This document shows, one piece after another, positions 1 through 60,108 of a DNA stretch of 60,108 nucleotides (the stretch's first letter is position 1; every line of letters starts with the position of its first letter). The position numbers and the translations under genes are program-made. This DNA is from a bacterium (lineage in GTDB: Bacteria > Actinomycetota > Acidimicrobiia > Spongiisociales > UBA5794), in assembly GCA_024228555.1 (NCBI GenBank), contig JAAETI010000866.1, positions 1 through 60,108 on the forward strand, in the 5' to 3' direction. The notes below the pieces were generated by a model, which worked only from the letters and a program-made list of their open reading frames with translations, did not search any database and was not told where the DNA came from.

Positions 1-1
1 C

Positions 2-151
2 CTGACTGCTTCTGAGTCTCGGGTTCGTGACACTGACATGGCTGAAGAGATGGTGTCGTTTACACGTCATCAGATCATGGTCCAAGCAGGCACCGCAATG
101 CTTGCCCAGGCCAATCAGGTCCCATCAAGCGTCTTGTCGCTCCTCCAGTAG
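2..151 (+). CDS. Flagellin, C-terminal end (5' truncated by window)
   Basis: The first 49 codons in frame 2 encode the highly conserved flagellin C-terminus: [12 protein letters not shown], then [16 protein letters not shown] and a final S-V-L-S-L-L-Q before TAG. In flagellins this is the terminal D0 helix that packs in the filament core and is recognised by the export machinery. The rest of the gene lies outside the window, so its length cannot be judged. A strong terminator follows 24 bases after the stop, and a glycosyltransferase gene lies next on the same strand, which suggests a flagellin plus flagellin-modification locus. Identification rests on family knowledge of this motif; the alternative, a hook-associated FlgL protein, is less likely because of the L-L-Q ending. 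Confidence 0.9.
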
Positions 152-175
152 TAGGGAATAGGAAATCCACCTATC

Positions 176-205
176 GAAGGGGGCGGCCCATCAGCCGCCC
201 CCTTC
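176..205 (+). terminator. Rho-independent terminator after flagellin
   Basis: A perfect 12-bp stem (176-187 pairs with 194-205) with loop CCATCA is followed by a pyrimidine/T-rich tract. It sits 24 bases after the flagellin stop and before the next gene on the same strand, so it should separate the two transcripts. Confidence 0.85.
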
Positions 206-345
206 CTTCTTGCCTCTTCTTGTTCTTGCGTAGCTGGCCGCGCATTATGCGCGGCGGCGTACGCAGGAACCCTCGGTGTGAAACTCCACTTGAATCGCAG
301 CGCCGCTCGCCGACTGGTTTCTTTGGTAACCCACAAGGAGCCTCA

Positions 346-2358
346 ATGCACATCGTCATCCTGGCTTACGGCCCCAGCCAACTGACGAAGCGCGCCAAGA
401 ACCGAGCTCACAAACTGGCGGGACCGTCGAAGACCGTTGCGGTGGTACCCGCTTCTGCTGCCGGTCTCGGCGACGGAATGTCTGCAACCACCACACCTAT
501 CGGAATGGATGGCATCCGCGGCGTCCTCAGCGATCTACCCAATGAACCAGTGATGATTATCCACGACGATGTTGTGATCACGACCAAGGGAATCATGGCC
601 CTGCAGCGGGCCCTCGATGAGGGCTCTTCAATCGCAATCCCCTACAGCAATGACCCCAACACAGATCACTTCATTGGCGCCCTGCCGACCGACAAGGCTG
701 CCGAGCGTGGTCTCAACCACGCAGCAGTACCCGACACGACCAAAGCCAGCACCCTGATTCGCCCCATGTGCGTCGCCGGCCAGAAGGACGACATCCTCGG
801 CCTCCTGGCCGAGCCATTGGTCGACCCGCATGCGACAATCCAGTCCGCCGAGTACGGTTTCGTCATTGCTGCCGGTGCGGTTGCCGCACACTCCTCTTCG
901 TGTCTGCACCGCCTGGCTGTTCACGATGACGAACGTCCGCTGCTTGTTGCTGCCTTGATCGTCAAGGACGAAGAAAAGATGTTGCCGGATTGCCTGGAAT
1001 CGCTCACCCCCCTCTGCGATCGCATCGAGGTCTGCGACACCGGGTCTACCGACAACACAATCGCAATCGCCAAAGCTGCCGGCGCCAATGTGATCGAACG
1101 GGAATGGCCAGACGATTTTGGCAAGGCGCGCAACTACGTCCTCGACCAGTGTCGCGATGCTCGCTACATCCTCGTCATCGACGCAGATGAACGCGTGAGC
1201 TGCCCCGACCCTGAACACGCCCGCGCCTACCTGTCGACATACTGGCGCGAGCATCCCGCGTTTAGCGTGGATGTCGACAACGTCACCTCAGACGGCAACG
1301 ACATGTACGGCGTGCTGTCGGTCCGTCTGTTCCACGGTTCGGGCACCGAATACCGTGGCGCCATTCACGAGGTCGTCTACAACGTCGGTGACCCAGCGCC
1401 GATCGCCGGCAACCATCTCGACCTCCTCAATGTGGTGCACTACGGCTACTCCCATGAGGTAGTGGCCGAGCGCGACAAGTCGAACCGCAACCTCGAGTTG
1501 GCCGAAGCGCAATACGGAGCAACGGGCGATGCCCGCGCAGCCGTCCATCTCGCCCGTTCCCTCAGCTACGCAGGCGAGTCGCCAGAACGGGCGCTTCAAC
1601 TACTGGAGCAGAGCCTGGCGGAGATCACCAACGGCTCGCCCTCCACGAGAGCGCAAATCATGTCGCTGATGGCAGATCGCTGCCTGGAGCTCGGGCAAGA
1701 CCAAAGGGCGTTCGACCTGGCCGAGCAGTCGCTTGACCTCCTGCCGATCGACGACACCGCGGCCGGGCTGCTCGCCACGGCCGCCTCACGCCTGGGGAAC
1801 TACGAAGCCTTCGTAGTGATCGCCGAACGGATCAATGGAGCCCCCTCCGCACGCGAAGTGATTCGTGTTGATCACAACCGCACCATCTACCGCAATCACC
1901 TCGCCGCCGCATACGCTCACCTCGGCCGCACCGAGGAAGCGGTGAGCGAGACGTTTGGCATTCTCGACGACACGCCTGCTGGCTTCCACATGTGGGACCG
2001 GCTGATCGAGTGTCTTGATGCTGCGTATGGCGCAGCCGCTATCGAGGTCCTCGCCCCGCTGGCGGTCAAGGACCCAACCGGCGGATTCCTCGAGCCGTTG
2101 ATCAGGCACTATCCGACTGACGCAACGGCAACGTTCTGCGCCCGCTACTCGTCTCTGGGTGGAACGATTGCCGAAGCAACTCGAGTCGGTCTGCTCGCCG
2201 CTGCGATGTCGGGCAGCGAGGCCTCTTTTGCGACGCTGGCGCATACCGCCAATCGTCTCGAATCATCGACTCGGGCCGAGTTGACTCAGCGGATCGCCGG
2301 TCACGGGCGTGCCGATCTCGCCGCATTGCTCGACCAGCAATCAGCCGCCCCCGTCTAG
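346..2358 (+). CDS. Two-part glycosyltransferase (GT2) with TPR tail, possible flagellin glycosyltransferase
   Basis: I chose ATG 346 because AAGGAG lies 5 bases upstream and the residues before it look like untranslated sequence; this gives 670 aa. Residues 1 to about 190 form a degenerate glycosyltransferase-like domain beginning MHIVILAYG with an IIHDDVV segment. Residues about 195-330 are a clear GT-A family 2 core: A-L-I-V-K-D-E-E, then D-T-G-S-T-D-N-T and the metal/nucleotide motif I-D-A-D-E-R. From about residue 380 to the end there are helical TPR-like repeats (SLSYAGESPERALQLLEQSL, AAAYAHLGRTEEAV). GT2-TPR proteins of this layout transfer sugars to surface or flagellar proteins. The position directly after flagellin makes flagellin O-glycosylation the best guess, but the substrate is inferred from context only. 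Confidence 0.75.
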   Translation: MHIVILAYGPSQLTKRAKNRAHKLAGPSKTVAVVPASAAGLGDGMSATTTPIGMDGIRGVLSDLPNEPVMIIHDDVVITTKGIMALQRALDEGSSIAIPYSNDPNTDHFIGALPTDKAAERGLNHAAVPDTTKASTLIRPMCVAGQKDDILGLLAEPLVDPHATIQSAEYGFVIAAGAVAAHSSSCLHRLAVHDDERPLLVAALIVKDEEKMLPDCLESLTPLCDRIEVCDTGSTDNTIAIAKAAGANVIEREWPDDFGKARNYVLDQCRDARYILVIDADERVSCPDPEHARAYLSTYWREHPAFSVDVDNVTSDGNDMYGVLSVRLFHGSGTEYRGAIHEVVYNVGDPAPIAGNHLDLLNVVHYGYSHEVVAERDKSNRNLELAEAQYGATGDARAAVHLARSLSYAGESPERALQLLEQSLAEITNGSPSTRAQIMSLMADRCLELGQDQRAFDLAEQSLDLLPIDDTAAGLLATAASRLGNYEAFVVIAERINGAPSAREVIRVDHNRTIYRNHLAAAYAHLGRTEEAVSETFGILDDTPAGFHMWDRLIECLDAAYGAAAIEVLAPLAVKDPTGGFLEPLIRHYPTDATATFCARYSSLGGTIAEATRVGLLAAAMSGSEASFATLAHTANRLESSTRAELTQRIAGHGRADLAALLDQQSAAPV

Positions 2359-2379
2359 CCGGGCCTCCCGGTACAACAC

Positions 2380-2411
2380 AAAGGGGCGGGCGCTGTAGCA
2401 CCCGCCCCTTT
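2380..2411. terminator. Bidirectional terminator between convergent genes
   Basis: An 11-bp G/C-rich stem (2380-2390 with 2401-2411) encloses a 10-base loop. T-runs lie on both sides (TTTT to the right, AAA to the left), between the + strand glycosyltransferase and the - strand nhaA stop. It is suited to ending both transcripts. Confidence 0.85.
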
Positions 2412-2427
2412 TGAGTTCTTGGCTTGG

Positions 2428-3843
2428 TTAATCCGAGCTGGCCTCGGCAACGTCGGTGCCACCATATTGCTCGGCCGCCGCCTCGCGGGGGGTCGTGGCT
2501 CTCCGCAACAGGGTGTAGCCGAACACGCCGGCAAGACCCGATCCAATGAAGATTCCAATCTTGGCTGAGTCGGCAAGGGCCGCATCTGTGAACGCCAACT
2601 CGGTGACAAACATCGATACGGTGAAACCGATCCCGGCAAGAGCCGCCAGACCGATGATCTGCGTCCAACCGGTTTGCCGCGGGAGTTTGCCAAAGCCAAC
2701 CCGAACAGCAATCCAAGTGGCCACACTGATCCCAACCAACTTGCCGATCAGGAGTCCCGACGCAACGCCAATCGTGACCGGACTGGTCAGAGCGTCACTG
2801 ATACCGTTCTCGAAATCGGCGAAGCGAACGCCGGCGTTGGCAAGAGCAAACAACGGAACGACCACGAACGACGACCACGGCGTTAGTGAGTGCTCGAGAC
2901 GATCCAGCGGAGATATGGATTCGCGCGCAATTGAGGACAGTTGCGATGCGTCGTAGTCGAGGCGTTCACGATGGTTCGGAGCGGCTCGATTCATCTCGAA
3001 TCGGCCGAGGATCCAGGTCGAGCGACGGTAATAGTCCTCTTCGGAGTACAGCGGGAACACCGGAGTCATCAGCCCAAGCGCAACACCCGCAAGTGTCGCG
3101 TGAACGCCAGACTCGAAGATGAAGAACCAGATGATCACGCCGGTGACTCCGTAGAAGAGCATCGATCGGATCCCGGCCCGCTGCGCCAGATAAACCAGCC
3201 CGAGGCTGATAAGACCCAGCGCCAGCCACAGCATTGCAAGATCATCGGTGTAGAAGATGGCGATCACCAAGATGGCGCCAATATCGTCGGCAATCGCAAG
3301 TGCCAGCAAGAACAGCTTGGCTCCGGTGGAAACCCTGGTTCCAAGAAGAGAGATGACACCAACCGAGAACGCAATGTCGGTGGCCATCGGGATGGCCCAC
3401 CCGTCGGCGGCTTGGCCACCCTCGTTGGCAACGAATATCAGATAGATCGCAGCGGGAACGATCATCCCGCCGAGTGCGGCGATTGCAGGAAGAGCAGCCT
3501 TCTTCGGGTCACGTAGCTCACCAACAACCATCTCACGTTTGATTTCGAGACCGACAACAAAGAAGAAGATCGCCATGAGTGCATCGTTGACGATGTGCTT
3601 GAAGGACTCCTCGAAATGGAATGAACCGATTTCGAGGTGAATGTGGGTGTCCCAGAACTCCTTGTAGCTCTCTCCAAATGGTGCGTTGGCCCAGATGAGG
3701 GCGATCGCCGCAGCAATGAGGAGGATCGAACCAGACGACGCTTCAATCTGGGAGAAACGCATGATCGGACGCACGAACCCCTTTGGGATCTTCTGGTCCG
3801 AATGGATCCAAGTTTCGTGCAGTCGTTCTGTCTCGGGCGCCAT
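2428..3843 (-). CDS. nhaA: Na+/H+ antiporter NhaA
   Basis: This 471-aa multi-spanning inner-membrane protein exchanges sodium for protons in pH and salt homeostasis. It shows NhaA hallmarks: F-F-V-V-G-L-E-I-K-R-E near residue 95, A-T-D-I-A-F-S-V-G carrying the TM4 aspartate region, and I-A-D-D-I-G-A-I with the two adjacent aspartates that bind the cation. It is about 80 residues longer than E. coli NhaA. The extra length is partly a hydrophilic insertion near residues 270-315 (YYRRSTWILGRFEMNRAA onward) and partly an N-terminal extension. The start at 3843 is the first ATG; M-R-F-S-Q near residue 28 is an alternative closer to the usual family start. It is transcribed alone, with terminator 2380-2411 at its 3' end. 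Confidence 0.95.
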   Translation of the reverse strand: MAPETERLHETWIHSDQKIPKGFVRPIMRFSQIEASSGSILLIAAAIALIWANAPFGESYKEFWDTHIHLEIGSFHFEESFKHIVNDALMAIFFFVVGLEIKREMVVGELRDPKKAALPAIAALGGMIVPAAIYLIFVANEGGQAADGWAIPMATDIAFSVGVISLLGTRVSTGAKLFLLALAIADDIGAILVIAIFYTDDLAMLWLALGLISLGLVYLAQRAGIRSMLFYGVTGVIIWFFIFESGVHATLAGVALGLMTPVFPLYSEEDYYRRSTWILGRFEMNRAAPNHRERLDYDASQLSSIARESISPLDRLEHSLTPWSSFVVVPLFALANAGVRFADFENGISDALTSPVTIGVASGLLIGKLVGISVATWIAVRVGFGKLPRQTGWTQIIGLAALAGIGFTVSMFVTELAFTDAALADSAKIGIFIGSGLAGVFGYTLLRRATTPREAAAEQYGGTDVAEASSD

Positions 3844-4075
3844 GCCTACTCCTGTTCATCAGCTCCGGGCACGGCCCATCTGACCTACGTTGGTTCCTAT
3901 CAACGTCGGCACAACCAGGGAGAAGTAAACGCTCCCATGCGCAGATAGTCCGGCGGTCTGAGCACCAGAAACGATATCAGCTCTGCCGCGTCTCGCATCC
4001 ACTCTTGGATGACCGACCATTGGGGAGCGCTACCATCGCCTCCCATCCCGTCCTGCCCACGCTAAGGACCGCACC

Positions 4076-5002
4076 TTGCTGATCTCTTTCCTCTACGTTG
4101 CAGTCGGTCTCATCCTGCTCATGGGTGCTTCCGACCGCTTCGTCGAAGCTGCGGTCAGGCTGGCAAGGGCGCTCGGTGTATCGATCGTCTTGATCGGAGC
4201 ACTGATCGTCGGGCTGGGGACCTCGCTCCCCGAACTGCTGGTGTCGGTAATCGCAGGCGCCGACGGCAAAGTCGATGTGGCCATGGCCAACGTCACCGGC
4301 TCCAATGTCGCCAACGTCACACTTGTGCTCGGTACGGCCGCAATCGCGGCGCCGATAATGAGCAGGACAAGAATCCTGAGACGCGAAGGCGTTCTCATGT
4401 TCTTTGCGGTCTCGGCACTCGCTGGAGTGCTGTGGGATGGAGAAATCTCACGCATCGAAGGCGGAGGCCTTCTGCTCGGTATGGCTGTTGCCTTGGTGCT
4501 GCTGATTCGTTGGTCGGCAACCGACGTGGACGGCATCATCGAACTCGAAGAAGGGCAGGAAGCTCACTCCGTGCCCGGTGAACTTCTGATAGGTCTCGCT
4601 GCTCTCGCGGTGACGGTGTTTGCAGCCCGTCTCCTCCTCGATGGTGCGCTCGATCTGGGCGAACGGTTCGGCTTCGGAGAAGCGTTCCTCGGTGTTCTTC
4701 TTGGTATCGGCACCAGTCTCCCCGAACTCGCAACGACGATGGCCGCAGTGCGCCGCCATGAATCCGACTTGGTGATAGGTAACGTGCTGGGCTCCAATCT
4801 GTTCAACTCACTCGCCGTCGCCGGGAGCGCAGCCGTCGTTGGACCCGGGGTCCTGGCCGATCTGGCCCGACCCTCCCTGGTCATCATGATCGGGGTTGTG
4901 GTGCTGGCCGGATGGTTTGCGTGGGGTGATCAGAAGGTGAGCCGCAAAGAGGGAATCGCCTTGCTAGCCGTCTTCCTGGTCTTCACCGCACTGAGTTACT
5001 GA
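4076..5002 (+). CDS. CaCA-family sodium/calcium exchanger (YrbG type)
   Basis: Starting at TTG 4076 with AAGGA seven bases upstream, this gives 308 aa with about ten hydrophobic segments. Two inverted-topology alpha-repeats are clear: G-L-G-T-S-L-P-E-L with G-S-N-V-A-N-V near residues 45-80, and G-I-G-T-S-L-P-E-L with G-S-N-L-F-N-S near residues 210-250. These are the ion-binding G-T-S-x-P-E and G-S-N-x-x-N motifs of the CaCA superfamily. The likely role is export of Ca2+ in exchange for Na+ or H+; which ion is used cannot be read from sequence. The stop overlaps the next gene's ATG by one base (TGATG), so it is probably translationally coupled to polX. Confidence 0.88.
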   Translation: MLISFLYVAVGLILLMGASDRFVEAAVRLARALGVSIVLIGALIVGLGTSLPELLVSVIAGADGKVDVAMANVTGSNVANVTLVLGTAAIAAPIMSRTRILRREGVLMFFAVSALAGVLWDGEISRIEGGGLLLGMAVALVLLIRWSATDVDGIIELEEGQEAHSVPGELLIGLAALAVTVFAARLLLDGALDLGERFGFGEAFLGVLLGIGTSLPELATTMAAVRRHESDLVIGNVLGSNLFNSLAVAGSAAVVGPGVLADLARPSLVIMIGVVVLAGWFAWGDQKVSRKEGIALLAVFLVFTALSY

Positions 5003-6741
5003 TGAGCAGTAATGGAGAAATCGCCAGAATGCTCCAGGAGCTTGTCGACCTGCTCATCATGGCGGAAGGCAGCAAACAGGCATTCCGCGTCCGCGCCTAC
5101 GAGAAAGCCGTCGCGGCGGTGCAGGCTCTTCCCAAAGATGCGGCAGAAATGCCTGCATCGGAACTCGTGAAGGTGCCCGACATCGGAAAGAGCACCGCAG
5201 GCAAAATCCGCGAGTACGTCGACACCGGGGCGGTCGCCCGCATCACCGCGCTGCGCAAAGAGTTCCCTGCTGAAATGATGGAACTGACCCGAATCCCCGG
5301 GCTTGGTCCAAAGACGGTCGTCATGCTGCGGGACAAGCTCGGCGTCGCTTCCGTCGATCAACTACGGGAGGCAATTGCCAACGAATCGCTAGCCGGTTTA
5401 CCCGGTCTCGGACCCAAATCACAGGAGAAGATCGCCGTCGCCATCGACCGAATCGGCTTGCACGGTAAGGATCGGCGCACACCGATTGCCGATGCTCTCC
5501 CGATTGCTGAGGACCTGGTCGACGCCCTCCTCGGTCTGCCCACCGTTACCAAAGCGCAGTACTGCGGCTCGCTCCGACGATTCCGCGAAACCATCGCCGA
5601 TATCGACATCGTGGTCGCCAGCAACGCACCGGCCGACGTTATGGAGGCGTTCGTTTCCATGCCGCTGGTCGACGGCATCATCGGCCAGGGTGACTCGAAG
5701 ACATCAGTCCTCACTGCGGCAGGACTTCAGATCGACCTGCGTGCCGTCAAGGCCAACCAGTTCGGTGCCGCCGTCCTGTACTTCACCGGATCAAAGCAGC
5801 ACAACATCGAGCTGCGGCAGCGAGCCATTGACAAAGGCCTGCTGCTGAACGAGTACGGCCTCGAAGACACCGAGTCCGGCAAGGTCGTTTCCTCTCGAAC
5901 CGAACCAGCCATCTACAATGCGCTCGGACTGAGATACATCCCGCCCGAGATGCGCGAAGGGCGCGGGGAGATCGCCGCCGCCGACAGCGGTCCCATGCCA
6001 GAACTGGTCGAGGTCAACGACATCCGCGGTGACCTCCACGTTCACTCGACCTGGTCGGGCGACGGTCGAAGCACCCTCGATGACATGGTCGCTGCTGCGG
6101 CGGCCCGCGGTCTGGAGTACATCGCCATGACCGAACATGCCGAGGACCTCCGCATCAACGGCCTATCCCGCGACGAGGTCATGGCCGAGCGCAAGGAGCT
6201 CATCCGACTCCGCACCGAACACCCGCAACTGACCATCTTGCACGGCTCGGAACTCAACATCGGAGCCGACGGCACCGTTGACTACGACCCCGATTTCCTG
6301 ATGAACTTCGACTGGTGTGTGGCCTCGGTGCACACCCATTTCGACCTAACGGAGTCCGAGCAAACCCAGCGTCTGCTCACCGCAATGGAGAACCCGGCCG
6401 TCAGCGCCATTGGCCACCTCACCGGCCGCCGCATCGGCCATCGCCCCGGCATACGACTCAACACCCGAGCCGTATTCGAAGCAGCGATCGAAACCGGCAC
6501 CGCCCTGGAGATCAATGGGCATCTGCACCGGCTCGATGTGCCCTCCGAATTGCTGGTTACGGCCAGGGAGTCCACCGGACTCCGGTTTGTGATTTCGACC
6601 GACAGCCACCACACCACAGAGTTCGGCAACCTGCGCTGGGGTGTGAGCAATGCCAGACGAGGTTGGGTCGAACGAGGTTCCGTTCTGAACGTTCTCCCGC
6701 TAGCCGAGTTTCTCGAATTCGTGGCAGCGAAGCGCAAATAG
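5002..6741 (+). CDS. polX: DNA polymerase/3'-5' exonuclease PolX
   Basis: This is a 579-aa family X DNA polymerase fused to a PHP domain, the usual bacterial PolX layout used in gap-filling repair. Helix-hairpin-helix segments occur at P-D-I-G-K-S-T-A-G-K, I-P-G-L-G-P-K-T and L-P-G-L-G-P-K-S (residues about 50-145). The palm has G-S-L-R-R-F-R-E-T-I-A-D-I-D-I-V with the paired catalytic aspartates and a third in Q-I-D-L-R. The C-terminal PHP metal site begins G-D-L-H-V-H-S-T-W-S-G-D-G (residue about 340) and continues with M-T-E-H-A-E and S-T-D-S-H-H. Length and domain order match the family. The gene overlaps the upstream exchanger by one base. Confidence 0.95.
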   Translation: MSSNGEIARMLQELVDLLIMAEGSKQAFRVRAYEKAVAAVQALPKDAAEMPASELVKVPDIGKSTAGKIREYVDTGAVARITALRKEFPAEMMELTRIPGLGPKTVVMLRDKLGVASVDQLREAIANESLAGLPGLGPKSQEKIAVAIDRIGLHGKDRRTPIADALPIAEDLVDALLGLPTVTKAQYCGSLRRFRETIADIDIVVASNAPADVMEAFVSMPLVDGIIGQGDSKTSVLTAAGLQIDLRAVKANQFGAAVLYFTGSKQHNIELRQRAIDKGLLLNEYGLEDTESGKVVSSRTEPAIYNALGLRYIPPEMREGRGEIAAADSGPMPELVEVNDIRGDLHVHSTWSGDGRSTLDDMVAAAAARGLEYIAMTEHAEDLRINGLSRDEVMAERKELIRLRTEHPQLTILHGSELNIGADGTVDYDPDFLMNFDWCVASVHTHFDLTESEQTQRLLTAMENPAVSAIGHLTGRRIGHRPGIRLNTRAVFEAAIETGTALEINGHLHRLDVPSELLVTARESTGLRFVISTDSHHTTEFGNLRWGVSNARRGWVERGSVLNVLPLAEFLEFVAAKRK

Positions 6742-6814
6742 CCTCACACGAGTTCACATTTTGGTAATGCCGTTTTGGGGTCCGACCTGCCGATGGCCAC
6801 TTATCGTGACCGAC

Positions 6815-8344
6815 ATGTCGAACACCACCATTTCTGAGAACCAAGCTGGGATTGCCGGCGCCGTTTCCGCCGGGCTGGCGCTTGGCCTTACCGAACTCAT
6901 AGCCGGGATCACAGCCCTGGTGCCGTCGGCGATTGCCTCAGTTGGCAGCGTGATCATCGATATCTCGCCACGGTTCGTCAAAGAGTTTGCGATCAACGTC
7001 TTCGGCACTGCCGACAAGGGGGCGCTTGCGATCGGCACTGCCATCGTTGGTGTGCTCATCGGCTGGTTGGTGGGTCGCGCCGCACGGACCCGACCTTGGG
7101 TCCCGTGGGTTGCGTTCGGCATCTTTGCGCTCGTCGGCATCGCTGCCTCGCTCGATGGTGTGGACATCTCGGTGCCGCTCACGATCATGGCGATCGTCGG
7201 TTCCGCGCTCGCGGGGGTATTCACGTTGCGCGCCATGACCAGCGTCGTCGAGACGCCGACCGACGGGCTTGCCACCAATCCACACCGACGACGGTTCTTG
7301 GCTCAGGCCGCAGGAGTCGGCACCGTTGCCGCGGTGGCCGGTCTCGGGGGTAGGCAGTTGATCATCACCCGTTCCGAAGAAGTGCGGCAATCCGTTGCGC
7401 TGCCCGTTGCCGACCTCACCGTTCCCGCTCCGCCCCCAGAAGCCCAGTTCCTCAGCGTCCCCGACCTAACCCCCATCGTCGTGCCGAACGACGAGTTCTA
7501 TCGGATCGATACGGCTCTCGTGGTTCCCCGGCCCGACCCCGAGACCTGGCGTCTCAAGATCACGGGGATGGTTGACAACGAGATTGAGTTCTCGCTGGAC
7601 GACCTTATGAAGCTGCCGTTGTACGAGCAATATGTGACGATCGCATGTGTCTCCAATGAGGTCGGCGGTGACTTGATCGGAAACGCCAAGTGGACAGGGG
7701 TTCGCCTGGTCGATCTCCTCGAACAAGCCGGCGTACAGGACTCGGCGCAGCAACTGCTGAGCCGGTCCGTTGACGGCTGGACCTCGGGTTTCCCCATCGA
7801 GCTTGCGTTCGACGGCCGTGACCCGCTGCTTGCCATAGGCATGAACGGTGTTCCCCTACCCCCCAGCCATGGTTTCCCTGCGCGCCTCATCGTCCCCGGT
7901 CTCTACGGCTATGTCTCTGCAACCAAGTGGATCGAAGAAATCGAACTCACCACCTGGGAGGGGGTCGATGGCTACTGGATCCCGCGCGGCTGGTCCAAGG
8001 AAGCGCCGATAAAGACCCACTCCCGTATCGACCACCCCCGCAAGCGCGAGACAGTGACAGAGGACCCGGTTGTCATCGCAGGAGTGGCCTGGGCCCCAAC
8101 TCGCGGCATTGCGGGCGTCGAAGTCCAGGTCGACGACGGTGCGTGGGTTGAATGTGAATTGACCTCACCACTTTCAGACAGGGCATGGGTGCAGTGGAAG
8201 GTGGAACTGCCGCTGGGCTCTGGGGATCACCTCGCCAGGGTGCGCGCCACCGACGGAACCGGCACCACCCAAACCGCAGACAAGCAACGCTCCGCCCCCG
8301 ACGGCGCCACGGGCTATCACGAGATCGAGTTCAAGGTCGGTTAG
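6815..8344 (+). CDS. Membrane-anchored molybdopterin-dependent oxidoreductase (sulfite oxidase/YedY-like)
   Basis: I prefer ATG 6815 (MSNTTISENQ; 509 aa) over 6761, whose first 18 residues look non-coding; no clear ribosome site is visible. Four hydrophobic segments occupy about residues 10-140. A Tat-like stretch follows, H-R-R-R-F-L-A-Q-A-A-G at about 153, so the catalytic part should be exported folded. The oxidoreductase domain contains I-A-C-V-S-N-E-V-G-G, whose cysteine is the expected Mo ligand, and G-x-x-V-P-L-P-P-S-H-G-F-P-A-R-L. It ends with an Ig-like Mo-co dimerisation domain. The family reduces or oxidises small sulfur or oxygen compounds or repairs methionine sulfoxide; the substrate is unknown. 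It overlaps the tail of the opposite-strand acylase gene by 4 bases. Confidence 0.85.
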   Translation: MSNTTISENQAGIAGAVSAGLALGLTELIAGITALVPSAIASVGSVIIDISPRFVKEFAINVFGTADKGALAIGTAIVGVLIGWLVGRAARTRPWVPWVAFGIFALVGIAASLDGVDISVPLTIMAIVGSALAGVFTLRAMTSVVETPTDGLATNPHRRRFLAQAAGVGTVAAVAGLGGRQLIITRSEEVRQSVALPVADLTVPAPPPEAQFLSVPDLTPIVVPNDEFYRIDTALVVPRPDPETWRLKITGMVDNEIEFSLDDLMKLPLYEQYVTIACVSNEVGGDLIGNAKWTGVRLVDLLEQAGVQDSAQQLLSRSVDGWTSGFPIELAFDGRDPLLAIGMNGVPLPPSHGFPARLIVPGLYGYVSATKWIEEIELTTWEGVDGYWIPRGWSKEAPIKTHSRIDHPRKRETVTEDPVVIAGVAWAPTRGIAGVEVQVDDGAWVECELTSPLSDRAWVQWKVELPLGSGDHLARVRATDGTGTTQTADKQRSAPDGATGYHEIEFKVG

Positions 8345-10908
8345 GGAAACAGGACAAGCGTCCCGTCCGATCCGGCTTCCACTGCTTCCCTTTCCCACAA
8401 CATGGGCAGATAGGCCCCACTCGCCCACAGTTCGACCATGTCTTGGTAGTGCGAGCTGTAGGCATGGCCAGACTGGCCGGTGGTGTGGATAGCCACGGAG
8501 TTACCGAGATCCCCGAGATCGACGATCATCCGCATCGAAGGAACCCAGGTCACCTCGTACCCTTTATCGGCGTAGTAGCCGACGGCGTTGACCAGGTCGG
8601 TACCCCCACCAACGGGATAGGGACCACGGTTGAAACGACCCTCGATCACGCCCACTCCCGACTCCCCAAGTGTTTCATTGCGGAACACCGCTCCGTGCAA
8701 CGCTCCCCACTCCCAATCGTCAGGCGAGTCTCCCAACAGACCCTCGACCTCATCCACTGCTGCCACAAACGCTGCCTTCAAGATGGTGTCGCGCGACTCG
8801 ACCTCTGCGGTTGTCCGGTCATCCCAAAAACGTAGATCGGGAAACGCAAGCATCCCTTCGATCGCCAACGACCACCGCGACCCACCCGCCGGCCACAAGT
8901 CCTCGAGAAGATCGTCGTGGAAGGTCAAGCGGAGCAAGTTGCTCCACACCGCCTCGAAGACGGCGGCACCGGCAGAGTCGGAATCGTTGAAGAGGTCCCA
9001 TTCCTCCAGCAGCTCCTGGGCACGCACCACCGCTTCGTCCTCGCCGTCGAGACTCACGTCGAGAAGCCACGGCACCAGCCGGGCCGCGTGCCGGTTGTAG
9101 TTGTCAAACTGCATCACAGAAACATCATCCATGTCAATCGTCGAGTCAGCCTCGATCATCTCGACAATCCGGAAGGCGCGATCGCCGTAGTTCCAGTCCC
9201 TGGTGATCGGATAGGGGTAACTGTCATCGACAACGGGGTTGTTGGCGGTTGCGATGTAGCCCTCAGGCGGATTCAACACCGACGGGAGCTCGGCAAAGGG
9301 GATGTACCCGTCCCATTCGTACTCATCGGTCCAACCGGGCACCGGAAGCCGCCCGTCCCAGTTCTTTCGAATCGGAATCTTGCCGGGGGCCTGATAGCCG
9401 ATGTTCCCATCGACATCGGCATAGATGATGTTCTGAGCGGGCACCTCGAACAAGCGCAAAGCATCGCGGAACTGGTCGAAGTTCTGGGCCAAGTTCAATC
9501 CGAGCGCGGCGTCTACAATCGCCGGGCTCTCGTCCAACGCCGTCCAGCGGAGTGCAACTGCGTACTCCTCCGGCAGCGGAACACCCGATTCGTCGGTGAA
9601 GTCCTCGAGTATCCCGTAGTCATCAGAGATGATCGGACCGTGCCTCGTCACCCGTACGGTCACCTCCTCGGGCTCGCTACCGGCAACCTCGATTGTCTCG
9701 GTGCGTACCTCCATGTCCACCCAGCTGCCGTTGACCTCGTACTGGAACGGGTTGTCCGGATTGACTCGTTCTATGTAGAGGTCCATGACGTCAGGCCCGA
9801 GGTTGGTGAATCCCCAAGCGATCTTGTCGTTGTGGCCGATGATGACCCCCGGCATCCCCGCAAAAGAGAATCCGGTCACGTCGAGCGAACAATCAGCTGT
9901 CTTCGGTGCACAGTGCAGAGACACCTGGTGCCATATGGACGGCATCCGAATACCGAGGTGCGGATCGTTGGCCAGGATCGGGGCACCTGTGGCACTCCGC
10001 TGTGGACCGATGACCCAGCTATTGGAGCCGATGCCAACTCCCCCGCCTCCCGTGACGGTATCGGCACGTGCGATATTGTCGAGCGTGTTGCGAATCGTTT
10101 GCAACGCGTTCACTGGTGGCGGATTCAACATCGGGCCGCTGACCCGCGGCTCCGCGTTGCCGACGATTACCGGATGATCCTCAGGGTACGCCGGGTACAG
10201 AAGCGAGACCTCCGCCGCAGTGAAGTCATCCAGCAATAACGCCCTTGCGATCTCGTTGTCCATGTTGCCGCGCAGATCCCAGGCCATCACCTTGCCCCAG
10301 ACGATCGAGTCGACGACGGTCCACGGCTCTGGTGTGTAGTTGTGGTTGCCCAGTTCCAGGACGGTGTACTCGAAACCAAGCTCAGCAGGTGATCGGTCCG
10401 TGATGTAGGCGTTCACGCCGGCGGCATAGCCGTCTAAGGCCTCCCGGCCCGGTGCCGTCGCTTCCTGATACTGGTCGGCAGCAAGCGCTTCCCATCCCAT
10501 GGTGCGCAAAAATGCATCGGTCTCCACCTGTCCCGAGCCAAACATGGCAGACAATTCGCCCACCCCAATGTGCCGCCATGTGTCCATCTGCCAGAAGCGA
10601 TCCTGGGCGTGCACGTAGCCTTGGGCAAAGAAGAGATCATGTGGGCTCGTCGCATAGATGTGGGGAATGCCGAATTCGTCACGGACGATCTGAATCTCGC
10701 CATCCAGACCAGCGATGACTACCTCGCCACTCGTCGCGGGGAGAGGACGTCGTGTCGACCAGAACAGGAACATGGCGAGCACCGCCAGCCCCAAACCGAC
10801 CACGATTCCCAACCACTTGAGTGCGACCCGGGTGCGATGGAACCTGCGCCGCTCACTCGAAGGGTCATCGAACTTGTCGTCAAACAGGATGTCGGATTCG
10901 GAAGTCAC
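8341..10908 (-). CDS. Penicillin acylase-family N-terminal nucleophile hydrolase
   Basis: The protein is about 855 aa if translation starts at GTG 10908. The reading frame is open further upstream to 11058 but would cross the divergent bpa start, so the exact start is uncertain. A single membrane anchor lies near the N-terminus (WLGIVVGLGLAVLAMFLFW). The alpha-chain motif is F-A-Q-G-Y-V-H-A-Q-D-R-F-W-Q-M. The autoprocessing site is G-S-N-S-W-V-I-G, where the serine becomes the N-terminal nucleophile, followed by N-D-P-H-L-G. Such enzymes cleave amide bonds of penicillins, acyl-homoserine lactones or cyclic lipopeptides; the substrate here cannot be predicted. The anchor places it on the outer face of the membrane. 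Confidence 0.88.
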   Translation of the reverse strand: MTSESDILFDDKFDDPSSERRRFHRTRVALKWLGIVVGLGLAVLAMFLFWSTRRPLPATSGEVVIAGLDGEIQIVRDEFGIPHIYATSPHDLFFAQGYVHAQDRFWQMDTWRHIGVGELSAMFGSGQVETDAFLRTMGWEALAADQYQEATAPGREALDGYAAGVNAYITDRSPAELGFEYTVLELGNHNYTPEPWTVVDSIVWGKVMAWDLRGNMDNEIARALLLDDFTAAEVSLLYPAYPEDHPVIVGNAEPRVSGPMLNPPPVNALQTIRNTLDNIARADTVTGGGGVGIGSNSWVIGPQRSATGAPILANDPHLGIRMPSIWHQVSLHCAPKTADCSLDVTGFSFAGMPGVIIGHNDKIAWGFTNLGPDVMDLYIERVNPDNPFQYEVNGSWVDMEVRTETIEVAGSEPEEVTVRVTRHGPIISDDYGILEDFTDESGVPLPEEYAVALRWTALDESPAIVDAALGLNLAQNFDQFRDALRLFEVPAQNIIYADVDGNIGYQAPGKIPIRKNWDGRLPVPGWTDEYEWDGYIPFAELPSVLNPPEGYIATANNPVVDDSYPYPITRDWNYGDRAFRIVEMIEADSTIDMDDVSVMQFDNYNRHAARLVPWLLDVSLDGEDEAVVRAQELLEEWDLFNDSDSAGAAVFEAVWSNLLRLTFHDDLLEDLWPAGGSRWSLAIEGMLAFPDLRFWDDRTTAEVESRDTILKAAFVAAVDEVEGLLGDSPDDWEWGALHGAVFRNETLGESGVGVIEGRFNRGPYPVGGGTDLVNAVGYYADKGYEVTWVPSMRMIVDLGDLGNSVAIHTTGQSGHAYSSHYQDMVELWASGAYLPMLWEREAVEAGSDGTLVLFP

Positions 10909-10980
10909 CAGACGAGCGTACTCAGGAGCCTCGCTGGATTCCACTAGAGCCGAGATGGCAACCACCACCGCCCATCGGCG

Positions 10981-10992
10981 TATGATTTGGGT
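10981..10992 (+). promoter_or_regulatory. Candidate -10 element for a leaderless bpa transcript
   Basis: TATGAT at 10981-10986 lies only six bases before the bpa ATG (10993), which has no Shine-Dalgarno. A start site at about the A of ATG would make a leaderless mRNA, which is common in actinobacteria. No good -35 hexamer was seen at 17-bp spacing (GCAACC). Confidence 0.45.
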
Positions 10993-11502
10993 ATGACGAC
11001 ACATGACGAAACCACTGAGAACGAGCAGCATCCACCTGAGCTTCCTCTGCAGGCCCAAGTTGTGGATCTCGATGAACCGATCGAGACTCAGGAGGACAGC
11101 GGCAGCTTCATCACCGAGCCCTCGAAGCTGATCCGGATTGCATCAATGACACGGGCCATGCTCGAAGAAGTGCGCCAGGCGGATCTTGACGAGCCGGGGC
11201 GGCGTCGCCTTGGCGAGATCTACACCAACTCGCTCGACCAACTGCGGGAATCACTGAGCGAGGACCTCCAGGAGGAACTGGAGTCGATCTTCCAACCGCT
11301 TCACAAAGAGACCTCCTCTGAGTCGGAGTTACGGATTGTTCAGGCGCAACTCGTTGGCTGGCTCGAGGGGCTCTTCCACGGGATCCAAGCCTCGCTCTTC
11401 AGCCAGCAGGCAGCGGCTGCAGCCCAACTCGACGAGATGCGCAGCCGGCGTGCGCTCGAAGCAGCAACCGACGAACCCGGCGGCCCCGGGCAGTACCTCT
11501 AG
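10993..11502 (+). CDS. bpa: Bacterial proteasome activator (Bpa/PafE family)
   Basis: The gene encodes 169 aa from ATG 10993. The central part is helical and acidic (LIRIASMTRAMLEEVRQADL, then GRRRLGEIYTNSLDQLRESL), and the last four residues are G-Q-Y-L. In mycobacterial Bpa/PafE this C-terminal motif docks into pockets of the proteasome alpha ring, and the helical bundle forms a dodecameric ring that lets unfolded proteins enter without ATP. Finding it implies that this genome encodes a 20S proteasome elsewhere. It is divergent from the acylase gene and convergent with the PPDK-like gene, separated from the latter by a hairpin. Identification rests on the overall DUF2587-like pattern plus the GQYL tail. 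Confidence 0.88.
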   Translation: MTTHDETTENEQHPPELPLQAQVVDLDEPIETQEDSGSFITEPSKLIRIASMTRAMLEEVRQADLDEPGRRRLGEIYTNSLDQLRESLSEDLQEELESIFQPLHKETSSESELRIVQAQLVGWLEGLFHGIQASLFSQQAAAAAQLDEMRSRRALEAATDEPGGPGQYL

Positions 11503-11508
11503 TGGTGT

Positions 11509-11545
11509 GTCGCACAAATAGCGCCACGGTGACTATTTCTGCGAC
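11509..11545. terminator. Hairpin between convergent bpa and PPDK-like genes
   Basis: A 13-bp stem with one mismatch (11509-11521 with 11533-11545) and an 11-base loop lies between the two stop codons. The stem contains AAATAG/CTATTT, but there is no long T-tract, so termination strength is uncertain. Confidence 0.6.
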
Positions 11546-11551
11546 GTACCG

Positions 11552-14119
11552 CTAGGGATAATCCAGGGCAGCCTGAGCCGCGGCGAGACGGGCAATCGGC
11601 AGTCGGGGCGGACTGCACGAGACATAGTCGACTCCCCAGCGGTGGAAGTAGCCGATCGAGATCGGATCACCCCCGTGTTCACCGCACACGCCGATCTCCA
11701 ACCCGGGATTGGCCTCCCGCCCTGCAATGATGGCCTGCTTGATCAACCCACCCACACCAATCGGGTCGATCTGCTGAAACGGATTCACCGGCATCAGACC
11801 TTGCTCGACGTAGGAACGTAGGAAGGCCTCCTCCGCATCGTCCCGACTCAACCCCATCGTCGTCTGGGTCAAATCATTCGTACCGAATGAGAAGAAATCT
11901 GACTCGAGCGCCAGGTCACCCGCCATGAGCGCAGCTCGGGGCAACTCGATCATCGTGCCGATCGCAACCTCGAGAAGCCGACCTGCCGAATGGACCTCTT
12001 CTTCGATCATGTCTCTGACCAGGTGCAGTTCCTCGACGGAGCTCACCAGCGGGACCATGATCTCGAGACGAGGATCCCCTCCCGCGTCGAGGCGTCGTCG
12101 CACCGCCTCCAAAGCTGCCAACACCTGCACGCGGTAGATCTCCGGAATCACCACAGCCAGCCGCACTCCGCGAAGTCCCAGCATCGGATTGACTTCGGAC
12201 CACTGCTCAATCGCGGCTTCGAGGCGCTCCAGATCGTCGACAGGTTCGCCGGCCACGCGCCGCTCGGTAATCGCGGCCTCTACATCTATCCGCGACGGTA
12301 AGAACTCATGGACAGGTGGATCCAGCAACCGCACCACAACCGGTGTTCCATCCATCGACTCCAAGAGTTCCTCAAAGTCCTCAACCTGCAGACTCTCCAG
12401 CTCCTCCAGCGCATCATCCCTGCCTTCCTCAGACAAAAGGATGCGACGGACTACCGCCAGCCGCTCACCGTGGAACATGTACTCAGTCCGTGCCAAACCA
12501 ATTCCTTCAGCTCCAGCCGTCCGCGCCCCTATCGCCGCCCGGGCCGTGTCTGCGTTGGCCCACACCCCAAGTCGACGCACCTCGTCAGCCCAGCCCAGGA
12601 GACGATCCAGGTAGGCGCCGGCCGCCGGTGCGGCGATGGGCAGGCGTCCTGCAAAGACCTCTCCGGTGACTCCGTCAATCGTGACTATGTCGCCGGCGTC
12701 GAACGTACGATCACCGAATCGGATCGAGCTCGGACCAACGACAACATCGGCGACACCAGTCACGGAAGGAGTTCCGGCTCCACGGGCGGCAACTGCAGCG
12801 TGCGAAGTACCTCCTCCATGGCTCGTTATCAAGCCGCATGCCGAGACCACGCCATCCAGATCACGCGGCAGGACTTCGCGCACCACGAGAATCGCCCTCG
12901 TTCCGGATTCAGCTGCCGCGATGGCTGCATCGGCAGAGAACACCAACGGCCCCGCGGCAGCGCCGGGGGAAGCCGGAGTGCCCGTCGCTATCGGTTCGGT
13001 CAGCGGAGGCCCGTCGAGACGAGGGTGCAGCATCCCCGCCAAGGTCTCGGGATCGACGCTGCGTAACGCATCGGCAGGTTCGATCATCCCCTCGTCGACA
13101 AGGTCAACCGCACAGCGCACCGCAGCTTCGGCCGTCCGATCGGCAGGCCGTGCTTCGATCACCCATAGTTGACCGCGTTCACGAACAAAGTCGAGCCGCA
13201 CCATGTCGCGACGTTCGGATTCCAACCGAGTAGTCGCATCAACAACCACGCCGAAAGCCACCGGGTCGATCTGCTGAAGGGAATCAAGACCCGGGTATCC
13301 AGTTTGGGATTGAGGACGGCTGATACTGGGCGTGTAGACACCGGTGAGACCAGGAGAGCCGTCGCCGGGGTCGCGACTGAACGCCACACCGGCCCCGGAA
13401 TCGGTATCCGTCTCGCCGAAGATCATCGGGTGCACAACTATGCCCATGCCGTCGTCGTCGTCAATGCCTTTGGCGCGCCGGAAGCGGCGCGCCTCGAGAG
13501 TGTTCCACGAAGCAAAGACCGCTTCGATTCCCTCGAGTACCTGGCCGTTGACATCCTGCGGGATGGGTCGCTGCGACTCATCGACGACGAGTGCCTCGTA
13601 GGCGTCACAGATAGAGGTGAGATCATCTTCGCCCCAGCTCGAACGTGGTGCCGGACCGACCACTTCGGCGACAACACCGGTATATCGAGCCGGCGACAAC
13701 CCCCGCAGCCGTCCCATCGCTTTGAGAAACCCCAGGCGAGCGGTCACGGCCAAGCGTTGCCCGCCCCAAACCGCCAGTTCGGCAAGTGCTGTGTGTGTCG
13801 TACCGAGATAGAGGGCTGAGTTGAAGACCGCAGGCATCTCCCTCGCCGGGCTCGATCGCACCGAGAACAAGACGGGTCGCCTCGACCCAACTGCGTGGAA
13901 CGCGGCCACACTGCGATCAAGTGCGGCCTCTATCTCTTCCCATGCAGGCGCCGGCACATCACCCGTCTCGAGAAAGCGACGGCAGACAACATCCGTCACC
14001 GCAAAACCCGGCGGGACCGGCACTCCCAGGGCTGCCATCTCGCTCAGAGCCCGTGCTCTGGCCCCAACTCGGTCGGCGAGATCTCCTAGATCCTGGCCGA
14101 AGTCACAAACGAACTTCAC
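11552..14119 (-). CDS. Pyruvate phosphate dikinase-like protein with divergent N-terminal domain
   Basis: This 855-aa protein has the three-domain PPDK order: N-terminal nucleotide domain, central phosphohistidine domain and C-terminal PEP/pyruvate barrel. The swivelling domain keeps T-S-H-G-G-G-T-S-H-A-A-V-A with its phosphohistidine. The C-terminal barrel keeps G-I-G-L-A-R-T-E-Y-M-F, P-M-L-G-L-R-G, F-S-F-G-T-N-D-L-T-Q-T and C-G-E-H-G-G-D-P. The N-terminal domain is unusual. The Gly-Gly-Lys segment before A-L-S-E-M reads G-A-R-A-R, the M-P-G-M-M-D-T motif reads M-P-A-V-F-N-S, and the E-F-L-x-x-A-Q-G-E-D region expected after S-G-A-G-V-A-F-S-R-D-P is replaced. It may have altered or lost ATP/Pi chemistry; true PPDK interconverts pyruvate and PEP. 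It is divergent from whiB. Confidence 0.85.
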   Translation of the reverse strand: MKFVCDFGQDLGDLADRVGARARALSEMAALGVPVPPGFAVTDVVCRRFLETGDVPAPAWEEIEAALDRSVAAFHAVGSRRPVLFSVRSSPAREMPAVFNSALYLGTTHTALAELAVWGGQRLAVTARLGFLKAMGRLRGLSPARYTGVVAEVVGPAPRSSWGEDDLTSICDAYEALVVDESQRPIPQDVNGQVLEGIEAVFASWNTLEARRFRRAKGIDDDDGMGIVVHPMIFGETDTDSGAGVAFSRDPGDGSPGLTGVYTPSISRPQSQTGYPGLDSLQQIDPVAFGVVVDATTRLESERRDMVRLDFVRERGQLWVIEARPADRTAEAAVRCAVDLVDEGMIEPADALRSVDPETLAGMLHPRLDGPPLTEPIATGTPASPGAAAGPLVFSADAAIAAAESGTRAILVVREVLPRDLDGVVSACGLITSHGGGTSHAAVAARGAGTPSVTGVADVVVGPSSIRFGDRTFDAGDIVTIDGVTGEVFAGRLPIAAPAAGAYLDRLLGWADEVRRLGVWANADTARAAIGARTAGAEGIGLARTEYMFHGERLAVVRRILLSEEGRDDALEELESLQVEDFEELLESMDGTPVVVRLLDPPVHEFLPSRIDVEAAITERRVAGEPVDDLERLEAAIEQWSEVNPMLGLRGVRLAVVIPEIYRVQVLAALEAVRRRLDAGGDPRLEIMVPLVSSVEELHLVRDMIEEEVHSAGRLLEVAIGTMIELPRAALMAGDLALESDFFSFGTNDLTQTTMGLSRDDAEEAFLRSYVEQGLMPVNPFQQIDPIGVGGLIKQAIIAGREANPGLEIGVCGEHGGDPISIGYFHRWGVDYVSCSPPRLPIARLAAAQAALDYP

Positions 14120-14298
14120 TGCTGCTGACCTTCAATCCAAAGTCCCATTTCTCTCCGAGCTACATGAACAGAACGTGAAAATGGCTTGACCAGGGCCAAT
14201 CGCTGGTGCATTATCCCTACTCACTCTGGTCAACGGAATAAATAGTTCTCCAGTATGCGTTGAACAGGGTACTTGCGCCCGTAGAAGGGGGTGGACAA

Positions 14299-14586
14299 AT
14301 GGTTATGGCACTAGAAGGACAGATCTGGGAGCCCGAGCATGAATGGCGAGATGATTCCGCCTGTGCCGGCACTGACGCCGACGTGTTCTTTCCTCCCAGC
14401 GAGGATGAGTCCCTGGCCATGGCTGCCAAGAAGATCTGCGGTTTGTGCCCGGTGCAGGAGCAGTGTCTCCAATATGCACTAGCCACCAACCAGACCGAAG
14501 GGGTTTGGGGTGGCATGAGCTCTGGCGATCGGCGACGTCTCCGTCGCCGGATGCGTGACCGCGACCGCCGCAAGCGAGCTAGCTGA
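14299..14586 (+). CDS. WhiB-family iron-sulfur transcription factor
   Basis: I chose ATG 14299 because a G-rich ribosome site (AAGGGGGTGG) ends a few bases upstream; this gives 95 aa. Four cysteines bind the [4Fe-4S] cluster in the standard spacing: C22, C47, C50 and C56 (C-x24-C-x2-C-x5-C). They are followed by the G-V-W-G-G turn at residues 68-72 and a strongly basic C-terminal tail (RRRLRRRMRDRDRRKR) for DNA contact. WhiB proteins act with the primary sigma factor in actinobacteria, in redox sensing or development. The upstream 180-bp divergent space with the PPDK-like gene holds its promoter. The stop overlaps the end of the opposite-strand TIGR03086 gene by 8 bases. Confidence 0.95.
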   Translation: MVMALEGQIWEPEHEWRDDSACAGTDADVFFPPSEDESLAMAAKKICGLCPVQEQCLQYALATNQTEGVWGGMSSGDRRRLRRRMRDRDRRKRAS

Positions 14587-15100
14587 TCTTCCTCCCCAGG
14601 AACGACACCAGCTCCTCTAGCTGAGTCGCGTCATCCGCCACCGGCTGTTCCTGTGCAAACATCCCAGGCGCCCGTAGGGTCTCTTCAGAGAAGGACCGTG
14701 CCACTTCCAACACGGCTTCGGCTTGCGCATCGCTCATCGGTATTTCGTGACCCAGCGCACCACCCAGATCCCAAGCATGGCCTGCTGTCTCGATTATCAG
14801 GTAGGCGACCAGGCGTTCGCCAAGCTCTTGACCCCACGGCATCCCGTAGCTGTTGGTCAGCGCCGACGGCTCTCCCCACGCGATCAGTGACTCAGCGATG
14901 ATCTCATCGAACCGCACCACAACGCCGGTGACGTTGACGTTGACCTTGGCATCCAGATCGAGGTCATGACCAGCGGCCAGTTGCGAGAACTGATGCACTC
15001 CGCTGCAGACATGCTCAACGAGATCCGATACGGCAAAGCCATCAAGAGCAGTCGGCCGATCCCAATCATCAGCCCAGATTCCGGCGATCAGCTCACGCAT
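14579..15100 (-). CDS. TIGR03086-family protein (DinB-like, maleylpyruvate isomerase-type metal-binding fold)
   Basis: The 173-aa ORF shows the family pattern: G-F-A-V-S-D-L-V-E-H-V near residue 21, Y-L-I-I-E-T-A-G-H-A-W-D-L-G near residue 100, and P-V-A-D-D-A-T-Q-L-E-E-L near the C-terminus. Histidines H30 and H107 are candidate metal ligands. Related actinobacterial proteins are mycothiol-dependent or of unknown activity. The annotated ATG 15100 may be internal: the same frame upstream reads N-P-L-D-L-L-E-Q-S-F-G-V, which resembles the family N-terminus, but no ATG, GTG or TTG starts it, and only a CTG is available near the cyclophilin stop. Function is unknown. Confidence 0.75.
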   Translation of the reverse strand: MRELIAGIWADDWDRPTALDGFAVSDLVEHVCSGVHQFSQLAAGHDLDLDAKVNVNVTGVVVRFDEIIAESLIAWGEPSALTNSYGMPWGQELGERLVAYLIIETAGHAWDLGGALGHEIPMSDAQAEAVLEVARSFSEETLRAPGMFAQEQPVADDATQLEELVSFLGRKIS

Positions 15101-15159
15101 GACCCCAAATGACTGCTCCAGCAGATCAAGGGGGTTTCCGTTGTGCGAGATGCTGCGGC

Positions 15160-15666
15160 TCAGCTCTCGGTCACCGTCACTGAGTCGATCACACAGTCCT
15201 CATGCGGCCGATCCTGGGCGCCGGTTGGGGTTGCCGCAATCGAATCCACAGCATCGAGGCCTTCGGTTACCTGTCCAAAGATGTTGTAGGAATGGGGGAG
15301 GCCAACATCGGTGTGGCAGATGAAGAATTGCGAACCGTTGGTGTTGGGCCCGGCGTTGGCCATCGCAACTGTTCCCCGGCTGTATTTCCCGGAACCCTCG
15401 AGTTCGTCACGGAACTTGTAGCCAGGTCCGCCCATGCCGGTGCCGGTAGGGTCGCCGCCCTGAATCATGAAGTTCGGGATGACACGGTGGAAGATGACCC
15501 CGTCGTAGAACCCTTCACGGGCCAAGAACACAAAGTTGTTGACAGACATTGGTGACTTCGCTGCATCGAATTCAATGGAGATGTCGCCGTGGTTGGTGTG
15601 CAGCGTGGCCGCATAGGTCTTGGCGAGATCGATCGTTATCTCGGGCTGTGCGTCGTACTGAGCCAT
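15160..15666 (-). CDS. Cyclophilin-type peptidyl-prolyl isomerase
   Basis: This 168-aa cytoplasmic cyclophilin catalyses cis-trans isomerisation of proline bonds. The active site is F-H-R-V-I-P-N-F-M-I-Q-G-G-D-P, with the catalytic Arg and Gln, followed by A-N-A-G-P-N-T-N-G-S-Q-F-F-I-C. It lacks a signal peptide. AGGAG lies about six bases before the ATG. The TIGR03086 gene follows on the same strand after a short gap, and the two may be co-transcribed. The pattern is diagnostic and the length is typical for bacterial PpiB-like proteins. Confidence 0.96.
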   Translation of the reverse strand: MAQYDAQPEITIDLAKTYAATLHTNHGDISIEFDAAKSPMSVNNFVFLAREGFYDGVIFHRVIPNFMIQGGDPTGTGMGGPGYKFRDELEGSGKYSRGTVAMANAGPNTNGSQFFICHTDVGLPHSYNIFGQVTEGLDAVDSIAATPTGAQDRPHEDCVIDSVTVTES

Positions 15667-15718
15667 TGGTCACTCCTGTGTGATGGTGAGTTGAGGGTAA
15701 TGCGAGGCTCGGCGGGAG

Positions 15719-16948
15719 CTAGCGCCTTCTTCTTCCGCGGGACATCGGATGAGATCTCTTGCCGCGGAACGGTGCCATCTCGGGGTCCGGCTTCCACGAA
15801 GCCAAATCTGATACCCGCTCGTCGTTTGAGAACATCTTGACGATCGGCACGTTGAGACCGGCACGGCGCTGGATGCCGAGCACCTCGTTGACCTGATCCC
15901 ATTCGACAAACGTAACCACAAGACCCGACTCGCCTGCTCTCGCAGTTCTGCCCGAGCGATGCAGGTAGGTCTTGGGGTCGTCCGGCGGATCATAGTGAAC
16001 GACGACATCAACGTCGTCGATATGCAGGCCTCGAGCCGCGACGTTGGTGGCGACGAGCACTGGGTTGTCTCCAGAAGCGAAACCGGCCATGGCCTTGTCT
16101 CGTTGTCTTTGCTGCAGATCGCCGTGGATGGCCCTGGCCTCGACACCGATCTCCTGGAGCTTGCGGGCCACCCGGTCACACTCCGCCTTGGTGCGCACGA
16201 ACAGCAGGATGCGTCCGGAGACCTTGGAGATTGCGGCAGCCATCTTGACCTTGTCCATGTGATGGACCTTGAGGAAGCGATGTTCCATCGTGTCGATCGT
16301 GTCGCCATCCGGTTCGGTGTCGTGGCGGACCGGCTGATCCATGTAGGCGCTGACAAGCGAACCGACCTGGCCGTCAAGCGTTGCCGAAAACAGATAAGTC
16401 TGATGTTCGGTGGAGATCCCACTCATGATCCGACGCACCTGCGGCAGGAAACCCATGTCGGCCATTTGATCGGCTTCGTCGATGGCGACGGTCCGCACGT
16501 CATCCAAGAGCAGCTCTTTGCGCTCGATGAGATCGATGAGACGGCCCGGCGTCGCAATCACGATCTCGACCCCGCGCCGCAGCGCCTTGGTCTGCTCCCC
16601 CATTGGTGCTCCGCCGTAAACGGCAGCCGTGGTGAACCCGCGCACCCCGGCCAGCGGCTCTAGAACATTGGTCACTTGGCGCGCCAGCTCTCGCGTCGGC
16701 ACCAGGACAAGTGCCAGGGGTTTCTTCACCTGGGCACGGTCGAGCTGTTGCACAATCGGGAGCCCAAAGGCCAACGTCTTGCCCGACCCGGTGTTCGCCT
16801 TCCCACACACATCCTTGCCGGCAAGGGCATCGGGAATGGTCAACAGCTGGATAGGAAATGGAGCGTCTATGCCTTGCGAAGCGAGAGCGGCGGTCAGATC
16901 AGGTTCGATGCCGATCGACTCGAACGAGACGTTGTTGGCGTTGGTCAT
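15719..16948 (-). CDS. DEAD-box ATP-dependent RNA helicase
   Basis: I chose ATG 16948 (MTNANNVSFESIGI; GGAAG seven bases upstream), which gives 409 aa. The frame is open to 17002, but the extra 18 residues look non-coding. All helicase motifs are present: F-x-x-x-G-I with the Q motif P-F-P-I-Q, motif I A-N-T-G-S-G-K-T, P-T-R-E-L-A, D-E-A-D, S-A-T, and R-S-G-R-T-A-R-A-G. There is a short basic C-terminal tail (RGKRSHPMSRGRRRR) but no long RNA-binding extension, so it is a minimal RhlE/DeaD-type helicase for RNA remodelling. Confidence 0.96.
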   Translation of the reverse strand: MTNANNVSFESIGIEPDLTAALASQGIDAPFPIQLLTIPDALAGKDVCGKANTGSGKTLAFGLPIVQQLDRAQVKKPLALVLVPTRELARQVTNVLEPLAGVRGFTTAAVYGGAPMGEQTKALRRGVEIVIATPGRLIDLIERKELLLDDVRTVAIDEADQMADMGFLPQVRRIMSGISTEHQTYLFSATLDGQVGSLVSAYMDQPVRHDTEPDGDTIDTMEHRFLKVHHMDKVKMAAAISKVSGRILLFVRTKAECDRVARKLQEIGVEARAIHGDLQQRQRDKAMAGFASGDNPVLVATNVAARGLHIDDVDVVVHYDPPDDPKTYLHRSGRTARAGESGLVVTFVEWDQVNEVLGIQRRAGLNVPIVKMFSNDERVSDLASWKPDPEMAPFRGKRSHPMSRGRRRR

Positions 16949-17047
16949 CAGGGCTTCCGGATAGAGGTAGGGGCGAAGAAATGGGCCCGCACATAACCCC
17001 AACCTAGTCGGAGGTTGATGGAAGCTGGCCGTTTCAGCCAGCTACGG

Positions 17048-18034
17048 CTAGGGGCGGCCGGCCCTGACGCTGCGATGGGCCAGGTTGCGAGCCTCCAGCT
17101 CTGCGTTCAACTCGGCACCGAGCAGGACGATCAGCCCGGAGATGAAGAACCACAAGAGCAGCACGATGATGCCCGACAACGTACCGTAGGTGACGCCGAG
17201 CGAGCGAGCGTTGTTGGCGTATACCGAGAAGCCGACCGTTGCCAGCAACCACAGCACAGCAACCACAAGGGCCCCCATTGAGATCCACGGCGACTTGGAG
17301 GCGGGGCGGTTCGGGGCGATCTTGTAAAGCAAGCCCAAACCGGCGATCACCAGGATGAAGATGGCGGGCCAACGACCGTACTCAACAAACTGTGTCATTC
17401 CCTCTGCCCCAACCGCATCCAGAAGGTCAGGGAGAAACGTGACCGCAGACGCAGCCGCCCCTACAAAGACGATGAGACCAATAGTGATCCCAAACGACAT
17501 ACCGCGCAGAACGATGAACGAACGGTTCTCAGGCGTCTCGTAGGCGATATCGATGCCTGTGATCAATGCCTTTGTCCCCGCCGAAGCGGACCAGAGGGCG
17601 GCAATGATGCTGACCACCGCGGTGACCCCGAGACCAGAACCTGATGATTCGACAACTGAGGTGAGCTGCTGAGAAATGAAGTCAGCGGATACCTTGGGTA
17701 GCGCATCCGAAATGCTGGTGATCTGCTCGGCAAGGTCGGCCGGATCTAGAACCAAGCCGTAAATAGAGACTGCGGCAATCGCCGCTGGGAAGATTGCGAG
17801 GAATGCGTAGTAGGAAAGGCTCCCGGCAATTATCGGCATGTGATGTTCGCGCAGCCGCAACACCACAGCCTTGGCGACGGACAGCGGTTCATCAAACCAG
17901 CGGGGCCGACGATCGACCTCGGGCTCGGGATCACTTTTTGCGACGGGCGTAACGGGCTGGGAACGCGGTCGTAGCGCCGCGATTGCGGTCAGGACGGCTA
18001 AACCACCCAGCACCCAGTTCAAATAGCGCTTCAT
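17048..18034 (-). CDS. YihY/BrkB-family inner-membrane protein
   Basis: The 328-aa protein has about six to seven hydrophobic segments. The family core begins with H-H-M-P-I-I-A-G-S-L-S-Y-Y-A-F-L-A-I-F-P-A (residues about 65-85) and ends with L-W-F-F-I-S-G-L-I-V-L-L-G-A-E-L-N-A-E-L-E. The N-terminus adds a hydrophobic helix and a linker rich in Pro and Arg. The family was once called ribonuclease BN by error; the present view is a membrane protein of unknown function, possibly a transporter. The gene stands alone on its strand. Confidence 0.88.
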   Translation of the reverse strand: MKRYLNWVLGGLAVLTAIAALRPRSQPVTPVAKSDPEPEVDRRPRWFDEPLSVAKAVVLRLREHHMPIIAGSLSYYAFLAIFPAAIAAVSIYGLVLDPADLAEQITSISDALPKVSADFISQQLTSVVESSGSGLGVTAVVSIIAALWSASAGTKALITGIDIAYETPENRSFIVLRGMSFGITIGLIVFVGAAASAVTFLPDLLDAVGAEGMTQFVEYGRWPAIFILVIAGLGLLYKIAPNRPASKSPWISMGALVVAVLWLLATVGFSVYANNARSLGVTYGTLSGIIVLLLWFFISGLIVLLGAELNAELEARNLAHRSVRAGRP

Positions 18035-18055
18035 CCCAAAGGACGGTAGTCAGCC

Positions 18056-19849
18056 TTACTGCGCGAGCTGGTCACCATCGAGAGCAAAGAGCTGCTCGGC
18101 ACCGACCGTCACCGCCGGGGCACACCCGGCAGCTTGGGGCAAGATTTGGTCTGCGTAGAACTTGCTGGTTTCGATCTTGGCCGTCAGCCACGGGTCGTCA
18201 CCGTTCTCTACGAGCAATTTGTCAGCGATCAAGGCACTCCGCGCCATGTAGTAGCCACCGGCCACGACACCGAATTGCCGCAGATACGGAGTGGCTCCTG
18301 CGAGGCCGTCATTTGGATTCGAGCTGTCGAGCAGCCAATTCGTTGTCTTGCGGAGGTCGGCAACAGCCGCATGCAGCGCCTCTCCCATCGACCGCAACCC
18401 GTTCCCGTGGCCCGCCAACGCTGCGGCGGTCGCACCCATCTCATCCAGATAGTCGGCAACGACGCTGCCGCGGGCCAGCCCGATCTTGCGCATAACCAGG
18501 TCCATCGCCTGGATGCCGTTCGTGCCCTCGTAGATCGGGGCGATGCGGGCATCGCGCCAATGCTGTGCAGCCCCTGTCTCCTCCACAAACCCCATTCCGC
18601 CGTGGATCTGAATCCCGAGCGAGGTCAACTCAACACCGAGGTCGGTAGCCCACGCCTTGGCGACTGGTGTCAGCAACGCAGCACGATTAGCCCCGGCGGT
18701 CCTGGTGTCGTCATCGGCCCCGTGCTCGGCGCGATCAGAAGCAACCGAGGTATCGAGAATCAAAGCCCGCATCGCCTCGATGTTGGCCTTCATGGTCAGC
18801 AACATGCGGCGCACGTCAGGGTGGTCGATGATGGGCGATGACTGATCCTTGGGCGCACCAACCGCTCTCCCCTGACGTCGTTCCTTGGCGAAATCGAGAG
18901 CTTGCTGATAAGACCGCACCGAGAGCCCCAGACCCTCGAGCCCGACATGCAACCGGGCATCATTCATCATCGTGAACATGCAACGCATACCTGCATTGAC
19001 TTCGCCGACCAGATAGGCGACTGCGCCGCGCTCCTCGCCGTAGGCCATCACACAAGTTGGACTGGCATGGATGCCGAGCTTGTGTTCGACGCCGACGCAT
19101 TCGACGTCATTGCGTTCCCCGAGACTGCCATCGGTGTTCACGAGGTACTTGGGAACGAGGAACAATGAGATGCCCTTGGTGCCGGGCGGCGCATCAGGAA
19201 CGCGAGCCAGAACGAAGTGGATGATGTTGTCAACCATCTCGTGCTCGCCCCAGGTGATGAAGATCTTCGTCCCTTGGACCCGCCAACTGCCGTCGTCCTC
19301 CGGCCAGGCCTTGGCCCGAAGCGCACCGACGTCAGATCCTGCCTCCGGTTCGGTGAGAGCCATCGTGCCCGACCACTCACCGGTGATCAGTTTCTCCAGA
19401 TAGACGGCCTTGAGTTCATCGCTGCCGTGGTGCTGAAAGGCTTCGACAGAGCTGGTGGTGAGCATCGGGCACAGCGAGAACGCCATGTTGGATGCGGTCA
19501 GCATCTCTTGGATTGCGGTGGCCATGACACCAGGGAACCCGTGGCCGCCGTATTCCATGTCACCTTTGATGGCGCCCCATCCGGCTTCAACCAACTGTTG
19601 GTATGCAGCGATCATGGGCTCGGGAACAGTCACCGACCCATCGTTATTGCGACGGACTCCCTCGGTGTCACCGATGGGGTTGGTGGGAGCAACGACTTCG
19701 GCCAAGAACCGTCCGGCCTCGTCGAGAGCGTCATAGACATCTTCGGCCTCGACGTGCTCGAAACCCGGGTAGGAGGACAGCTCCTCCAGGTCGACGATGT
19801 TCTCCATTACAAACCGTATGTCACGAAGCGGGGGGCGATAATCACTCAT
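18056..19849 (-). CDS. Acyl-CoA dehydrogenase, long form (FadE5/DmdC-like)
   Basis: ATG 19849 (MSDYRPPLRDIRFVMENI) gives 597 aa and is a typical start for this subgroup; the frame is open to 20074 but the extra residues look non-coding. The FAD/substrate motif M-A-L-T-E-P-E-A-G-S-D-V-G, F-I-T-W-G-E-H and the C-terminal I-H-G-G-M-G-F-V-E-E-T-G segments are clear. The C-terminal 130 residues form the extra helical domain found in about 600-aa members such as mycobacterial FadE5 and the methylmercaptopropionyl-CoA dehydrogenase DmdC. Reaction: alpha,beta-dehydrogenation of an acyl-CoA with FAD. Chain-length preference cannot be read. Confidence 0.92.
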   Translation of the reverse strand: MSDYRPPLRDIRFVMENIVDLEELSSYPGFEHVEAEDVYDALDEAGRFLAEVVAPTNPIGDTEGVRRNNDGSVTVPEPMIAAYQQLVEAGWGAIKGDMEYGGHGFPGVMATAIQEMLTASNMAFSLCPMLTTSSVEAFQHHGSDELKAVYLEKLITGEWSGTMALTEPEAGSDVGALRAKAWPEDDGSWRVQGTKIFITWGEHEMVDNIIHFVLARVPDAPPGTKGISLFLVPKYLVNTDGSLGERNDVECVGVEHKLGIHASPTCVMAYGEERGAVAYLVGEVNAGMRCMFTMMNDARLHVGLEGLGLSVRSYQQALDFAKERRQGRAVGAPKDQSSPIIDHPDVRRMLLTMKANIEAMRALILDTSVASDRAEHGADDDTRTAGANRAALLTPVAKAWATDLGVELTSLGIQIHGGMGFVEETGAAQHWRDARIAPIYEGTNGIQAMDLVMRKIGLARGSVVADYLDEMGATAAALAGHGNGLRSMGEALHAAVADLRKTTNWLLDSSNPNDGLAGATPYLRQFGVVAGGYYMARSALIADKLLVENGDDPWLTAKIETSKFYADQILPQAAGCAPAVTVGAEQLFALDGDQLAQ

Positions 19850-19982
19850 GGCGGACAGAATAGGACTCGTCACGGAGTCATGTTCTGAGAAACCAGATTC
19901 GATTTCTTCGGTGGTGTCGATTTCGAATGACACCGTTCGTCGTTGATGTGAAGAGGTGGCAGAGGGTCGTCTCGAAGGATCG

Positions 19983-20208
19983 GGGGTGGCGATAGCAATG
20001 GCGGAAGGAACCGAACCGGGCTTGCGGGACTCGAAGCCGTCTCTGCGGAACTTGCCGGCTACCCCTTGTTCCACTCCAGATGCACCGAACTACTGCTCTG
20101 TCTGGAACGCTACGACGAAGCGGCCGAGGCCTTCCGCCGGGCCATTAGCCTCACCAGCAACCGTAACTCCCGGTCCTTCATCGAAGAGCGGCTCGCCGAT
20201 ATCGGCTA
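19983..20208 (+). pseudogene. Relic of an ECF sigma factor C-terminal domain (frameshifted)
   Basis: Two overlapping frames together match the C-terminal helical domain of DUF6596-type ECF sigma factors. The first frame gives G-V-A-I-A-M-A-E-G-T-E-P-G-L (19983-20024). A frame change near 20018-20028 then gives A-G-L-E-A-V-S-A-E-L-A-G-Y, C-T-E-L-L-L-C-L-E-R-Y-D-E-A-A-E-A-F-R-R-A-I and E-E-R-L-A-D-I-G before TAA 20208. The expected family pattern is A-V-A-x-A-E-G-P-x-A-G-L, R-Y-H-L-F-H-A-x-R-A-E-L-L, G-R-x-x-E-A. No sigma-2 or sigma-4 domains are present upstream, so this is a decayed remnant. It lies in the 413-bp space between the acyl-CoA dehydrogenase start and the DUF2419 gene. Confidence 0.65.
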
Positions 20209-20262
20209 AGGCCAACATCCTCGAAGGGCCAATACCAACGGAGCGTCAAGATCGTTAGTCAC

Positions 20263-21201
20263 ATGAATGTCGATATTCGCAATGTTCCACCGCCTGCCGA
20301 GTGGGGCGTCACCATCTCGCAGGAAGCCGTCGATCGCCTCGCCGATCAATGGCAGGACCGCTCCTTCCCGCTACCTGACTGGGATTACAAAGGACTCCCC
20401 CAGGGTCTCGACGACGAGAACTGGTACAACGTCTGTGTGATTGCCTGCTCGGTTCTCGCCTGCATCTGGCCACCGGACGGTGACGGGATGTGGACAACGC
20501 ATTACGAGGGCGATGATCTCGATGATGCTCCTGCGGTTTTCTCTTGTTTCTCGCGACGTATCGAGGACGGCCACCTCGACCTCGATATGTTCGCCACCGT
20601 GTCCGGCCCAGAGTTCTTCGCAGGAAGCGGGACTCTGCAACTCGTCGACGAGAAGTGGGCACAGCTCCGTGCTGCAGTTGATGCGATCAAGACCAGATGG
20701 AATGGGTCAGTCGGGACCCTCGTCGCAGCAGGCAATCTGGACGCTGAGCAAATCGTCGACCTCCTCGTCGAGACCATCCCAGGGTTCGACGATGCACCGC
20801 TGTCGCCGGTTGGCAAACTGCCGTTCCACAAGTTGGCGCGGCTGGCAACAGCGATGATGTCTGCGGGCGGGAGCACTCCGTTCTCGGGACTGGACCGACT
20901 TCCCGTCTACCCGGACTACATGCTGCCGCGCGTGTTTCGTCACGTTGGCATCATGGAGTACTCCGATGAGCTGGCGACGGCGATCGACTCGCGACAGCTG
21001 GTGCCGAAGGAATCGTCGTGGGAGTTGGGTATACGTTGGGCAACGGTCTATTGCGGTGATCGTCTCGCCGAATCGCTGCAAGCGCGCGGGGTGGCGGTAA
21101 CCACTCCGGCTCTCGACTACGCACTTTGGGAGAGCGCAGTCCTCGGCCCTGACGCAGACCGAATGGGTGAGCACCACAGGACTCTTACTCTCGCTTATTG
21201 A
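20263..21201 (+). CDS. Queuosine 5'-phosphate N-glycosylase family protein (DUF2419/Qng1)
   Basis: The 312-aa protein matches the queuosine-salvage family, known in eukaryotes and a scattering of bacteria, which releases the free queuine base from queuosine 5'-monophosphate. Recognisable segments are N-W-Y-N-V-C (residue about 53), F-S-C-F-S-R-R-I, L-P-V-Y-P-D-Y-M-L-P-R-V-F-R-H-V-G-I-M-E-Y-S (residues about 213-235), E-L-G-I-R-W-A-T-V, L-D-Y-A-L-W and the terminal H-H-R-T-L-T-L-A-Y. The start ATG has no strong ribosome site. No queuosine biosynthesis gene adjoins it. The MFS gene follows 37 bp downstream on the same strand and could be co-transcribed. The assignment is from pattern memory, not a search. 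Confidence 0.8.
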   Translation: MNVDIRNVPPPAEWGVTISQEAVDRLADQWQDRSFPLPDWDYKGLPQGLDDENWYNVCVIACSVLACIWPPDGDGMWTTHYEGDDLDDAPAVFSCFSRRIEDGHLDLDMFATVSGPEFFAGSGTLQLVDEKWAQLRAAVDAIKTRWNGSVGTLVAAGNLDAEQIVDLLVETIPGFDDAPLSPVGKLPFHKLARLATAMMSAGGSTPFSGLDRLPVYPDYMLPRVFRHVGIMEYSDELATAIDSRQLVPKESSWELGIRWATVYCGDRLAESLQARGVAVTTPALDYALWESAVLGPDADRMGEHHRTLTLAY

Positions 21202-21238
21202 TCAGGTACCGTGATCGTTCCCTTCCAGTAAGCGACCG

Positions 21239-22513
21239 ATGGCCACGTCCGCACCGACCAAAGCTCGACCGCCACTGAGCACAAGACACTTCATTGCTCT
21301 GATTTCGATGGTCATGGCGCTGGCTGCATTGGGGATCGACTTGATGCTGCCGGCATTCGACGCCATCCGGGAGCAGTTCAATCTGGGCGCCGAGTCCAAT
21401 AGGGTGGCCCAAGTTGTAACCGCCTTCTTGCTGGGTATGGCCCTCGCCCAGTTCTTCTACGGGCCTCTGTCGGACCGCTTCGGTCGCAAGCCCATCCTCT
21501 ATCTGGGGTTCGGCATCTATATCGCAGGAGCGATCGGTTCAGCCATTGCACCAACCTTCGAAGTCATCCTGATCAGCCGTTTCATCTGGGGAATCGGTGC
21601 CGCCGGATCGCGCGTTGTCTCTGTGTCCATCGTGCGCGACAGGTACTCGGGTGAGGAAATGGCCCGAGCCATGTCCTTCATCATGGCCGTGTTCATCATG
21701 GTGCCGATCCTGGCTCCTTCGATTGGTGCAGCCCTGATCACGGCCATGTCGTGGCGAGCTGCATTTGGATTTGGCGCTGTAATGGCCGTTGTCATGGCGC
21801 TGTGGACAAGAGTCCTCCCAGAATCGCTCGACGAGGCAGACCGCCGACCCATCAATATCAGCGCCATCGCCTCCGCAACCCGGGAGGTCGTGACCAATCG
21901 CCAGACGCTCGGATACACATTGGCGCGGGCTGCGACCTTCGGAGCATTCAGCTCATACCTGGCCAGCTCGGAACGGATCTTTGGCGACATCTACGGATAC
22001 CCCGACCAGTTCCCGCTGATCTTCGGAGCGATCGCAGCGATGATGGGTGTCGCCATCCTCATCAACGCCAAGCTTGTCGGCACGATCGGCGCCAGACGAA
22101 CGGTGCACCTCTTCCTCATCTTGTATCTGTTGGCGGCAATCGTCTTCTGGGTTGTGACCGCGGCAGCCGACGGTAAACCTGACTTCTGGGTATTCATGCT
22201 CGGGCTGGCTGTCCTGGCGGGCATGCATGCTCTTCTGATTCCCAACTTCAACACGATCGCGATGTGGCCCATGGGCCACATCGCAGGGACAGCTTCTGGA
22301 GTTATCGGGACGATCCCGGTTGCCGGAGGCGCACTCATCGGCGCATTCATCGATCGCCAGTACACCGACTCGGTTACCCCCCTGGTTGTCTCGTTCGCCA
22401 TCCTCGCCTCTCTCGCACTCCTGGCGATCATATGGGCCGAGGACGGCAAGCTGTTTGGGAAGCCGGTCGCCGAGCCCGCCCCGATCGCCCCCCAACGCCC
22501 TCCAGTCGTATGA
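21239..22513 (+). CDS. MFS multidrug efflux transporter, Bcr/CflA type
   Basis: The 424-aa protein has about 12 membrane segments. The N-terminal half shows G-I-D-L-M-L-P-A-F in TM1 and the MFS loop motif G-P-L-S-D-R-F-G-R-K-P in the first cytoplasmic loop, with the Bcr/CflA pattern Q-F-F-Y-G-P-L-S-D-R. The drug-resistance motif C region (GAAGSRVVSVSIVRDRYSGE) follows. Likely function is proton-driven drug export from the cytoplasm. It overlaps the downstream gene by four bases (ATGA), so the two are translationally coupled. Confidence 0.9.
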   Translation: MATSAPTKARPPLSTRHFIALISMVMALAALGIDLMLPAFDAIREQFNLGAESNRVAQVVTAFLLGMALAQFFYGPLSDRFGRKPILYLGFGIYIAGAIGSAIAPTFEVILISRFIWGIGAAGSRVVSVSIVRDRYSGEEMARAMSFIMAVFIMVPILAPSIGAALITAMSWRAAFGFGAVMAVVMALWTRVLPESLDEADRRPINISAIASATREVVTNRQTLGYTLARAATFGAFSSYLASSERIFGDIYGYPDQFPLIFGAIAAMMGVAILINAKLVGTIGARRTVHLFLILYLLAAIVFWVVTAAADGKPDFWVFMLGLAVLAGMHALLIPNFNTIAMWPMGHIAGTASGVIGTIPVAGGALIGAFIDRQYTDSVTPLVVSFAILASLALLAIIWAEDGKLFGKPVAEPAPIAPQRPPVV

Positions 22514-22935
22514 GGATCGAGCAGGCGCTGGGCTTGCTCGATCAGGTCAACTTGCCAACCAACGACTACGCCATCTTCGGGAGCGGGCCCCTCCTGGTAC
22601 GCGGTGTGATCAACGACGTCAACGACCTCGACTTGCTGGCACGCGGTGCCGCATGGGAAACGGCAACGGCCGCGGGCCAAACGGTGTACTTGCCCGAGCA
22701 TGACATCACCGTGGCCAGCTTCTTCGGCGGCCTTGTCACCGTCGGTAATTCGTGGGCGATCGGAGACGTTGATGTCGACAAGGTGATCGACACCGCCGAG
22801 ACTCTCGAGGACTTCCCTTTCGCCCGTCTCGAACACGTAGTCGCATACAAGACGCTGGCAGGGAGAACGAAGGACATGGAACACCTTCGTTGCCTCGAAG
22901 CCTGGCGCAACTCACGCAGCGATCCGGATCACTAG
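22510..22935 (+). CDS. Small nucleotidyltransferase-fold protein, unknown function
   Basis: The 141-aa protein starts at ATG 22510, overlapping the MFS stop. Its N-terminal part, Y-A-I-F-G-S-G-P-L-L-V-R-G followed by D-V-N-D-L-D-L-L, resembles the G-S-x-D-x-D core of minimal nucleotidyltransferases. A later E-D-F-P-F-A-R-L-E-H-V-V-A-Y-K and a D-M-E-H-L helix resemble the H/K-rich end of that group. No partner HEPN or antitoxin gene adjoins it. The fold assignment is tentative and the substrate unknown. Confidence 0.65.
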   Translation: MRIEQALGLLDQVNLPTNDYAIFGSGPLLVRGVINDVNDLDLLARGAAWETATAAGQTVYLPEHDITVASFFGGLVTVGNSWAIGDVDVDKVIDTAETLEDFPFARLEHVVAYKTLAGRTKDMEHLRCLEAWRNSRSDPDH

Positions 22936-22986
22936 CCTTGGAGGGTCGGCACTCAACACCGGGCGTCATCCAGGAGGACCAACACC

Positions 22987-23697
22987 ATGCCAACACCGCA
23001 TATCTCAGCCGAGCCAGGAGACTTCGCCGAAGCCGTACTGCTTCCCGGCGATCCGCTGCGCGCCCAATTCATCGCAGAGAACTTCCTCGCAGATGCGAAG
23101 CTCGTCACATCGGTGCGCAACATCCTCGGGTACACCGGCACCTACCAGGGAAGCTCGGTTTCGGTTCTCGGTACCGGGATGGGCATCCCCTCGGCCAGCA
23201 TCTATGCAACGGAGTTGGTGCAGGGTTACGGCGTAAAGGACCTGATCCGGATCGGGAGCTGTGGCGCCCTCAGCCACGACATCAAACTGCGGGAGATCAT
23301 CATCGCAATGGGTGCGAGCACCGATTCAAACGTGAACCGAGCCCGCTACGGCGGCTACGACTTTGCCGCGATTGCCAACTACGACCTACTGCACAAGTCG
23401 GTAGACATCGCCAACGGGTACGACCGCAAGGTCCACATCGGCAACATCTACACAAGCGATCTGTTCTACCACCCCCAAGATGAGCACCGGATCGAGTTCA
23501 ACCAGCGGATGGGTGTTCTCGCGGTCGAAATGGAAACTGCAGGGCTCTACGGGCTCGCCGCACAGTACGGGGCACGAGCATTGGCTCTTCTCACCGTCAG
23601 CGACCATGTACTCACCCATGAGGCCACGACAGCCGAAGAACGGCAGACGACATTTGGCGAGATGGTCGAGATCGCACTCAAGACCGCCGTCGCCTAG
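22987..23697 (+). CDS. deoD: Purine nucleoside phosphorylase, DeoD type
   Basis: The 236-aa enzyme belongs to the hexameric bacterial PNP family, which phosphorolyses purine nucleosides to base plus ribose 1-phosphate. The phosphate-binding segment L-P-G-D-P-L-R-A is near residue 18, then [26 protein letters not shown] and the catalytic aspartate loop T-V-S-D-H. AGGAGG lies a suitable distance before the ATG, one of the strongest ribosome sites in the window. The diaminopropionate ammonia-lyase and a deaminase follow on the same strand, a loose nucleobase/amino-acid salvage neighbourhood. Confidence 0.96.
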
Positions 23698-23738
23698 GAC
23701 AACTGCCGACGAACCCAGACCTTCAAAAAGTCTAAGAC

Positions 23739-23764
23739 GGCCCCGGGGTAGCTACCCTGGGGCC
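23739..23764. promoter_or_regulatory. 26-bp near-perfect palindrome abutting the dpaL start codon
   Basis: A dyad with 12 of 13 complementary pairs and no loop centres on GTAGCTAC. It begins GGCCCC, ends GGGGCC, and stops one base before the ATG of the ammonia-lyase gene. It could be an operator for a dimeric repressor, or an RNA hairpin that hides the start codon. It lacks the T-run of a terminator. The function is inference. Confidence 0.5.
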
Positions 23765-23765
23765 C

Positions 23766-25034
23766 ATGACTACCTACCAAAAACCCATCGAGTGGATCGC
23801 AAATCCACGTGCGCGCGAGATCGCCAACAGCAGTGCGGTCGAGTCCGTCTTCCCAGCCGGCGTGTTCGAGCAAGCCCGCAGCTTCCACCGCCAGATCCCC
23901 GGCTACCGCCCCAGCCCGCTTCGCAACCTCTCCAGCCTCGCCTCGATGCTCAGCGTCGGCGGAATCTGGGTCAAGGACGAGTCGGTGCGACTCAACTTGA
24001 ATTCCTTCAAGGTGCTCGGCGGATCGTTCGCCATCTATCAGTTCATCAGGGCCAAGCTGGGTCTTACGGACGAGAACCTCACCTACGACGAGCTCGTTAG
24101 CGAGGCAACGAAGGCCAAGGTCGGCGAGATCACCTTCGCCACCGCAACCGACGGCAACCACGGACGTGGTGTCGCGTGGGGCGCATCAAAGCTCAACTGC
24201 AAGGCCGTCATCTACGTCCACAAGGACACCTCCGTTGCCCGCATTCGAGCAATCGAGGCGTACGGTGCCGAGGTGCGGGTTGTCGATGGCAACTACGACG
24301 ATGCGGTCCGCCAGGCAACCGTCGACGCCGACGCCAACGGCTGGCAGGTCATCTCTGACACGTCGTGGGATGGCTATACCGATATCCCCAGCTGGGTGAT
24401 GCAGGGTTACACGACAATGCTTACGGAGGCCCAGGAGCAACTTGCCGGCACCGGGATCGTCAAGCCGACCCACGTGTTTGTGCAAGCCGGCGTTGGCGCG
24501 CTGGCGGCAGCTACGACGGGTTTCTACAGCAGCCGTTTTGGTGCCGATCGACCAACCACAATTGTCGTCGAACCGGCCGAGGCGCAGTGTCTGCTGCACT
24601 CAGCCCAGATCGGCGATGGCAAGCCCCACGATGTTCATGGGGAACTGCAAACCATCATGGCCGGTCTCGCCTGTGGTGAGCCGAGTCCAATCGCATGGGA
24701 TGTCCTGTGGGATACGGTCGACGCGTTCGTTGCCTGCCCGGACTACGTCGCCGCCAAGGGGATGCGGGTATACGGTGTTCCACTGCATGGTGACCCGTTC
24801 ATCGTTTCCGGCGAGTCCGGTGCGGTGACACTCGGTGCGTTGATGTTCACGGCTGACTACGCCGAATTCCATGACCTCAAGGAACACATCGGTCTTGGCC
24901 CCGACTCACAGATCCTCCTGATCAACTCTGAGGGCAATACAGATCCCGAGTACTTCCGCAGGGTCGTTTGGGAAGGTGCCAACTCTTCACCAGAGGAGTA
25001 CCGCTGGTCACCTGAGGTTGAGGTACTGGACTAG
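23766..25034 (+). CDS. dpaL: Diaminopropionate ammonia-lyase (PLP enzyme)
   Basis: The 422-aa fold-type II PLP enzyme converts 2,3-diaminopropionate (D or L) to pyruvate and two ammonia. The PLP lysine motif is N-L-N-S-F-K-V-L-G-G-S-F, followed by A-T-D-G-N-H-G-R-G-V-A-W-G, S-D-T-S-W-D-G-Y-T and Q-A-G-V-G-A-L-A-A, all characteristic of the YgeX/DpaL group rather than threonine dehydratase. Length is standard. The start lies directly behind a GC-rich palindrome and lacks an A/G-rich ribosome site, which may reflect regulated initiation. Confidence 0.93.
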   Translation: MTTYQKPIEWIANPRAREIANSSAVESVFPAGVFEQARSFHRQIPGYRPSPLRNLSSLASMLSVGGIWVKDESVRLNLNSFKVLGGSFAIYQFIRAKLGLTDENLTYDELVSEATKAKVGEITFATATDGNHGRGVAWGASKLNCKAVIYVHKDTSVARIRAIEAYGAEVRVVDGNYDDAVRQATVDADANGWQVISDTSWDGYTDIPSWVMQGYTTMLTEAQEQLAGTGIVKPTHVFVQAGVGALAAATTGFYSSRFGADRPTTIVVEPAEAQCLLHSAQIGDGKPHDVHGELQTIMAGLACGEPSPIAWDVLWDTVDAFVACPDYVAAKGMRVYGVPLHGDPFIVSGESGAVTLGALMFTADYAEFHDLKEHIGLGPDSQILLINSEGNTDPEYFRRVVWEGANSSPEEYRWSPEVEVLD

Positions 25035-25136
25035 GTGCCCGCTGATCAATACATGTCACCCGTCTCGACTACCAGGTCATCACCACTCGCCAAACTACCC
25101 GAAGGGCAGTCGACCTCGGGCCGGTAGCCTGTCAAC

Positions 25137-25586
25137 ATGCCTGATGAGAAGTGGATTAGAGAGACAGTCCGCCTCGCTCTCGAAGCTCGGGAGCGTGGCG
25201 ACGAGCCGTTTGGCGCTCTGCTGGTCAAGGACGACGCCGCAATCCTGACCGCCCGCAACGCCATCAACACGGATCGCGACGTCACGCAACACGCTGAGCT
25301 GCGACTGATCAGCAAGGGCAGCAGACAACTCGACCCCGCGGTCATGGCCGCCGCCACTTTGTACACGAGCACCGAGCCATGTGCCATGTGTGCCGGTGCG
25401 ATCTACTGGTCGGGGATCAGCCGGATGGTTTTTGGCGTCGCCGCCACCACACTCGAGGAACGCACCAGCGGCTCAGGACTGCATCAACCGTCACGGCAGG
25501 TGCTCGGCTCAGCATCACGCTCGATCGATGTTGTCGGGCCGGTTCTGGAGACCGATGCCTGGTCGGCGCACGATGGATACTGGTAA
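25137..25586 (+). CDS. Nucleoside/nucleobase deaminase, CMP/dCMP zinc-binding fold
   Basis: The 149-aa protein has the deaminase signature H-A-E (residues 44-46, Q-H-A-E-L-R) and E-P-C-A-M-C-A-G-A-I-Y, which supply the zinc ligands and the proton-shuttling glutamate. The G-D-E-P-F-G-A-L-L-V-K start and the S-G-I-S-R-M-V-F-G-V segment resemble guanine deaminase-type and TadA-like proteins. It lacks the long C-terminal part of TadA, so a base-salvage role is favoured. No Shine-Dalgarno is visible. Confidence 0.85.
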   Translation: MPDEKWIRETVRLALEARERGDEPFGALLVKDDAAILTARNAINTDRDVTQHAELRLISKGSRQLDPAVMAAATLYTSTEPCAMCAGAIYWSGISRMVFGVAATTLEERTSGSGLHQPSRQVLGSASRSIDVVGPVLETDAWSAHDGYW

Positions 25587-25677
25587 TCGACAACCTTTGC
25601 GAACCTTATCCACAGCCCAATCATGCCGACTGACTAGTTAGTACAGAACACCTACTACCAGTCTCTCGGAGCGAGCT

Positions 25678-27657
25678 GTGATTCCAAAACAGATCCTCGA
25701 TGATCGTGCGATACGTGTGCTGCTCATTGCATGCGACGAAGCAGACCACGCCCTGGTGACGCGCCTATCCGACGACTTCGAGTACTCCAACCACACCGTC
25801 GATTGGGCCAGCTCTTACGACTCTGGCCTGGAGGCCATCTCCGCAGAAGACCATGACATCTATCTGGTCGACAGCGACCTAGGTGACCAGACCGGACTCG
25901 AGCTGATTGCCGCCACCCGTAGCGACGACCAACCGGCCCCTTTTGTCCTGCTCACCCAAGCTGCCAATCATGACATGGACATCGAAGCTCTTGATCTTGG
26001 GACAGCCGACTTCATCGTCAAGGACAGGCTTGATGCGGACCGGCTCGAGCGCTCGATCCGCCATGCCCTCGTGCACATTCAGAATCGTTACGAGCTGGTG
26101 GCAGCCAAGGATGAGGCCGATGCCGCCACGACCGCCAAGACGAAGTTTCTCGCCAACGTGAGCCACGACATCCGCACCCCATTGAACGCGATCATCGGGA
26201 TGACCGAGATCGTTCTCCGTGACGACCTCCACCCGAATCAACGAGAGGCGTTGGAAACCGTTCTCGTTGCGAGTGAATCGCTCATGGACCTAGCCGACCG
26301 CCTGGTCAACGTGGCTGGCATCGAATCCGGCAAGATCGATCTCGATCCGGCGCCGTTCAACGTACGCGATTGCATTGCAGACGTTGTACGGATATTCGGG
26401 CTCAGGGCTGAGCAGCAGAACATCGAAGTCTCTGTCGACGTTCCCCTGACCGTTCCCGATTTGGTCGTAGGCGACGGCCCCCGGCTCCAACAAGTGCTCA
26501 TCGATCTGCTCAGCAATGCGGTGAAATTCACCGAGCGCGGTCACATCTCCATCCGGGTGGACGACCTCATCCCGGACGACGACGGTGCGATGTTGTGCAT
26601 CGAAATCGAAGACACCGGGGCCGGAATACCTGCGGACCTGCAGTCGTCGCTGTTTGATCTCTCCGAGAAGGCAACAACGTCGAGCAAGGGGGCGTCCGGA
26701 CTGGGCATCGTGAGCAAGATCGTCACTGCGATGGGCGGCGAAGTCTCGCTCGAAAGCAAGCTGGGAAAAGGCAGTACGTTCACCTTCACCGTCCGGGTAG
26801 AACCCGCCGACCAAACGGCCGGCGAACCAGCCGACGGCCAACAGCCCGTCATTCTGGTCATGGCCAGCTCACCCGACGACCGGCGCAATCTGGAAACTGA
26901 CTTGGCCAGCGGTGGGTTCGACCCGCTAATGGTTGGCGACATTGGAGCCGCCGCCAATGCTGCCGCCGCCGCGGGACAGAGCGAAAGCTCGCTCGACGCC
27001 ATCGTTCTGGATACCGCATACAAGCCTTTCGAAATGGCTCAATCCCTCAACGAGCTTGCAGGCGGCAATACGCCGGTGACTCTGATGGTGCCTGCGGGCC
27101 GCGAGGGCGACGAGCGCCGTTGTCGCGAAGCAGGGGTCCGTGGCTACGTCGAGAAGCCCGCCGACCACGGTGTCCTAGTTGACGTGGTCAAAGCCACCAT
27201 CACCGCCACCAAAGCCGGCGGTGTCGATACGGTGGTCACAGCCGACACGTTGGGCGCCAGCCGTCCCACCATGAACATCCTTGTTGTCGATGATGTCGAG
27301 ACAAACCTCATCCTCACCGTTCGCATGCTCACCGAACGAGGGCATCACGCGGTAGCGGTCCGCAACGGTGTTGAGGCGATCGACGTCTTCGAGCAGTCAC
27401 GATTCGACGCAGTTCTCATGGACCTGCAGATGCCGGGTCTCGACGGGTTCGACACCACAGCTGCAATGCGAGCGGAAGAGGTGTTGCGTGGCATCGCCCG
27501 CACGCCGATCGTTGCGTTGACCGGCCACACCACCGCCGAGGAACGGGAGAACTGCATCGCCGCAGGGATGGACGGATTCCTCTCAAAACCGGTCCGGCCC
27601 GATGCTCTTTTCGCCGCTGTCGAACAGTTCGCCGTCCTAGTGACCGCCGCCGCTTAG
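25678..27657 (+). CDS. Hybrid histidine kinase with three receiver-like domains
   Basis: Translation from GTG 25678 (GGAG upstream) gives 659 aa with no membrane segment. Domain order: receiver 1, residues about 12-125 (Y-L-V-D-S-D-L-G); a coiled linker; HisKA with phospho-histidine in N-V-S-H-D-I-R-T-P-L-N (about 164); an ATPase with L-S-N-A-V-K-F-T-E, D-T-G-A-G-I-P and a G-L-G-I-V box (about 275-375); a second, degenerate receiver (about 385-505, I-V-L-D-T-A-Y); and a C-terminal receiver with V-D-D-V-E-T-N and M-D-L-Q-M-P-G (about 535-655). It is a cytoplasmic phosphorelay kinase. No response regulator or HPt gene adjoins it, so its output partner is elsewhere. Confidence 0.92.
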   Translation: MIPKQILDDRAIRVLLIACDEADHALVTRLSDDFEYSNHTVDWASSYDSGLEAISAEDHDIYLVDSDLGDQTGLELIAATRSDDQPAPFVLLTQAANHDMDIEALDLGTADFIVKDRLDADRLERSIRHALVHIQNRYELVAAKDEADAATTAKTKFLANVSHDIRTPLNAIIGMTEIVLRDDLHPNQREALETVLVASESLMDLADRLVNVAGIESGKIDLDPAPFNVRDCIADVVRIFGLRAEQQNIEVSVDVPLTVPDLVVGDGPRLQQVLIDLLSNAVKFTERGHISIRVDDLIPDDDGAMLCIEIEDTGAGIPADLQSSLFDLSEKATTSSKGASGLGIVSKIVTAMGGEVSLESKLGKGSTFTFTVRVEPADQTAGEPADGQQPVILVMASSPDDRRNLETDLASGGFDPLMVGDIGAAANAAAAAGQSESSLDAIVLDTAYKPFEMAQSLNELAGGNTPVTLMVPAGREGDERRCREAGVRGYVEKPADHGVLVDVVKATITATKAGGVDTVVTADTLGASRPTMNILVVDDVETNLILTVRMLTERGHHAVAVRNGVEAIDVFEQSRFDAVLMDLQMPGLDGFDTTAAMRAEEVLRGIARTPIVALTGHTTAEERENCIAAGMDGFLSKPVRPDALFAAVEQFAVLVTAAA

Positions 27658-28445
27658 CCGCGCTCAATCGGGGCAAGCAGCAGATTTTGAACTGCCCTAC
27701 CCACCGGGCCCCACTCGTCGAACAGCTCTGCGTCGGCCATCCCGGTTCCGTTCTCCTGCCAATGGGAAACGGATTGCGAACAGAACCAATCGCCTTCAGG
27801 CTCACGATGCAACGAGACGCTCAGGTCCGGGTTGACGAACATCATCTCGCCGATAGGGGCGTTGTAGCTGATGCCATTGCCACAGTCGGCCAGCGGGCTT
27901 ATCTTCTGAAACGGTGAGGGCTCCTCGTCGGGGAGGATCGGGACCTTGGTGCGCATCCACATCGTGGTCGGACCGCCCTCGCCCATGCTGCTTTCAGGGT
28001 CGTATCGGGCCTCAACCGAGTGCACGAAGCCCTGCAGGTCATGCGCACCCTGTTTGATCGGGAAGTTGCTCTGCATCGACTCGGCGAAGTTGGGGGAAAT
28101 CACCTCGGCCGTTGCGACATCGAGTCCGTCGAGTTGCCTGACGTGCATCCCGAAGGCGCGCACGTAGATACGCTCCTCGTCAAAGATCTCTGCCTCGGTA
28201 TAGGTAACCGAGCGACCGGGTCGTCTTACTTCTGACTGCACCCGGAAACCGACCATCGGAATAGGCCGCATGAGCTCAACGCATATCCTGGCCAGCCGCT
28301 GCCCAGGGGCAAGACCCTCCATCGCCCGCACCAGCAACGCGGTCGGTGGGCCACCGTGACATGCGTTCTCATTCCACGGACCACGACTATGCGCAGTTGG
28401 CTCGAACCAGACGTTGTCGCCGGTGGTGAAGTACGAATCGGACAT
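27654..28445 (-). CDS. Acyl-CoA thioesterase family protein (TesB-like double hotdog)
   Basis: I chose ATG 28445 (MSDSYFTTGDNVWFEP), giving 263 aa; the 10 extra residues to 28475 look untranslated. The N-terminal hotdog has W-N-E-N-A-C-H-G-G-P-P-T-A-L-L-V-R-A and R-P-I-P-M-V-G-F, the pattern of actinobacterial thioesterase-family (4HBT_3) proteins. The second hotdog ends with H-R-E-P-E-G-D-W and G-T-G-M-A-D-A-E-L-F-D-E-W-G-P-V-G-R-A-V-Q. It probably hydrolyses an acyl-CoA; chain length is unknown. Its 3' end overlaps the opposite-strand kinase stop by 4 bases. Confidence 0.85.
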   Translation of the reverse strand: MSDSYFTTGDNVWFEPTAHSRGPWNENACHGGPPTALLVRAMEGLAPGQRLARICVELMRPIPMVGFRVQSEVRRPGRSVTYTEAEIFDEERIYVRAFGMHVRQLDGLDVATAEVISPNFAESMQSNFPIKQGAHDLQGFVHSVEARYDPESSMGEGGPTTMWMRTKVPILPDEEPSPFQKISPLADCGNGISYNAPIGEMMFVNPDLSVSLHREPEGDWFCSQSVSHWQENGTGMADAELFDEWGPVGRAVQNLLLAPIERG

Positions 28446-28505
28446 GGCGGTGACCCTACCGGGAGGGAGCCACATTTGTCAGGGCCAGCTGGTACAAATA
28501 CTCAC

Positions 28506-28988
28506 ATGCTGATAGACCAACTGAGCCTGCGGGACATCACCGAGGCCGACCTCCCCACGATCTTTGAACATGAGCAGGATCCCGAGGCGATCCGCATGGC
28601 CGCCTTCACCCACCAGGACCCTTCTAACCGTGATGCCTTCATGGCGCACTGGCACCGTCTGTTCGCCGTAGACACCGTCGTCACCAAGGCCGTTGTGCTC
28701 GACAAGACCGTCGTTGGTCACATCGCCAGCTGGGTCCAAGAAGGTGACAGGGAGATCACCTATTGGATCGATCGCAACCACTGGGGGAAGGGCATTGCCA
28801 CCACTGCTCTGCAGCTGTTCCTGGCGGATATGGAAACTCGACCGCTATGGGCGCGGACCGCCAAGGACAATGTCGGTTCCATCAGGGTGCTCGAGAAGTG
28901 CGGCTTTGAGACGGTCGGCCAGGATCGTGGTTTCGCCAACGCCCGTGGCGAAGAGATCGACGAACTTGTCCTCAGACTCGACAGCTGA
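28506..28988 (+). CDS. GNAT-family N-acetyltransferase (RimJ-like)
   Basis: ATG 28506 gives 160 aa. The fold shows L-S-L-R-D-I-T-E-A-D-L-P at the start, I-T-Y-W-I-D-R-N-H-W-G-K-G-I-A-T-T-A-L as acetyl-CoA loop (the Q/R-x-x-G-x-G/A variant), and the closing N-V-G-S-I-R-V-L-E-K-C-G-F of RimJ/RimL-type enzymes. The acceptor, protein or small molecule, is unknown. It is divergent from the thioesterase by about 60 bp. Confidence 0.9.
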   Translation: MLIDQLSLRDITEADLPTIFEHEQDPEAIRMAAFTHQDPSNRDAFMAHWHRLFAVDTVVTKAVVLDKTVVGHIASWVQEGDREITYWIDRNHWGKGIATTALQLFLADMETRPLWARTAKDNVGSIRVLEKCGFETVGQDRGFANARGEEIDELVLRLDS

Positions 28989-28995
28989 GGTTCTA

Positions 28996-29919
28996 TCAAC
29001 GCACCTTGAAGCTGGCCACGCCACCCTTGATGCGTAGGTCGAGCCGGTTGAGCGAGGTTGAATAGTCGGCCGACTCATAGCCTCCACCGTTGGGCAGGAA
29101 ACGATTTGTGTCGATGTCCACTTCAGCGAGACCCGTTTCGGCGACGATTCGAGCCGCCACACTTGGCGGTACCCGGACCTCAACAGATGCGGCTCCCGCA
29201 TCGACGGAGGCTTTGGTGTGGCCTTGCTCGGGAGCGGTGATAATCGTGGAGCTGGCCCCAGTCTTCAGATCTAGTGAGTTCACCAGCAAGCCGCTGAGAT
29301 CAAGGGTCGTGTCGGTTGCCCCAGTATGGAAGTCGAGTTCGAGCTCGACCCCTGGGTTGAAGTCAACGCTGAACGGTTGCCCGATCGAGCGGGCCCACAG
29401 ACCCGGTGTCTGTTTGAGGGAGACATCGAGACGATCACCCTTGCGGTTCACCCGCTGCTCGACACCGCCCGCAGCCCCTGTGCAGAGAGTCATGCTCCCA
29501 GCCGCTGATCGGCCTACCCGCAGCTCGCCACCACCATGATCGACACGAACTCGAGCTCGGCTCGCCCCATCCAGAGGTACGTTGATGACCTTGGTCTCGA
29601 TGGGCTGTCGCCGCATCGTCCCCGCAAGCAAAGCAATGCCGCCGATGATGAGGACGGCGGGCCAAATGAAATCGGACTCGACCACATCAAAGTCGCGGAG
29701 CAGAAAGAAGGTGCCGAACCCAATCAGAACCACCGGACCAAACCAGGAAATCCTCGAGCGCTGAAAAAGTTGGTCGGCAGCCATGGCAAGACCAGTCACG
29801 ACCAAGATTCCTGGCCAAGTCGACACATCATCCGGCCACACATCCATGGCGCGGAGCAGAAAGATCCCGCCAAATCCAATGAGGACAAGACCGAGGAACA
29901 GACTGCCTTGGCGTCGCAT
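28996..29919 (-). CDS. LiaF-like membrane protein with C-terminal adhesin-type beta domain
   Basis: ATG 29919 is preceded by GGAGG seven bases upstream, giving 307 aa. Four or five hydrophobic segments at residues 1-105 (LFLGLVLIGFGGIFLLR, then WFGPVVLIGFGTFFLLRD, then WPAVLIIGGIALLAG) form the DUF5668-like membrane part. The rest is a repetitive beta-rich domain ending N-R-L-D-L-R-I-K-G-G-V-A-S-F-K-V-R, as in LiaF/DUF2154 cell-wall stress proteins. In Firmicutes LiaF restrains a cell-envelope stress kinase; no LiaRS pair is adjacent here, so the role is only by analogy. Confidence 0.8.
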   Translation of the reverse strand: MRRQGSLFLGLVLIGFGGIFLLRAMDVWPDDVSTWPGILVVTGLAMAADQLFQRSRISWFGPVVLIGFGTFFLLRDFDVVESDFIWPAVLIIGGIALLAGTMRRQPIETKVINVPLDGASRARVRVDHGGGELRVGRSAAGSMTLCTGAAGGVEQRVNRKGDRLDVSLKQTPGLWARSIGQPFSVDFNPGVELELDFHTGATDTTLDLSGLLVNSLDLKTGASSTIITAPEQGHTKASVDAGAASVEVRVPPSVAARIVAETGLAEVDIDTNRFLPNGGGYESADYSTSLNRLDLRIKGGVASFKVR

Positions 29920-30128
29920 CGCATCCTCCGCTCGATAACCAGGCCGAACCCTACACCCGTCTGCACCCCGCTCCGATCGTATGCATCGATGACGATGTGA
30001 CATCATGGGGCAACACCCATGCCAGGACCACGGGAACCTCGAGGGCTCGGTTCCTTGCGAGAATCCTTCGGATTCTCATGAGCAGCAAACCGTGCAAGGC
30101 TTGAAAGACGTACCACAGGACCACCAGC

Positions 30129-31334
30129 GTGACCGAACCTGCAGAAACGTCCACAAACGAACCCGTCGGGGAGGGAGTCTTCCAGACCGGACGGCTCATC
30201 ACAGTTTCGGCCGGTCATGCGGTCCATGACACCTACACGGCATTTCTTGCTCCACTGCTCCCCCGTTTCGTGGAGAAGTTCTCGATGAGCAACACGGCAG
30301 CCGGCATGCTGTCGGTATTCCTGCAGTTGCCGGGTCTGCTCCAGGGGGTGATCGGCCATCTTGCAGATCGCACCACTTTGCGCTGGATGGTGGTGCTTGG
30401 ACCCGGAGTGACCGCAATCCTGATGAGCTCTCTGGGGTGGGCACCGGGGTACATGGCATTGGCGTTGTTGTTGCTTCTTGCCGGGTTCAGCGTCGCGGCG
30501 TTCCACGCAACCGCACCCGTTGCGGTCGGCTACCTGGCGGGCAACAAACTCGGCCGCGGCATGGGCTTCTTCATGGTGGGTGGCGAGGTGGGCCGGACCG
30601 TAGGCCCGCTCGTGGTGGTCAGCGCTCTTGCCGTTATGTCGCTTCGCTCGATGGTGTTTCTCGCTCTCGCCGGGATCGCAACCTCCGTAGTGCTCCATTT
30701 CAGGCTGCGCGACGTTCGACTGCAGCCGCATGATGATGCCGACTCAATTCACTGGCGCGATGCGATCAGATCGATGCGCGGCATCATGCTGGTGCTGGCC
30801 GGGCTGGTTGCAGTACGCAGCATGATGATGATGGCGGTAACCATCTTTCTACCGCTGTTCCTCACTGAGGAAGGCAGCAGCATCTGGCTAGCCGGTGCTG
30901 CACTCTCGATCGTCGAGGCAGCAGGCATCGCCGGAGCATTCACCGGCGGCTGGATCAGCGACCATGTCGGCCGACGTACCGTGCTCATCTTCGGCCACCT
31001 CACCGCCCCCATCGCCTTGCTGCTGTTCCTCGCAAGCAATGGCGGTGTCCGCATCGCTCTTCTGCCCGTAATCGGCTTCACCTTGCTGGCAATCCCGCCG
31101 GTACTCATGGCTCTCGTTCAAGAGCAGTTCCCTGAGAGCCGTGCGCTGGCGAATGGCGTGTACCTGTCGATGAACTTTGCCATCAGATCAATCGGAGCAA
31201 TAGTGTTTGGCGCGGTCGGCGACGCCGTTGGACTCTCGACTGCCATGACCATCGCCGCCTTTGCGACCTTCGGTGCACTCCCGTTGATCTGGGTTCTCTT
31301 CAACCGCGACGGCGTAGCCGACAGGTCCGGCTAG
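30129..31334 (+). CDS. MFS transporter, fosmidomycin-resistance (Fsr)-like
   Basis: The 401-aa protein starts at GTG 30129. Twelve predicted membrane segments are present. The N-terminal signature is V-S-A-G-H-A-V-H-D-T-Y-T-A-F-L-A-P-L-L-P, typical of the Fsr-like group (H-x-x-x-D), followed by G-H-L-A-D-R and in the second half G-W-I-S-D-H-V-G-R-R. Likely a proton-coupled exporter; the substrate is not known. Confidence 0.85.
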   Translation: MTEPAETSTNEPVGEGVFQTGRLITVSAGHAVHDTYTAFLAPLLPRFVEKFSMSNTAAGMLSVFLQLPGLLQGVIGHLADRTTLRWMVVLGPGVTAILMSSLGWAPGYMALALLLLLAGFSVAAFHATAPVAVGYLAGNKLGRGMGFFMVGGEVGRTVGPLVVVSALAVMSLRSMVFLALAGIATSVVLHFRLRDVRLQPHDDADSIHWRDAIRSMRGIMLVLAGLVAVRSMMMMAVTIFLPLFLTEEGSSIWLAGAALSIVEAAGIAGAFTGGWISDHVGRRTVLIFGHLTAPIALLLFLASNGGVRIALLPVIGFTLLAIPPVLMALVQEQFPESRALANGVYLSMNFAIRSIGAIVFGAVGDAVGLSTAMTIAAFATFGALPLIWVLFNRDGVADRSG

Positions 31335-31467
31335 ATCGGTGAAGTCGTTCTAGCCGCTTTCCCGACGCATGCTTCCAGAGAGACGAGGCGGTGTGAGCTG
31401 GGCCATCCGCTCGCGATTCCGGATATCGGCAGCAAAGCACCCGGTGTCTCTCTGACGCTGGCTCGGG

Positions 31468-31821
31468 TCAGGTGCCTGTTAGCCCAACGATGTAGAGAAC
31501 TGAGAGAATCAGCATCACGATCGACGGCATCGTCGGCCAGGTGTCGCCAGCCCGTCGGTGATAGACGATCGCTCCAAGCATCATCCCGGCCAGGCCAGCT
31601 GCAGCCAGGATCCCGAGCCACTCGAGGTCGCTGCTCACGGCTCCAATGACGACACCGGCTACGCCGAGTAGCTCCGCATACGACGTGAGCCTCCGAATTG
31701 GTTCATAGCCGAGCCGCTTCGCCTGCTCGATGGCCTCCTCGTTGTTGGAGAGCTTGAATACAGCCACTCCCCCGACGCCGACAACTAACAGAACCGTTGT
31801 AGTCCAAACGAGCAACTCCAT
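31468..31821 (-). CDS. DoxX-like small membrane protein
   Basis: The 117-aa protein has four hydrophobic segments. The pattern V-F-K-L-S-N-N-E, R-L-G-Y-E-P-I-R-R-L-T, Y-A-E-L-L-G-V-A-G-V-V-I-G and the terminal transmembrane helix match the DoxX-like family. Members accompany oxidoreductases or act in redox stress, but most are uncharacterised. It stands alone on its strand. Confidence 0.8.
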   Translation of the reverse strand: MELLVWTTTVLLVVGVGGVAVFKLSNNEEAIEQAKRLGYEPIRRLTSYAELLGVAGVVIGAVSSDLEWLGILAAAGLAGMMLGAIVYHRRAGDTWPTMPSIVMLILSVLYIVGLTGT

Positions 31822-32270
31822 CGGTCACGCCCTCCAACTGAGTCGCATTCGGCTCGAACGGCGAGTGTAGGTCCCTCGACCCTCCACCCGTGACGGCACA
31901 TGTGATCGGGAAGGCCTAACACGGACGGTCATCGGCGGTGCCGCCATCTTCCCGACATGTTGAAGGAAAAGGCCATGACGCGCAGCAGCGCTGCCGCATA
32001 GACGGGGGCTTTGATGATCACAGCACGGAGCCGTCGTACAGACCGTGACTCTGAGTCCGTCAGTCGATTGTTGACCTCGCAACTCTCTCGTCGGCGATCG
32101 GGTGCCGGCTCATGGGTGAATCACGAGATCGTTGAGGCTTCGCATGCCGCCCCGCATAGCCGTCACCGCCCCCAACTGTCTAGCGGCTGACATTCAAGGC
32201 ATCTCTTCCCCTGCACGGACGCTTCAACCCAGAGGCATAGCGGCAAGTGTCCGTACCTCAAGGAGAGATC
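31822..32270. other. Intergenic region without recognisable gene (449 bp)
   Basis: Between divergent DoxX-like and isochorismatase genes. I see no ORF with family features on either strand. Short palindromic stretches (GACTCTGAGTC near 32050 and GCAGCGCTGC near 31990) may belong to promoters. The last 11 bases carry the AAGGAGAG ribosome site for the gene at 32271. Confidence 0.5.
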
Positions 32271-32918
32271 ATGTCTTTCGACAAGTCCAACACCGCACTT
32301 GTGATTACCGATCCACAGAATGACTTCCTCAGTCCCGACGGGGTGACTTGGGAGCTAGTCGGAGCCAGCGTGACCGAAAACCGCACAGTAGAGAACCTGG
32401 AGCAGCTGATCGCCGGGGCGAAGGCAGCCGGCTATCAGGTGTTGGTCTCACCGCACTACTACTACCCAACCGACAGCGATTGGCAGTTCGGCGGGACTGT
32501 CGAGAAGCTGATGCACGATATCAACATGTTCTCCCGTGCGGGGACGCTGAGCTTGGACGAGTTTGACGGCTCCGGCGCCGACTGGGTCGAACCCCTTGGC
32601 AAGTTCATCAATGACGGGGCCACCATCGTCACCAATCCGCACAAGGTATACGGCCCACAGACGAACGACCTTGCCCTCCAGCTACGCAAGCGAGGCATCT
32701 CCAAGGTGATCCTGGCCGGCATGTCGGCCAACCTCTGCGTGGAGGCCCACATGCGTCAACTCACCGAGGACGGATTCGAGGTCCACGTGGTCAGCGACGG
32801 CACCGCAGCTGCGCAACACCCTGAGCTCGGCGACGGCTATCAGGCTGCGCTCACCAACTTCCGCTACATCGCAAACGGTGTCCGCACGACCGACGAGATG
32901 CTGAGCGAACTTCAGTAA
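32271..32918 (+). CDS. Isochorismatase-family cysteine hydrolase
   Basis: ATG 32271 with AAGGAGAG upstream gives 215 aa. The catalytic triad of the cysteine hydrolase fold is visible: aspartate in T-D-P-Q-N-D-F-L-S, lysine in T-N-P-H-K-V-Y-G-P, and cysteine in G-M-S-A-N-L-C-V-E-A-H-M-R. Family members hydrolyse nicotinamide, N-carbamoyl compounds or isochorismate. The long spacer after the first motif and the P-H-Y-Y-Y-P segment do not single out a substrate. Confidence 0.9.
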   Translation: MSFDKSNTALVITDPQNDFLSPDGVTWELVGASVTENRTVENLEQLIAGAKAAGYQVLVSPHYYYPTDSDWQFGGTVEKLMHDINMFSRAGTLSLDEFDGSGADWVEPLGKFINDGATIVTNPHKVYGPQTNDLALQLRKRGISKVILAGMSANLCVEAHMRQLTEDGFEVHVVSDGTAAAQHPELGDGYQAALTNFRYIANGVRTTDEMLSELQ

Positions 32919-32930
32919 CACAATGCGACC

Positions 32931-33926
32931 TCAGCCTGACGAGAAGACAACTTCCTTGGGGAGCGGAGTCTGCTCGTCAACAAATGCAAAGTGGACCAGC
33001 CAGAAGTCTTGCCGATAGACACGGTCATAGAACCGGCGCAGCGTCGGCACGGCCTCACCGAGGTGCCGCATCGTCTCGTCCAGATCACCCCACTCCTCCC
33101 TGGCCAGTACATCCCGCTGGCCAGCGATCCAGCTCCCATCAAGCCGATCGAGGAACTCGGAACTCTTGGTGATCTGGTCTGGCTCCGCAATGCGTATGAA
33201 CCCCGACGGACCGCCCGCAACCGCAAAGAAATGCTTGCCGGCCATGTTCAGCTCTCGCAACGTCGGCGCCCTGGCGTCGCTCGCTCCCGATGTCCAGAAC
33301 AGCTCATCGGCTGACTGCATCGATCCCAACTCCACCACCGGTACCGGACTTCCGCGCGATCCGTCTGCGTACCGCCACCACCTACCCTCGACCACATCGG
33401 CCTCGGGACATGCCACCAACACGCTGGTGTAGGCAGCGTAGTGGTCGGCAAGCACAACCCACTCCGCTATCCCACCGAGCATCTTGCGGTAGCCGGCCTC
33501 ATCCGAACCCGCAATCCTGAGCCGGACTCCCCAATCCGACGTCCCATCCCAACTGTGGTCCGGCTTCCATCCGGTGTAGTGCGTGTACCGGCGCTCGCAA
33601 CGACCGCTGGCAACCGCAACCAGCAAGGACTCGTCAGACTGGATGTCCCGTGCGATCAGTGCTGCGACCCGTGCAGCTCCGGGCACGTCCCCATCCACAA
33701 TCGCCCGATAGAACCACTTGGTGAACTCTCGTTCGAGCGTCCTGGTCACCGGTCTCGATCCGGCGTCGTTCTCGAAACACATATACCGGATCCGATTCGG
33801 CACCAGGGTCGGAATCAAGGGCCCCTGCAGAACGGATGCCACCGAACCCGGATACGAACTGGGCAGCGTGTCGGCGGCGAGTTCTTCCCAACCCGGCTCG
33901 GACTGCTCCAGCTTCTTACGTCTCAT
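32931..33926 (-). CDS. Hypothetical protein, 331 aa
   Basis: I do not recognise a family. The protein is soluble, without signal peptide or membrane segment, and has many Trp and Arg residues. Notable segments are R-E-F-T-K-W-F-Y-R-A-I (residues about 66-76), W-W-R-Y-A-D-G-S-R-G-S-P-V-P-V-V-E-L-G, and a C-terminal W-L-V-H-F-A-F-V-D-E-Q-T-P-L-P-K. Codon composition matches its neighbours. It lies convergent with the isochorismatase gene and just upstream of the secreted SLH gene on the same strand. Confidence 0.6.
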   Translation of the reverse strand: MRRKKLEQSEPGWEELAADTLPSSYPGSVASVLQGPLIPTLVPNRIRYMCFENDAGSRPVTRTLEREFTKWFYRAIVDGDVPGAARVAALIARDIQSDESLLVAVASGRCERRYTHYTGWKPDHSWDGTSDWGVRLRIAGSDEAGYRKMLGGIAEWVVLADHYAAYTSVLVACPEADVVEGRWWRYADGSRGSPVPVVELGSMQSADELFWTSGASDARAPTLRELNMAGKHFFAVAGGPSGFIRIAEPDQITKSSEFLDRLDGSWIAGQRDVLAREEWGDLDETMRHLGEAVPTLRRFYDRVYRQDFWLVHFAFVDEQTPLPKEVVFSSG

Positions 33927-33947
33927 CAGGAAAGACTACGACTCACC

Positions 33948-35471
33948 TCACCCGCCAACTCTCCCTGAGTCCGGGTCGACCATGAGCGAAGACACGTCGA
34001 CCGCCTCGAACGCCGAGCCGGGGATGTCATCCCACTCGTGCAGCATGTCGTTGTCCCACCGGTCGTCGGGCGCACCTGAAATGAACCAGGGGGATCCGTT
34101 GTCGGCAAGGATCAGTCCGTACTCCTTCATGGCGGTCAGGATGACCTGAATCTCGGCCGAGTAGCCGGAGATGTCGAAGTCGGCCTTGAGCCGGAACCGC
34201 TGCCCCATCGGCGGGTACTGGCTACCGCTCAAGCTGGATGCATCGTGGCGGGCAGGCCACACGTGTTCGTTCCGGGTCCGATCAACTGTGAAACGGATCG
34301 CATGGGTGATCTCGCCAGATGCCACCTCGTCGTAGGTAACGAGGCCGGGGAAGATGGGAAGACCGGCGGCGTCGGCAGACGTCCAGCCATCGGGGCGCAG
34401 CGAATTCGACGTCAGGTCATACTCGGCGCCCGAGTCTGCATCCCATGATCCATTCCCCTGGGGGAAGGCGCGATAGAGCTCGTACAACACACACTCGTCG
34501 CGATCGAGAACCAGCACGTGACGGTCACCGCCTGCGTCCGGTCCTCCCTCGATCGGTGCGTTGGCCGGGACCGGCCAGGGTCCGGGATCGCTCTCGTTGC
34601 CGTAGGCCGTGTAGTTGATAGCCACGTCGGGCTGGCCCGGCCCAACCTCGATGAAAGGAATCCCGATTGGGCTGTTGGACCCCGGGGGCCACACCCCCGA
34701 GCCAAAGTCGGCATGCAGGGTGTCGCCGGCACCGATCGTGTTGATGTAGGCCGCAGAGTTCGGATCAACGGGCAGATCGTCAATCGGTGTGTTCCAGATG
34801 TTGTCCGCAGGGAGCACCGAACAGCGCACCGGTGGCGTGATCGGGCTCAGCTCACCTGCCCTGGCTAGAAAGCTCGCCATCTCATCCCGGCGTACTTGGC
34901 GGGTCGGGCAGAACATGCTGTTTTCTGGCGGATTACAGCCGAGCGTGATCCCGGCAGTAGCGAGCCGATCGATATCCCCTGCGAACAGCGAATCATCGTC
35001 GTCGTCAAAACGATCCCCACCCCCATCGTCGTCGTAGCCGAAGGCCCGCACCAGGAAGGCAGCCATCTGTTCCCTGGTGACCGAGCCACCAGGACAGAAA
35101 CGATCATTGGCTGGTGGGTTGCAGCCTCTGGTAATCCCAGAAGCAGCCAGGCTGTTGATGTCGGCTTCAAACACCCAACCGGCGTCGTCCGTGAAGTAGT
35201 CAACCGTCGTCGGGCCCAAGTCCAGGGCCCGCACCAAGAACGCCGCCATCTCGCCCCGACTCACCGAATCGGCAGGGCAATACCTGTCGTTGGTGGGAGG
35301 GTTGCAGCCCTTGGTGATCCCGGCCGCGGCAATCGCCTCGATCGATGGTTCATGGACGTTGCCGTCGTCATCGCGGAACGTGCCTCCCGGATCCAGTGGC
35401 GCCGCCTGCAGCGGGACGACCCCGGCAACCAGCAAAGCCACGACACCAAACAGCAACAACAACCGTTTCAC
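33948..35471 (-). CDS. Secreted protein with three Cys-containing SLH-like repeats
   Basis: GTG 35471 (KRLLLLFGVVALLVAGVVPL) begins a Sec signal peptide; total 507 aa. Residues about 30-210 contain three repeats of the form I-T-x-G-C-N-P-P-x-N-x-x-[YF]-C-P-x-x-x-V-x-R-x-E/Q-M-A-[AS]-F-L-x-R-A, separated by acidic F-x-D-D-D stretches. The C-terminal 290 residues form one unknown domain (L-P-A-D-N-I-W-N-T-P-I, then H-A-I-R-F-T-V-D-R-T-R, then K-E-Y-G-L-I-L-A-D-N-G). The repeats probably hold the protein at the cell surface, as SLH domains do, with a disulfide in each. The same repeat recurs at 46019-48304 and 58693-60108. Confidence 0.8.
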   Translation of the reverse strand: MKRLLLLFGVVALLVAGVVPLQAAPLDPGGTFRDDDGNVHEPSIEAIAAAGITKGCNPPTNDRYCPADSVSRGEMAAFLVRALDLGPTTVDYFTDDAGWVFEADINSLAASGITRGCNPPANDRFCPGGSVTREQMAAFLVRAFGYDDDGGGDRFDDDDDSLFAGDIDRLATAGITLGCNPPENSMFCPTRQVRRDEMASFLARAGELSPITPPVRCSVLPADNIWNTPIDDLPVDPNSAAYINTIGAGDTLHADFGSGVWPPGSNSPIGIPFIEVGPGQPDVAINYTAYGNESDPGPWPVPANAPIEGGPDAGGDRHVLVLDRDECVLYELYRAFPQGNGSWDADSGAEYDLTSNSLRPDGWTSADAAGLPIFPGLVTYDEVASGEITHAIRFTVDRTRNEHVWPARHDASSLSGSQYPPMGQRFRLKADFDISGYSAEIQVILTAMKEYGLILADNGSPWFISGAPDDRWDNDMLHEWDDIPGSAFEAVDVSSLMVDPDSGRVGG

Positions 35472-35519
35472 CAAGTCCGTCCCTTATCGATCGTCACCAA
35501 CATAGATCGGCACAGGGAG

Positions 35520-36671
35520 CTAACGGGCTAAGCCATATGACTCGAGTTGGTCGACATACATGTTGAGGAACCGTGAGGCAACGGCGCCATCGATCACCCT
35601 GTGATCGAACGACACCGAAACCGGGAACACCGGGGCGATCGCTATTGCCTTGTCCCGAACGACGACGTCGTCCTCAGCCCGCCCGATCGAAACGATCGCG
35701 GTAGTGCCATAAGGAATGATCGGTGTCCCATAGCCTCCACCGACCGCACCCACATTCGACACTGTGAACGTACCGCCGGTCAGTTCGCCGAGACCCAGAG
35801 ACCGCTCCATCGCTCCAGAGCTCAGCCTTGTGATCTCTTCGCTCAACTGGAGCAGGTTCATAGTCTCCGCATTCCGCACCACGGGGACCATCAGCCCGGC
35901 TTCGGTGTTGACGGCGATCCCTACATGCGCACCCTCACTGATCTGCAGCGCAGTGCCGTCGAAGTTGGCGTTGAACTCGGGGAACTCGGCCAGCACCGGA
36001 AGCACGGCTTTCACCAGCAGCGCTTCCAGCGAGAGCCCCGTTTCCTTCTTCGCCGCCAAGATCCGGCTGGCGTCGGCGGATCGCCACACCGTCACATGGG
36101 GAATCTCGGTCCACGATTGGGTCAGGTTCCGAGCGATGGTGCGACGCATTGCGGTGAGGGTCTCGCCCTCGAATGATGAGTCCTCGGTTGGCATGCTTGC
36201 GGCGGGCGCCTCGGGTTGCGCCGCAACTGCTTTGACATCGTCACGGGTGATCTTCCCGCCAGCACCGGTGCCGGTGACTGCGGCTAGATCAACACCGAGC
36301 TCGCGAGCGAGCTTGCGCACTATCGGCATGGCCCGGATCGGTGCGTCTGCAGCCAGCGGCCGTTCCTCTGCGAACACGATTGGATCGGGATCAACGACCG
36401 GTTCGGAGGACGTCTCCGTTTGCCAGTTCTCGCCGGCTCCACCAACCACCGCAAGAAGCTCTCCGACTTTGATGACGGCGCCCTCGGGACCGCCACGATG
36501 CAACAGCACACCCGCCTGTGGCGATGGGATTTCCACGACCGCCTTGTCGGTCTCCACCTCGACCAGAGGTTCGTTCACCGTGACGGTTGCTCCCTCCGCA
36601 ACCAGCCAGCTAACGATCTCGGCCTCGGTCAAACCCTCCCCGATGTCGGGGAGATTCAGCTCGTACGCCAT
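35520..36671 (-). CDS. 2-oxoacid dehydrogenase E2 (dihydrolipoamide acyltransferase)
   Basis: ATG 36671 (MAYELNLPDIGEGL) overlaps the E1 stop by one base and gives 383 aa. The single lipoyl domain has the lipoylated lysine in E-T-D-K-A-V-V-E-I. An E3-binding domain follows (A-M-P-I-V-R-K-L-A-R-E-L-G-V-D, then G-T-G-A-G-G-K-I-T-R-D-D-V). The catalytic domain ends with the active-site H-R-V-I-D-G. It passes acyl groups from E1 to CoA. With the Lrp-type regulator upstream, branched-chain 2-oxoacids are plausible substrates, but pyruvate is not excluded. Confidence 0.93.
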   Translation of the reverse strand: MAYELNLPDIGEGLTEAEIVSWLVAEGATVTVNEPLVEVETDKAVVEIPSPQAGVLLHRGGPEGAVIKVGELLAVVGGAGENWQTETSSEPVVDPDPIVFAEERPLAADAPIRAMPIVRKLARELGVDLAAVTGTGAGGKITRDDVKAVAAQPEAPAASMPTEDSSFEGETLTAMRRTIARNLTQSWTEIPHVTVWRSADASRILAAKKETGLSLEALLVKAVLPVLAEFPEFNANFDGTALQISEGAHVGIAVNTEAGLMVPVVRNAETMNLLQLSEEITRLSSGAMERSLGLGELTGGTFTVSNVGAVGGGYGTPIIPYGTTAIVSIGRAEDDVVVRDKAIAIAPVFPVSVSFDHRVIDGAVASRFLNMYVDQLESYGLAR

Positions 36672-38779
36672 CAGCTGTTCACCGTTTCCCGGATCGCGGC
36701 CGCAATCTGCTCCCCGGTGAGCAACGCATGCTTCTCGATCTTGAACTGTGGCCACGGTGCGTCGGTCGCGGCCAGTCTTCTGATCGGCGCCTCCAGCGAA
36801 TAACCACAGCGTTCGGCAATGGTGGCTGCAATCTCAGCGGCAACGCCGCCGCTTCGCTGGGGCTCCTGAACCAGGAGTAGCCGGCCGGTCCGCTCCACAG
36901 ACTCGGCGACGGTCTCGAAGTCCCATGGGTAGATGGTGCGGAGATCGATCACCTCAGCCGATACCCCTTCGGCTGCGACATCCTCGGCAGCCTGGAGCGC
37001 CAGCGTCACCATCGCACCGTAAGTGACGATGGTGACGTCTGTGCCTCCGCGCCTCACACGCGCCCTCCCCAACGGGATCGTGAAATGGTCTGATGGGACG
37101 TCCTCGCGTTCTGCCCGATACAGCACCTTGGGCTCCATGAAGACAACCGGATCCGACGACTCGAGGGCGGCAGCCATGAGGCCCTTGGCGTCGGTGGGTG
37201 TTGATGGGATGACAACGACGAGACCGGGGGCGTGTGTGAAGTAGGCCTCAGGGCTGTCGCAGTGATGTTCGTGCGCACCGATACCCGCTCCATTGGGGAA
37301 CCGAAGCACGACTGGCACCGATGCGTGACCACGACTGCGGAACCGAATCCGCCCGAGATGGCTCGCAACCTGGTCGAATGCGGGGTAAACAAATCCTTCG
37401 AACTGCACCTCGGCAATGGTGCGGCTACCCGAGACGGCCATCCCGATCGCGGCGCCGAGGATGCCCGATTCGTTGAGCGGCGAGTCGATCACCCTGCCCT
37501 CGCCAAAGCTCTGCTGGAGCCCCTCAGTGAGACGGAACACCCCGCCCGACAGCCCGACATCCTCGCCGAGAAGGATGAGGTCATCGTCCTGCTCCATCGC
37601 CTGCTGCATCGCAGAGTTGATCGCCTCAGCCATGGTCCAATTCTCTGTCGGCCCGTCCGGCGCAATCTCCTCTTCGACAATCCAGCGATCCGCATCGTCG
37701 AAGACCGTCTCGGGCTCACCGGCCAATCGCTGCAGATCGTGAAGCTGGTCCTCGAGGATCTGCGGGATACGATCGTATGTGTGGCGGACTATGTCATCAC
37801 GCCCTGGCACCTCAGCACGCTCCAGGCGGGCAAGGGCCGAATCGAAGAGCGCCCCGCTCTCGGCGAGCAAGGCCTGCTCCTGCTCATCATTCCAGAGTCT
37901 GCGCCGCTGCAGCAGTCGGCTCATACGCAGGACCGGATCCAATGGTCGCCACTCTTCAACTTCGGATTCGCTGCGATACCGGGTGGGATCATCCGCAGTC
38001 GCATGAGGGCCGTAGCGATAACAAATCGCCTCAATGAGCGTCGGACCGTCCCCTGAGCGGGCCCGCGCCACCGCCTCCTTGGTGACCTGATACATCGCAA
38101 GCGGATCCATCCCATCAACCTGCACACCGCGCATCCCGTAGGCGATGGCCTTCTGGGCGACCGACTCGGCTGCCGTCTGTTTGCGATAAGGAACCGAGAT
38201 CGCATACCCGTTGTTGGCGCAAATGAACACGGTCGGCGTGTTCCACACACCGGCGAAGTTCAACCCAGAGTGGAAGTCGGTCTCAGAGGTCGCACCGTCA
38301 CCAAAGTAGGTACCCGTAACGGTGTCCTCGCCACGCAGCCGCGCTGCATAGGCATGGCCGACGGCATGCGGCAGCTGGCTGGCGATGGGGACCGTGATCG
38401 TCATCATCCGATAGCGATCAACGTCCCAGTCCTGGTTGGGATGCCCTCTCCAGTAGCCGAGGATGACATCGTGGGGCATGTTGAACGCCAGCTGCACACC
38501 GTGCTCGCGGTAGCCCGGGTAGATGAAATCGTTCTCGCCAAACGCCATTGCCGACCCGATTTGAACGGCTTCGTGACCTTCGAGCATGGCGTACGTGCCG
38601 AGACGACCCTGGCGTTGTGCCATGACGGCACGCCGATCGAAATCTCGGCTCAGCACCATGAGCCGGTACATCTCGACGAGTTCCTTTTCGTCAAGCCCGG
38701 GGTGCGGGCCGACCAAGACTCCGTCGGGGGTCAATAGCTGAAGCGGTTCTCCAAGAGAATACGAAACATCCGAAGTCAT
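36671..38779 (-). CDS. 2-oxoacid dehydrogenase E1, alpha and beta subunits fused
   Basis: A single 702-aa polypeptide contains both E1 chains. Residues 1 to about 345 are E1-alpha with the thiamine diphosphate motif G-D-G-A-T-S-E ending N-N-G-Y-A-I-S. Residues about 370-702 are E1-beta (E-D-V-G-L-S-G-G-V-F, then Q-F-E-G-F-V-Y-P-A-F-D-Q, then H-H-C-D-S-P-E-A-Y-F). A G/A-rich ribosome site (GGGAGAGG) lies before the ATG. It is co-transcribed with E2, and no E3 gene follows. The first step is decarboxylation of a 2-oxoacid and reductive acylation of lipoyl-E2. Pyruvate versus branched-chain specificity is not decided by sequence. Confidence 0.92.
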   Translation of the reverse strand: MTSDVSYSLGEPLQLLTPDGVLVGPHPGLDEKELVEMYRLMVLSRDFDRRAVMAQRQGRLGTYAMLEGHEAVQIGSAMAFGENDFIYPGYREHGVQLAFNMPHDVILGYWRGHPNQDWDVDRYRMMTITVPIASQLPHAVGHAYAARLRGEDTVTGTYFGDGATSETDFHSGLNFAGVWNTPTVFICANNGYAISVPYRKQTAAESVAQKAIAYGMRGVQVDGMDPLAMYQVTKEAVARARSGDGPTLIEAICYRYGPHATADDPTRYRSESEVEEWRPLDPVLRMSRLLQRRRLWNDEQEQALLAESGALFDSALARLERAEVPGRDDIVRHTYDRIPQILEDQLHDLQRLAGEPETVFDDADRWIVEEEIAPDGPTENWTMAEAINSAMQQAMEQDDDLILLGEDVGLSGGVFRLTEGLQQSFGEGRVIDSPLNESGILGAAIGMAVSGSRTIAEVQFEGFVYPAFDQVASHLGRIRFRSRGHASVPVVLRFPNGAGIGAHEHHCDSPEAYFTHAPGLVVVIPSTPTDAKGLMAAALESSDPVVFMEPKVLYRAEREDVPSDHFTIPLGRARVRRGGTDVTIVTYGAMVTLALQAAEDVAAEGVSAEVIDLRTIYPWDFETVAESVERTGRLLLVQEPQRSGGVAAEIAATIAERCGYSLEAPIRRLAATDAPWPQFKIEKHALLTGEQIAAAIRETVNS

Positions 38780-38813
38780 GACACCTCTCCCTACACGATC
38801 TGACAGGTAGAAT

Positions 38814-38873
38814 GGCGATATCTATATACAGATTGCTCACATTCTTGTCTGTATAGTCTACAAAAATATCGCC
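38814..38873. promoter_or_regulatory. Nested A/T-rich inverted repeat between E1 and Lrp genes (candidate Lrp operator)
   Basis: Two complementary arm pairs are nested: GGCGATAT (38814-38821) with ATATCGCC (38866-38873), and TATACAGA (38825-38832) with TCTGTATA (38848-38855). The region is markedly A/T-rich in a GC-rich genome and lies between divergent starts, where Lrp-type regulators usually bind. Arm spacing is uneven (3 against 10 bases), so it is more likely a set of protein sites than one hairpin. Confidence 0.6.
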
Positions 38874-38920
38874 GCCTGATGCACAGACAATACAAAGTGT
38901 GACTGGATCCCGAGGAGAAC

Positions 38921-39403
38921 ATGCCGGAATCGGCCAGAATCGACGAATTGGACGGGAGACTGATCGCCGCCCTCAGCGAGACGCCGCGCATCGGAATTCA
39001 GGAGCTATCCAACCGTCTCGGCATCACCAGGACAACGGTCTACGCCCGGTTGGAGAAGCTGGAGACGGCAGGGGTTCTCACGGGCTTTGGTGCCGATATC
39101 GATTTCTCAACTTTCGGCTACGGGGTCACCGCATTCATCACGATCGAGTTGCAGCAAGGCAGGTTTAACGATGTTGTCCCTGTCCTCGAGGCCATGCCCC
39201 AGGTAATCGAGGCGCATGCGCTCGCCGGCGAGGGCGACATAATCTGCCGAGTTGCGGCACGTAGCAACGATCACTTGATGGAGCTTGTGCAGACGATCCT
39301 CAGCACCAAAGGGGTCCGCCGCTCGTCGACCGCCATCTCTCTCGAGCAGTTCATCAGACACCGGACACTCCCCCTCGTGCTCCACGCCAGCGGCATCGAA
39401 TAG
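38921..39403 (+). CDS. Lrp/AsnC-family transcriptional regulator
   Basis: The 160-aa protein has a winged-helix N-terminus (D-E-L-D-G-R-L-I-A-A-L-S, then I-G-I-Q-E-L-S-N-R-L-G-I-T-R-T-T-V-Y-A-R-L) and a RAM ligand-binding domain (A-F-I-T-I-E-L, then A-L-A-G-E-G-D-I-I-C-R-V). GAGGAG precedes the ATG. Such regulators form octamers and sense amino acids. Its divergent position next to a 2-oxoacid dehydrogenase operon parallels bkdR arrangements, so control of that operon and itself through the dyad at 38814-38873 is likely. Confidence 0.93.
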   Translation: MPESARIDELDGRLIAALSETPRIGIQELSNRLGITRTTVYARLEKLETAGVLTGFGADIDFSTFGYGVTAFITIELQQGRFNDVVPVLEAMPQVIEAHALAGEGDIICRVAARSNDHLMELVQTILSTKGVRRSSTAISLEQFIRHRTLPLVLHASGIE

Positions 39404-39426
39404 GCCCAGCACGCTATCTTCGGCCC

Positions 39427-40752
39427 ATGACCCAAGTCGTTGTCTGTGGTGCCGGGATTGCGGGGATCTCCACTGCGTTTCATCTGACCCGGATGGGGGT
39501 CACGGACATCGTTATCGCCGACCCGCTCCCACCTCTAACCCTGACGAGCGACAAGTCCACAGAGTGTTACCGCAACTGGTGGCCCAACGAGCCGATGGTG
39601 CGGCTGATGAACAGATCGGTTGAGCTGCTTGACAGGTATGCCATCGAGTCGAACGACATCTTCGACCTCAACCGGCGCGGCTATCTGTACCTGACGAGCG
39701 ACACCGCAGCTCTCGACCAAATTGCAGCCACGGCGGCAGCTGCAACAACCGCCGGTGCCGGCGAGCTCAGAGTCCATGGCACCGGCCACAGCAAGTATCG
39801 ACCCGAGCCCGACCATCCAATCGACGGTGCAGACCTCTTTATCGACGGGGACGAACTACGCACACACTTCCCTTTCGTTACCGAAGCGGCAGTCGGAGGT
39901 CTCCACGCCAGAGTCGCCGGGTGGCTATCAGCCCAGCAACTCGGCGCATGGATGCTCGACCAAGCCGTGGAGGCGGGTGCAGCCTTGGTTCGCTCCCGGG
40001 TTGAGTCCGTCTCGACCAAGCTGGGCCAAATCGACGGTGTATCGCTGGAAGACGGAACCCACATCGCCACCCCGACATTTGTCAACGCGGCAGGACCGAT
40101 GTTGCGCGAGATCGGTCTGATGACCGGTGTCGATCTACCGGTGTTCTCAGAGATCCACGCCAAGGTGAACCTACGTGACCACGCCCATGTGGTCCCCGGC
40201 CACGCACCGATGATGATCTGGAGCGACCAGCAAGAGATCGACTGGAGCGAGGACGCCATTGCGTATCTTCGCGACGAGGGCAGATCAGACCTCATCGGTC
40301 TCATGCCATCCGGTTGCCACGCCCGTCCTGAAGGTGGCTCCGACTCGCCGTGGGTCCTCGGGCTCTGGGAGTACCACACCGAGCCGGTGGAGCCGACCTG
40401 GCCGATCCCCTTTGACGTGTTGTACCCGGAGGTGGTCCTGCGCGGACTCACCACGATGATTCCCGCGCTATCCGGTTACCGGGATCGCATACCAGAGACC
40501 ATCGTCGACGGCGGCTACTACACGAAGACCATCGAGAACCGACCGCTCGCCGGGCCGGCCGGCCCTCGTGGCTCATTTGTCTGTGGTGCCCTGTCTGGGT
40601 TCGGCATCATGGCCGCCTGTGCCGTCGGCGAACTGACGGCCATGGCAGCCACCGGAGGCGAGCTACCCAAGTGGGCACGTTGGTTCGACGTGAGTCGGTA
40701 CAACAACCCTGGCTACCTCGACACGGTTTCCGGTGACACGGGCCAGATCTGA
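39427..40752 (+). CDS. FAD-dependent amine oxidoreductase (DAO family)
   Basis: The 441-aa protein starts 23 bp after the Lrp gene and is probably co-transcribed. The FAD Rossmann motif V-V-V-C-G-A-G-I-A-G-I-S-T-A is at the N-terminus, and the C-terminal FAD segment is N-R-P-L-A-G-P then G-A-L-S-G-F-G-I-M. The layout matches the D-amino acid oxidase/sarcosine oxidase-beta group, which oxidises secondary or primary amines to imines with hydrogen peroxide or an electron acceptor. The linkage to Lrp and an aminotransferase suggests an amino-acid derivative; the substrate is unknown. Confidence 0.87.
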   Translation: MTQVVVCGAGIAGISTAFHLTRMGVTDIVIADPLPPLTLTSDKSTECYRNWWPNEPMVRLMNRSVELLDRYAIESNDIFDLNRRGYLYLTSDTAALDQIAATAAAATTAGAGELRVHGTGHSKYRPEPDHPIDGADLFIDGDELRTHFPFVTEAAVGGLHARVAGWLSAQQLGAWMLDQAVEAGAALVRSRVESVSTKLGQIDGVSLEDGTHIATPTFVNAAGPMLREIGLMTGVDLPVFSEIHAKVNLRDHAHVVPGHAPMMIWSDQQEIDWSEDAIAYLRDEGRSDLIGLMPSGCHARPEGGSDSPWVLGLWEYHTEPVEPTWPIPFDVLYPEVVLRGLTTMIPALSGYRDRIPETIVDGGYYTKTIENRPLAGPAGPRGSFVCGALSGFGIMAACAVGELTAMAATGGELPKWARWFDVSRYNNPGYLDTVSGDTGQI

Positions 40753-40761
40753 TTTCGGTTG

Positions 40762-41835
40762 CTATCCCAAAGCCGCGGCTAGGGCATCCAACAACACCTG
40801 GTTCTCATCCTGAGTGCCAACGGTGACGCGGATGAATGGACCCATGGGACGAACGATCACCCCAGCCTGCAACAACCGTTCGCCCAGTTGTGGGGCATCT
40901 CCGTCGGGCCGGATGAGCACGAAGTTCGTTTGGCTCGGGATGTAGTCAAGACCCAGCTTGGCGAGACCGGCCTCGAGCAAACTCCGTGCCGTGTCGTTGC
41001 CCCGAATCCGCTCGGCCAGCCGGTCCGGGTACTCCAACGCAGTGAGAGCGCCTACCTGCGCCATCGAGTTGACGGAGAACGGGACCTGGGCCTTGCGCAG
41101 CTGCGCCAACGTCTCCGGTTGTCCGACCATGTAACCGACCCGCAGACCGGCGAGGCCAAACACCTTGGAGAAGGTCCTGGCGACAACCACGTTGTCTCGA
41201 GCCAGAGCCAGGGCAATCGCAGTGTCATAGTCCTCGCTGGTAACGAACTCGCAATACGCCTCATCGACGACAACGAGTGCATGATCGGGAACGGCAGCAA
41301 TGAAACTGGCGACGTCGTCGGCTGCCAACCATGTCCCGGTGGGATTGTTCGGATTACACACGAAGACCAACGACGTGTCTGGTCGAATCGCCGCCAGCAT
41401 TGCATCCAGGTCGTGGCCCAATCCTGCGGTCGACGGCACGGCAATCGGTTCGGATCCGGCCAGCGCTGCGGCGATGGGATACATAACAAAGGACGGGTCT
41501 GCAAAGACCACGCTCGTGCCATGTCCGCCAACCGCGATGGCTGTGCACAAGATCAGCTCAGTGCTGCCCGCACCCATCCACAGGTTGTCTCCAGGAATGT
41601 TGAGATAGTCGGCTAGAGCATTGACGAGATGGAAGACCGAGTTCTCTGGGTAGCGGTTCAAGTCTCTGGTCGCCGCGGTCAATGCATCCTGCACCTCAGG
41701 GAACGGAGCAGCGGGCCACTCGTTTGATGCAAGCTTGACGATCTCCTCGATACCGAGCTCACGGGATACCTCATCGATCGGCTTGCCGGGCCGGTAGACG
41801 GGTACTCCTCCGAGATCCGTACGAAACGCGGGCAT
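40762..41835 (-). CDS. Histidinol-phosphate aminotransferase family protein
   Basis: ATG 41835 (MPAFRTDLGGVPVYRPG) has AAAGGTGG just upstream and gives 357 aa. It is a fold-type I PLP aminotransferase: L-A-S-N-E-W at the start, C-N-P-N-N-P-T-G, V-V-D-E-A-Y-C-E-F, the PLP lysine in R-T-F-S-K-V-F-G-L-A-G-L-R-V-G-Y, and the closing R-P-M-G-P-F-I-R-V-T-V-G-T. HisC-type enzymes act in histidine synthesis, but this stands away from other his genes, so an aromatic aminotransferase role is also possible. Confidence 0.88.
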   Translation of the reverse strand: MPAFRTDLGGVPVYRPGKPIDEVSRELGIEEIVKLASNEWPAAPFPEVQDALTAATRDLNRYPENSVFHLVNALADYLNIPGDNLWMGAGSTELILCTAIAVGGHGTSVVFADPSFVMYPIAAALAGSEPIAVPSTAGLGHDLDAMLAAIRPDTSLVFVCNPNNPTGTWLAADDVASFIAAVPDHALVVVDEAYCEFVTSEDYDTAIALALARDNVVVARTFSKVFGLAGLRVGYMVGQPETLAQLRKAQVPFSVNSMAQVGALTALEYPDRLAERIRGNDTARSLLEAGLAKLGLDYIPSQTNFVLIRPDGDAPQLGERLLQAGVIVRPMGPFIRVTVGTQDENQVLLDALAAALG

Positions 41836-41922
41836 CACTACCACCTTTCGATTGCCTGGGACCAGGTTACGACTTCTGCAGGCAACCCGAACAAGACTTG
41901 GGAGGCGAACCCGCTCCCGGTT

Positions 41923-42696
41923 CTAGAAGATGCCGGTGAAATGCAGGGTCGCAATTGCCCCGCTGGCAATGGCCGTGAAGGCCCAAATGGCAACGACCTT
42001 GGCGATGGGGCTGCGACCGGCAGGCTCGGCGACGTCGATTTCCTCTTCCGCAACGTCTTCGAAGACCTCGACCTCTTCCTCCGTGGGAAGTTCCTCGATC
42101 ACCTCTGACTCAACCAGTTCCTTCTCCGGAACAGGAATAGCCTTGGTGCTCTCGTCGCGCGACCCGAAACGACTCGCTAGGTCGGGACCCTTCTTGCTGC
42201 CGACCGGGGGGACAGAGTCATCTCTGGCCAACTCCTGCTGAATCACGTTGCCGAGCTCGTCAAAGGAAGCGGCCTGGGGACGTCCCTCAGGAGCGCTGCC
42301 GTCCAGCGATATCAGCGATCCGTCTTTCGCTGGCGGATGGAGATCGGGCTTTGGTGGTGATGCCGCGGGCGGCGCTACCGATTTCTTCGGTTCCGGGGGG
42401 AGGGGATTGGCATCGGCGGGAAAGGGAACAACCTCTTTCGGACCCGGGTAGCCTTCGACGACCTCAGTGTCCTCAGTCTCGATCAGATCGCGCACTCGGG
42501 TGCGGGCCGTCGGCGGGGACTCGGGCCCCGGCTCGGGGCTACGGTTGCCAGCTGCCTTGAGCTTCTCTTCCTCAGTTAGCAACGCAGAATTGGACGTGGA
42601 GCTACCACCCCGCATCAACCTATCCATCCGAGCTTTTAGCTCATCAATCTGGTTGAGGAGTTCGTCGTCGTTCGCGCTGGCGGGATCACCCGACAT
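41923..42696 (-). CDS. Acidic tail-anchored membrane protein, unknown function
   Basis: ATG 42696 with AGGAG eight bases upstream gives 257 aa. The N-terminal 30 residues look like a short coiled coil (DDELLNQIDELKARMDRLMR). The middle is long, proline-rich and charged, with many Glu residues near 190-230. A single hydrophobic segment at the extreme C-terminus (VVAIWAFTAIASGAIATLHF) would anchor it with the bulk in the cytoplasm. I recognise no family. Confidence 0.7.
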   Translation of the reverse strand: MSGDPASANDDELLNQIDELKARMDRLMRGGSSTSNSALLTEEEKLKAAGNRSPEPGPESPPTARTRVRDLIETEDTEVVEGYPGPKEVVPFPADANPLPPEPKKSVAPPAASPPKPDLHPPAKDGSLISLDGSAPEGRPQAASFDELGNVIQQELARDDSVPPVGSKKGPDLASRFGSRDESTKAIPVPEKELVESEVIEELPTEEEVEVFEDVAEEEIDVAEPAGRSPIAKVVAIWAFTAIASGAIATLHFTGIF

Positions 42697-42841
42697 GGAT
42701 TGGCTCCTGTTGCTTACCTTCCCTGTAGATCTCGGCATTCTTGGCCATAACCTTGAGCGCCTGGATTCGCACTCTCAGGTGAACCGTCAACGCCGCAGCG
42801 GCGTAACATGGAATGGTTCGCCCAATCGTTCCGGAGTAGCT

Positions 42842-43339
42842 ATGCAACGTTATGTGATCCTTCTTGCCGTCATCGGGACGGTCGCCACTGGCTGCGGCGG
42901 TGATGATGCCGACGTGGCCGCAGATGCCGACGTGGCCGCAGATGGCGATACTGTCGCGGTCCATTACGTGGGAACACTCGACGACGGCACGGAGTTTGAT
43001 TCGTCGCGGGGTCGTGAACCTCTCACCTTCGAGGTGGGCACAGATCAGATGATCGCCGGCTTTGATCGTGCAGTGCATGGTATGGCCGTCGGTGACACTG
43101 CAACCGTTCGCATCCCACCCGAGGATGCGTACGGGGAAATCGATCCTGAGCTGGTGTTCTCGCTACCGATCGAGGAAGCACCCGACGGTGTTGCGGTGGG
43201 CGATGAGGTACTGATCGGTGGCGTAACCACCGGTGTCGTGACAGAGGTGAGTCCGACCGAGGTCACCATTGACACCAACCATCGTTTTGGGGGACAGGCG
43301 CTTACCTTCGAGATCGAATTGATGTCAATTGAGGAGTGA
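42842..43339 (+). CDS. Exported FKBP-type peptidyl-prolyl isomerase with SlyD-like insert, probable lipoprotein
   Basis: ATG 42842 gives 165 aa. The first 18 residues are a signal peptide ending V-A-T-G-C, a lipobox variant with Ala where Leu/Val is usual. An Ala/Asp linker is encoded by two copies of an 18-bp tandem repeat. The FKBP core V-A-V-H-Y-V-G-T-L-D-D-G-T-E-F-D-S-S and G-M-A-V-G-D is interrupted by a beta-rich insert in the position of the SlyD chaperone flap, closing with N-H-R-F-G-G-Q-A-L-T-F-E-I-E-L. It should fold proteins outside the membrane. No ribosome site is obvious. Confidence 0.88.
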   Translation: MQRYVILLAVIGTVATGCGGDDADVAADADVAADGDTVAVHYVGTLDDGTEFDSSRGREPLTFEVGTDQMIAGFDRAVHGMAVGDTATVRIPPEDAYGEIDPELVFSLPIEEAPDGVAVGDEVLIGGVTTGVVTEVSPTEVTIDTNHRFGGQALTFEIELMSIEE

Positions 43340-43443
43340 GTCCGCTCTAAGTATCCACCGACATCGCTAATTACCCTTCAAACTCTTTACACTCGCCTCC
43401 CAAGGACTACAATCCGGATTAGGCCTCAAGCTTGGAGCAAGAC

Positions 43444-43671
43444 ATGGCCCAGACATCTGATTACCCGCCCGTCCTCGATACCGCAATGGTGGCTGAGCTG
43501 CTCGGGATGAACGTCCAAGTCGTGCGTCGCATGGCCCGCGACGGCTCCATTCCCTGCTATCGGATCCCCGGTGGCCGTCCATTTCGGTTCTTCCGCGACG
43601 AGGTCCTCGATTGGTTGAAGGGTTTCCCCGTTCACGAACAGCAGAAAGCCGAAGAAACGGTCGAGTCCTAG
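43444..43671 (+). CDS. Helix-turn-helix (excisionase/MerR-like) DNA-binding protein
   Basis: ATG 43444 with GGAG seven bases upstream gives 75 aa. The core V-L-D-T-A-M-V-A-E-L-L-G-M-N-V-Q-V-V-R-R-M followed by I-P-C-Y-R-I-P-G-G-R-P-F-R-F matches HTH_17-type winged helices. It is close to the gene at 43684 (12 bp) and probably co-transcribed. It could be a housekeeping regulator rather than a phage excisionase, since no integrase lies near. Confidence 0.85.
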   Translation: MAQTSDYPPVLDTAMVAELLGMNVQVVRRMARDGSIPCYRIPGGRPFRFFRDEVLDWLKGFPVHEQQKAEETVES

Positions 43672-43683
43672 GGTGGCTGGCTC

Positions 43684-44211
43684 GTGAGTTCCTGGTGGTC
43701 GGAACACCCTGACCTGGAGAGTGTCGCCCGCCGCGGTCGCTCGGAACTCGACGAAGAGTCCGTCGCCGCCGAACAAGACGCCGAACTTCTTCGCAAACGT
43801 CGCCGCACGCTGGAACAGATGTGCTTTGAATGGATGAGCCGTGGTGATCTTGTGACGATCGCTGTCACCGGACGCAGCTTCGAGGGCCAGCTAACGGCCG
43901 TGGTCAACGATCTTGCCGTGATGACCACCAAGACCATTGATGTCGCCATCAACATCACCCTGGCGGGCCTGATACGCAGCGACACGAGAGCGGTCTTCGC
44001 AGGAACGACAGGGGAACGCTCCGTCAGCTCGTTCCGCGCCCAGTTGGGCCGCTACGAAGTCGACGCCAGTCCGGTTCGGCTGATCGGAGAGCCGTTTGAC
44101 GTGGTCGGTGTCATCGAAGCTTCAACCGACGATCATGTGGTGCTCCGAGACGCCCAAGGCGTCGAGTGGGCGTTGCCCCGCACCAGGATCGCTGCTGCGA
44201 TCAGAACGTAG
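43684..44211 (+). CDS. Hypothetical protein, 175 aa, with C-terminal beta domains
   Basis: It starts at GTG 43684, 12 bp after the HTH gene. The N-terminal third is charged and helical (E-E-S-V-A-A-E-Q-D-A-E-L-L-R-K-R-R-R-T-L). A beta-rich middle with G-R-S-F-E-G-Q-L-T-A-V-V-N-D-L-A recalls an Sm/SH3-like barrel, followed by a similar repeat S-T-D-D-H-V-V-L-R-D-A-Q-G-V-E-W-A. I do not recognise the family. The 3' end overlaps the HD-GYP gene by 11 bp on the other strand. Confidence 0.65.
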   Translation: MSSWWSEHPDLESVARRGRSELDEESVAAEQDAELLRKRRRTLEQMCFEWMSRGDLVTIAVTGRSFEGQLTAVVNDLAVMTTKTIDVAINITLAGLIRSDTRAVFAGTTGERSVSSFRAQLGRYEVDASPVRLIGEPFDVVGVIEASTDDHVVLRDAQGVEWALPRTRIAAAIRT

Positions 44212-45865
44212 GCGTGATCGTTACCGTCCCCGTAGCCGACCCGCCTCTGCCGTCACTGATTGTGTAGGCGAAGGTGTCCGGAGTGCTCCAATTGTCGGGA
44301 TCAGGGTGCTTGTAGCTGCACTTGGTGCCTTCATTGACAGCAGTGACGACACCGAACGTGCTGACTGAGCAACTGGTCACGGTCAGCGAATCGCCGTCGG
44401 GGTCGCTGTCATTGGCCAGCACCTTGACCTGAAACGCCTTGGTATGGACTCCACTTGTCGAATCGTTGGCCGCTACCGGGGGTTGGTTCTGTGGCGGCTG
44501 TGTGGTGGTGGTCGTGGTGGTCGTGGTGGTCGTGGTGGTCGTGGTGGTCGTGGTGGTCGTGGTGGTCGTGGTGGTCGTCGGGGACGTGGTCGTGGACGTT
44601 GTCGGGAACGTAGTCGTGGTCGTGGTCGCCGTCGGGGACGTGGTCGTAGTCGTGGTCGTGGTCGCCGTCGGAGACGTGGTCGATGTCGCGATCAGCGGTG
44701 GCAAAGTCGTCGACTCCGGAGCGACTGTTGTCACTACCGGAATCGTCGTTGGCGTGGGCAACCCAACCGTCTCCGGAGGCGTGATCGCCGATATCGGCCC
44801 CACTATCCCGGTCGCGACTGCGGTCACGACAACTGCACTCGTTGCCGCAAACGAACCCGCCCACTCTGCGACACGCTGAGACCCAGCTAGGAAGGGAATC
44901 TGGGCCAGGAATGTCAGCGGCCCGGTAAGTCGGCGCAGTCGGCTCGCCGAGATGTTTAGGAAGGCTCGCACCACTGTCGGATCAAACTGTGAACCGGCGT
45001 TCTCGCTCAGCTCCCGCAGCGCAAAACGGGGACTCATTGCGGGCTGGTAGGACCGCCGCGCCGTCATGGCATCAAATGCGTCGGCAACCGCGACAATCCG
45101 AGCGCCATGGTTGATTTCTTCACCTGAAAGGCCAAGCGGATAGCCGGTCCCGTCCCACCGTTCGTGATGATGGAGGATCGTGTCGCCCCACGGAGCCAGG
45201 AACTCCTTGATTGGCGAGATCAGTTCATCCCCCAGCTGGGGGTGCTGCCTGATCGCTTCCCACTCGGCGCTACCAAGACTGCCTTCCTTGTTGAGAATGT
45301 CCTCGTCGACCCTGAGCTTTCCGACGTCATGAAGCAGCGCCACCCAGCGCAGCTTCTCCCGGTCCTCAAGCGGGACGTCGAGTTCCTCGGCCAGAACATC
45401 AACAAAGGCTCTGGTGCGTTCTGCATGTCCGCGGGTGACCTTGTCGTGTGCATTCAACGCCGCCACCAGCATCAACACGGTCTCGCCGGCACGGGTGGGA
45501 TCGTCATCGATTCCCTGGTCGCGCGCTTCGTGAATCCGCGCCTGGAGCTGAGCCGTGGTCCACGTTCGCATCGCAACCTTGACGCGCGACGGCGCCGCCC
45601 CGGGGAAGACCAGGGACATGTCGAGCAGCGCGGCCAGGGGCAGGAACTTGCGGGCCATTCGATCGGCCAGCGAAACCGTTGCGAAGGAGGTCGCAAGCAC
45701 AGCAAACCACCATGCGATACCGCCCCAGATGCCGCTGTAGGTAGGCAGGACCCTTCCGACGATCGTGGCAGCAACGACTCCAAGCACCAACGGCACCACA
45801 AACACGAGGGTGCGCACAGCGCGCGACGCCCAGCGACGTGGTTGCCATCTGAATTCGGTGACCAT
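44201..45865 (-). CDS. HD-GYP domain protein with extracytoplasmic Thr-rich stalk and Ig-like domain
   Basis: The 554-aa protein has two membrane segments near residues 17-38 and 44-66. A cytoplasmic HD-GYP domain follows, with H-D at 179-180 (A-L-L-H-D-V-G-K), H-H-H-E-R-W-D-G-T-G-Y-P at 232-243 and A-V-A-D-A-F-D-A. A third membrane helix lies near 336-358. The remainder should be outside: about 100 residues of Pro/Thr-rich stalk with a long run of threonines, then an Ig/cadherin-like domain (P-P-V-A-A-N-D at its start, F-A-Y-T-I-S-D-G-R-G-G at its end). HD-GYP enzymes hydrolyse cyclic-di-GMP. This architecture suggests signalling between surface and nucleotide pool; catalysis is inferred from motif integrity. 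Confidence 0.88.
   Translation of the reverse strand: MVTEFRWQPRRWASRAVRTLVFVVPLVLGVVAATIVGRVLPTYSGIWGGIAWWFAVLATSFATVSLADRMARKFLPLAALLDMSLVFPGAAPSRVKVAMRTWTTAQLQARIHEARDQGIDDDPTRAGETVLMLVAALNAHDKVTRGHAERTRAFVDVLAEELDVPLEDREKLRWVALLHDVGKLRVDEDILNKEGSLGSAEWEAIRQHPQLGDELISPIKEFLAPWGDTILHHHERWDGTGYPLGLSGEEINHGARIVAVADAFDAMTARRSYQPAMSPRFALRELSENAGSQFDPTVVRAFLNISASRLRRLTGPLTFLAQIPFLAGSQRVAEWAGSFAATSAVVVTAVATGIVGPISAITPPETVGLPTPTTIPVVTTVAPESTTLPPLIATSTTSPTATTTTTTTTSPTATTTTTTFPTTSTTTSPTTTTTTTTTTTTTTTTTTTTTTTTTTQPPQNQPPVAANDSTSGVHTKAFQVKVLANDSDPDGDSLTVTSCSVSTFGVVTAVNEGTKCSYKHPDPDNWSTPDTFAYTISDGRGGSATGTVTITPTF
44507..44690. repeat. Low-complexity GTGGTC-type tandem repeat encoding the poly-Thr stalk
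   Basis: Short units related to GTGGTC or GTGGTCGTG are repeated many times on the + strand and read as ACN codons in the minus-strand HD-GYP gene. Scattered variants (Ser-Pro, Ala) interrupt it. It is a candidate for slippage: 3-bp multiples change stalk length, and other changes break the gene. Confidence 0.85.
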
Positions 45866-46018
45866 TAGTCCTCAATGCTCCGCGCCGACTGCGTGAACGC
45901 GGTCGGCTGCGCTGGTTGTATCGGCGCAATTGACTCCGATCTGTACCTCAATGGAGGTGGGTTTGCCCCCATGGCGGATTACGCTCGGGAGTCGATCGCT
46001 GAACAGCAAAGGACCAAC

Positions 46019-48304
46019 ATGAACCGGCTCGGCGCTCTCGCCATCACCGTCGCCATCGTCACCACTGCGTTCATCGCATTGCCCCGCTCGGCCGAAGCTG
46101 CTCCCGGTGATGCCATCGTTGCCGGAGAGGTACGTGTGGAGGCGACCTACGAGCACATCGGGGTGGTCTGGGAAGTCAGCGGCGATGACAATCTGAACAG
46201 CACCATGCAGCTCGAGTTCCGAGGGCAGGGATCCGTATCCCCCATGGAGCGAGGAGCGATGGCGGTACGGGCTCACCCATCGATCGTCGTCAATGGGGAG
46301 CCGCTGGGCCTCAATCAATGGGGAGCCAGCGCGATGTTCCTCGACGATGGCGACGACTACGAGCTGCGTCTCACGCTCACCGATCCTGATGGCGGAAGCA
46401 CCAGTACGACGCTGTGGGCAGCAACACGGACTGTTGCGGAGCCAGATCGAACCGGTCGGCAGCTCCACGTGGCCCCGGGCTCAGGTGGTGGGTCGGGAAC
46501 CAGCGGCGACCCTTTTCGCGGTCTGCAGGCAGCCGCCGATGCATCTCAGCCGGGTGACACTTTCACGGTGGCCGCCGGCACCTACAGCCCCTTTGAGGTG
46601 ACCACCTCGGGAATGGCGGACCACCCGATCGTCTTCGTTGCCGATGGAACAGCGATCATCGACGGGGCCAACACCGACCGCGGCGTCGTCACCATCGGCA
46701 CATACAACACCGACACCAGTCACATCATCCTGGGCGGGTTCATCATCCAGGATGGTCGGTGGGGAATCGATGCGCAGAACACCCAAGACATCCTGATCAC
46801 CGACAACACCATCCAAGATGTCGACCACGGAATGCTAAATCGGCGAGACAACGGATCAGAGGCACGCCAGACCGTCTGCGATAACGAGATCACCGGACGC
46901 ACCGCTTGGCCCCAGCCAGGTGTCATCCCGGGCGAACGTGGAATCGATCTGCGCGGCTCCGGCAATGTTGTCTGCCACAACACGGTCCGCTATTTCGGCG
47001 ACTGCGTCTCGGTCCAACCGTTCACCGGAGACTCGTATGGGAGCGACATCTTCGGCAACGACGCCGCCTTCTGCGTCGATGATGGAATCGAGATCGACTA
47101 CAACCAGGCGAACGTCAGGGTCTGGGGCAATCGGGTTACCAACGCCCGCATGGGAGTCAGTGTCCAACCGATCGCCGGCGGCCCCGCCTACATCTTCCGC
47201 AACGAGTTCTTCAACCTGGAGAGCGTCCCCATCAAGATGCACAACGACACGACTGGGTTCATCGTTGCTCACAACACCGGAGTAAAGGTCGGCGACGGTC
47301 ATGGTGACAACGGAGCCATGTGGCGCAACGCCACCTTCCGCAACAACGTGTTCATTGGGACCCGCTATGCCTTCGAGTTCACAACCGTGCGTGATGAGGG
47401 CTTCCGTGACTTCGACTACAACGCCTGGGGGACGACCCGTGAGGTCGACCCCGGTGGCCCCTGGTTCAAATGGGAGAACGTCCGCTATGACCGCATGGAT
47501 GATCTCCCCGCCGGCGTCGAAGACCACGGAGTCGAGGTTGGCCTGCTTGACCTCGTCGGGGCCAGCCTGCCTTCCGCCTACACCGCAGCCGTCGCACCGG
47601 GCACGGCAGACTTGCGACCAGCGTCTGGGTCGTCAGCAATCAACGGTGGGACTCCCCTCGACAATCTCAACGATGGGGTGACGATCGTGGGCGATCCCGA
47701 CATGGGGGCATTCGAGTACGGATTTGCCTTGCCGGAGTACGGCCCTCGTGGCGAGCACGTCGGATCACGCTTCATCGACGTACCCGTCGGCAGCCTGTTC
47801 TTCGACGACGTTGAATGGTTGGCGGATTCGGAGATCACAAAGGGCTGCAATCCGCCACTCAACAACCGATTCTGTCCCAGCGACAATGTGACTAGGGGGC
47901 AGATGGCGGCGTTTCTGACAAGGGCACTCGACCTGCCCCCAGGACGAGCAGGGGTATTCACCGATGATGACGACTCGGTGTTTGAAGCCGACATCGAAGC
48001 GCTCGCCGCCGCCGGGATCACCATCGGGTGCAACCCCCCAGCCAACGACCGGTTCTGCCCGACCAGCAATGTGACCAGGGGGCAGATGGCTGCTTTCCTG
48101 ACCAGAGCCCTCGACCTCCCCGCAGGACCAACGGGGGCATTCACTGACGACAACGACTCGGAGTTCGAGACCGACATCGAAGCGCTCGCCGCCGCCGGGA
48201 TCACCACCGGCTGCAACCCACCGGCCAACGACCGGTTCTGCCCCAACGACAACGTCACCAGAGGTCAAATGGCCGCCTTCCTCAACCGAGGGCTGTCGGA
48301 CTGA
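46019..48304 (+). CDS. Secreted right-handed beta-helix protein with three C-terminal SLH-like repeats
   Basis: I chose ATG 46019 (AAAGGA upstream), which starts a signal peptide ending near A-E-A-A-P; 761 aa. A short beta domain at residues about 35-140 precedes a parallel beta-helix (about 145-580) marked by G-T-S-G-D-P-F-R-G-L-Q-A-A, then P-G-D-T-F-T-V-A-A-G-T-Y and repeated I-x-D-N-T-I, V-C-H-N-T-V and F-R-N-N-V-F coils, typical of pectate lyase-like or carbohydrate-binding folds. The last 170 residues hold three G-C-N-P-P-x-N-x-R-F-C-P repeats with M-A-A-F-L helices. It is a surface-anchored polysaccharide-acting or adhesin protein; catalytic activity is unproven. Confidence 0.85.
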   Translation: MNRLGALAITVAIVTTAFIALPRSAEAAPGDAIVAGEVRVEATYEHIGVVWEVSGDDNLNSTMQLEFRGQGSVSPMERGAMAVRAHPSIVVNGEPLGLNQWGASAMFLDDGDDYELRLTLTDPDGGSTSTTLWAATRTVAEPDRTGRQLHVAPGSGGGSGTSGDPFRGLQAAADASQPGDTFTVAAGTYSPFEVTTSGMADHPIVFVADGTAIIDGANTDRGVVTIGTYNTDTSHIILGGFIIQDGRWGIDAQNTQDILITDNTIQDVDHGMLNRRDNGSEARQTVCDNEITGRTAWPQPGVIPGERGIDLRGSGNVVCHNTVRYFGDCVSVQPFTGDSYGSDIFGNDAAFCVDDGIEIDYNQANVRVWGNRVTNARMGVSVQPIAGGPAYIFRNEFFNLESVPIKMHNDTTGFIVAHNTGVKVGDGHGDNGAMWRNATFRNNVFIGTRYAFEFTTVRDEGFRDFDYNAWGTTREVDPGGPWFKWENVRYDRMDDLPAGVEDHGVEVGLLDLVGASLPSAYTAAVAPGTADLRPASGSSAINGGTPLDNLNDGVTIVGDPDMGAFEYGFALPEYGPRGEHVGSRFIDVPVGSLFFDDVEWLADSEITKGCNPPLNNRFCPSDNVTRGQMAAFLTRALDLPPGRAGVFTDDDDSVFEADIEALAAAGITIGCNPPANDRFCPTSNVTRGQMAAFLTRALDLPAGPTGAFTDDNDSEFETDIEALAAAGITTGCNPPANDRFCPNDNVTRGQMAAFLNRGLSD

Positions 48305-48378
48305 GCCACCGCACTGAGCGCGACAGAACTGGTAGTGATTGCTCCGTTGCGCCGACAGGTGACCCGTGGGCCCAGCAC

Positions 48379-48780
48379 GACAGTCATTCTGCGATCGATA
48401 CGATCGGCTCGAGACTCACTGTTGTGCCCACATGTCGCTCTGACGCCGTGACGCGTTTGCCGATCCGGGTGCGGCAGATCATCCGCAACCTCTTCACCAA
48501 TGTCGACCACTGCGGCGGTGACCGGGTCCGAATCGAGGCGGCTGTCGACGACGGTGTTGCGATACTCATAGTCCGAGACAGTGGCAGCCCCCTGCCTCCA
48601 GAACGGCGAGCAGATCTTCCAACCGTACGAGTCATCCGGCCCGGTTCGTGGCCAGCCGGCAACGAACGGTCTTGGCCTCGCCGTATCGCGAACTCTGGCG
48701 GGGCTGATGGATGGAACTATCAGATATGACCATGATGGAGACCGGTCCGTCTGCGAACTCATGCTTCCCACCGAAGCAGC
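48379..48780 (+). pseudogene. Frameshifted relic of a histidine kinase ATPase domain
   Basis: The first frame reads I-R-V-R-Q-I-I-R-N-L-F-T-N-V-D-H-C-G-G (N-box) then V-R-D-S-G-S-P-L-P-P-E (G1 box, with D-S-G replacing D-N/D-G). A +1 change near 48600 then continues Q-I-F-Q-P-Y, N-G-L-G-L-A-V-S-R-T-L-A-G-L-M-D-G (G2 box) and V-C-E-L-M-L-P. Upstream HisKA and sensor parts are absent. It fills most of the 563-bp space between the beta-helix and PAC2 genes. A sequencing error could explain the shift, but the missing N-terminal half argues for a relic. Confidence 0.7.
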
Positions 48781-48867
48781 GTTGTCGCTGCTATCTCCTG
48801 ACGTTGTCGACAGCCACAGCTTGATCCGGGCAATGGCCCTGCCAAGAGCTCTAGGCTCTGAGTCCTC

Positions 48868-49695
48868 ATGGATGACCTCTACGAAATCATCGCCGAACCC
48901 AAACTACGAGAGCCAGCTCTGATCCTGGCTCTGTCCGGATGGGTTGATGCCGGGGGTTCTGGAACCGCCGCAGCCGACTTCCTTGCCAAGGACGGTGACG
49001 AACTCGTTCGCTTCAACGGCGATGCCATCTTTGACTACCGCGCCAACCGGCCAACCGTTCGATTCCGCGAAGGCAGGATGACCGAGGTCGAGTGGCCGGG
49101 GATCACCATTCATCGGCGGGCGCTTGCGGAGCGCGACCTACTGGTAATGGTCGGGACGGAACCTGACTATCGCTGGAAGGCGTTTGGCGAGGGCGTCGCC
49201 GACCTAATGGAACGCTTCGGGATCGGTCTGATCATCACAATCGGTGCCGTCCCCGCTGCAGTTCCCCACACTTACCCGCCACCGGTGATGATGACAGCGT
49301 CGACGGACGAACTCGTCGGCAGTGACGATGTCGCCCTCGGCGATGATCTCGATGTGCCGGGGGCAGCGGTCAACGTTGTCGCCGACGCTGCGGTGCGACG
49401 CGGGGTCGGGACCATCGGGTATTGGGCGCAGATTCCGCACTATGTCAACGAGCGATATCACGCTGGGGGTTTGGCGCTGCTGAGGCGGATTGCGGTTCGT
49501 TTGGACCTGGACCTCGATCTGACTGAGGTGGTCGAAGCTGCCGATGAACAGGCGACGCAGATCAATGAGTTGATTGCAACGAGGCCCGAAAACGAAGCCC
49601 ATGTGCAGAAGCTCGAACTGCTTGCCGAAGAAGGCAGACTCGCGAGCGGCGACGAACTCGCAGCCGAAATCGAACGCTTCCTCGCCGACGACTAG
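48868..49695 (+). CDS. PAC2 family protein
   Basis: The 275-aa protein matches the PAC2 family: L-R-E-P-A-L-I-L-A-L-S-G-W-V-D-A-G-G-S-G near the N-terminus, F-D-Y-R-A-N-R-P-T-V, and a helical C-terminus. PAC2 denotes proteasome assembly chaperone 2; bacterial members are common in actinobacteria with proteasomes, but their role is not settled. The presence of bpa in this window fits. The GH13 gene originally began 24 bp downstream, so the two were probably one operon before the element inserted. Confidence 0.88.
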   Translation: MDDLYEIIAEPKLREPALILALSGWVDAGGSGTAAADFLAKDGDELVRFNGDAIFDYRANRPTVRFREGRMTEVEWPGITIHRRALAERDLLVMVGTEPDYRWKAFGEGVADLMERFGIGLIITIGAVPAAVPHTYPPPVMMTASTDELVGSDDVALGDDLDVPGAAVNVVADAAVRRGVGTIGYWAQIPHYVNERYHAGGLALLRRIAVRLDLDLDLTEVVEAADEQATQINELIATRPENEAHVQKLELLAEEGRLASGDELAAEIERFLADD

Positions 49696-49719
49696 CGACC
49701 CCGGTAGCATCCAGCCTTC

Positions 49720-49836
49720 ATGACAACACCTTTCGACCAAGCACCCGCATGGGTCAAAGACGCAGTCTTCTATCAGAGACTCGGTGGCCGACCCTTCGCT
49801 GCGGTTTCGCTTGCCGCTCGACACCCTCACAGATAG
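49720..49836 (+). pseudogene. 5' fragment of the host GH13 gene, cut off by the integrative element
   Basis: ATG 49720 encodes MTTPFDQAPAWVKDAVFYQ and then runs into element sequence, stopping at TAG 49836 after 38 codons. The 19 host codons end within the 12-base core. Joining base 49777 directly to 57336 restores an uninterrupted 472-aa GH13 protein (D-A-V-F-Y-Q then I-F-P-D-R-F-A-K), the canonical start of a cyclomaltodextrinase/neopullulanase barrel. The fragment is too short to be functional. Confidence 0.88.
49766..49777 (+). repeat. Left attachment site core (attL)
   Basis: TCTTCTATCAGA, shared exactly with 57324-57335 at the other end of the element. It is the crossover region inferred from where host and element sequence change. 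Confidence 0.85.
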
Positions 49837-49879
49837 GTCATCCGGCGCTTCCGATGAGGGCGCGCCGCCACGTGAATGA
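49778..49879 (+). other. Predicted alternative C-terminal coding tail of the recombinase in circular form
   Basis: In the excised circle, base 57335 is followed by 49778. The recombinase frame then continues for 33 codons (D-S-V-A-D-P-S-L-R-F-R-L-P-L-D-T then ending G-A-P-P-R-E) to TGA at 49877-49879. In the integrated state shown here this stretch has no start of its own. The prediction depends on the exact core assignment. Confidence 0.6.
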
Positions 49880-50007
49880 CACCCGATGCGGAATCGCCTG
49901 CCCTTCGCCTTACGGTCGCCGTCGCCTGGGATGAGCTCGACATCCGTCATCACTGAAGCCATTCCCTCATTGATCTCCCGTAGCAACCGACAGGACGGCA
50001 GGTGCCT

Positions 50008-50175
50008 ATGAATGAACGATCCGAGCATGACGAAAGGGACTTCGGTGGTCCCGGCTGGGAGAAGGAGCATTCCGTCGACCACGCTGACTACCTAGACTCG
50101 ATCTTCGACGAGGATGACCCCTTCCACGAGGAGGCTCTCAAGTCCTACAACGAGGAGCGGGCGAGAAGGGGATAG
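50008..50175 (+). CDS. Small acidic protein, 55 aa, element cargo
   Basis: ATG 50008 opens 55 codons, MNERSEHDERDFGGPGWEKE then an acidic helix-prone stretch (Y-L-D-S-I-F-D-E-D-D-P-F-H-E-E-A) and a basic tail (E-E-R-A-R-R-G). Composition and codon use look coding. It could be an inhibitor or small regulator near the TIR gene, but no family is recognised and no strong ribosome site is seen. Confidence 0.5.
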   Translation: MNERSEHDERDFGGPGWEKEHSVDHADYLDSIFDEDDPFHEEALKSYNEERARRG

Positions 50176-50389
50176 GGTCCTCGGTTCATCTGCGGGGACA
50201 CCCTCGAATCGGACGACGAGCAGGCAGATATCGGGATCGTCATCTAAGAACGTCTCAAGCACTCCCATGACAGAAGCGGATTCTTGCCGCCCACCACTTG
50301 GCGAGGGAGGCGCCATCTGCTCTCAAGCCTCGTGCCGACAAGCCGATCATCTCATGTGATCTCAAATTGAGTGCCAGAATGGAATTGCT

Positions 50390-51262
50390 TTGAACGGTCA
50401 ATCCGAACGAATACATACCATCAGGGCAGTCGCTGAAGTGCTTGGCGCTGAGGACTGGTCGATCATTGACATGACGCTTGAGGCTTTTGGGTGCCCGACT
50501 CTCGATACGTGGTCGGGCAACACCCGCGACTATGTGCTCGAAATGGTCTTGAGCGCTCCCGAACCTGCGGTGATAGCACTTGCGGAGCACCTCGATCTTG
50601 TTGCCCAGCCAATGGGTGAGGTTGGCGACGCAGACTGCTGGGAGGAGGGCTACTTCCGACTCTTTCTCTCGCACCTGGCGCGGCACAAGGTCTTTGCTCA
50701 TGAACTCAAATCCGAGCTCGCAAGCCGCGCCATCTCGGGATTCGTAGCGCATGACGACATCACACCGACCGCAGAATGGATCAGCGAGATTGAGAGCGCG
50801 TTGTTCTCAGCGGATGCATTGGTCGCTCTCATGCACGAGGGCTTCGAGAACAGCTATTGGACAGACCAGGAGGTCGGGGTCGTCATGGGTCGGCGGAAGC
50901 CAATCCTTTCCGTGAAACTAGAGACCGATCCCCACGGATTCCTGGGCAAGTTCCAGGCGATCCCTGGCGGCGCCGCAGAGACGGTCGCCGCCCGCATCTT
51001 CTCTGCTCTCGTCAGTAGGGAGGATACCGCCAGGGCCATAGCTTATGCCGTGGTCCACAGGACCGAGCGAGGCAGAGGTCACAACGACAACCAAGACAAC
51101 TTCCGCCTCCTGGGCCAGATCAGTTACTTCGATGACACTCTTGCGAAGCGCTTGCGGACTGCGATGGACGAAAGCCACTACGTGGCGGAGGCGTACAACA
51201 AGATCACGATCATGACCAAGTTATTCGATCGCTTCGGCTACCAACTCGACTACGAGGAGTGA
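50390..51262 (+). CDS. TIR-domain protein, probable antiphage NADase effector
   Basis: It starts at TTG 50390, giving 290 aa. Residues 1-85 are a helical N-terminal domain of unknown kind with W-S-G-N-T-R-D-Y-V-L-E. Residues about 87-200 are a TIR fold: Y-F-R-L-F-L-S-H, G-F-V-A-H-D-D-I-T-P-T-A-E-W, then A-L-V-A-L-M-H-E-G-F-E-N-S-Y-W-T-D-Q-E-V-G. E161 in the last segment sits where the catalytic glutamate of NAD-cleaving TIR domains lies. A C-terminal region of about 90 residues may sense infection or form oligomers. In bacteria such proteins deplete NAD during phage infection. Placement on a mobile element with Mrr supports defence; activity is inference. Confidence 0.85.
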   Translation: MNGQSERIHTIRAVAEVLGAEDWSIIDMTLEAFGCPTLDTWSGNTRDYVLEMVLSAPEPAVIALAEHLDLVAQPMGEVGDADCWEEGYFRLFLSHLARHKVFAHELKSELASRAISGFVAHDDITPTAEWISEIESALFSADALVALMHEGFENSYWTDQEVGVVMGRRKPILSVKLETDPHGFLGKFQAIPGGAAETVAARIFSALVSREDTARAIAYAVVHRTERGRGHNDNQDNFRLLGQISYFDDTLAKRLRTAMDESHYVAEAYNKITIMTKLFDRFGYQLDYEE

Positions 51263-51734
51263 ATCCAACGAGCAGGCATGGCTCCCCGCGGCCCATCGAC
51301 AAGCCGAGCTGTTTGCGAAAGCCTCGCAGGGCCTTGTCGTCTATCAGCTGAACGTCGACCTGATCGATGGGACGTCGACATGGAATGTTGACCTTGGTCT
51401 CGGGCAACCTCCGCCTGGATCTCCGCCGCCCGAAGGTGATCTGATTGACCCGAATCCACTCATCCGTCGTGCTGACCCGTCGAGCGCCCAAGTGGCGATT
51501 GAGCTGAAGGCGATCGTCCACTGCGTGTCAGAACTCTGGAACGTAAGCACGCGCAGCAGCCCTAACGGCTCCGGTCTCGATGCGAAGACAGGCATCGTCG
51601 TGAACATGGACAACATGAGCCTCACCACGACCGCTTATCACGAAAGACCCCCGGCCCCACAGGTCGGGGACCCGATGCGTTACGACGCCTTCATTCAGCG
51701 CCTCTGCTCGGAGTACGTCGCCAGATTCACCTAG
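51258..51734 (+). CDS. Coding-like ORF in +1 frame after the TIR gene, no standard start
   Basis: The frame is open from about 51213 to TAG 51734 and reads as a plausible protein (A-W-L-P-A-A-H-R-Q-A-E-L-F, then V-V-Y-Q-L-N-V-D-L-I-D-G-T-S-T-W, then A-I-E-L-K-A-I-V-H-C). No ATG, GTG or TTG occurs before GTG 51492, which would leave only the last 80 residues. The upstream TIR frame ends G-A-G-G-A-G-T-G-A, so a +1 shift at its stop would join the two into one longer product. Alternatives are a truncated gene or initiation at a rare codon. The family is not recognised. Confidence 0.5.
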   Translation, partial: SESNEQAWLPAAHRQAELFAKASQGLVVYQLNVDLIDGTSTWNVDLGLGQPPPGSPPPEGDLIDPNPLIRRADPSSAQVAIELKAIVHCVSELWNVSTRSSPNGSGLDAKTGIVVNMDNMSLTTTAYHERPPAPQVGDPMRYDAFIQRLCSEYVARFT

Positions 51735-52372
51735 ACACGTCCGGCCTTTCTGAAGAGACCCTCGCCCATCCCACGGGCGGGGGTCCTCCTCTGTCGGGGG
51801 AGGCCCTGCCTCCGTCGAAGTCCGCAGGTTCGCCCGAATGCGAGCTTCTCTACGTCTCGACGCCGAAGGTAACACAACTCCTCGCTCGATCCTCCTCCTT
51901 CCGACAAGAGAACTAGCGAGAGGAGAAGGGAACCCATTCCCTCGCTCGAAACTCCTTCCTATGAGCAACACGAAAGGCCCCGACGATGACGAACGAAGAT
52001 CGCCCTCGATGCCGATGCCACTCCGATATGTGACGCCCGGACCCACGGTTGACACTGGAGCGGTGGTTCCCTTTGAGAAGGCCCCCTCCTTGGCCCCGAC
52101 GCTGCCTCATTAGATCGCCGCTCGGGCTAGGGGCATGTCCGGCCACGTCAGCGAAGCTGCAAAGCTCAGATCGTTCCAAGCTTCTCCTATACGCGCAATG
52201 CGGGCGCGTGTAATGGGCGGGGGCAATACGAGGGAAAAGCAGGGCACCCGCTCCGCACCGAGAGATTTGGTCGGCGGCCTCCGACCCCCGGTGCTCGGTG
52301 GGTCCATTCCCCGAGATGCTGGGAGAAGTTCCGGGCTAGTTTCCGGAATCTCGCGGGATATCCCCGGCCTCG
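51735..52372. other. Non-coding or weakly coding stretch inside the element (638 bp)
   Basis: A hairpin at 51757-51785 follows the TIR-associated ORF. The rest holds repeated short motifs (CTCGCTCGA twice near 51883 and 51942), a possible 50-codon ORF at 51961-52113 (MSNTKGPDDDERRS start, proline-rich, no ribosome site), and a 6-bp GGTCGG/CCGACC hairpin near 52270. I see no recognisable gene. A structured RNA is possible but unsupported. Confidence 0.45.
51757..51785 (+). terminator. GC-rich hairpin after TIR-associated ORF
   Basis: An 11-bp stem with one G-T pair (51757-51767 with 51775-51785) and a 7-base loop begins 22 bases after the stop at 51734. It is followed by a pyrimidine-rich CCTCCTCTGTC. 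It is a plausible terminator for the TIR transcript. Confidence 0.6.
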
Positions 52373-52645
52373 CTACCTGCGACTGAGTGCTTGGCGGGCG
52401 AGGTTCGTGAGTTCGGGTTGGATCCGTATTTGTGCGATGTCGCCATTTCCGTCAACCTGCGATCCGCCCTTTAGATACCCCCGTTCGGTGAGACGCTTGA
52501 CGGTCCACTTCCGCCCCTCTGACTCATCGGCACGGAAGACGACGGCGGTCGGTTCTTCGCCTCGCTTGATGGCGGTTTGAACAGTGCGAAGTATCTCGGC
52601 TTCGATCGCGTTCAGCATTGTTCGATGTCCATTCGATAGTTGCAT
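52373..52645 (-). CDS. Small winged-helix-like protein, element cargo
   Basis: ATG 52645 gives 90 aa (MQLSNGHRTMLNAIEAEILR). The pattern of helices followed by K-W-T-V-K-R-L-T-E-R-G-Y-L-K-G-G and a short beta segment I-A-Q-I-R-I-Q-P suggests a winged helix-turn-helix. It is divergent from the PH/GRAM-like gene across 128 bp, so it may regulate that promoter. No family is recognised, and the ribosome site is weak. The frame is open much further upstream, but that part is proline/arginine-rich and looks non-coding. Confidence 0.55.
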   Translation of the reverse strand: MQLSNGHRTMLNAIEAEILRTVQTAIKRGEEPTAVVFRADESEGRKWTVKRLTERGYLKGGSQVDGNGDIAQIRIQPELTNLARQALSRR

Positions 52646-52773
52646 CTCAGACGAAGAGCGTATCAGCGGGGTCTCGAATTCTGATTGAGGCCGTAGGAGT
52701 CTCCTATCTACGGCGTGGCGTTGCGTGCCGCTACAGTTCGCCGTAGCCGGGATATCGTGAGAGGGGAACGCCG

Positions 52774-53457
52774 ATGGCATCTTTCTTGGGACGCATGAAG
52801 GAGAAGCGGGAGGCGACTCGTGCACAGCGGGAGTACGACCTCGCCTACGTCGCTTGGACGCAGGAGCACGAACTCGTAGACAACCTCCATTACATGGCGA
52901 CAAACCTGGACGAGGTGTATCGCCAGACATCGGAGGCCGGGTTTTCGATTCGGCTAAAGAAGGATGAGCACGTGCTGATTTCCGTCGACGGCGCTGGCTT
53001 GGTCGAGCCTCGGGCAACGGCGGGCCACTATCAGGGTGGATCGTCGGGCGTGTCGTTCCGGGTTGCAAAAGGCGTGAACTTCAGGGTGGGACAGCACAAG
53101 GGCACCTATGTGCGTGGTCCGGAGGAACAGAAGATGATCGACTCGGGCGGCGCTCTCTACATTACGACTCAGCGGGTGATCTATACCTCAATGAATCGAA
53201 ACCGTGAGTGGGCCTTCGCCAAGACGATCGATGTCATGCATGACGACCTTGGTGTCACGTACATGAACGTGTCGAATCGGCAGAAGGTGTCAGGGTTCGT
53301 TTATGGCGAAGGTGTTGCCCGGGAGGTCCAGAATCGTCTCGTGCTGGCAATGGCTGTGTTCGACGACGAAGTCGATACGCTCGTAGCCCAGTTGGATCAA
53401 CAACTCAGTGAACTGAAGGTGTCGAAACCGGTCGCTCCGTCCGCACTTCCGTCCTAG
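52774..53457 (+). CDS. PH/GRAM-like domain protein, 227 aa, element cargo
   Basis: The protein starts MASFLGRMKEKREATRAQRE, a basic helical N-terminus. It contains a central beta domain with G-G-A-L-Y-I-T-T-Q-R-V-I-Y-T-S and E-W-A-F-A-K-T-I-D-V, which resembles bacterial PH/GRAM-like domains (L-x-I-T-x-x-R-V-I-F, W-x-F-x-K). A helical C-terminus follows (V-F-D-D-E-V-D-T-L-V-A-Q-L-D-Q-Q-L). There is no signal peptide or membrane helix. Such domains often bind membranes or act as adaptors; its role on the element is unknown. Confidence 0.65.
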   Translation: MASFLGRMKEKREATRAQREYDLAYVAWTQEHELVDNLHYMATNLDEVYRQTSEAGFSIRLKKDEHVLISVDGAGLVEPRATAGHYQGGSSGVSFRVAKGVNFRVGQHKGTYVRGPEEQKMIDSGGALYITTQRVIYTSMNRNREWAFAKTIDVMHDDLGVTYMNVSNRQKVSGFVYGEGVAREVQNRLVLAMAVFDDEVDTLVAQLDQQLSELKVSKPVAPSALPS

Positions 53458-53567
53458 CGATTGAATACCCAGTTGCTTTGCGAGAGGCTTTGAATCCGTC
53501 GCTGCTGTCGGATCTTGACTATGTGCTGTCCGCCAAGAAGCGCCTTGCACAGGATTTCGACAGCCGT

Positions 53568-54461
53568 CTACAACGATTCAAAGAATGAAACGTCGACCTC
53601 AACATCCTCGACAACTCGTTTCGTCACGGAGACTCCAAGGCTGTTTTCCTTCAAGAGGTCGCACAGTTCATCGCCATCGATCAGGTCTACCGGAGGGGCT
53701 CCGTCCCGGGTCGCCTCCTTCTTTGCAGCAGGGGTAAACACACCAGTAGTTATGACAAGGCCCTTCTCACCCCTGCCGGTCATGGCTCCTCGAAAGTCCC
53801 TTACGACGCCCGGACCAACTGAACCCTTGTAGCGCTTGCACTGGAAGTAGATCGGGAAGCTGACGAGGGAGGGCTTGTAGACGCCGACGCCATCGATGCC
53901 TTCGTCACCGCTGGATGGTGTCACTTCGAGGTTCACAAACCCGGCCTCACGAAGGAGCCTCATGGCCAGCCGTTCGAAAGCGTTGGGGTCCATCTTCTTC
54001 AGGACCTCCAGTAGCTGTTCATTCCATGCAGCTTCGTCCGACTGATCGCCGTCTACTTCCTCATCGGCTTCATGCTCGGCTGCCTGCTGTTTCCGTGCCT
54101 TGCGCCATTCAGCTCTGGCTTGCTTGTCAGCTGCCCGGAGCAGAACATCGGCTTCCTCTGGCGGCATGTTCAGGTAGCCGGCACCCGTCTTGTTAAGGGA
54201 CCAGACACCTCTTTCACTGTTGTCGAGAGCACCCACCGCCTTCAGGTAGGTGCGTGCCCAGTGGAGGCGATGGACGACCTTAGAGCCGGAAGCGGTTCCC
54301 GTCGGAGGGTATTCAACAGCGAGCTGCTCTTCAGTGATATGGGCGACCTCGATCACGGTCTCGTCGAGTTCGGCGATGGCGGCAGAGCCGCCGAGCTTCT
54401 GGACAGCAACCAGAGTTGGGTACATCAGGTCACGGTATGTGGGAATCGGTGTGTCGCTCAT
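53568..54461 (-). CDS. Mrr-type restriction endonuclease
   Basis: The 297-aa protein has the Mrr layout. An N-terminal winged-helix domain (residues about 1-105, M-Y-P-T-L-V-A-V-Q-K-L-G-G and W-S-L-N-K-T-G) is followed by a charged linker and a PD-(D/E)xK nuclease domain with E164 (F-E-R-L), D190 in G-D-E-G-I-D-G-V-G and the Q-C-K catalytic pair at 207-209 (Y-F-Q-C-K-R). Enzymes of this type cut methylated foreign DNA without a partner methylase, and none is present here. It fits an antiphage cargo role. The start is the first ATG of the frame. Confidence 0.92.
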   Translation of the reverse strand: MSDTPIPTYRDLMYPTLVAVQKLGGSAAIAELDETVIEVAHITEEQLAVEYPPTGTASGSKVVHRLHWARTYLKAVGALDNSERGVWSLNKTGAGYLNMPPEEADVLLRAADKQARAEWRKARKQQAAEHEADEEVDGDQSDEAAWNEQLLEVLKKMDPNAFERLAMRLLREAGFVNLEVTPSSGDEGIDGVGVYKPSLVSFPIYFQCKRYKGSVGPGVVRDFRGAMTGRGEKGLVITTGVFTPAAKKEATRDGAPPVDLIDGDELCDLLKENSLGVSVTKRVVEDVEVDVSFFESL

Positions 54462-54548
54462 TCAGCCCAGATCCTACCTCTCGACAGAAATCAACTCAGG
54501 AAACCCCTTGACAGTGCCATCGGAAACATGTCATTCCGGCCAGAAGCG

Positions 54549-55247
54549 CTAGCGGGCGGGTGACCTACCCTCGATGTTCCCTATCGCAACTCCTCCAAGG
54601 CTGCCGAAGACCCACGGCCAGAGCAAATCCCCTGTAGAAGAATCGGAGATAATGCTCGATGCGAGAACGACCCAGGTTCCAATCCCGAGCCAGAATAGCG
54701 GTACCGCTACCGTCATCACCCTGTCACGTCGCTGGCGTGTGGCGACCTTGTCTCGAAACCCGGCCACTCCTTCGATGCGACCGTCGAGCCTGAAGTCGCT
54801 TGCGTCACCATTGCTGAAGACTTGGACTTCGAACCAATCCCGGCCGTTGAGGAGTAGCGGATCTATCTCGACGTACAGGTCGAGGTCCCTAGCGTCCTCG
54901 ACAAGGCTCACGTGAGGCCGAATCGAGGGGGACGAGGAGTCCGCAACTTTGGCACCTAGCAAGTAGGCGGAATCGAAGGTGATTCGAAGTGGGCGGTCGA
55001 AGTCGGAACTCTTGATGGGCCTCCGCCCCGAATTGACCAGCTTCAGCGCAAGAATGTGCACATCGGGAGGATTCGATACCTGCTCCCACCGCACGCTGAG
55101 GTACTGACCCAGCAACTCCCTGTCACCGAGTACCGGTCTGTTGTAAGTGACTTCGTAGTCGAGGGCCGCACGTGGGCTGCGACGCAGCCCGAAATACCAC
55201 GTAGTGATCAACCCGATAGTCGTAAGCAGCAGGCCAAGTACTTCCAT
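54549..55247 (-). CDS. Membrane protein, 232 aa, element cargo, unknown function
   Basis: One hydrophobic helix lies at the N-terminus (LGLLLTTIGLITTWYFGLRR) and two near the C-terminus (VPLFWLGIGTWVVLASS and LLWPWVFGSLGGVAIG). A beta-rich middle of about 150 residues (R-P-I-K-S-S-D-F-D-R-P-L-R-I) lies between them. Similar N-terminal helix plus D-Y-E-V-x-x patterns occur in uncharacterised cargo of mobile elements. It lies 87 bp upstream of, and reads in the same direction as, the Mrr gene, so co-transcription is possible. Confidence 0.65.
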   Translation of the reverse strand: MEVLGLLLTTIGLITTWYFGLRRSPRAALDYEVTYNRPVLGDRELLGQYLSVRWEQVSNPPDVHILALKLVNSGRRPIKSSDFDRPLRITFDSAYLLGAKVADSSSPSIRPHVSLVEDARDLDLYVEIDPLLLNGRDWFEVQVFSNGDASDFRLDGRIEGVAGFRDKVATRQRRDRVMTVAVPLFWLGIGTWVVLASSIISDSSTGDLLWPWVFGSLGGVAIGNIEGRSPAR

Positions 55248-55367
55248 GGCCCCAGTGTAAACACCGGCGGACAGGCCGCTCAGCCACAGCGAGAACCGGC
55301 AATTGCGATGAGCCGCAACGACCCAGAACGCCTACGCAAGTCCCTGCTGGCAATAGGTTATGGATGC

Positions 55368-55373
55368 TATGAT
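55368..55373 (+). promoter_or_regulatory. Candidate -10 element of the recombinase promoter
   Basis: TATGAT at 55368-55373 lies 36 bases before the chosen ATG in a locally A/T-rich segment with two direct copies of TGCTATG. No clear -35 hexamer is seen. Confidence 0.4.
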
Positions 55374-55409
55374 TGCTATGGACATAGAAACAAATTCTTT
55401 TGGACCACC

Positions 55410-57500
55410 ATGAAGACCCCGCGAGTTGCAACCTACGCCAGAGTGTCCACCGAGGAACAGGCCTCAGAAGAGGCAACCTCGCTCGACGAGCAGCAGAAGA
55501 AGACGGACGCCTACGCTATCTCCAAGGACGCAGAGGTCGTCGACCGCTTCACCGACGATGTCTCGGGATCGATCTCGCTTGCCGACCGCCCCGGCGGGGC
55601 CGAACTCCTCTCGGCAGCCCGGAGTGGTCAATTCGACCTCGTCGTCGTTGCCAAGCTCGACCGCTTCTCCCGAAACCTTGTCGCCGGAACTGCCGACCTC
55701 CAGAAGCTCAAGAGCCATGGCATCGGCGTTGTGTTCCTCGACTTTGGCGTGGATACATCGACTCCGACCGGCGAACTCATGCTCTCGGTCATGCTGGCCT
55801 TCGCAGACTTCGAGCGAAAGCGCATCCGGGAACGCATGACGGACGGCAGGGCCGGACGAGCACGTCTCGGCAAGTGGTCAGGCGGGCGACCCCCCTACGG
55901 GTATCGGATCGGAGCGGAGGGGAGGCTTGAACTCGACCCCGACGAGGCCCCAGTCGTCGAACACATCTTCGCCCTTGCAGCAGCTGGGAGGACGCCATAT
56001 CAGATAGCCGAAATTCTGACCGATGGCGGGACACGAGCGAGGACCCGAAATCGGAAGGTCAACGGCCGCCCAGAACCGCACTCCCCCGCATTCACCCACG
56101 GCACGGTCAAGGGCATCCTCCAGCGGGATGCGTATAAGGACCTCGGGGACGGGGATGGTCCCGGCATCTTGAAGCATCATCGGGTGGAGTACGAATACCG
56201 GACCGACGACAACGGCGAGTTCATCCTCGATAGCGAGAGGCAAAGGATACGTGATCAGGTCCCCGGCTCGGGTGAGCCATTCACGATCCCGGCGCCATCG
56301 ATCGTCCCGGCCGACACCTGGAAGAAGGCCAACAATGCGCTCCAAAAGCGAGCAAGGGTACGCCGCTCCAATCCCCCGACACAGGTATGGACCACCAAGA
56401 ACGGCCGCAAGATTCGGGGTCGTGGGTACGGCCTAGCCGGGCGAATCGTCCACGAGCACGCAGATGGATTCGTTTCGATGACCGGTGAGCCACGCAAGGG
56501 AATTCGCCGCTACGTTTGCTCCGCCAACGAGACGTGCTCGGGTTTCGGACCTGCCCCCCGGGGCGGCTCGACCATCAAGTCGCTCGTTGCGTCCGAGGTA
56601 GACGCGGTAGCCCTTTATCACCTGCTCGACGTGCTCGAAGACGAGGAGAGGCTCGGCAAGTTGGCTGCCGAGTACGTGGCCCGGCTGGACGACGAGGACA
56701 AGGTCGCCGAGACCTCCGAGACACTGGCCGAGAGGGTGGACAGGCTGGATACAGGTCGCAAGCGCCTCGCTCAGGAGGTCATCCGATTCGGACTCTCCGA
56801 CCAGGAAGCAGAAACAATGCGGGCCGAGCACGAGAGCAAGCTGGCCGATGCTCGCCACGCACTCGACCTCGCCCTTGACAGGGAGCGACGCCGAGAGGTC
56901 GTTACCCATACTGTCGAGAGCCTCGTCGAGGCCATCTCGGCTATCGACTGGGAGAACGTCAAGGTCGAGCCGGTGACGACAGGGGAGTTGCCGCTCCCGA
57001 AAGCTGGCACCGTCCTCGACGTGCAGGAGTTCCACAGGGTGTCAACTATCTTGAAGGAGGCGGCAAGAGACGTCGCCCGTGCGGAGAAGCGATACGGCCT
57101 CCGCCATGCCGAACTACGAACGGAGGCCGTCGAATGGCTACGAGCGATAGTCGAGAGTCTCGACCTGGTGTTGGTGATTCGGGGAGCCGACCCGACGGGC
57201 TGGGACTTGGTACCAGCGAGCGAAGCACCACGGGCCACTCGTGGGACGAGTGCGGTATCTGTTCGCAGAAGCTCGAAGCCAAGACGCCGCTCGAAGCCGC
57301 TCCTGGGTGGACGAAGCACTCCATCTTCTATCAGATCTTCCCTGACCGTTTCGCCAAGTCAGATCGGGTCTTCAAGCCAACGAACCTGCAGGAGTGGGGT
57401 GCCGATCCAACAGGCCACGCTTTCCAGGGCGGAGACCTGCTCGGCATCGCCGAGAACCTCGATTACCTGCAAGACCTTGGGATCACCGCCCTCTATTTGA
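55410..57500 (+). CDS. Large serine recombinase (integrase of the element)
   Basis: ATG 55410 (MKTPRVATYARVSTEEQ) gives 696 aa in the integrated state. The catalytic domain has the nucleophile S13 in Y-A-R-V-S-T, then D-R-F-S-R-N and the G-E-L-M-L-S-V-M-L-A-F-A-D-F-E-R helix. A recombinase domain (R-P-P-Y-G-Y, then G-T-V-K-G-I-L-Q-R-D-A-Y) follows. A zinc-ribbon region shows only one clear cysteine pair (Y-V-C-S-A-N-E-T-C). A long coiled coil lies at about 410-530. The last 54 residues, after the core at 57335, are read from host GH13 DNA in the wrong frame. In the circular form the product should be 675 aa with a different tail. Confidence 0.93.
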   Translation: MKTPRVATYARVSTEEQASEEATSLDEQQKKTDAYAISKDAEVVDRFTDDVSGSISLADRPGGAELLSAARSGQFDLVVVAKLDRFSRNLVAGTADLQKLKSHGIGVVFLDFGVDTSTPTGELMLSVMLAFADFERKRIRERMTDGRAGRARLGKWSGGRPPYGYRIGAEGRLELDPDEAPVVEHIFALAAAGRTPYQIAEILTDGGTRARTRNRKVNGRPEPHSPAFTHGTVKGILQRDAYKDLGDGDGPGILKHHRVEYEYRTDDNGEFILDSERQRIRDQVPGSGEPFTIPAPSIVPADTWKKANNALQKRARVRRSNPPTQVWTTKNGRKIRGRGYGLAGRIVHEHADGFVSMTGEPRKGIRRYVCSANETCSGFGPAPRGGSTIKSLVASEVDAVALYHLLDVLEDEERLGKLAAEYVARLDDEDKVAETSETLAERVDRLDTGRKRLAQEVIRFGLSDQEAETMRAEHESKLADARHALDLALDRERRREVVTHTVESLVEAISAIDWENVKVEPVTTGELPLPKAGTVLDVQEFHRVSTILKEAARDVARAEKRYGLRHAELRTEAVEWLRAIVESLDLVLVIRGADPTGWDLVPASEAPRATRGTSAVSVRRSSKPRRRSKPLLGGRSTPSSIRSSLTVSPSQIGSSSQRTCRSGVPIQQATLSRAETCSASPRTSITCKTLGSPPSI
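57122..57136 (+). promoter_or_regulatory. Shine-Dalgarno and ATG for a second frame inside the recombinase gene
   Basis: GGAGG (57122-57126) stands exactly seven bases before ATG 57134, which opens the frame that continues into the host GH13 gene. It lies within the recombinase coding sequence. The spacing is ideal, but chance occurrence cannot be ruled out. Confidence 0.55.
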
Positions 57501-58696
57501 ACCCGATCTTCACCAGCGGCGCCAACCATCGCTACCACACAGACGACTACTACCAGGTTGACCCCCTGCTGGGCGGGGACGAGGCGCTCGATGAACTGAT
57601 CGCCGCTTGCCATGACCGTGACATGCGAATCGTGCTCGATGGCGTCTTCAACCACGTCGGCCGTGGCTTTCACCAGTTCCACAGCATCGTCGAAAACGGT
57701 GCCGAGTCGCCGTATGTGGACTGGTTCACCATCGATGGATTCCCCCTCAACCCCTACGGCAAGGGGCCGGCCAACTATCTGGGTTGGTACAACCTGAAGC
57801 CGCTCCCCCGCCTCGACACCGACAATCCCGTCGTCCGTGAATTCACCATGCAGGTCGCCGAGCACTGGCTGCGCAAGGGCATCGACGGATGGCGTCTCGA
57901 CGTCCCGGTCGAAATCACTGCTGATGGGTACTGGGAGGAGTTCCGAGAGAGGGTCCGAGCGATCAACCCCGATGCCTACATCGTCGGTGAGATCTGGGAG
58001 GACTCCACCGACTACATCGCCGACGGCACTCGCTTCGACGCCACCATGAACTACCTACTGACCGTCGAAATCATCTCGTTCGCCGTTGGTGAGCACATCG
58101 ACCCACCTCATGTCGTGCCCAATCCCGCATACGCCGGAGTCGGCGCCATCGACGCTGCCACATATGCAGCCCGAATCGACACGCTCTTCGCTCGCTATCC
58201 GATGCACGCCCACCAAGCCAATCTCAACCTGCTCGAGTCACACGACACCGCCCGGCTGCTGACAACAGCGTCCAATGACCGGGCCTCGCTGATCCTGAGC
58301 ACTCTGCTCACCATGACCTTCCCCGGTGCGCCATGCATCTACTACGGAAGCGAGGTCGGAGTTGCTGGATCGTTGGATCCGCAATGCCGCCGTGCTTTCC
58401 CCTGGAACGAAAGCGAGTGGGATGTCGAGCTGCTCGAAGCTCACCGCACCCTGACGGCCCTCCGTCATGCCCATCCCGCGTTGCGCGCACCCGGCTACCG
58501 CCACCTGTCGACCGAAGGACACCTCTACGTGTTTGAACGATTCGACGAATCGGAACGGCTCGTGGTTGCAGTCAACGCCGGCGATGACGAAGCCACTGCG
58601 TCGATCTCCGTCAGCGGACTGCTCTGGGGTCAGGCGACATCCGACCAGGACCACATCACCGTCCCGGCCCGCTCCGGCGCGGTGTGGCGTCGCTAG
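57134..58696 (+). CDS. GH13 alpha-amylase-family enzyme re-headed by the element (hybrid ORF)
   Basis: The 520-aa frame has 67 element-encoded residues (W-D-E-C-G-I-C-S-Q-K, then L-E-A-A-P-G-W-T-K-H-S-I-F-Y-Q) followed by 453 host residues. The barrel is intact: I-F-P-D-R-F-A, L-Y-L-N-P-I-F, D-G-V-F-N-H-V-G, the nucleophile aspartate in G-W-R-L-D-V-P, the acid/base glutamate in V-G-E-I-W-E-D and the third aspartate in E-S-H-D-T-A-R. These are features of cyclomaltodextrinase/neopullulanase enzymes that hydrolyse alpha-glucans; a TIM barrel and a C-terminal beta domain are present. Whether this hybrid is made depends on initiation at 57134. Originally it was a 472-aa protein starting at 49720. 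Confidence 0.85.
   Translation: MATSDSRESRPGVGDSGSRPDGLGLGTSERSTTGHSWDECGICSQKLEAKTPLEAAPGWTKHSIFYQIFPDRFAKSDRVFKPTNLQEWGADPTGHAFQGGDLLGIAENLDYLQDLGITALYLNPIFTSGANHRYHTDDYYQVDPLLGGDEALDELIAACHDRDMRIVLDGVFNHVGRGFHQFHSIVENGAESPYVDWFTIDGFPLNPYGKGPANYLGWYNLKPLPRLDTDNPVVREFTMQVAEHWLRKGIDGWRLDVPVEITADGYWEEFRERVRAINPDAYIVGEIWEDSTDYIADGTRFDATMNYLLTVEIISFAVGEHIDPPHVVPNPAYAGVGAIDAATYAARIDTLFARYPMHAHQANLNLLESHDTARLLTTASNDRASLILSTLLTMTFPGAPCIYYGSEVGVAGSLDPQCRRAFPWNESEWDVELLEAHRTLTALRHAHPALRAPGYRHLSTEGHLYVFERFDESERLVVAVNAGDDEATASISVSGLLWGQATSDQDHITVPARSGAVWRR
57324..57335 (+). repeat. Right attachment site core (attR)
   Basis: TCTTCTATCAGA, the second copy of the core. The 25 bases to its left are also partly similar (13 of 25) to those left of attL, in codon register, because both encode the same GH13 segment. 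Confidence 0.85.
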
Positions 58697-60108
58697 CCGG
58701 GCGCTCCTGCATCTACCCGGTAGAGGAACGCCGCCATCTGTTCGCGGGTGACCGGCTCGTCGGGACAGTACCGATCGTTCGCCGGCGGATTGCATCCCAA
58801 AGAAACGCCGTTGGCACCTAGCTTGTCTATGTCGGCCTCAAACACAGAGTCGTTGTCATCGACGAACAGGTCACTGAGACCTCGGTCGGTCAGGCTGAAC
58901 GCCCTCGCCAGGAAAGCTGCCATCTGGCCCCTCGTAACAAGCTGGCCGGGGCAATAGTGATCGTTGAGGGGCGGGTTGCAACCCCTGGTCACCTGCGCCG
59001 TGCCGAGTTTGTCGATATCTGTTTCGAAGACTGATCCGTTGTCGTCAACGAATAAGTCCGCACCGGCGCCGTCATTGAGTCCTCGCGCCCGAACCAGAAA
59101 TGCCGCCATCTGACCCCGAGTTACCGGATCAGCCGGGCAGAAATTCGTGTTCTCGGGTGGGTTGCAGCCGAGAGTGATCCCGACTGTCGCCAGGTATTCG
59201 ATATCGGAAATGAAGCCGTTGGATGCGGGGACGTCATCGAAACTGGGGAAGATCCACATGGAGACTTCGGCGCGAGCCGTACCCATCCGCTCGTCTTGGA
59301 TCTCGTACTCGAAGACGTCGGGGTACGGATACCCATTGCCGGGCGACAGGCCAACACCGCTATGGGTGTAGGTCAGGGTGCCGTCGCCGTTGATGGTGAC
59401 GCTTCCTTCGGCCGGAGCCCCGGTGATATCGTTGATCACGAACGACTCACCGTCAAGCTCGGAGTCGTTGCCGAGCACGTCCACGACGGTCGTGCGGCCT
59501 CTCCGCGCTTCATCCCTGTCGTCTACCGCGACGGGATCGCGGTTGACCGACTCCCAGCTGATGTCATACTCGTTTGCCAAGTGATTAGTGAGGTGAGCCT
59601 GCGCGGTTCCGTCAGGGTTCATCATCCAAACGTCTGCATCCCCATCATGAGTGGAGACGTAGGCAATCTTGGTTCCGTCGGGCGACCACGCTGGCGCATA
59701 GGCCTCACCCATACCTCCGCTCGTGAGATTCACGGGCTGTGTGCCATCCGCATTCATCACCGAGACGTCATCTATCCCCGCCTCCCATGAAACAAAGACG
59801 ATCTTGGTCCCATCGGGTGACCAGGCGGGGGCGCTGTCCGGGCTTGGCCGCGCCAGCAGTTCTCGTTCGTTCGCTCCGTCGGAATCCATCACCCAGATGT
59901 CGTTGTCTCGACCAAAGACGATCGTCGAACCATCCGGTGACCAGGATGCGGCAGGTTCATTGCTCGCAGTGTCGGTGAGGCGCTGCGGGTTGGATCCATC
60001 TGAATGCATAACCCAAAGGTCGCTATCACCGCTTCTGTTGGAAGAGAACAAGATCTGGGTTCCGTCCGGTGACCAGTCCAAGGCTATGTTCAACTCGCCG
60101 CCGCTAGC
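58693..60108 (-). CDS. Secreted WD40-like beta-propeller / Ig-like / SLH-like protein (5' end outside window)
   Basis: The frame runs off the right edge, with 471 residues visible. The first 190 contain TolB/WD40-like propeller blades with repeated W-S-P-D-G-T-x-I and D-x-D-x-W-V-M-x-x-D-G (also V-S-T-H-D-G-D-A-D-V-W-M-M). An Ig/cadherin-like domain follows (N-R-D-P-V-A-V-D-D, then L-T-Y-T-H-S-G-V). The last 170 residues carry three G-C-N-P-P-x-N-x-x-[FY]-C-P repeats with M-A-A-F-L helices. The blades recall TolB-type beta-propellers; the C-terminus should fix it to the envelope. The tail overlaps the GH13 stop by 4 bp. The signal peptide is not visible. Confidence 0.85.
   Translation of the reverse strand, partial: ASGGELNIALDWSPDGTQILFSSNRSGDSDLWVMHSDGSNPQRLTDTASNEPAASWSPDGSTIVFGRDNDIWVMDSDGANERELLARPSPDSAPAWSPDGTKIVFVSWEAGIDDVSVMNADGTQPVNLTSGGMGEAYAPAWSPDGTKIAYVSTHDGDADVWMMNPDGTAQAHLTNHLANEYDISWESVNRDPVAVDDRDEARRGRTTVVDVLGNDSELDGESFVINDITGAPAEGSVTINGDGTLTYTHSGVGLSPGNGYPYPDVFEYEIQDERMGTARAEVSMWIFPSFDDVPASNGFISDIEYLATVGITLGCNPPENTNFCPADPVTRGQMAAFLVRARGLNDGAGADLFVDDNGSVFETDIDKLGTAQVTRGCNPPLNDHYCPGQLVTRGQMAAFLARAFSLTDRGLSDLFVDDNDSVFEADIDKLGANGVSLGCNPPANDRYCPDEPVTREQMAAFLYRVDAGAPG

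Follow-up and report, generated by a model that had tools for sequence, protein, structure and literature searches.

A 17-bp palindrome inside a nested dyad as the predicted operator between an Lrp/AsnC regulator gene and a fused 2-oxoacid dehydrogenase operon

Is the large nested inverted repeat found between a gene for an Lrp/AsnC regulator and a divergent 2-oxoacid dehydrogenase operon the element that controls both, or does it mark a control region in which another element does the work? The repeat lies in the 141 bp that separate the start of E1 (38779, minus strand) from that of lrp (38921, plus strand) in a stretch of 60,108 nucleotides, which is referred to here as the window. The genes around the gap are:

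35520..36671, minus strand: E2 acyltransferase (Pfam PF00364, PF02817, PF00198), its start probably an ATG overlapping the E1 stop
36671..38779, minus strand: fused 2-oxoacid dehydrogenase E1 alpha-beta, 702 aa (Pfam PF00676, PF02779, PF02780; TIGR03181 above cut-off)
38921..39403, plus strand: Lrp/AsnC family regulator (lrp), 160 aa (Pfam PF01037, PF13404 above cut-off)
39427..40752, plus strand: FAD-dependent oxidoreductase of the DAO family (Pfam PF01266), 23 bp behind lrp

The original prediction was right to speak of an E1-E2 operon, as the stop of the fused E1 overlaps the likely E2 start in the junction TGATG (36673-36669). On the other side, lrp and the oxidoreductase gene are possibly co-transcribed. 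The regulator consists of a winged helix-turn-helix and a C-terminal Lrp/AsnC ligand-binding domain, both above their gathering scores, and it matches solved AsnC and Lrp chains. It stays under the cut-off of all 10 NCBIfam models matched, including those of the E. coli-type equivalogs (AsnC, 75.6 of 227 bits; Lrp, 36.2 of 233 bits). E1 has orthologues (about 60-79% identity) in many genomes of the family, and most of these lie behind a hisC-like aminotransferase gene. Such a gene precedes E1 in relatives but not in the window, where it lies at 40762-41844 (minus strand), beyond lrp and the oxidoreductase gene and about 2 kb from E1.

The repeat itself is as first described: two exactly complementary 8-bp arm pairs in an A/T-rich island between divergent starts. 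The dyad has a GC content of 36.7%, as compared with 44.7% for the gap and 60.8% for the window. Its arms, given with their fate in L007, a locus of the same genus, are:

38814..38821, plus strand: left outer arm GGCGATAT, probably fortuitous (6/8 at best in the L007 gap)
38825..38832, plus strand: left inner arm TATACAGA, inside the motif match described below and left part of the predicted operator
38848..38855, plus strand: right inner arm TCTGTATA, overlapping the probable lrp -10 element (best match in the L007 gap 6/8, elsewhere)
38866..38873, plus strand: right outer arm ATATCGCC, probably fortuitous (6/8 at best in the L007 gap)

Perfect 8-bp arm pairs with a span of at most 60 number 100 in the window versus a mean of 65 in 40 shuffled windows. 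This is the window's sole nested perfect 8-bp dyad of that span; shuffled windows hold a mean of 0.075 (n=40) and nested pairs arose in 2 of 5000 gap shuffles, a chance test that was picked post hoc, with the feature already seen. A third exact 8-bp pair in the gap, TTGTCTGT (38845-38852) with ACAGACAA (38883-38890), overlaps the right inner arm and interlocks with the inner dyad.

A symmetric motif search was run on the 220 bp upstream of 45 of 56 orthologue loci of the regulator; training left out the window, L007 and nine closely related loci from a single genus. The search learned the palindrome CTGnnCAnnnTGnnCAG with a log-likelihood of 262, as compared with 22.5-26.3 in six shuffled sets, which were given 20 restarts rather than 60. 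Across the entire 60-kb window, the best match to this motif falls in the gap, where it takes in the left inner arm and half of the dyad loop and lacks the outer C and G of the consensus:

38824..38840, no strand assigned: predicted main operator for the Lrp/AsnC regulator, ATATACAGATTGCTCAC, top motif match of the window (15.9 bits)

Matches as good as this are expected 0.15 times per shuffled window and occurred in 0.26% of 5000 gap shuffles. A second matrix, built from 22 hppD-linked loci outside the window's family, again placed 38824 first, at 13.2 bits, with the next match at 13.0; the two training sets have loci in common and neither includes the window. The hppD-linked motif comes out as a palindrome also in a search free of any symmetry constraint, and with the hppD-only matrix the window regulator has upstream the CTGnnCAnnnTGnnCAG-type site expected of hppD-linked regulators. 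The runner-up at 58295 (14.7 bits with the 45-locus matrix, 13.0 with the hppD-only matrix) is taken as a chance match rather than an operator; it sits inside a reading frame that reads like an alpha-amylase. A long frame (55056-57500) which reads as a large serine recombinase overlaps the start of an alpha-amylase-like frame and may mark a mobile element. A genome-wide pattern search allowing two mismatches gave 89 places versus 83 for the reversed control and was useless for finding further targets. At least two sites are present in 25 of 47 loci, with spacings of 42-43 bp in 16 of 35 cases and 32-33 bp in 8 of 35.

Samples of relatives and of the family, order, class and phylum were searched, and apart from the window L007 alone turned up with this regulator facing the fused E1. 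Its regulator is 82% and its E1 78-79% identical to those of the window, and a DAO-family oxidoreductase again lies behind lrp (59% identity over residues 1-149, where the L007 contig ends). The gap of L007 keeps the blocks GTATAGTCTACAAA, AATACAAA and ATATACA. The arms had been expected to be conserved wherever both genes are kept, and this failed at the sole comparable locus: the outer arms and the right inner arm are lost, and the gap contains no perfect pair of arms 7 or 8 bases long. Where the left inner arm of the window aligns, L007 reads TATACATA; an exact copy of that arm is found 33 bp nearer E1, inside the top motif match upstream of L007 lrp (CTATACAGATTGCCAAC, 13.0 bits; 0.2% in shuffles of the L007 gap). 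The strong sites of the two genomes lie at different positions, 33 bp apart, and each genome has a weaker look-alike where the other has its strong site. In the window this look-alike is:

38791..38807, no strand assigned: second operator, possibly decayed, CTACACGATCTGACAGG (1.1 bits; 33 bp from the main site)

The second site is not significant alone; it sits where L007 has its strong site and agrees with it in 9 of 17 letters.

One may argue that the entire 60-bp nested dyad is the operator, with a regulator multimer holding both the inner and the outer arm pairs. The dyad is unique in the window and rare in shuffles, L007 has a shorter CTATAC / GTATAG pair, and Lrp-type proteins often have several spaced sites, according to an excerpt of PMC8707732. 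Moreover, the right inner arm with its next base ends in TGTATAG, which resembles an operator half-site, although the listed 17-mers that span this arm score below 0 with the 45-locus matrix. We nevertheless consider this reading improbable, and the dyad was rejected as a regulatory unit, because its arms are not conserved. Beyond their loss in L007, nested dyads occur in only 2 of the 56 orthologue upstream regions, the window and L084, with a different sequence in the latter, and no good motif match coincides with the outer arms, both of which are probably due to chance. Of the operator claim, what stands is a motif site placed for both divergent genes; what falls is the nested dyad as the element. 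The comparison points to the 17-bp palindromic site, together with a GTATAGTCTACAAA block that resembles an lrp promoter, as the element that is kept.

The motif accompanies the regulator. With the 45-locus matrix, 48 of the 56 orthologue regions (mostly training loci) reach at least 13 bits and eight stay under it, versus none of 15 scored paralogue regions; the paralogue control comprised 21 loci, the other six of which had no match in the local search. The outside-family matrix gives 10.9-19.7 bits for ten loci from the family of the window, all of which were held out, and no more than 8.1 for the 15 paralogues. The picture is mixed in 15 more distant relatives, about 7 of which reach 13 bits with the 45-locus matrix.

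The hisC-E1 operons of the family provide a further comparison, which was rerun with the outside-family matrix because the 45-locus matrix had seen four of the hisC gaps. All five operons with the regulator near score 10.8-19.7 bits before hisC. In L009, L010, L012 and L013, where the regulator is beside hisC-E1, the scores are 13.7-19.7 bits; in L112/L150, where it is about 2 kb off, the score is 10.8 bits (13.5 with the 45-locus matrix, which gives 10.6 before lrp). By comparison, no score above 6.3 bits was reached before hisC in 15 hisC-E1 operons whose genomes yielded no orthologue at E 1e-30. This test took the 22 E1 loci L092-L113, leaving out L114-L119; it dropped L093 and L108, which had no hisC match, and L094, L095, L096 and L101, which repeat loci already counted; L112 was placed among the operons with the regulator near, since its regulator is on the same contig. 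Because the compared genomes share ancestry and are in part incomplete, the rows are not independent and a regulator may have been missed. One that is truncated at the end of a contig can escape detection, as in G016, and G030, counted as without regulator, holds a 47-residue piece at 43% identity, below the cut-off. None of 12 further candidate related loci was used: two from Streptomyces look GntR-type and have only the helix-turn-helix stretch in common, L037 was discarded at 27% identity, and the other nine are the same 29-residue match. In the window, no motif site was found before the hisC-like gene or the oxidoreductase gene, the best scores being -0.5 and -8.3 bits, respectively.

These data also bear on whether chance in an A/T-rich promoter gap could have produced the dyad and the motif match alike, with E1-E2 controlled otherwise. 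Sites of this type are short, the window site is off-consensus at both ends, and a comparable match lies inside a reading frame. On the other hand, the site ranks first in 60 kb with two training sets that exclude the window and co-occurs with the regulator across hisC-E1 operons, which makes such a coincidence very unlikely.

A simple promoter scan found no sigma-70-like promoter in the gap. The conservation of GTATAGTCTACAAA in two genomes suggests one of the following form:

38852..38857, plus strand: probable -10 element of the lrp promoter, TATAGT, within GTATAGTCTACAAA (identical in L007) and overlapping the right inner arm

Toward lrp, the predicted operator lies 12-28 positions upstream of TATAGT. 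This covers the expected -35 position of lrp, and binding should therefore repress lrp. Toward E1, it is found 45-61 positions ahead of the start codon; in L007 the strong site is closer, at about 11-27 positions. One weak terminator-like match was seen on the minus strand at 38890-38872 (0.2 expected). That the dyad acts as a DNA hairpin or cruciform, or as an RNA element of a leader transcript, was rejected as highly improbable: single-strand DNA folding of the 60-mer does beat 200 of 200 shuffles (z of -4.0 and -2.9 for the two strands), but this restates the arm pairing, three of the four arms are lost in L007, the left inner arm with the adjoining part of the loop fits a motif common to other families, and an lrp RNA that starts just downstream of TATAGT, as seems probable, would lack the left arms.

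The descent of the regulator offers a clue to the origin of the site. In a tree of 71 rows, the regulators of the window and L007 pair with a support of 100/99 and group with four hisC-linked regulators and one hppD-linked regulator (83/87), within a larger set in which 26 of 35 regulators are hppD-linked. The branches joining the window regulator to the hppD-linked ones are modestly supported (83/87, 81/83 and 83/92), and the neighbour genes of the orthologous regulators agree with the tree. The orthologous regulators L050, L051, L058, L060 and L065 face a gene that reads like a heme-oxygenase-fold protein, with hppD next behind. L089, L146 and L147, in which the regulator is divergent from E1 alpha and beta encoded separately, make up a clade of their own, and the window regulator falls outside this BkdR-type grouping of the phylum. 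From these modest supports we infer that tyrosine breakdown is the probable origin of the regulator-operator unit, which in the window faces E1-E2.

The hppD-linked regulators of the window's phylum bear the motif used here and are likened, by description, to HpdA (SCO2928) of Streptomyces coelicolor, a member of the AsnC family and regulator of hppD. The window regulator differs in that its divergent neighbour and predicted target is the fused E1 with E2 rather than hppD; the window's genome (97.7% complete) gave no match to an hppD query from L036 that detects hppD at 43-76% identity in other loci. Sinorhizobium meliloti, which has the regulator HpdR, belongs to a different phylum from the window's. 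A 2007 paper on S. coelicolor, cited among the references of PMC8857197, states in its title that HpdA activates hppD and that hpdA is under negative autoregulation; an excerpt of PMC8857197 itself names HpdA with tyrosine catabolism. HpdR is presented, in a passage of PMC7014725 citing the work, as an AsnC family activator of hpdA, and it is likened here by description: AsnC-type activation of 4-hydroxyphenylpyruvate dioxygenase with 4-hydroxyphenylpyruvate and tyrosine.

The position of the regulator is, again by description, like that of Pseudomonas BkdR, an Lrp/AsnC protein that, in the excerpt of PMC8707732, is divergent from the bkd operon for a branched-chain 2-oxoacid dehydrogenase and activates it; PA2577, the subject of that paper, represses its divergent gene. 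The difference is that those regulators of the window's phylum that lie by separate E1 alpha and beta genes stand outside the window's clade. Streptomyces BkdR (SCO3832) is likened by description as well; its deletion in S. albus is reported to have changed valine-degradation genes little, and a keyword search found no literature tying it to Lrp or AsnC. A regulator back to back with the metabolic genes it controls is thus a known kind of arrangement, of which the window, with its palindromic site between lrp and the metabolic operon, is a further example.

With this in mind, we have good confidence, from sequence comparison, that the gap is the control region of the local Lrp/AsnC regulator, with a dimer on 38824-38840, repression of lrp and control of E1-E2; autoregulation and E1-E2 control, as the original prediction had it, are plausible. 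According to this model, a regulator dimer would bind the 17-bp palindrome and further dimers would probably engage weaker neighbouring sites about three helical turns off; the spacings of 42-43 and 32-33 bp seen among the orthologue loci fit a multimer that holds phased sites. Bound over the lrp -35 position, this complex would repress lrp and the oxidoreductase gene behind it. The same complex would control E1-E2, most probably by activating the operon in the presence of an amino acid or the corresponding 2-oxoacid. Activation of E1-E2 is favoured over repression by a narrow lead, because of the HpdA and Pseudomonas BkdR precedents.

One may further speculate, with a little less than even confidence, that a regulator-operator unit of tyrosine breakdown was carried to hisC-E1-E2 and then, in the window's lineage, came to face E1-E2 alone once hisC had moved, the strong operator having since switched by 33 bp in two genomes of one genus. 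If this is true, Lrp-type control may tolerate swapping which of its phased sites is the strong one. The analysis offers a concrete predicted 17-bp operator, and a consensus, for an AsnC-type regulator group found across this phylum, and it links a fused 2-oxoacid dehydrogenase to that group, the site being present where the regulator was found and missing where it was not. It also illustrates that an eye-catching dyad can mark the right place for the wrong reason.
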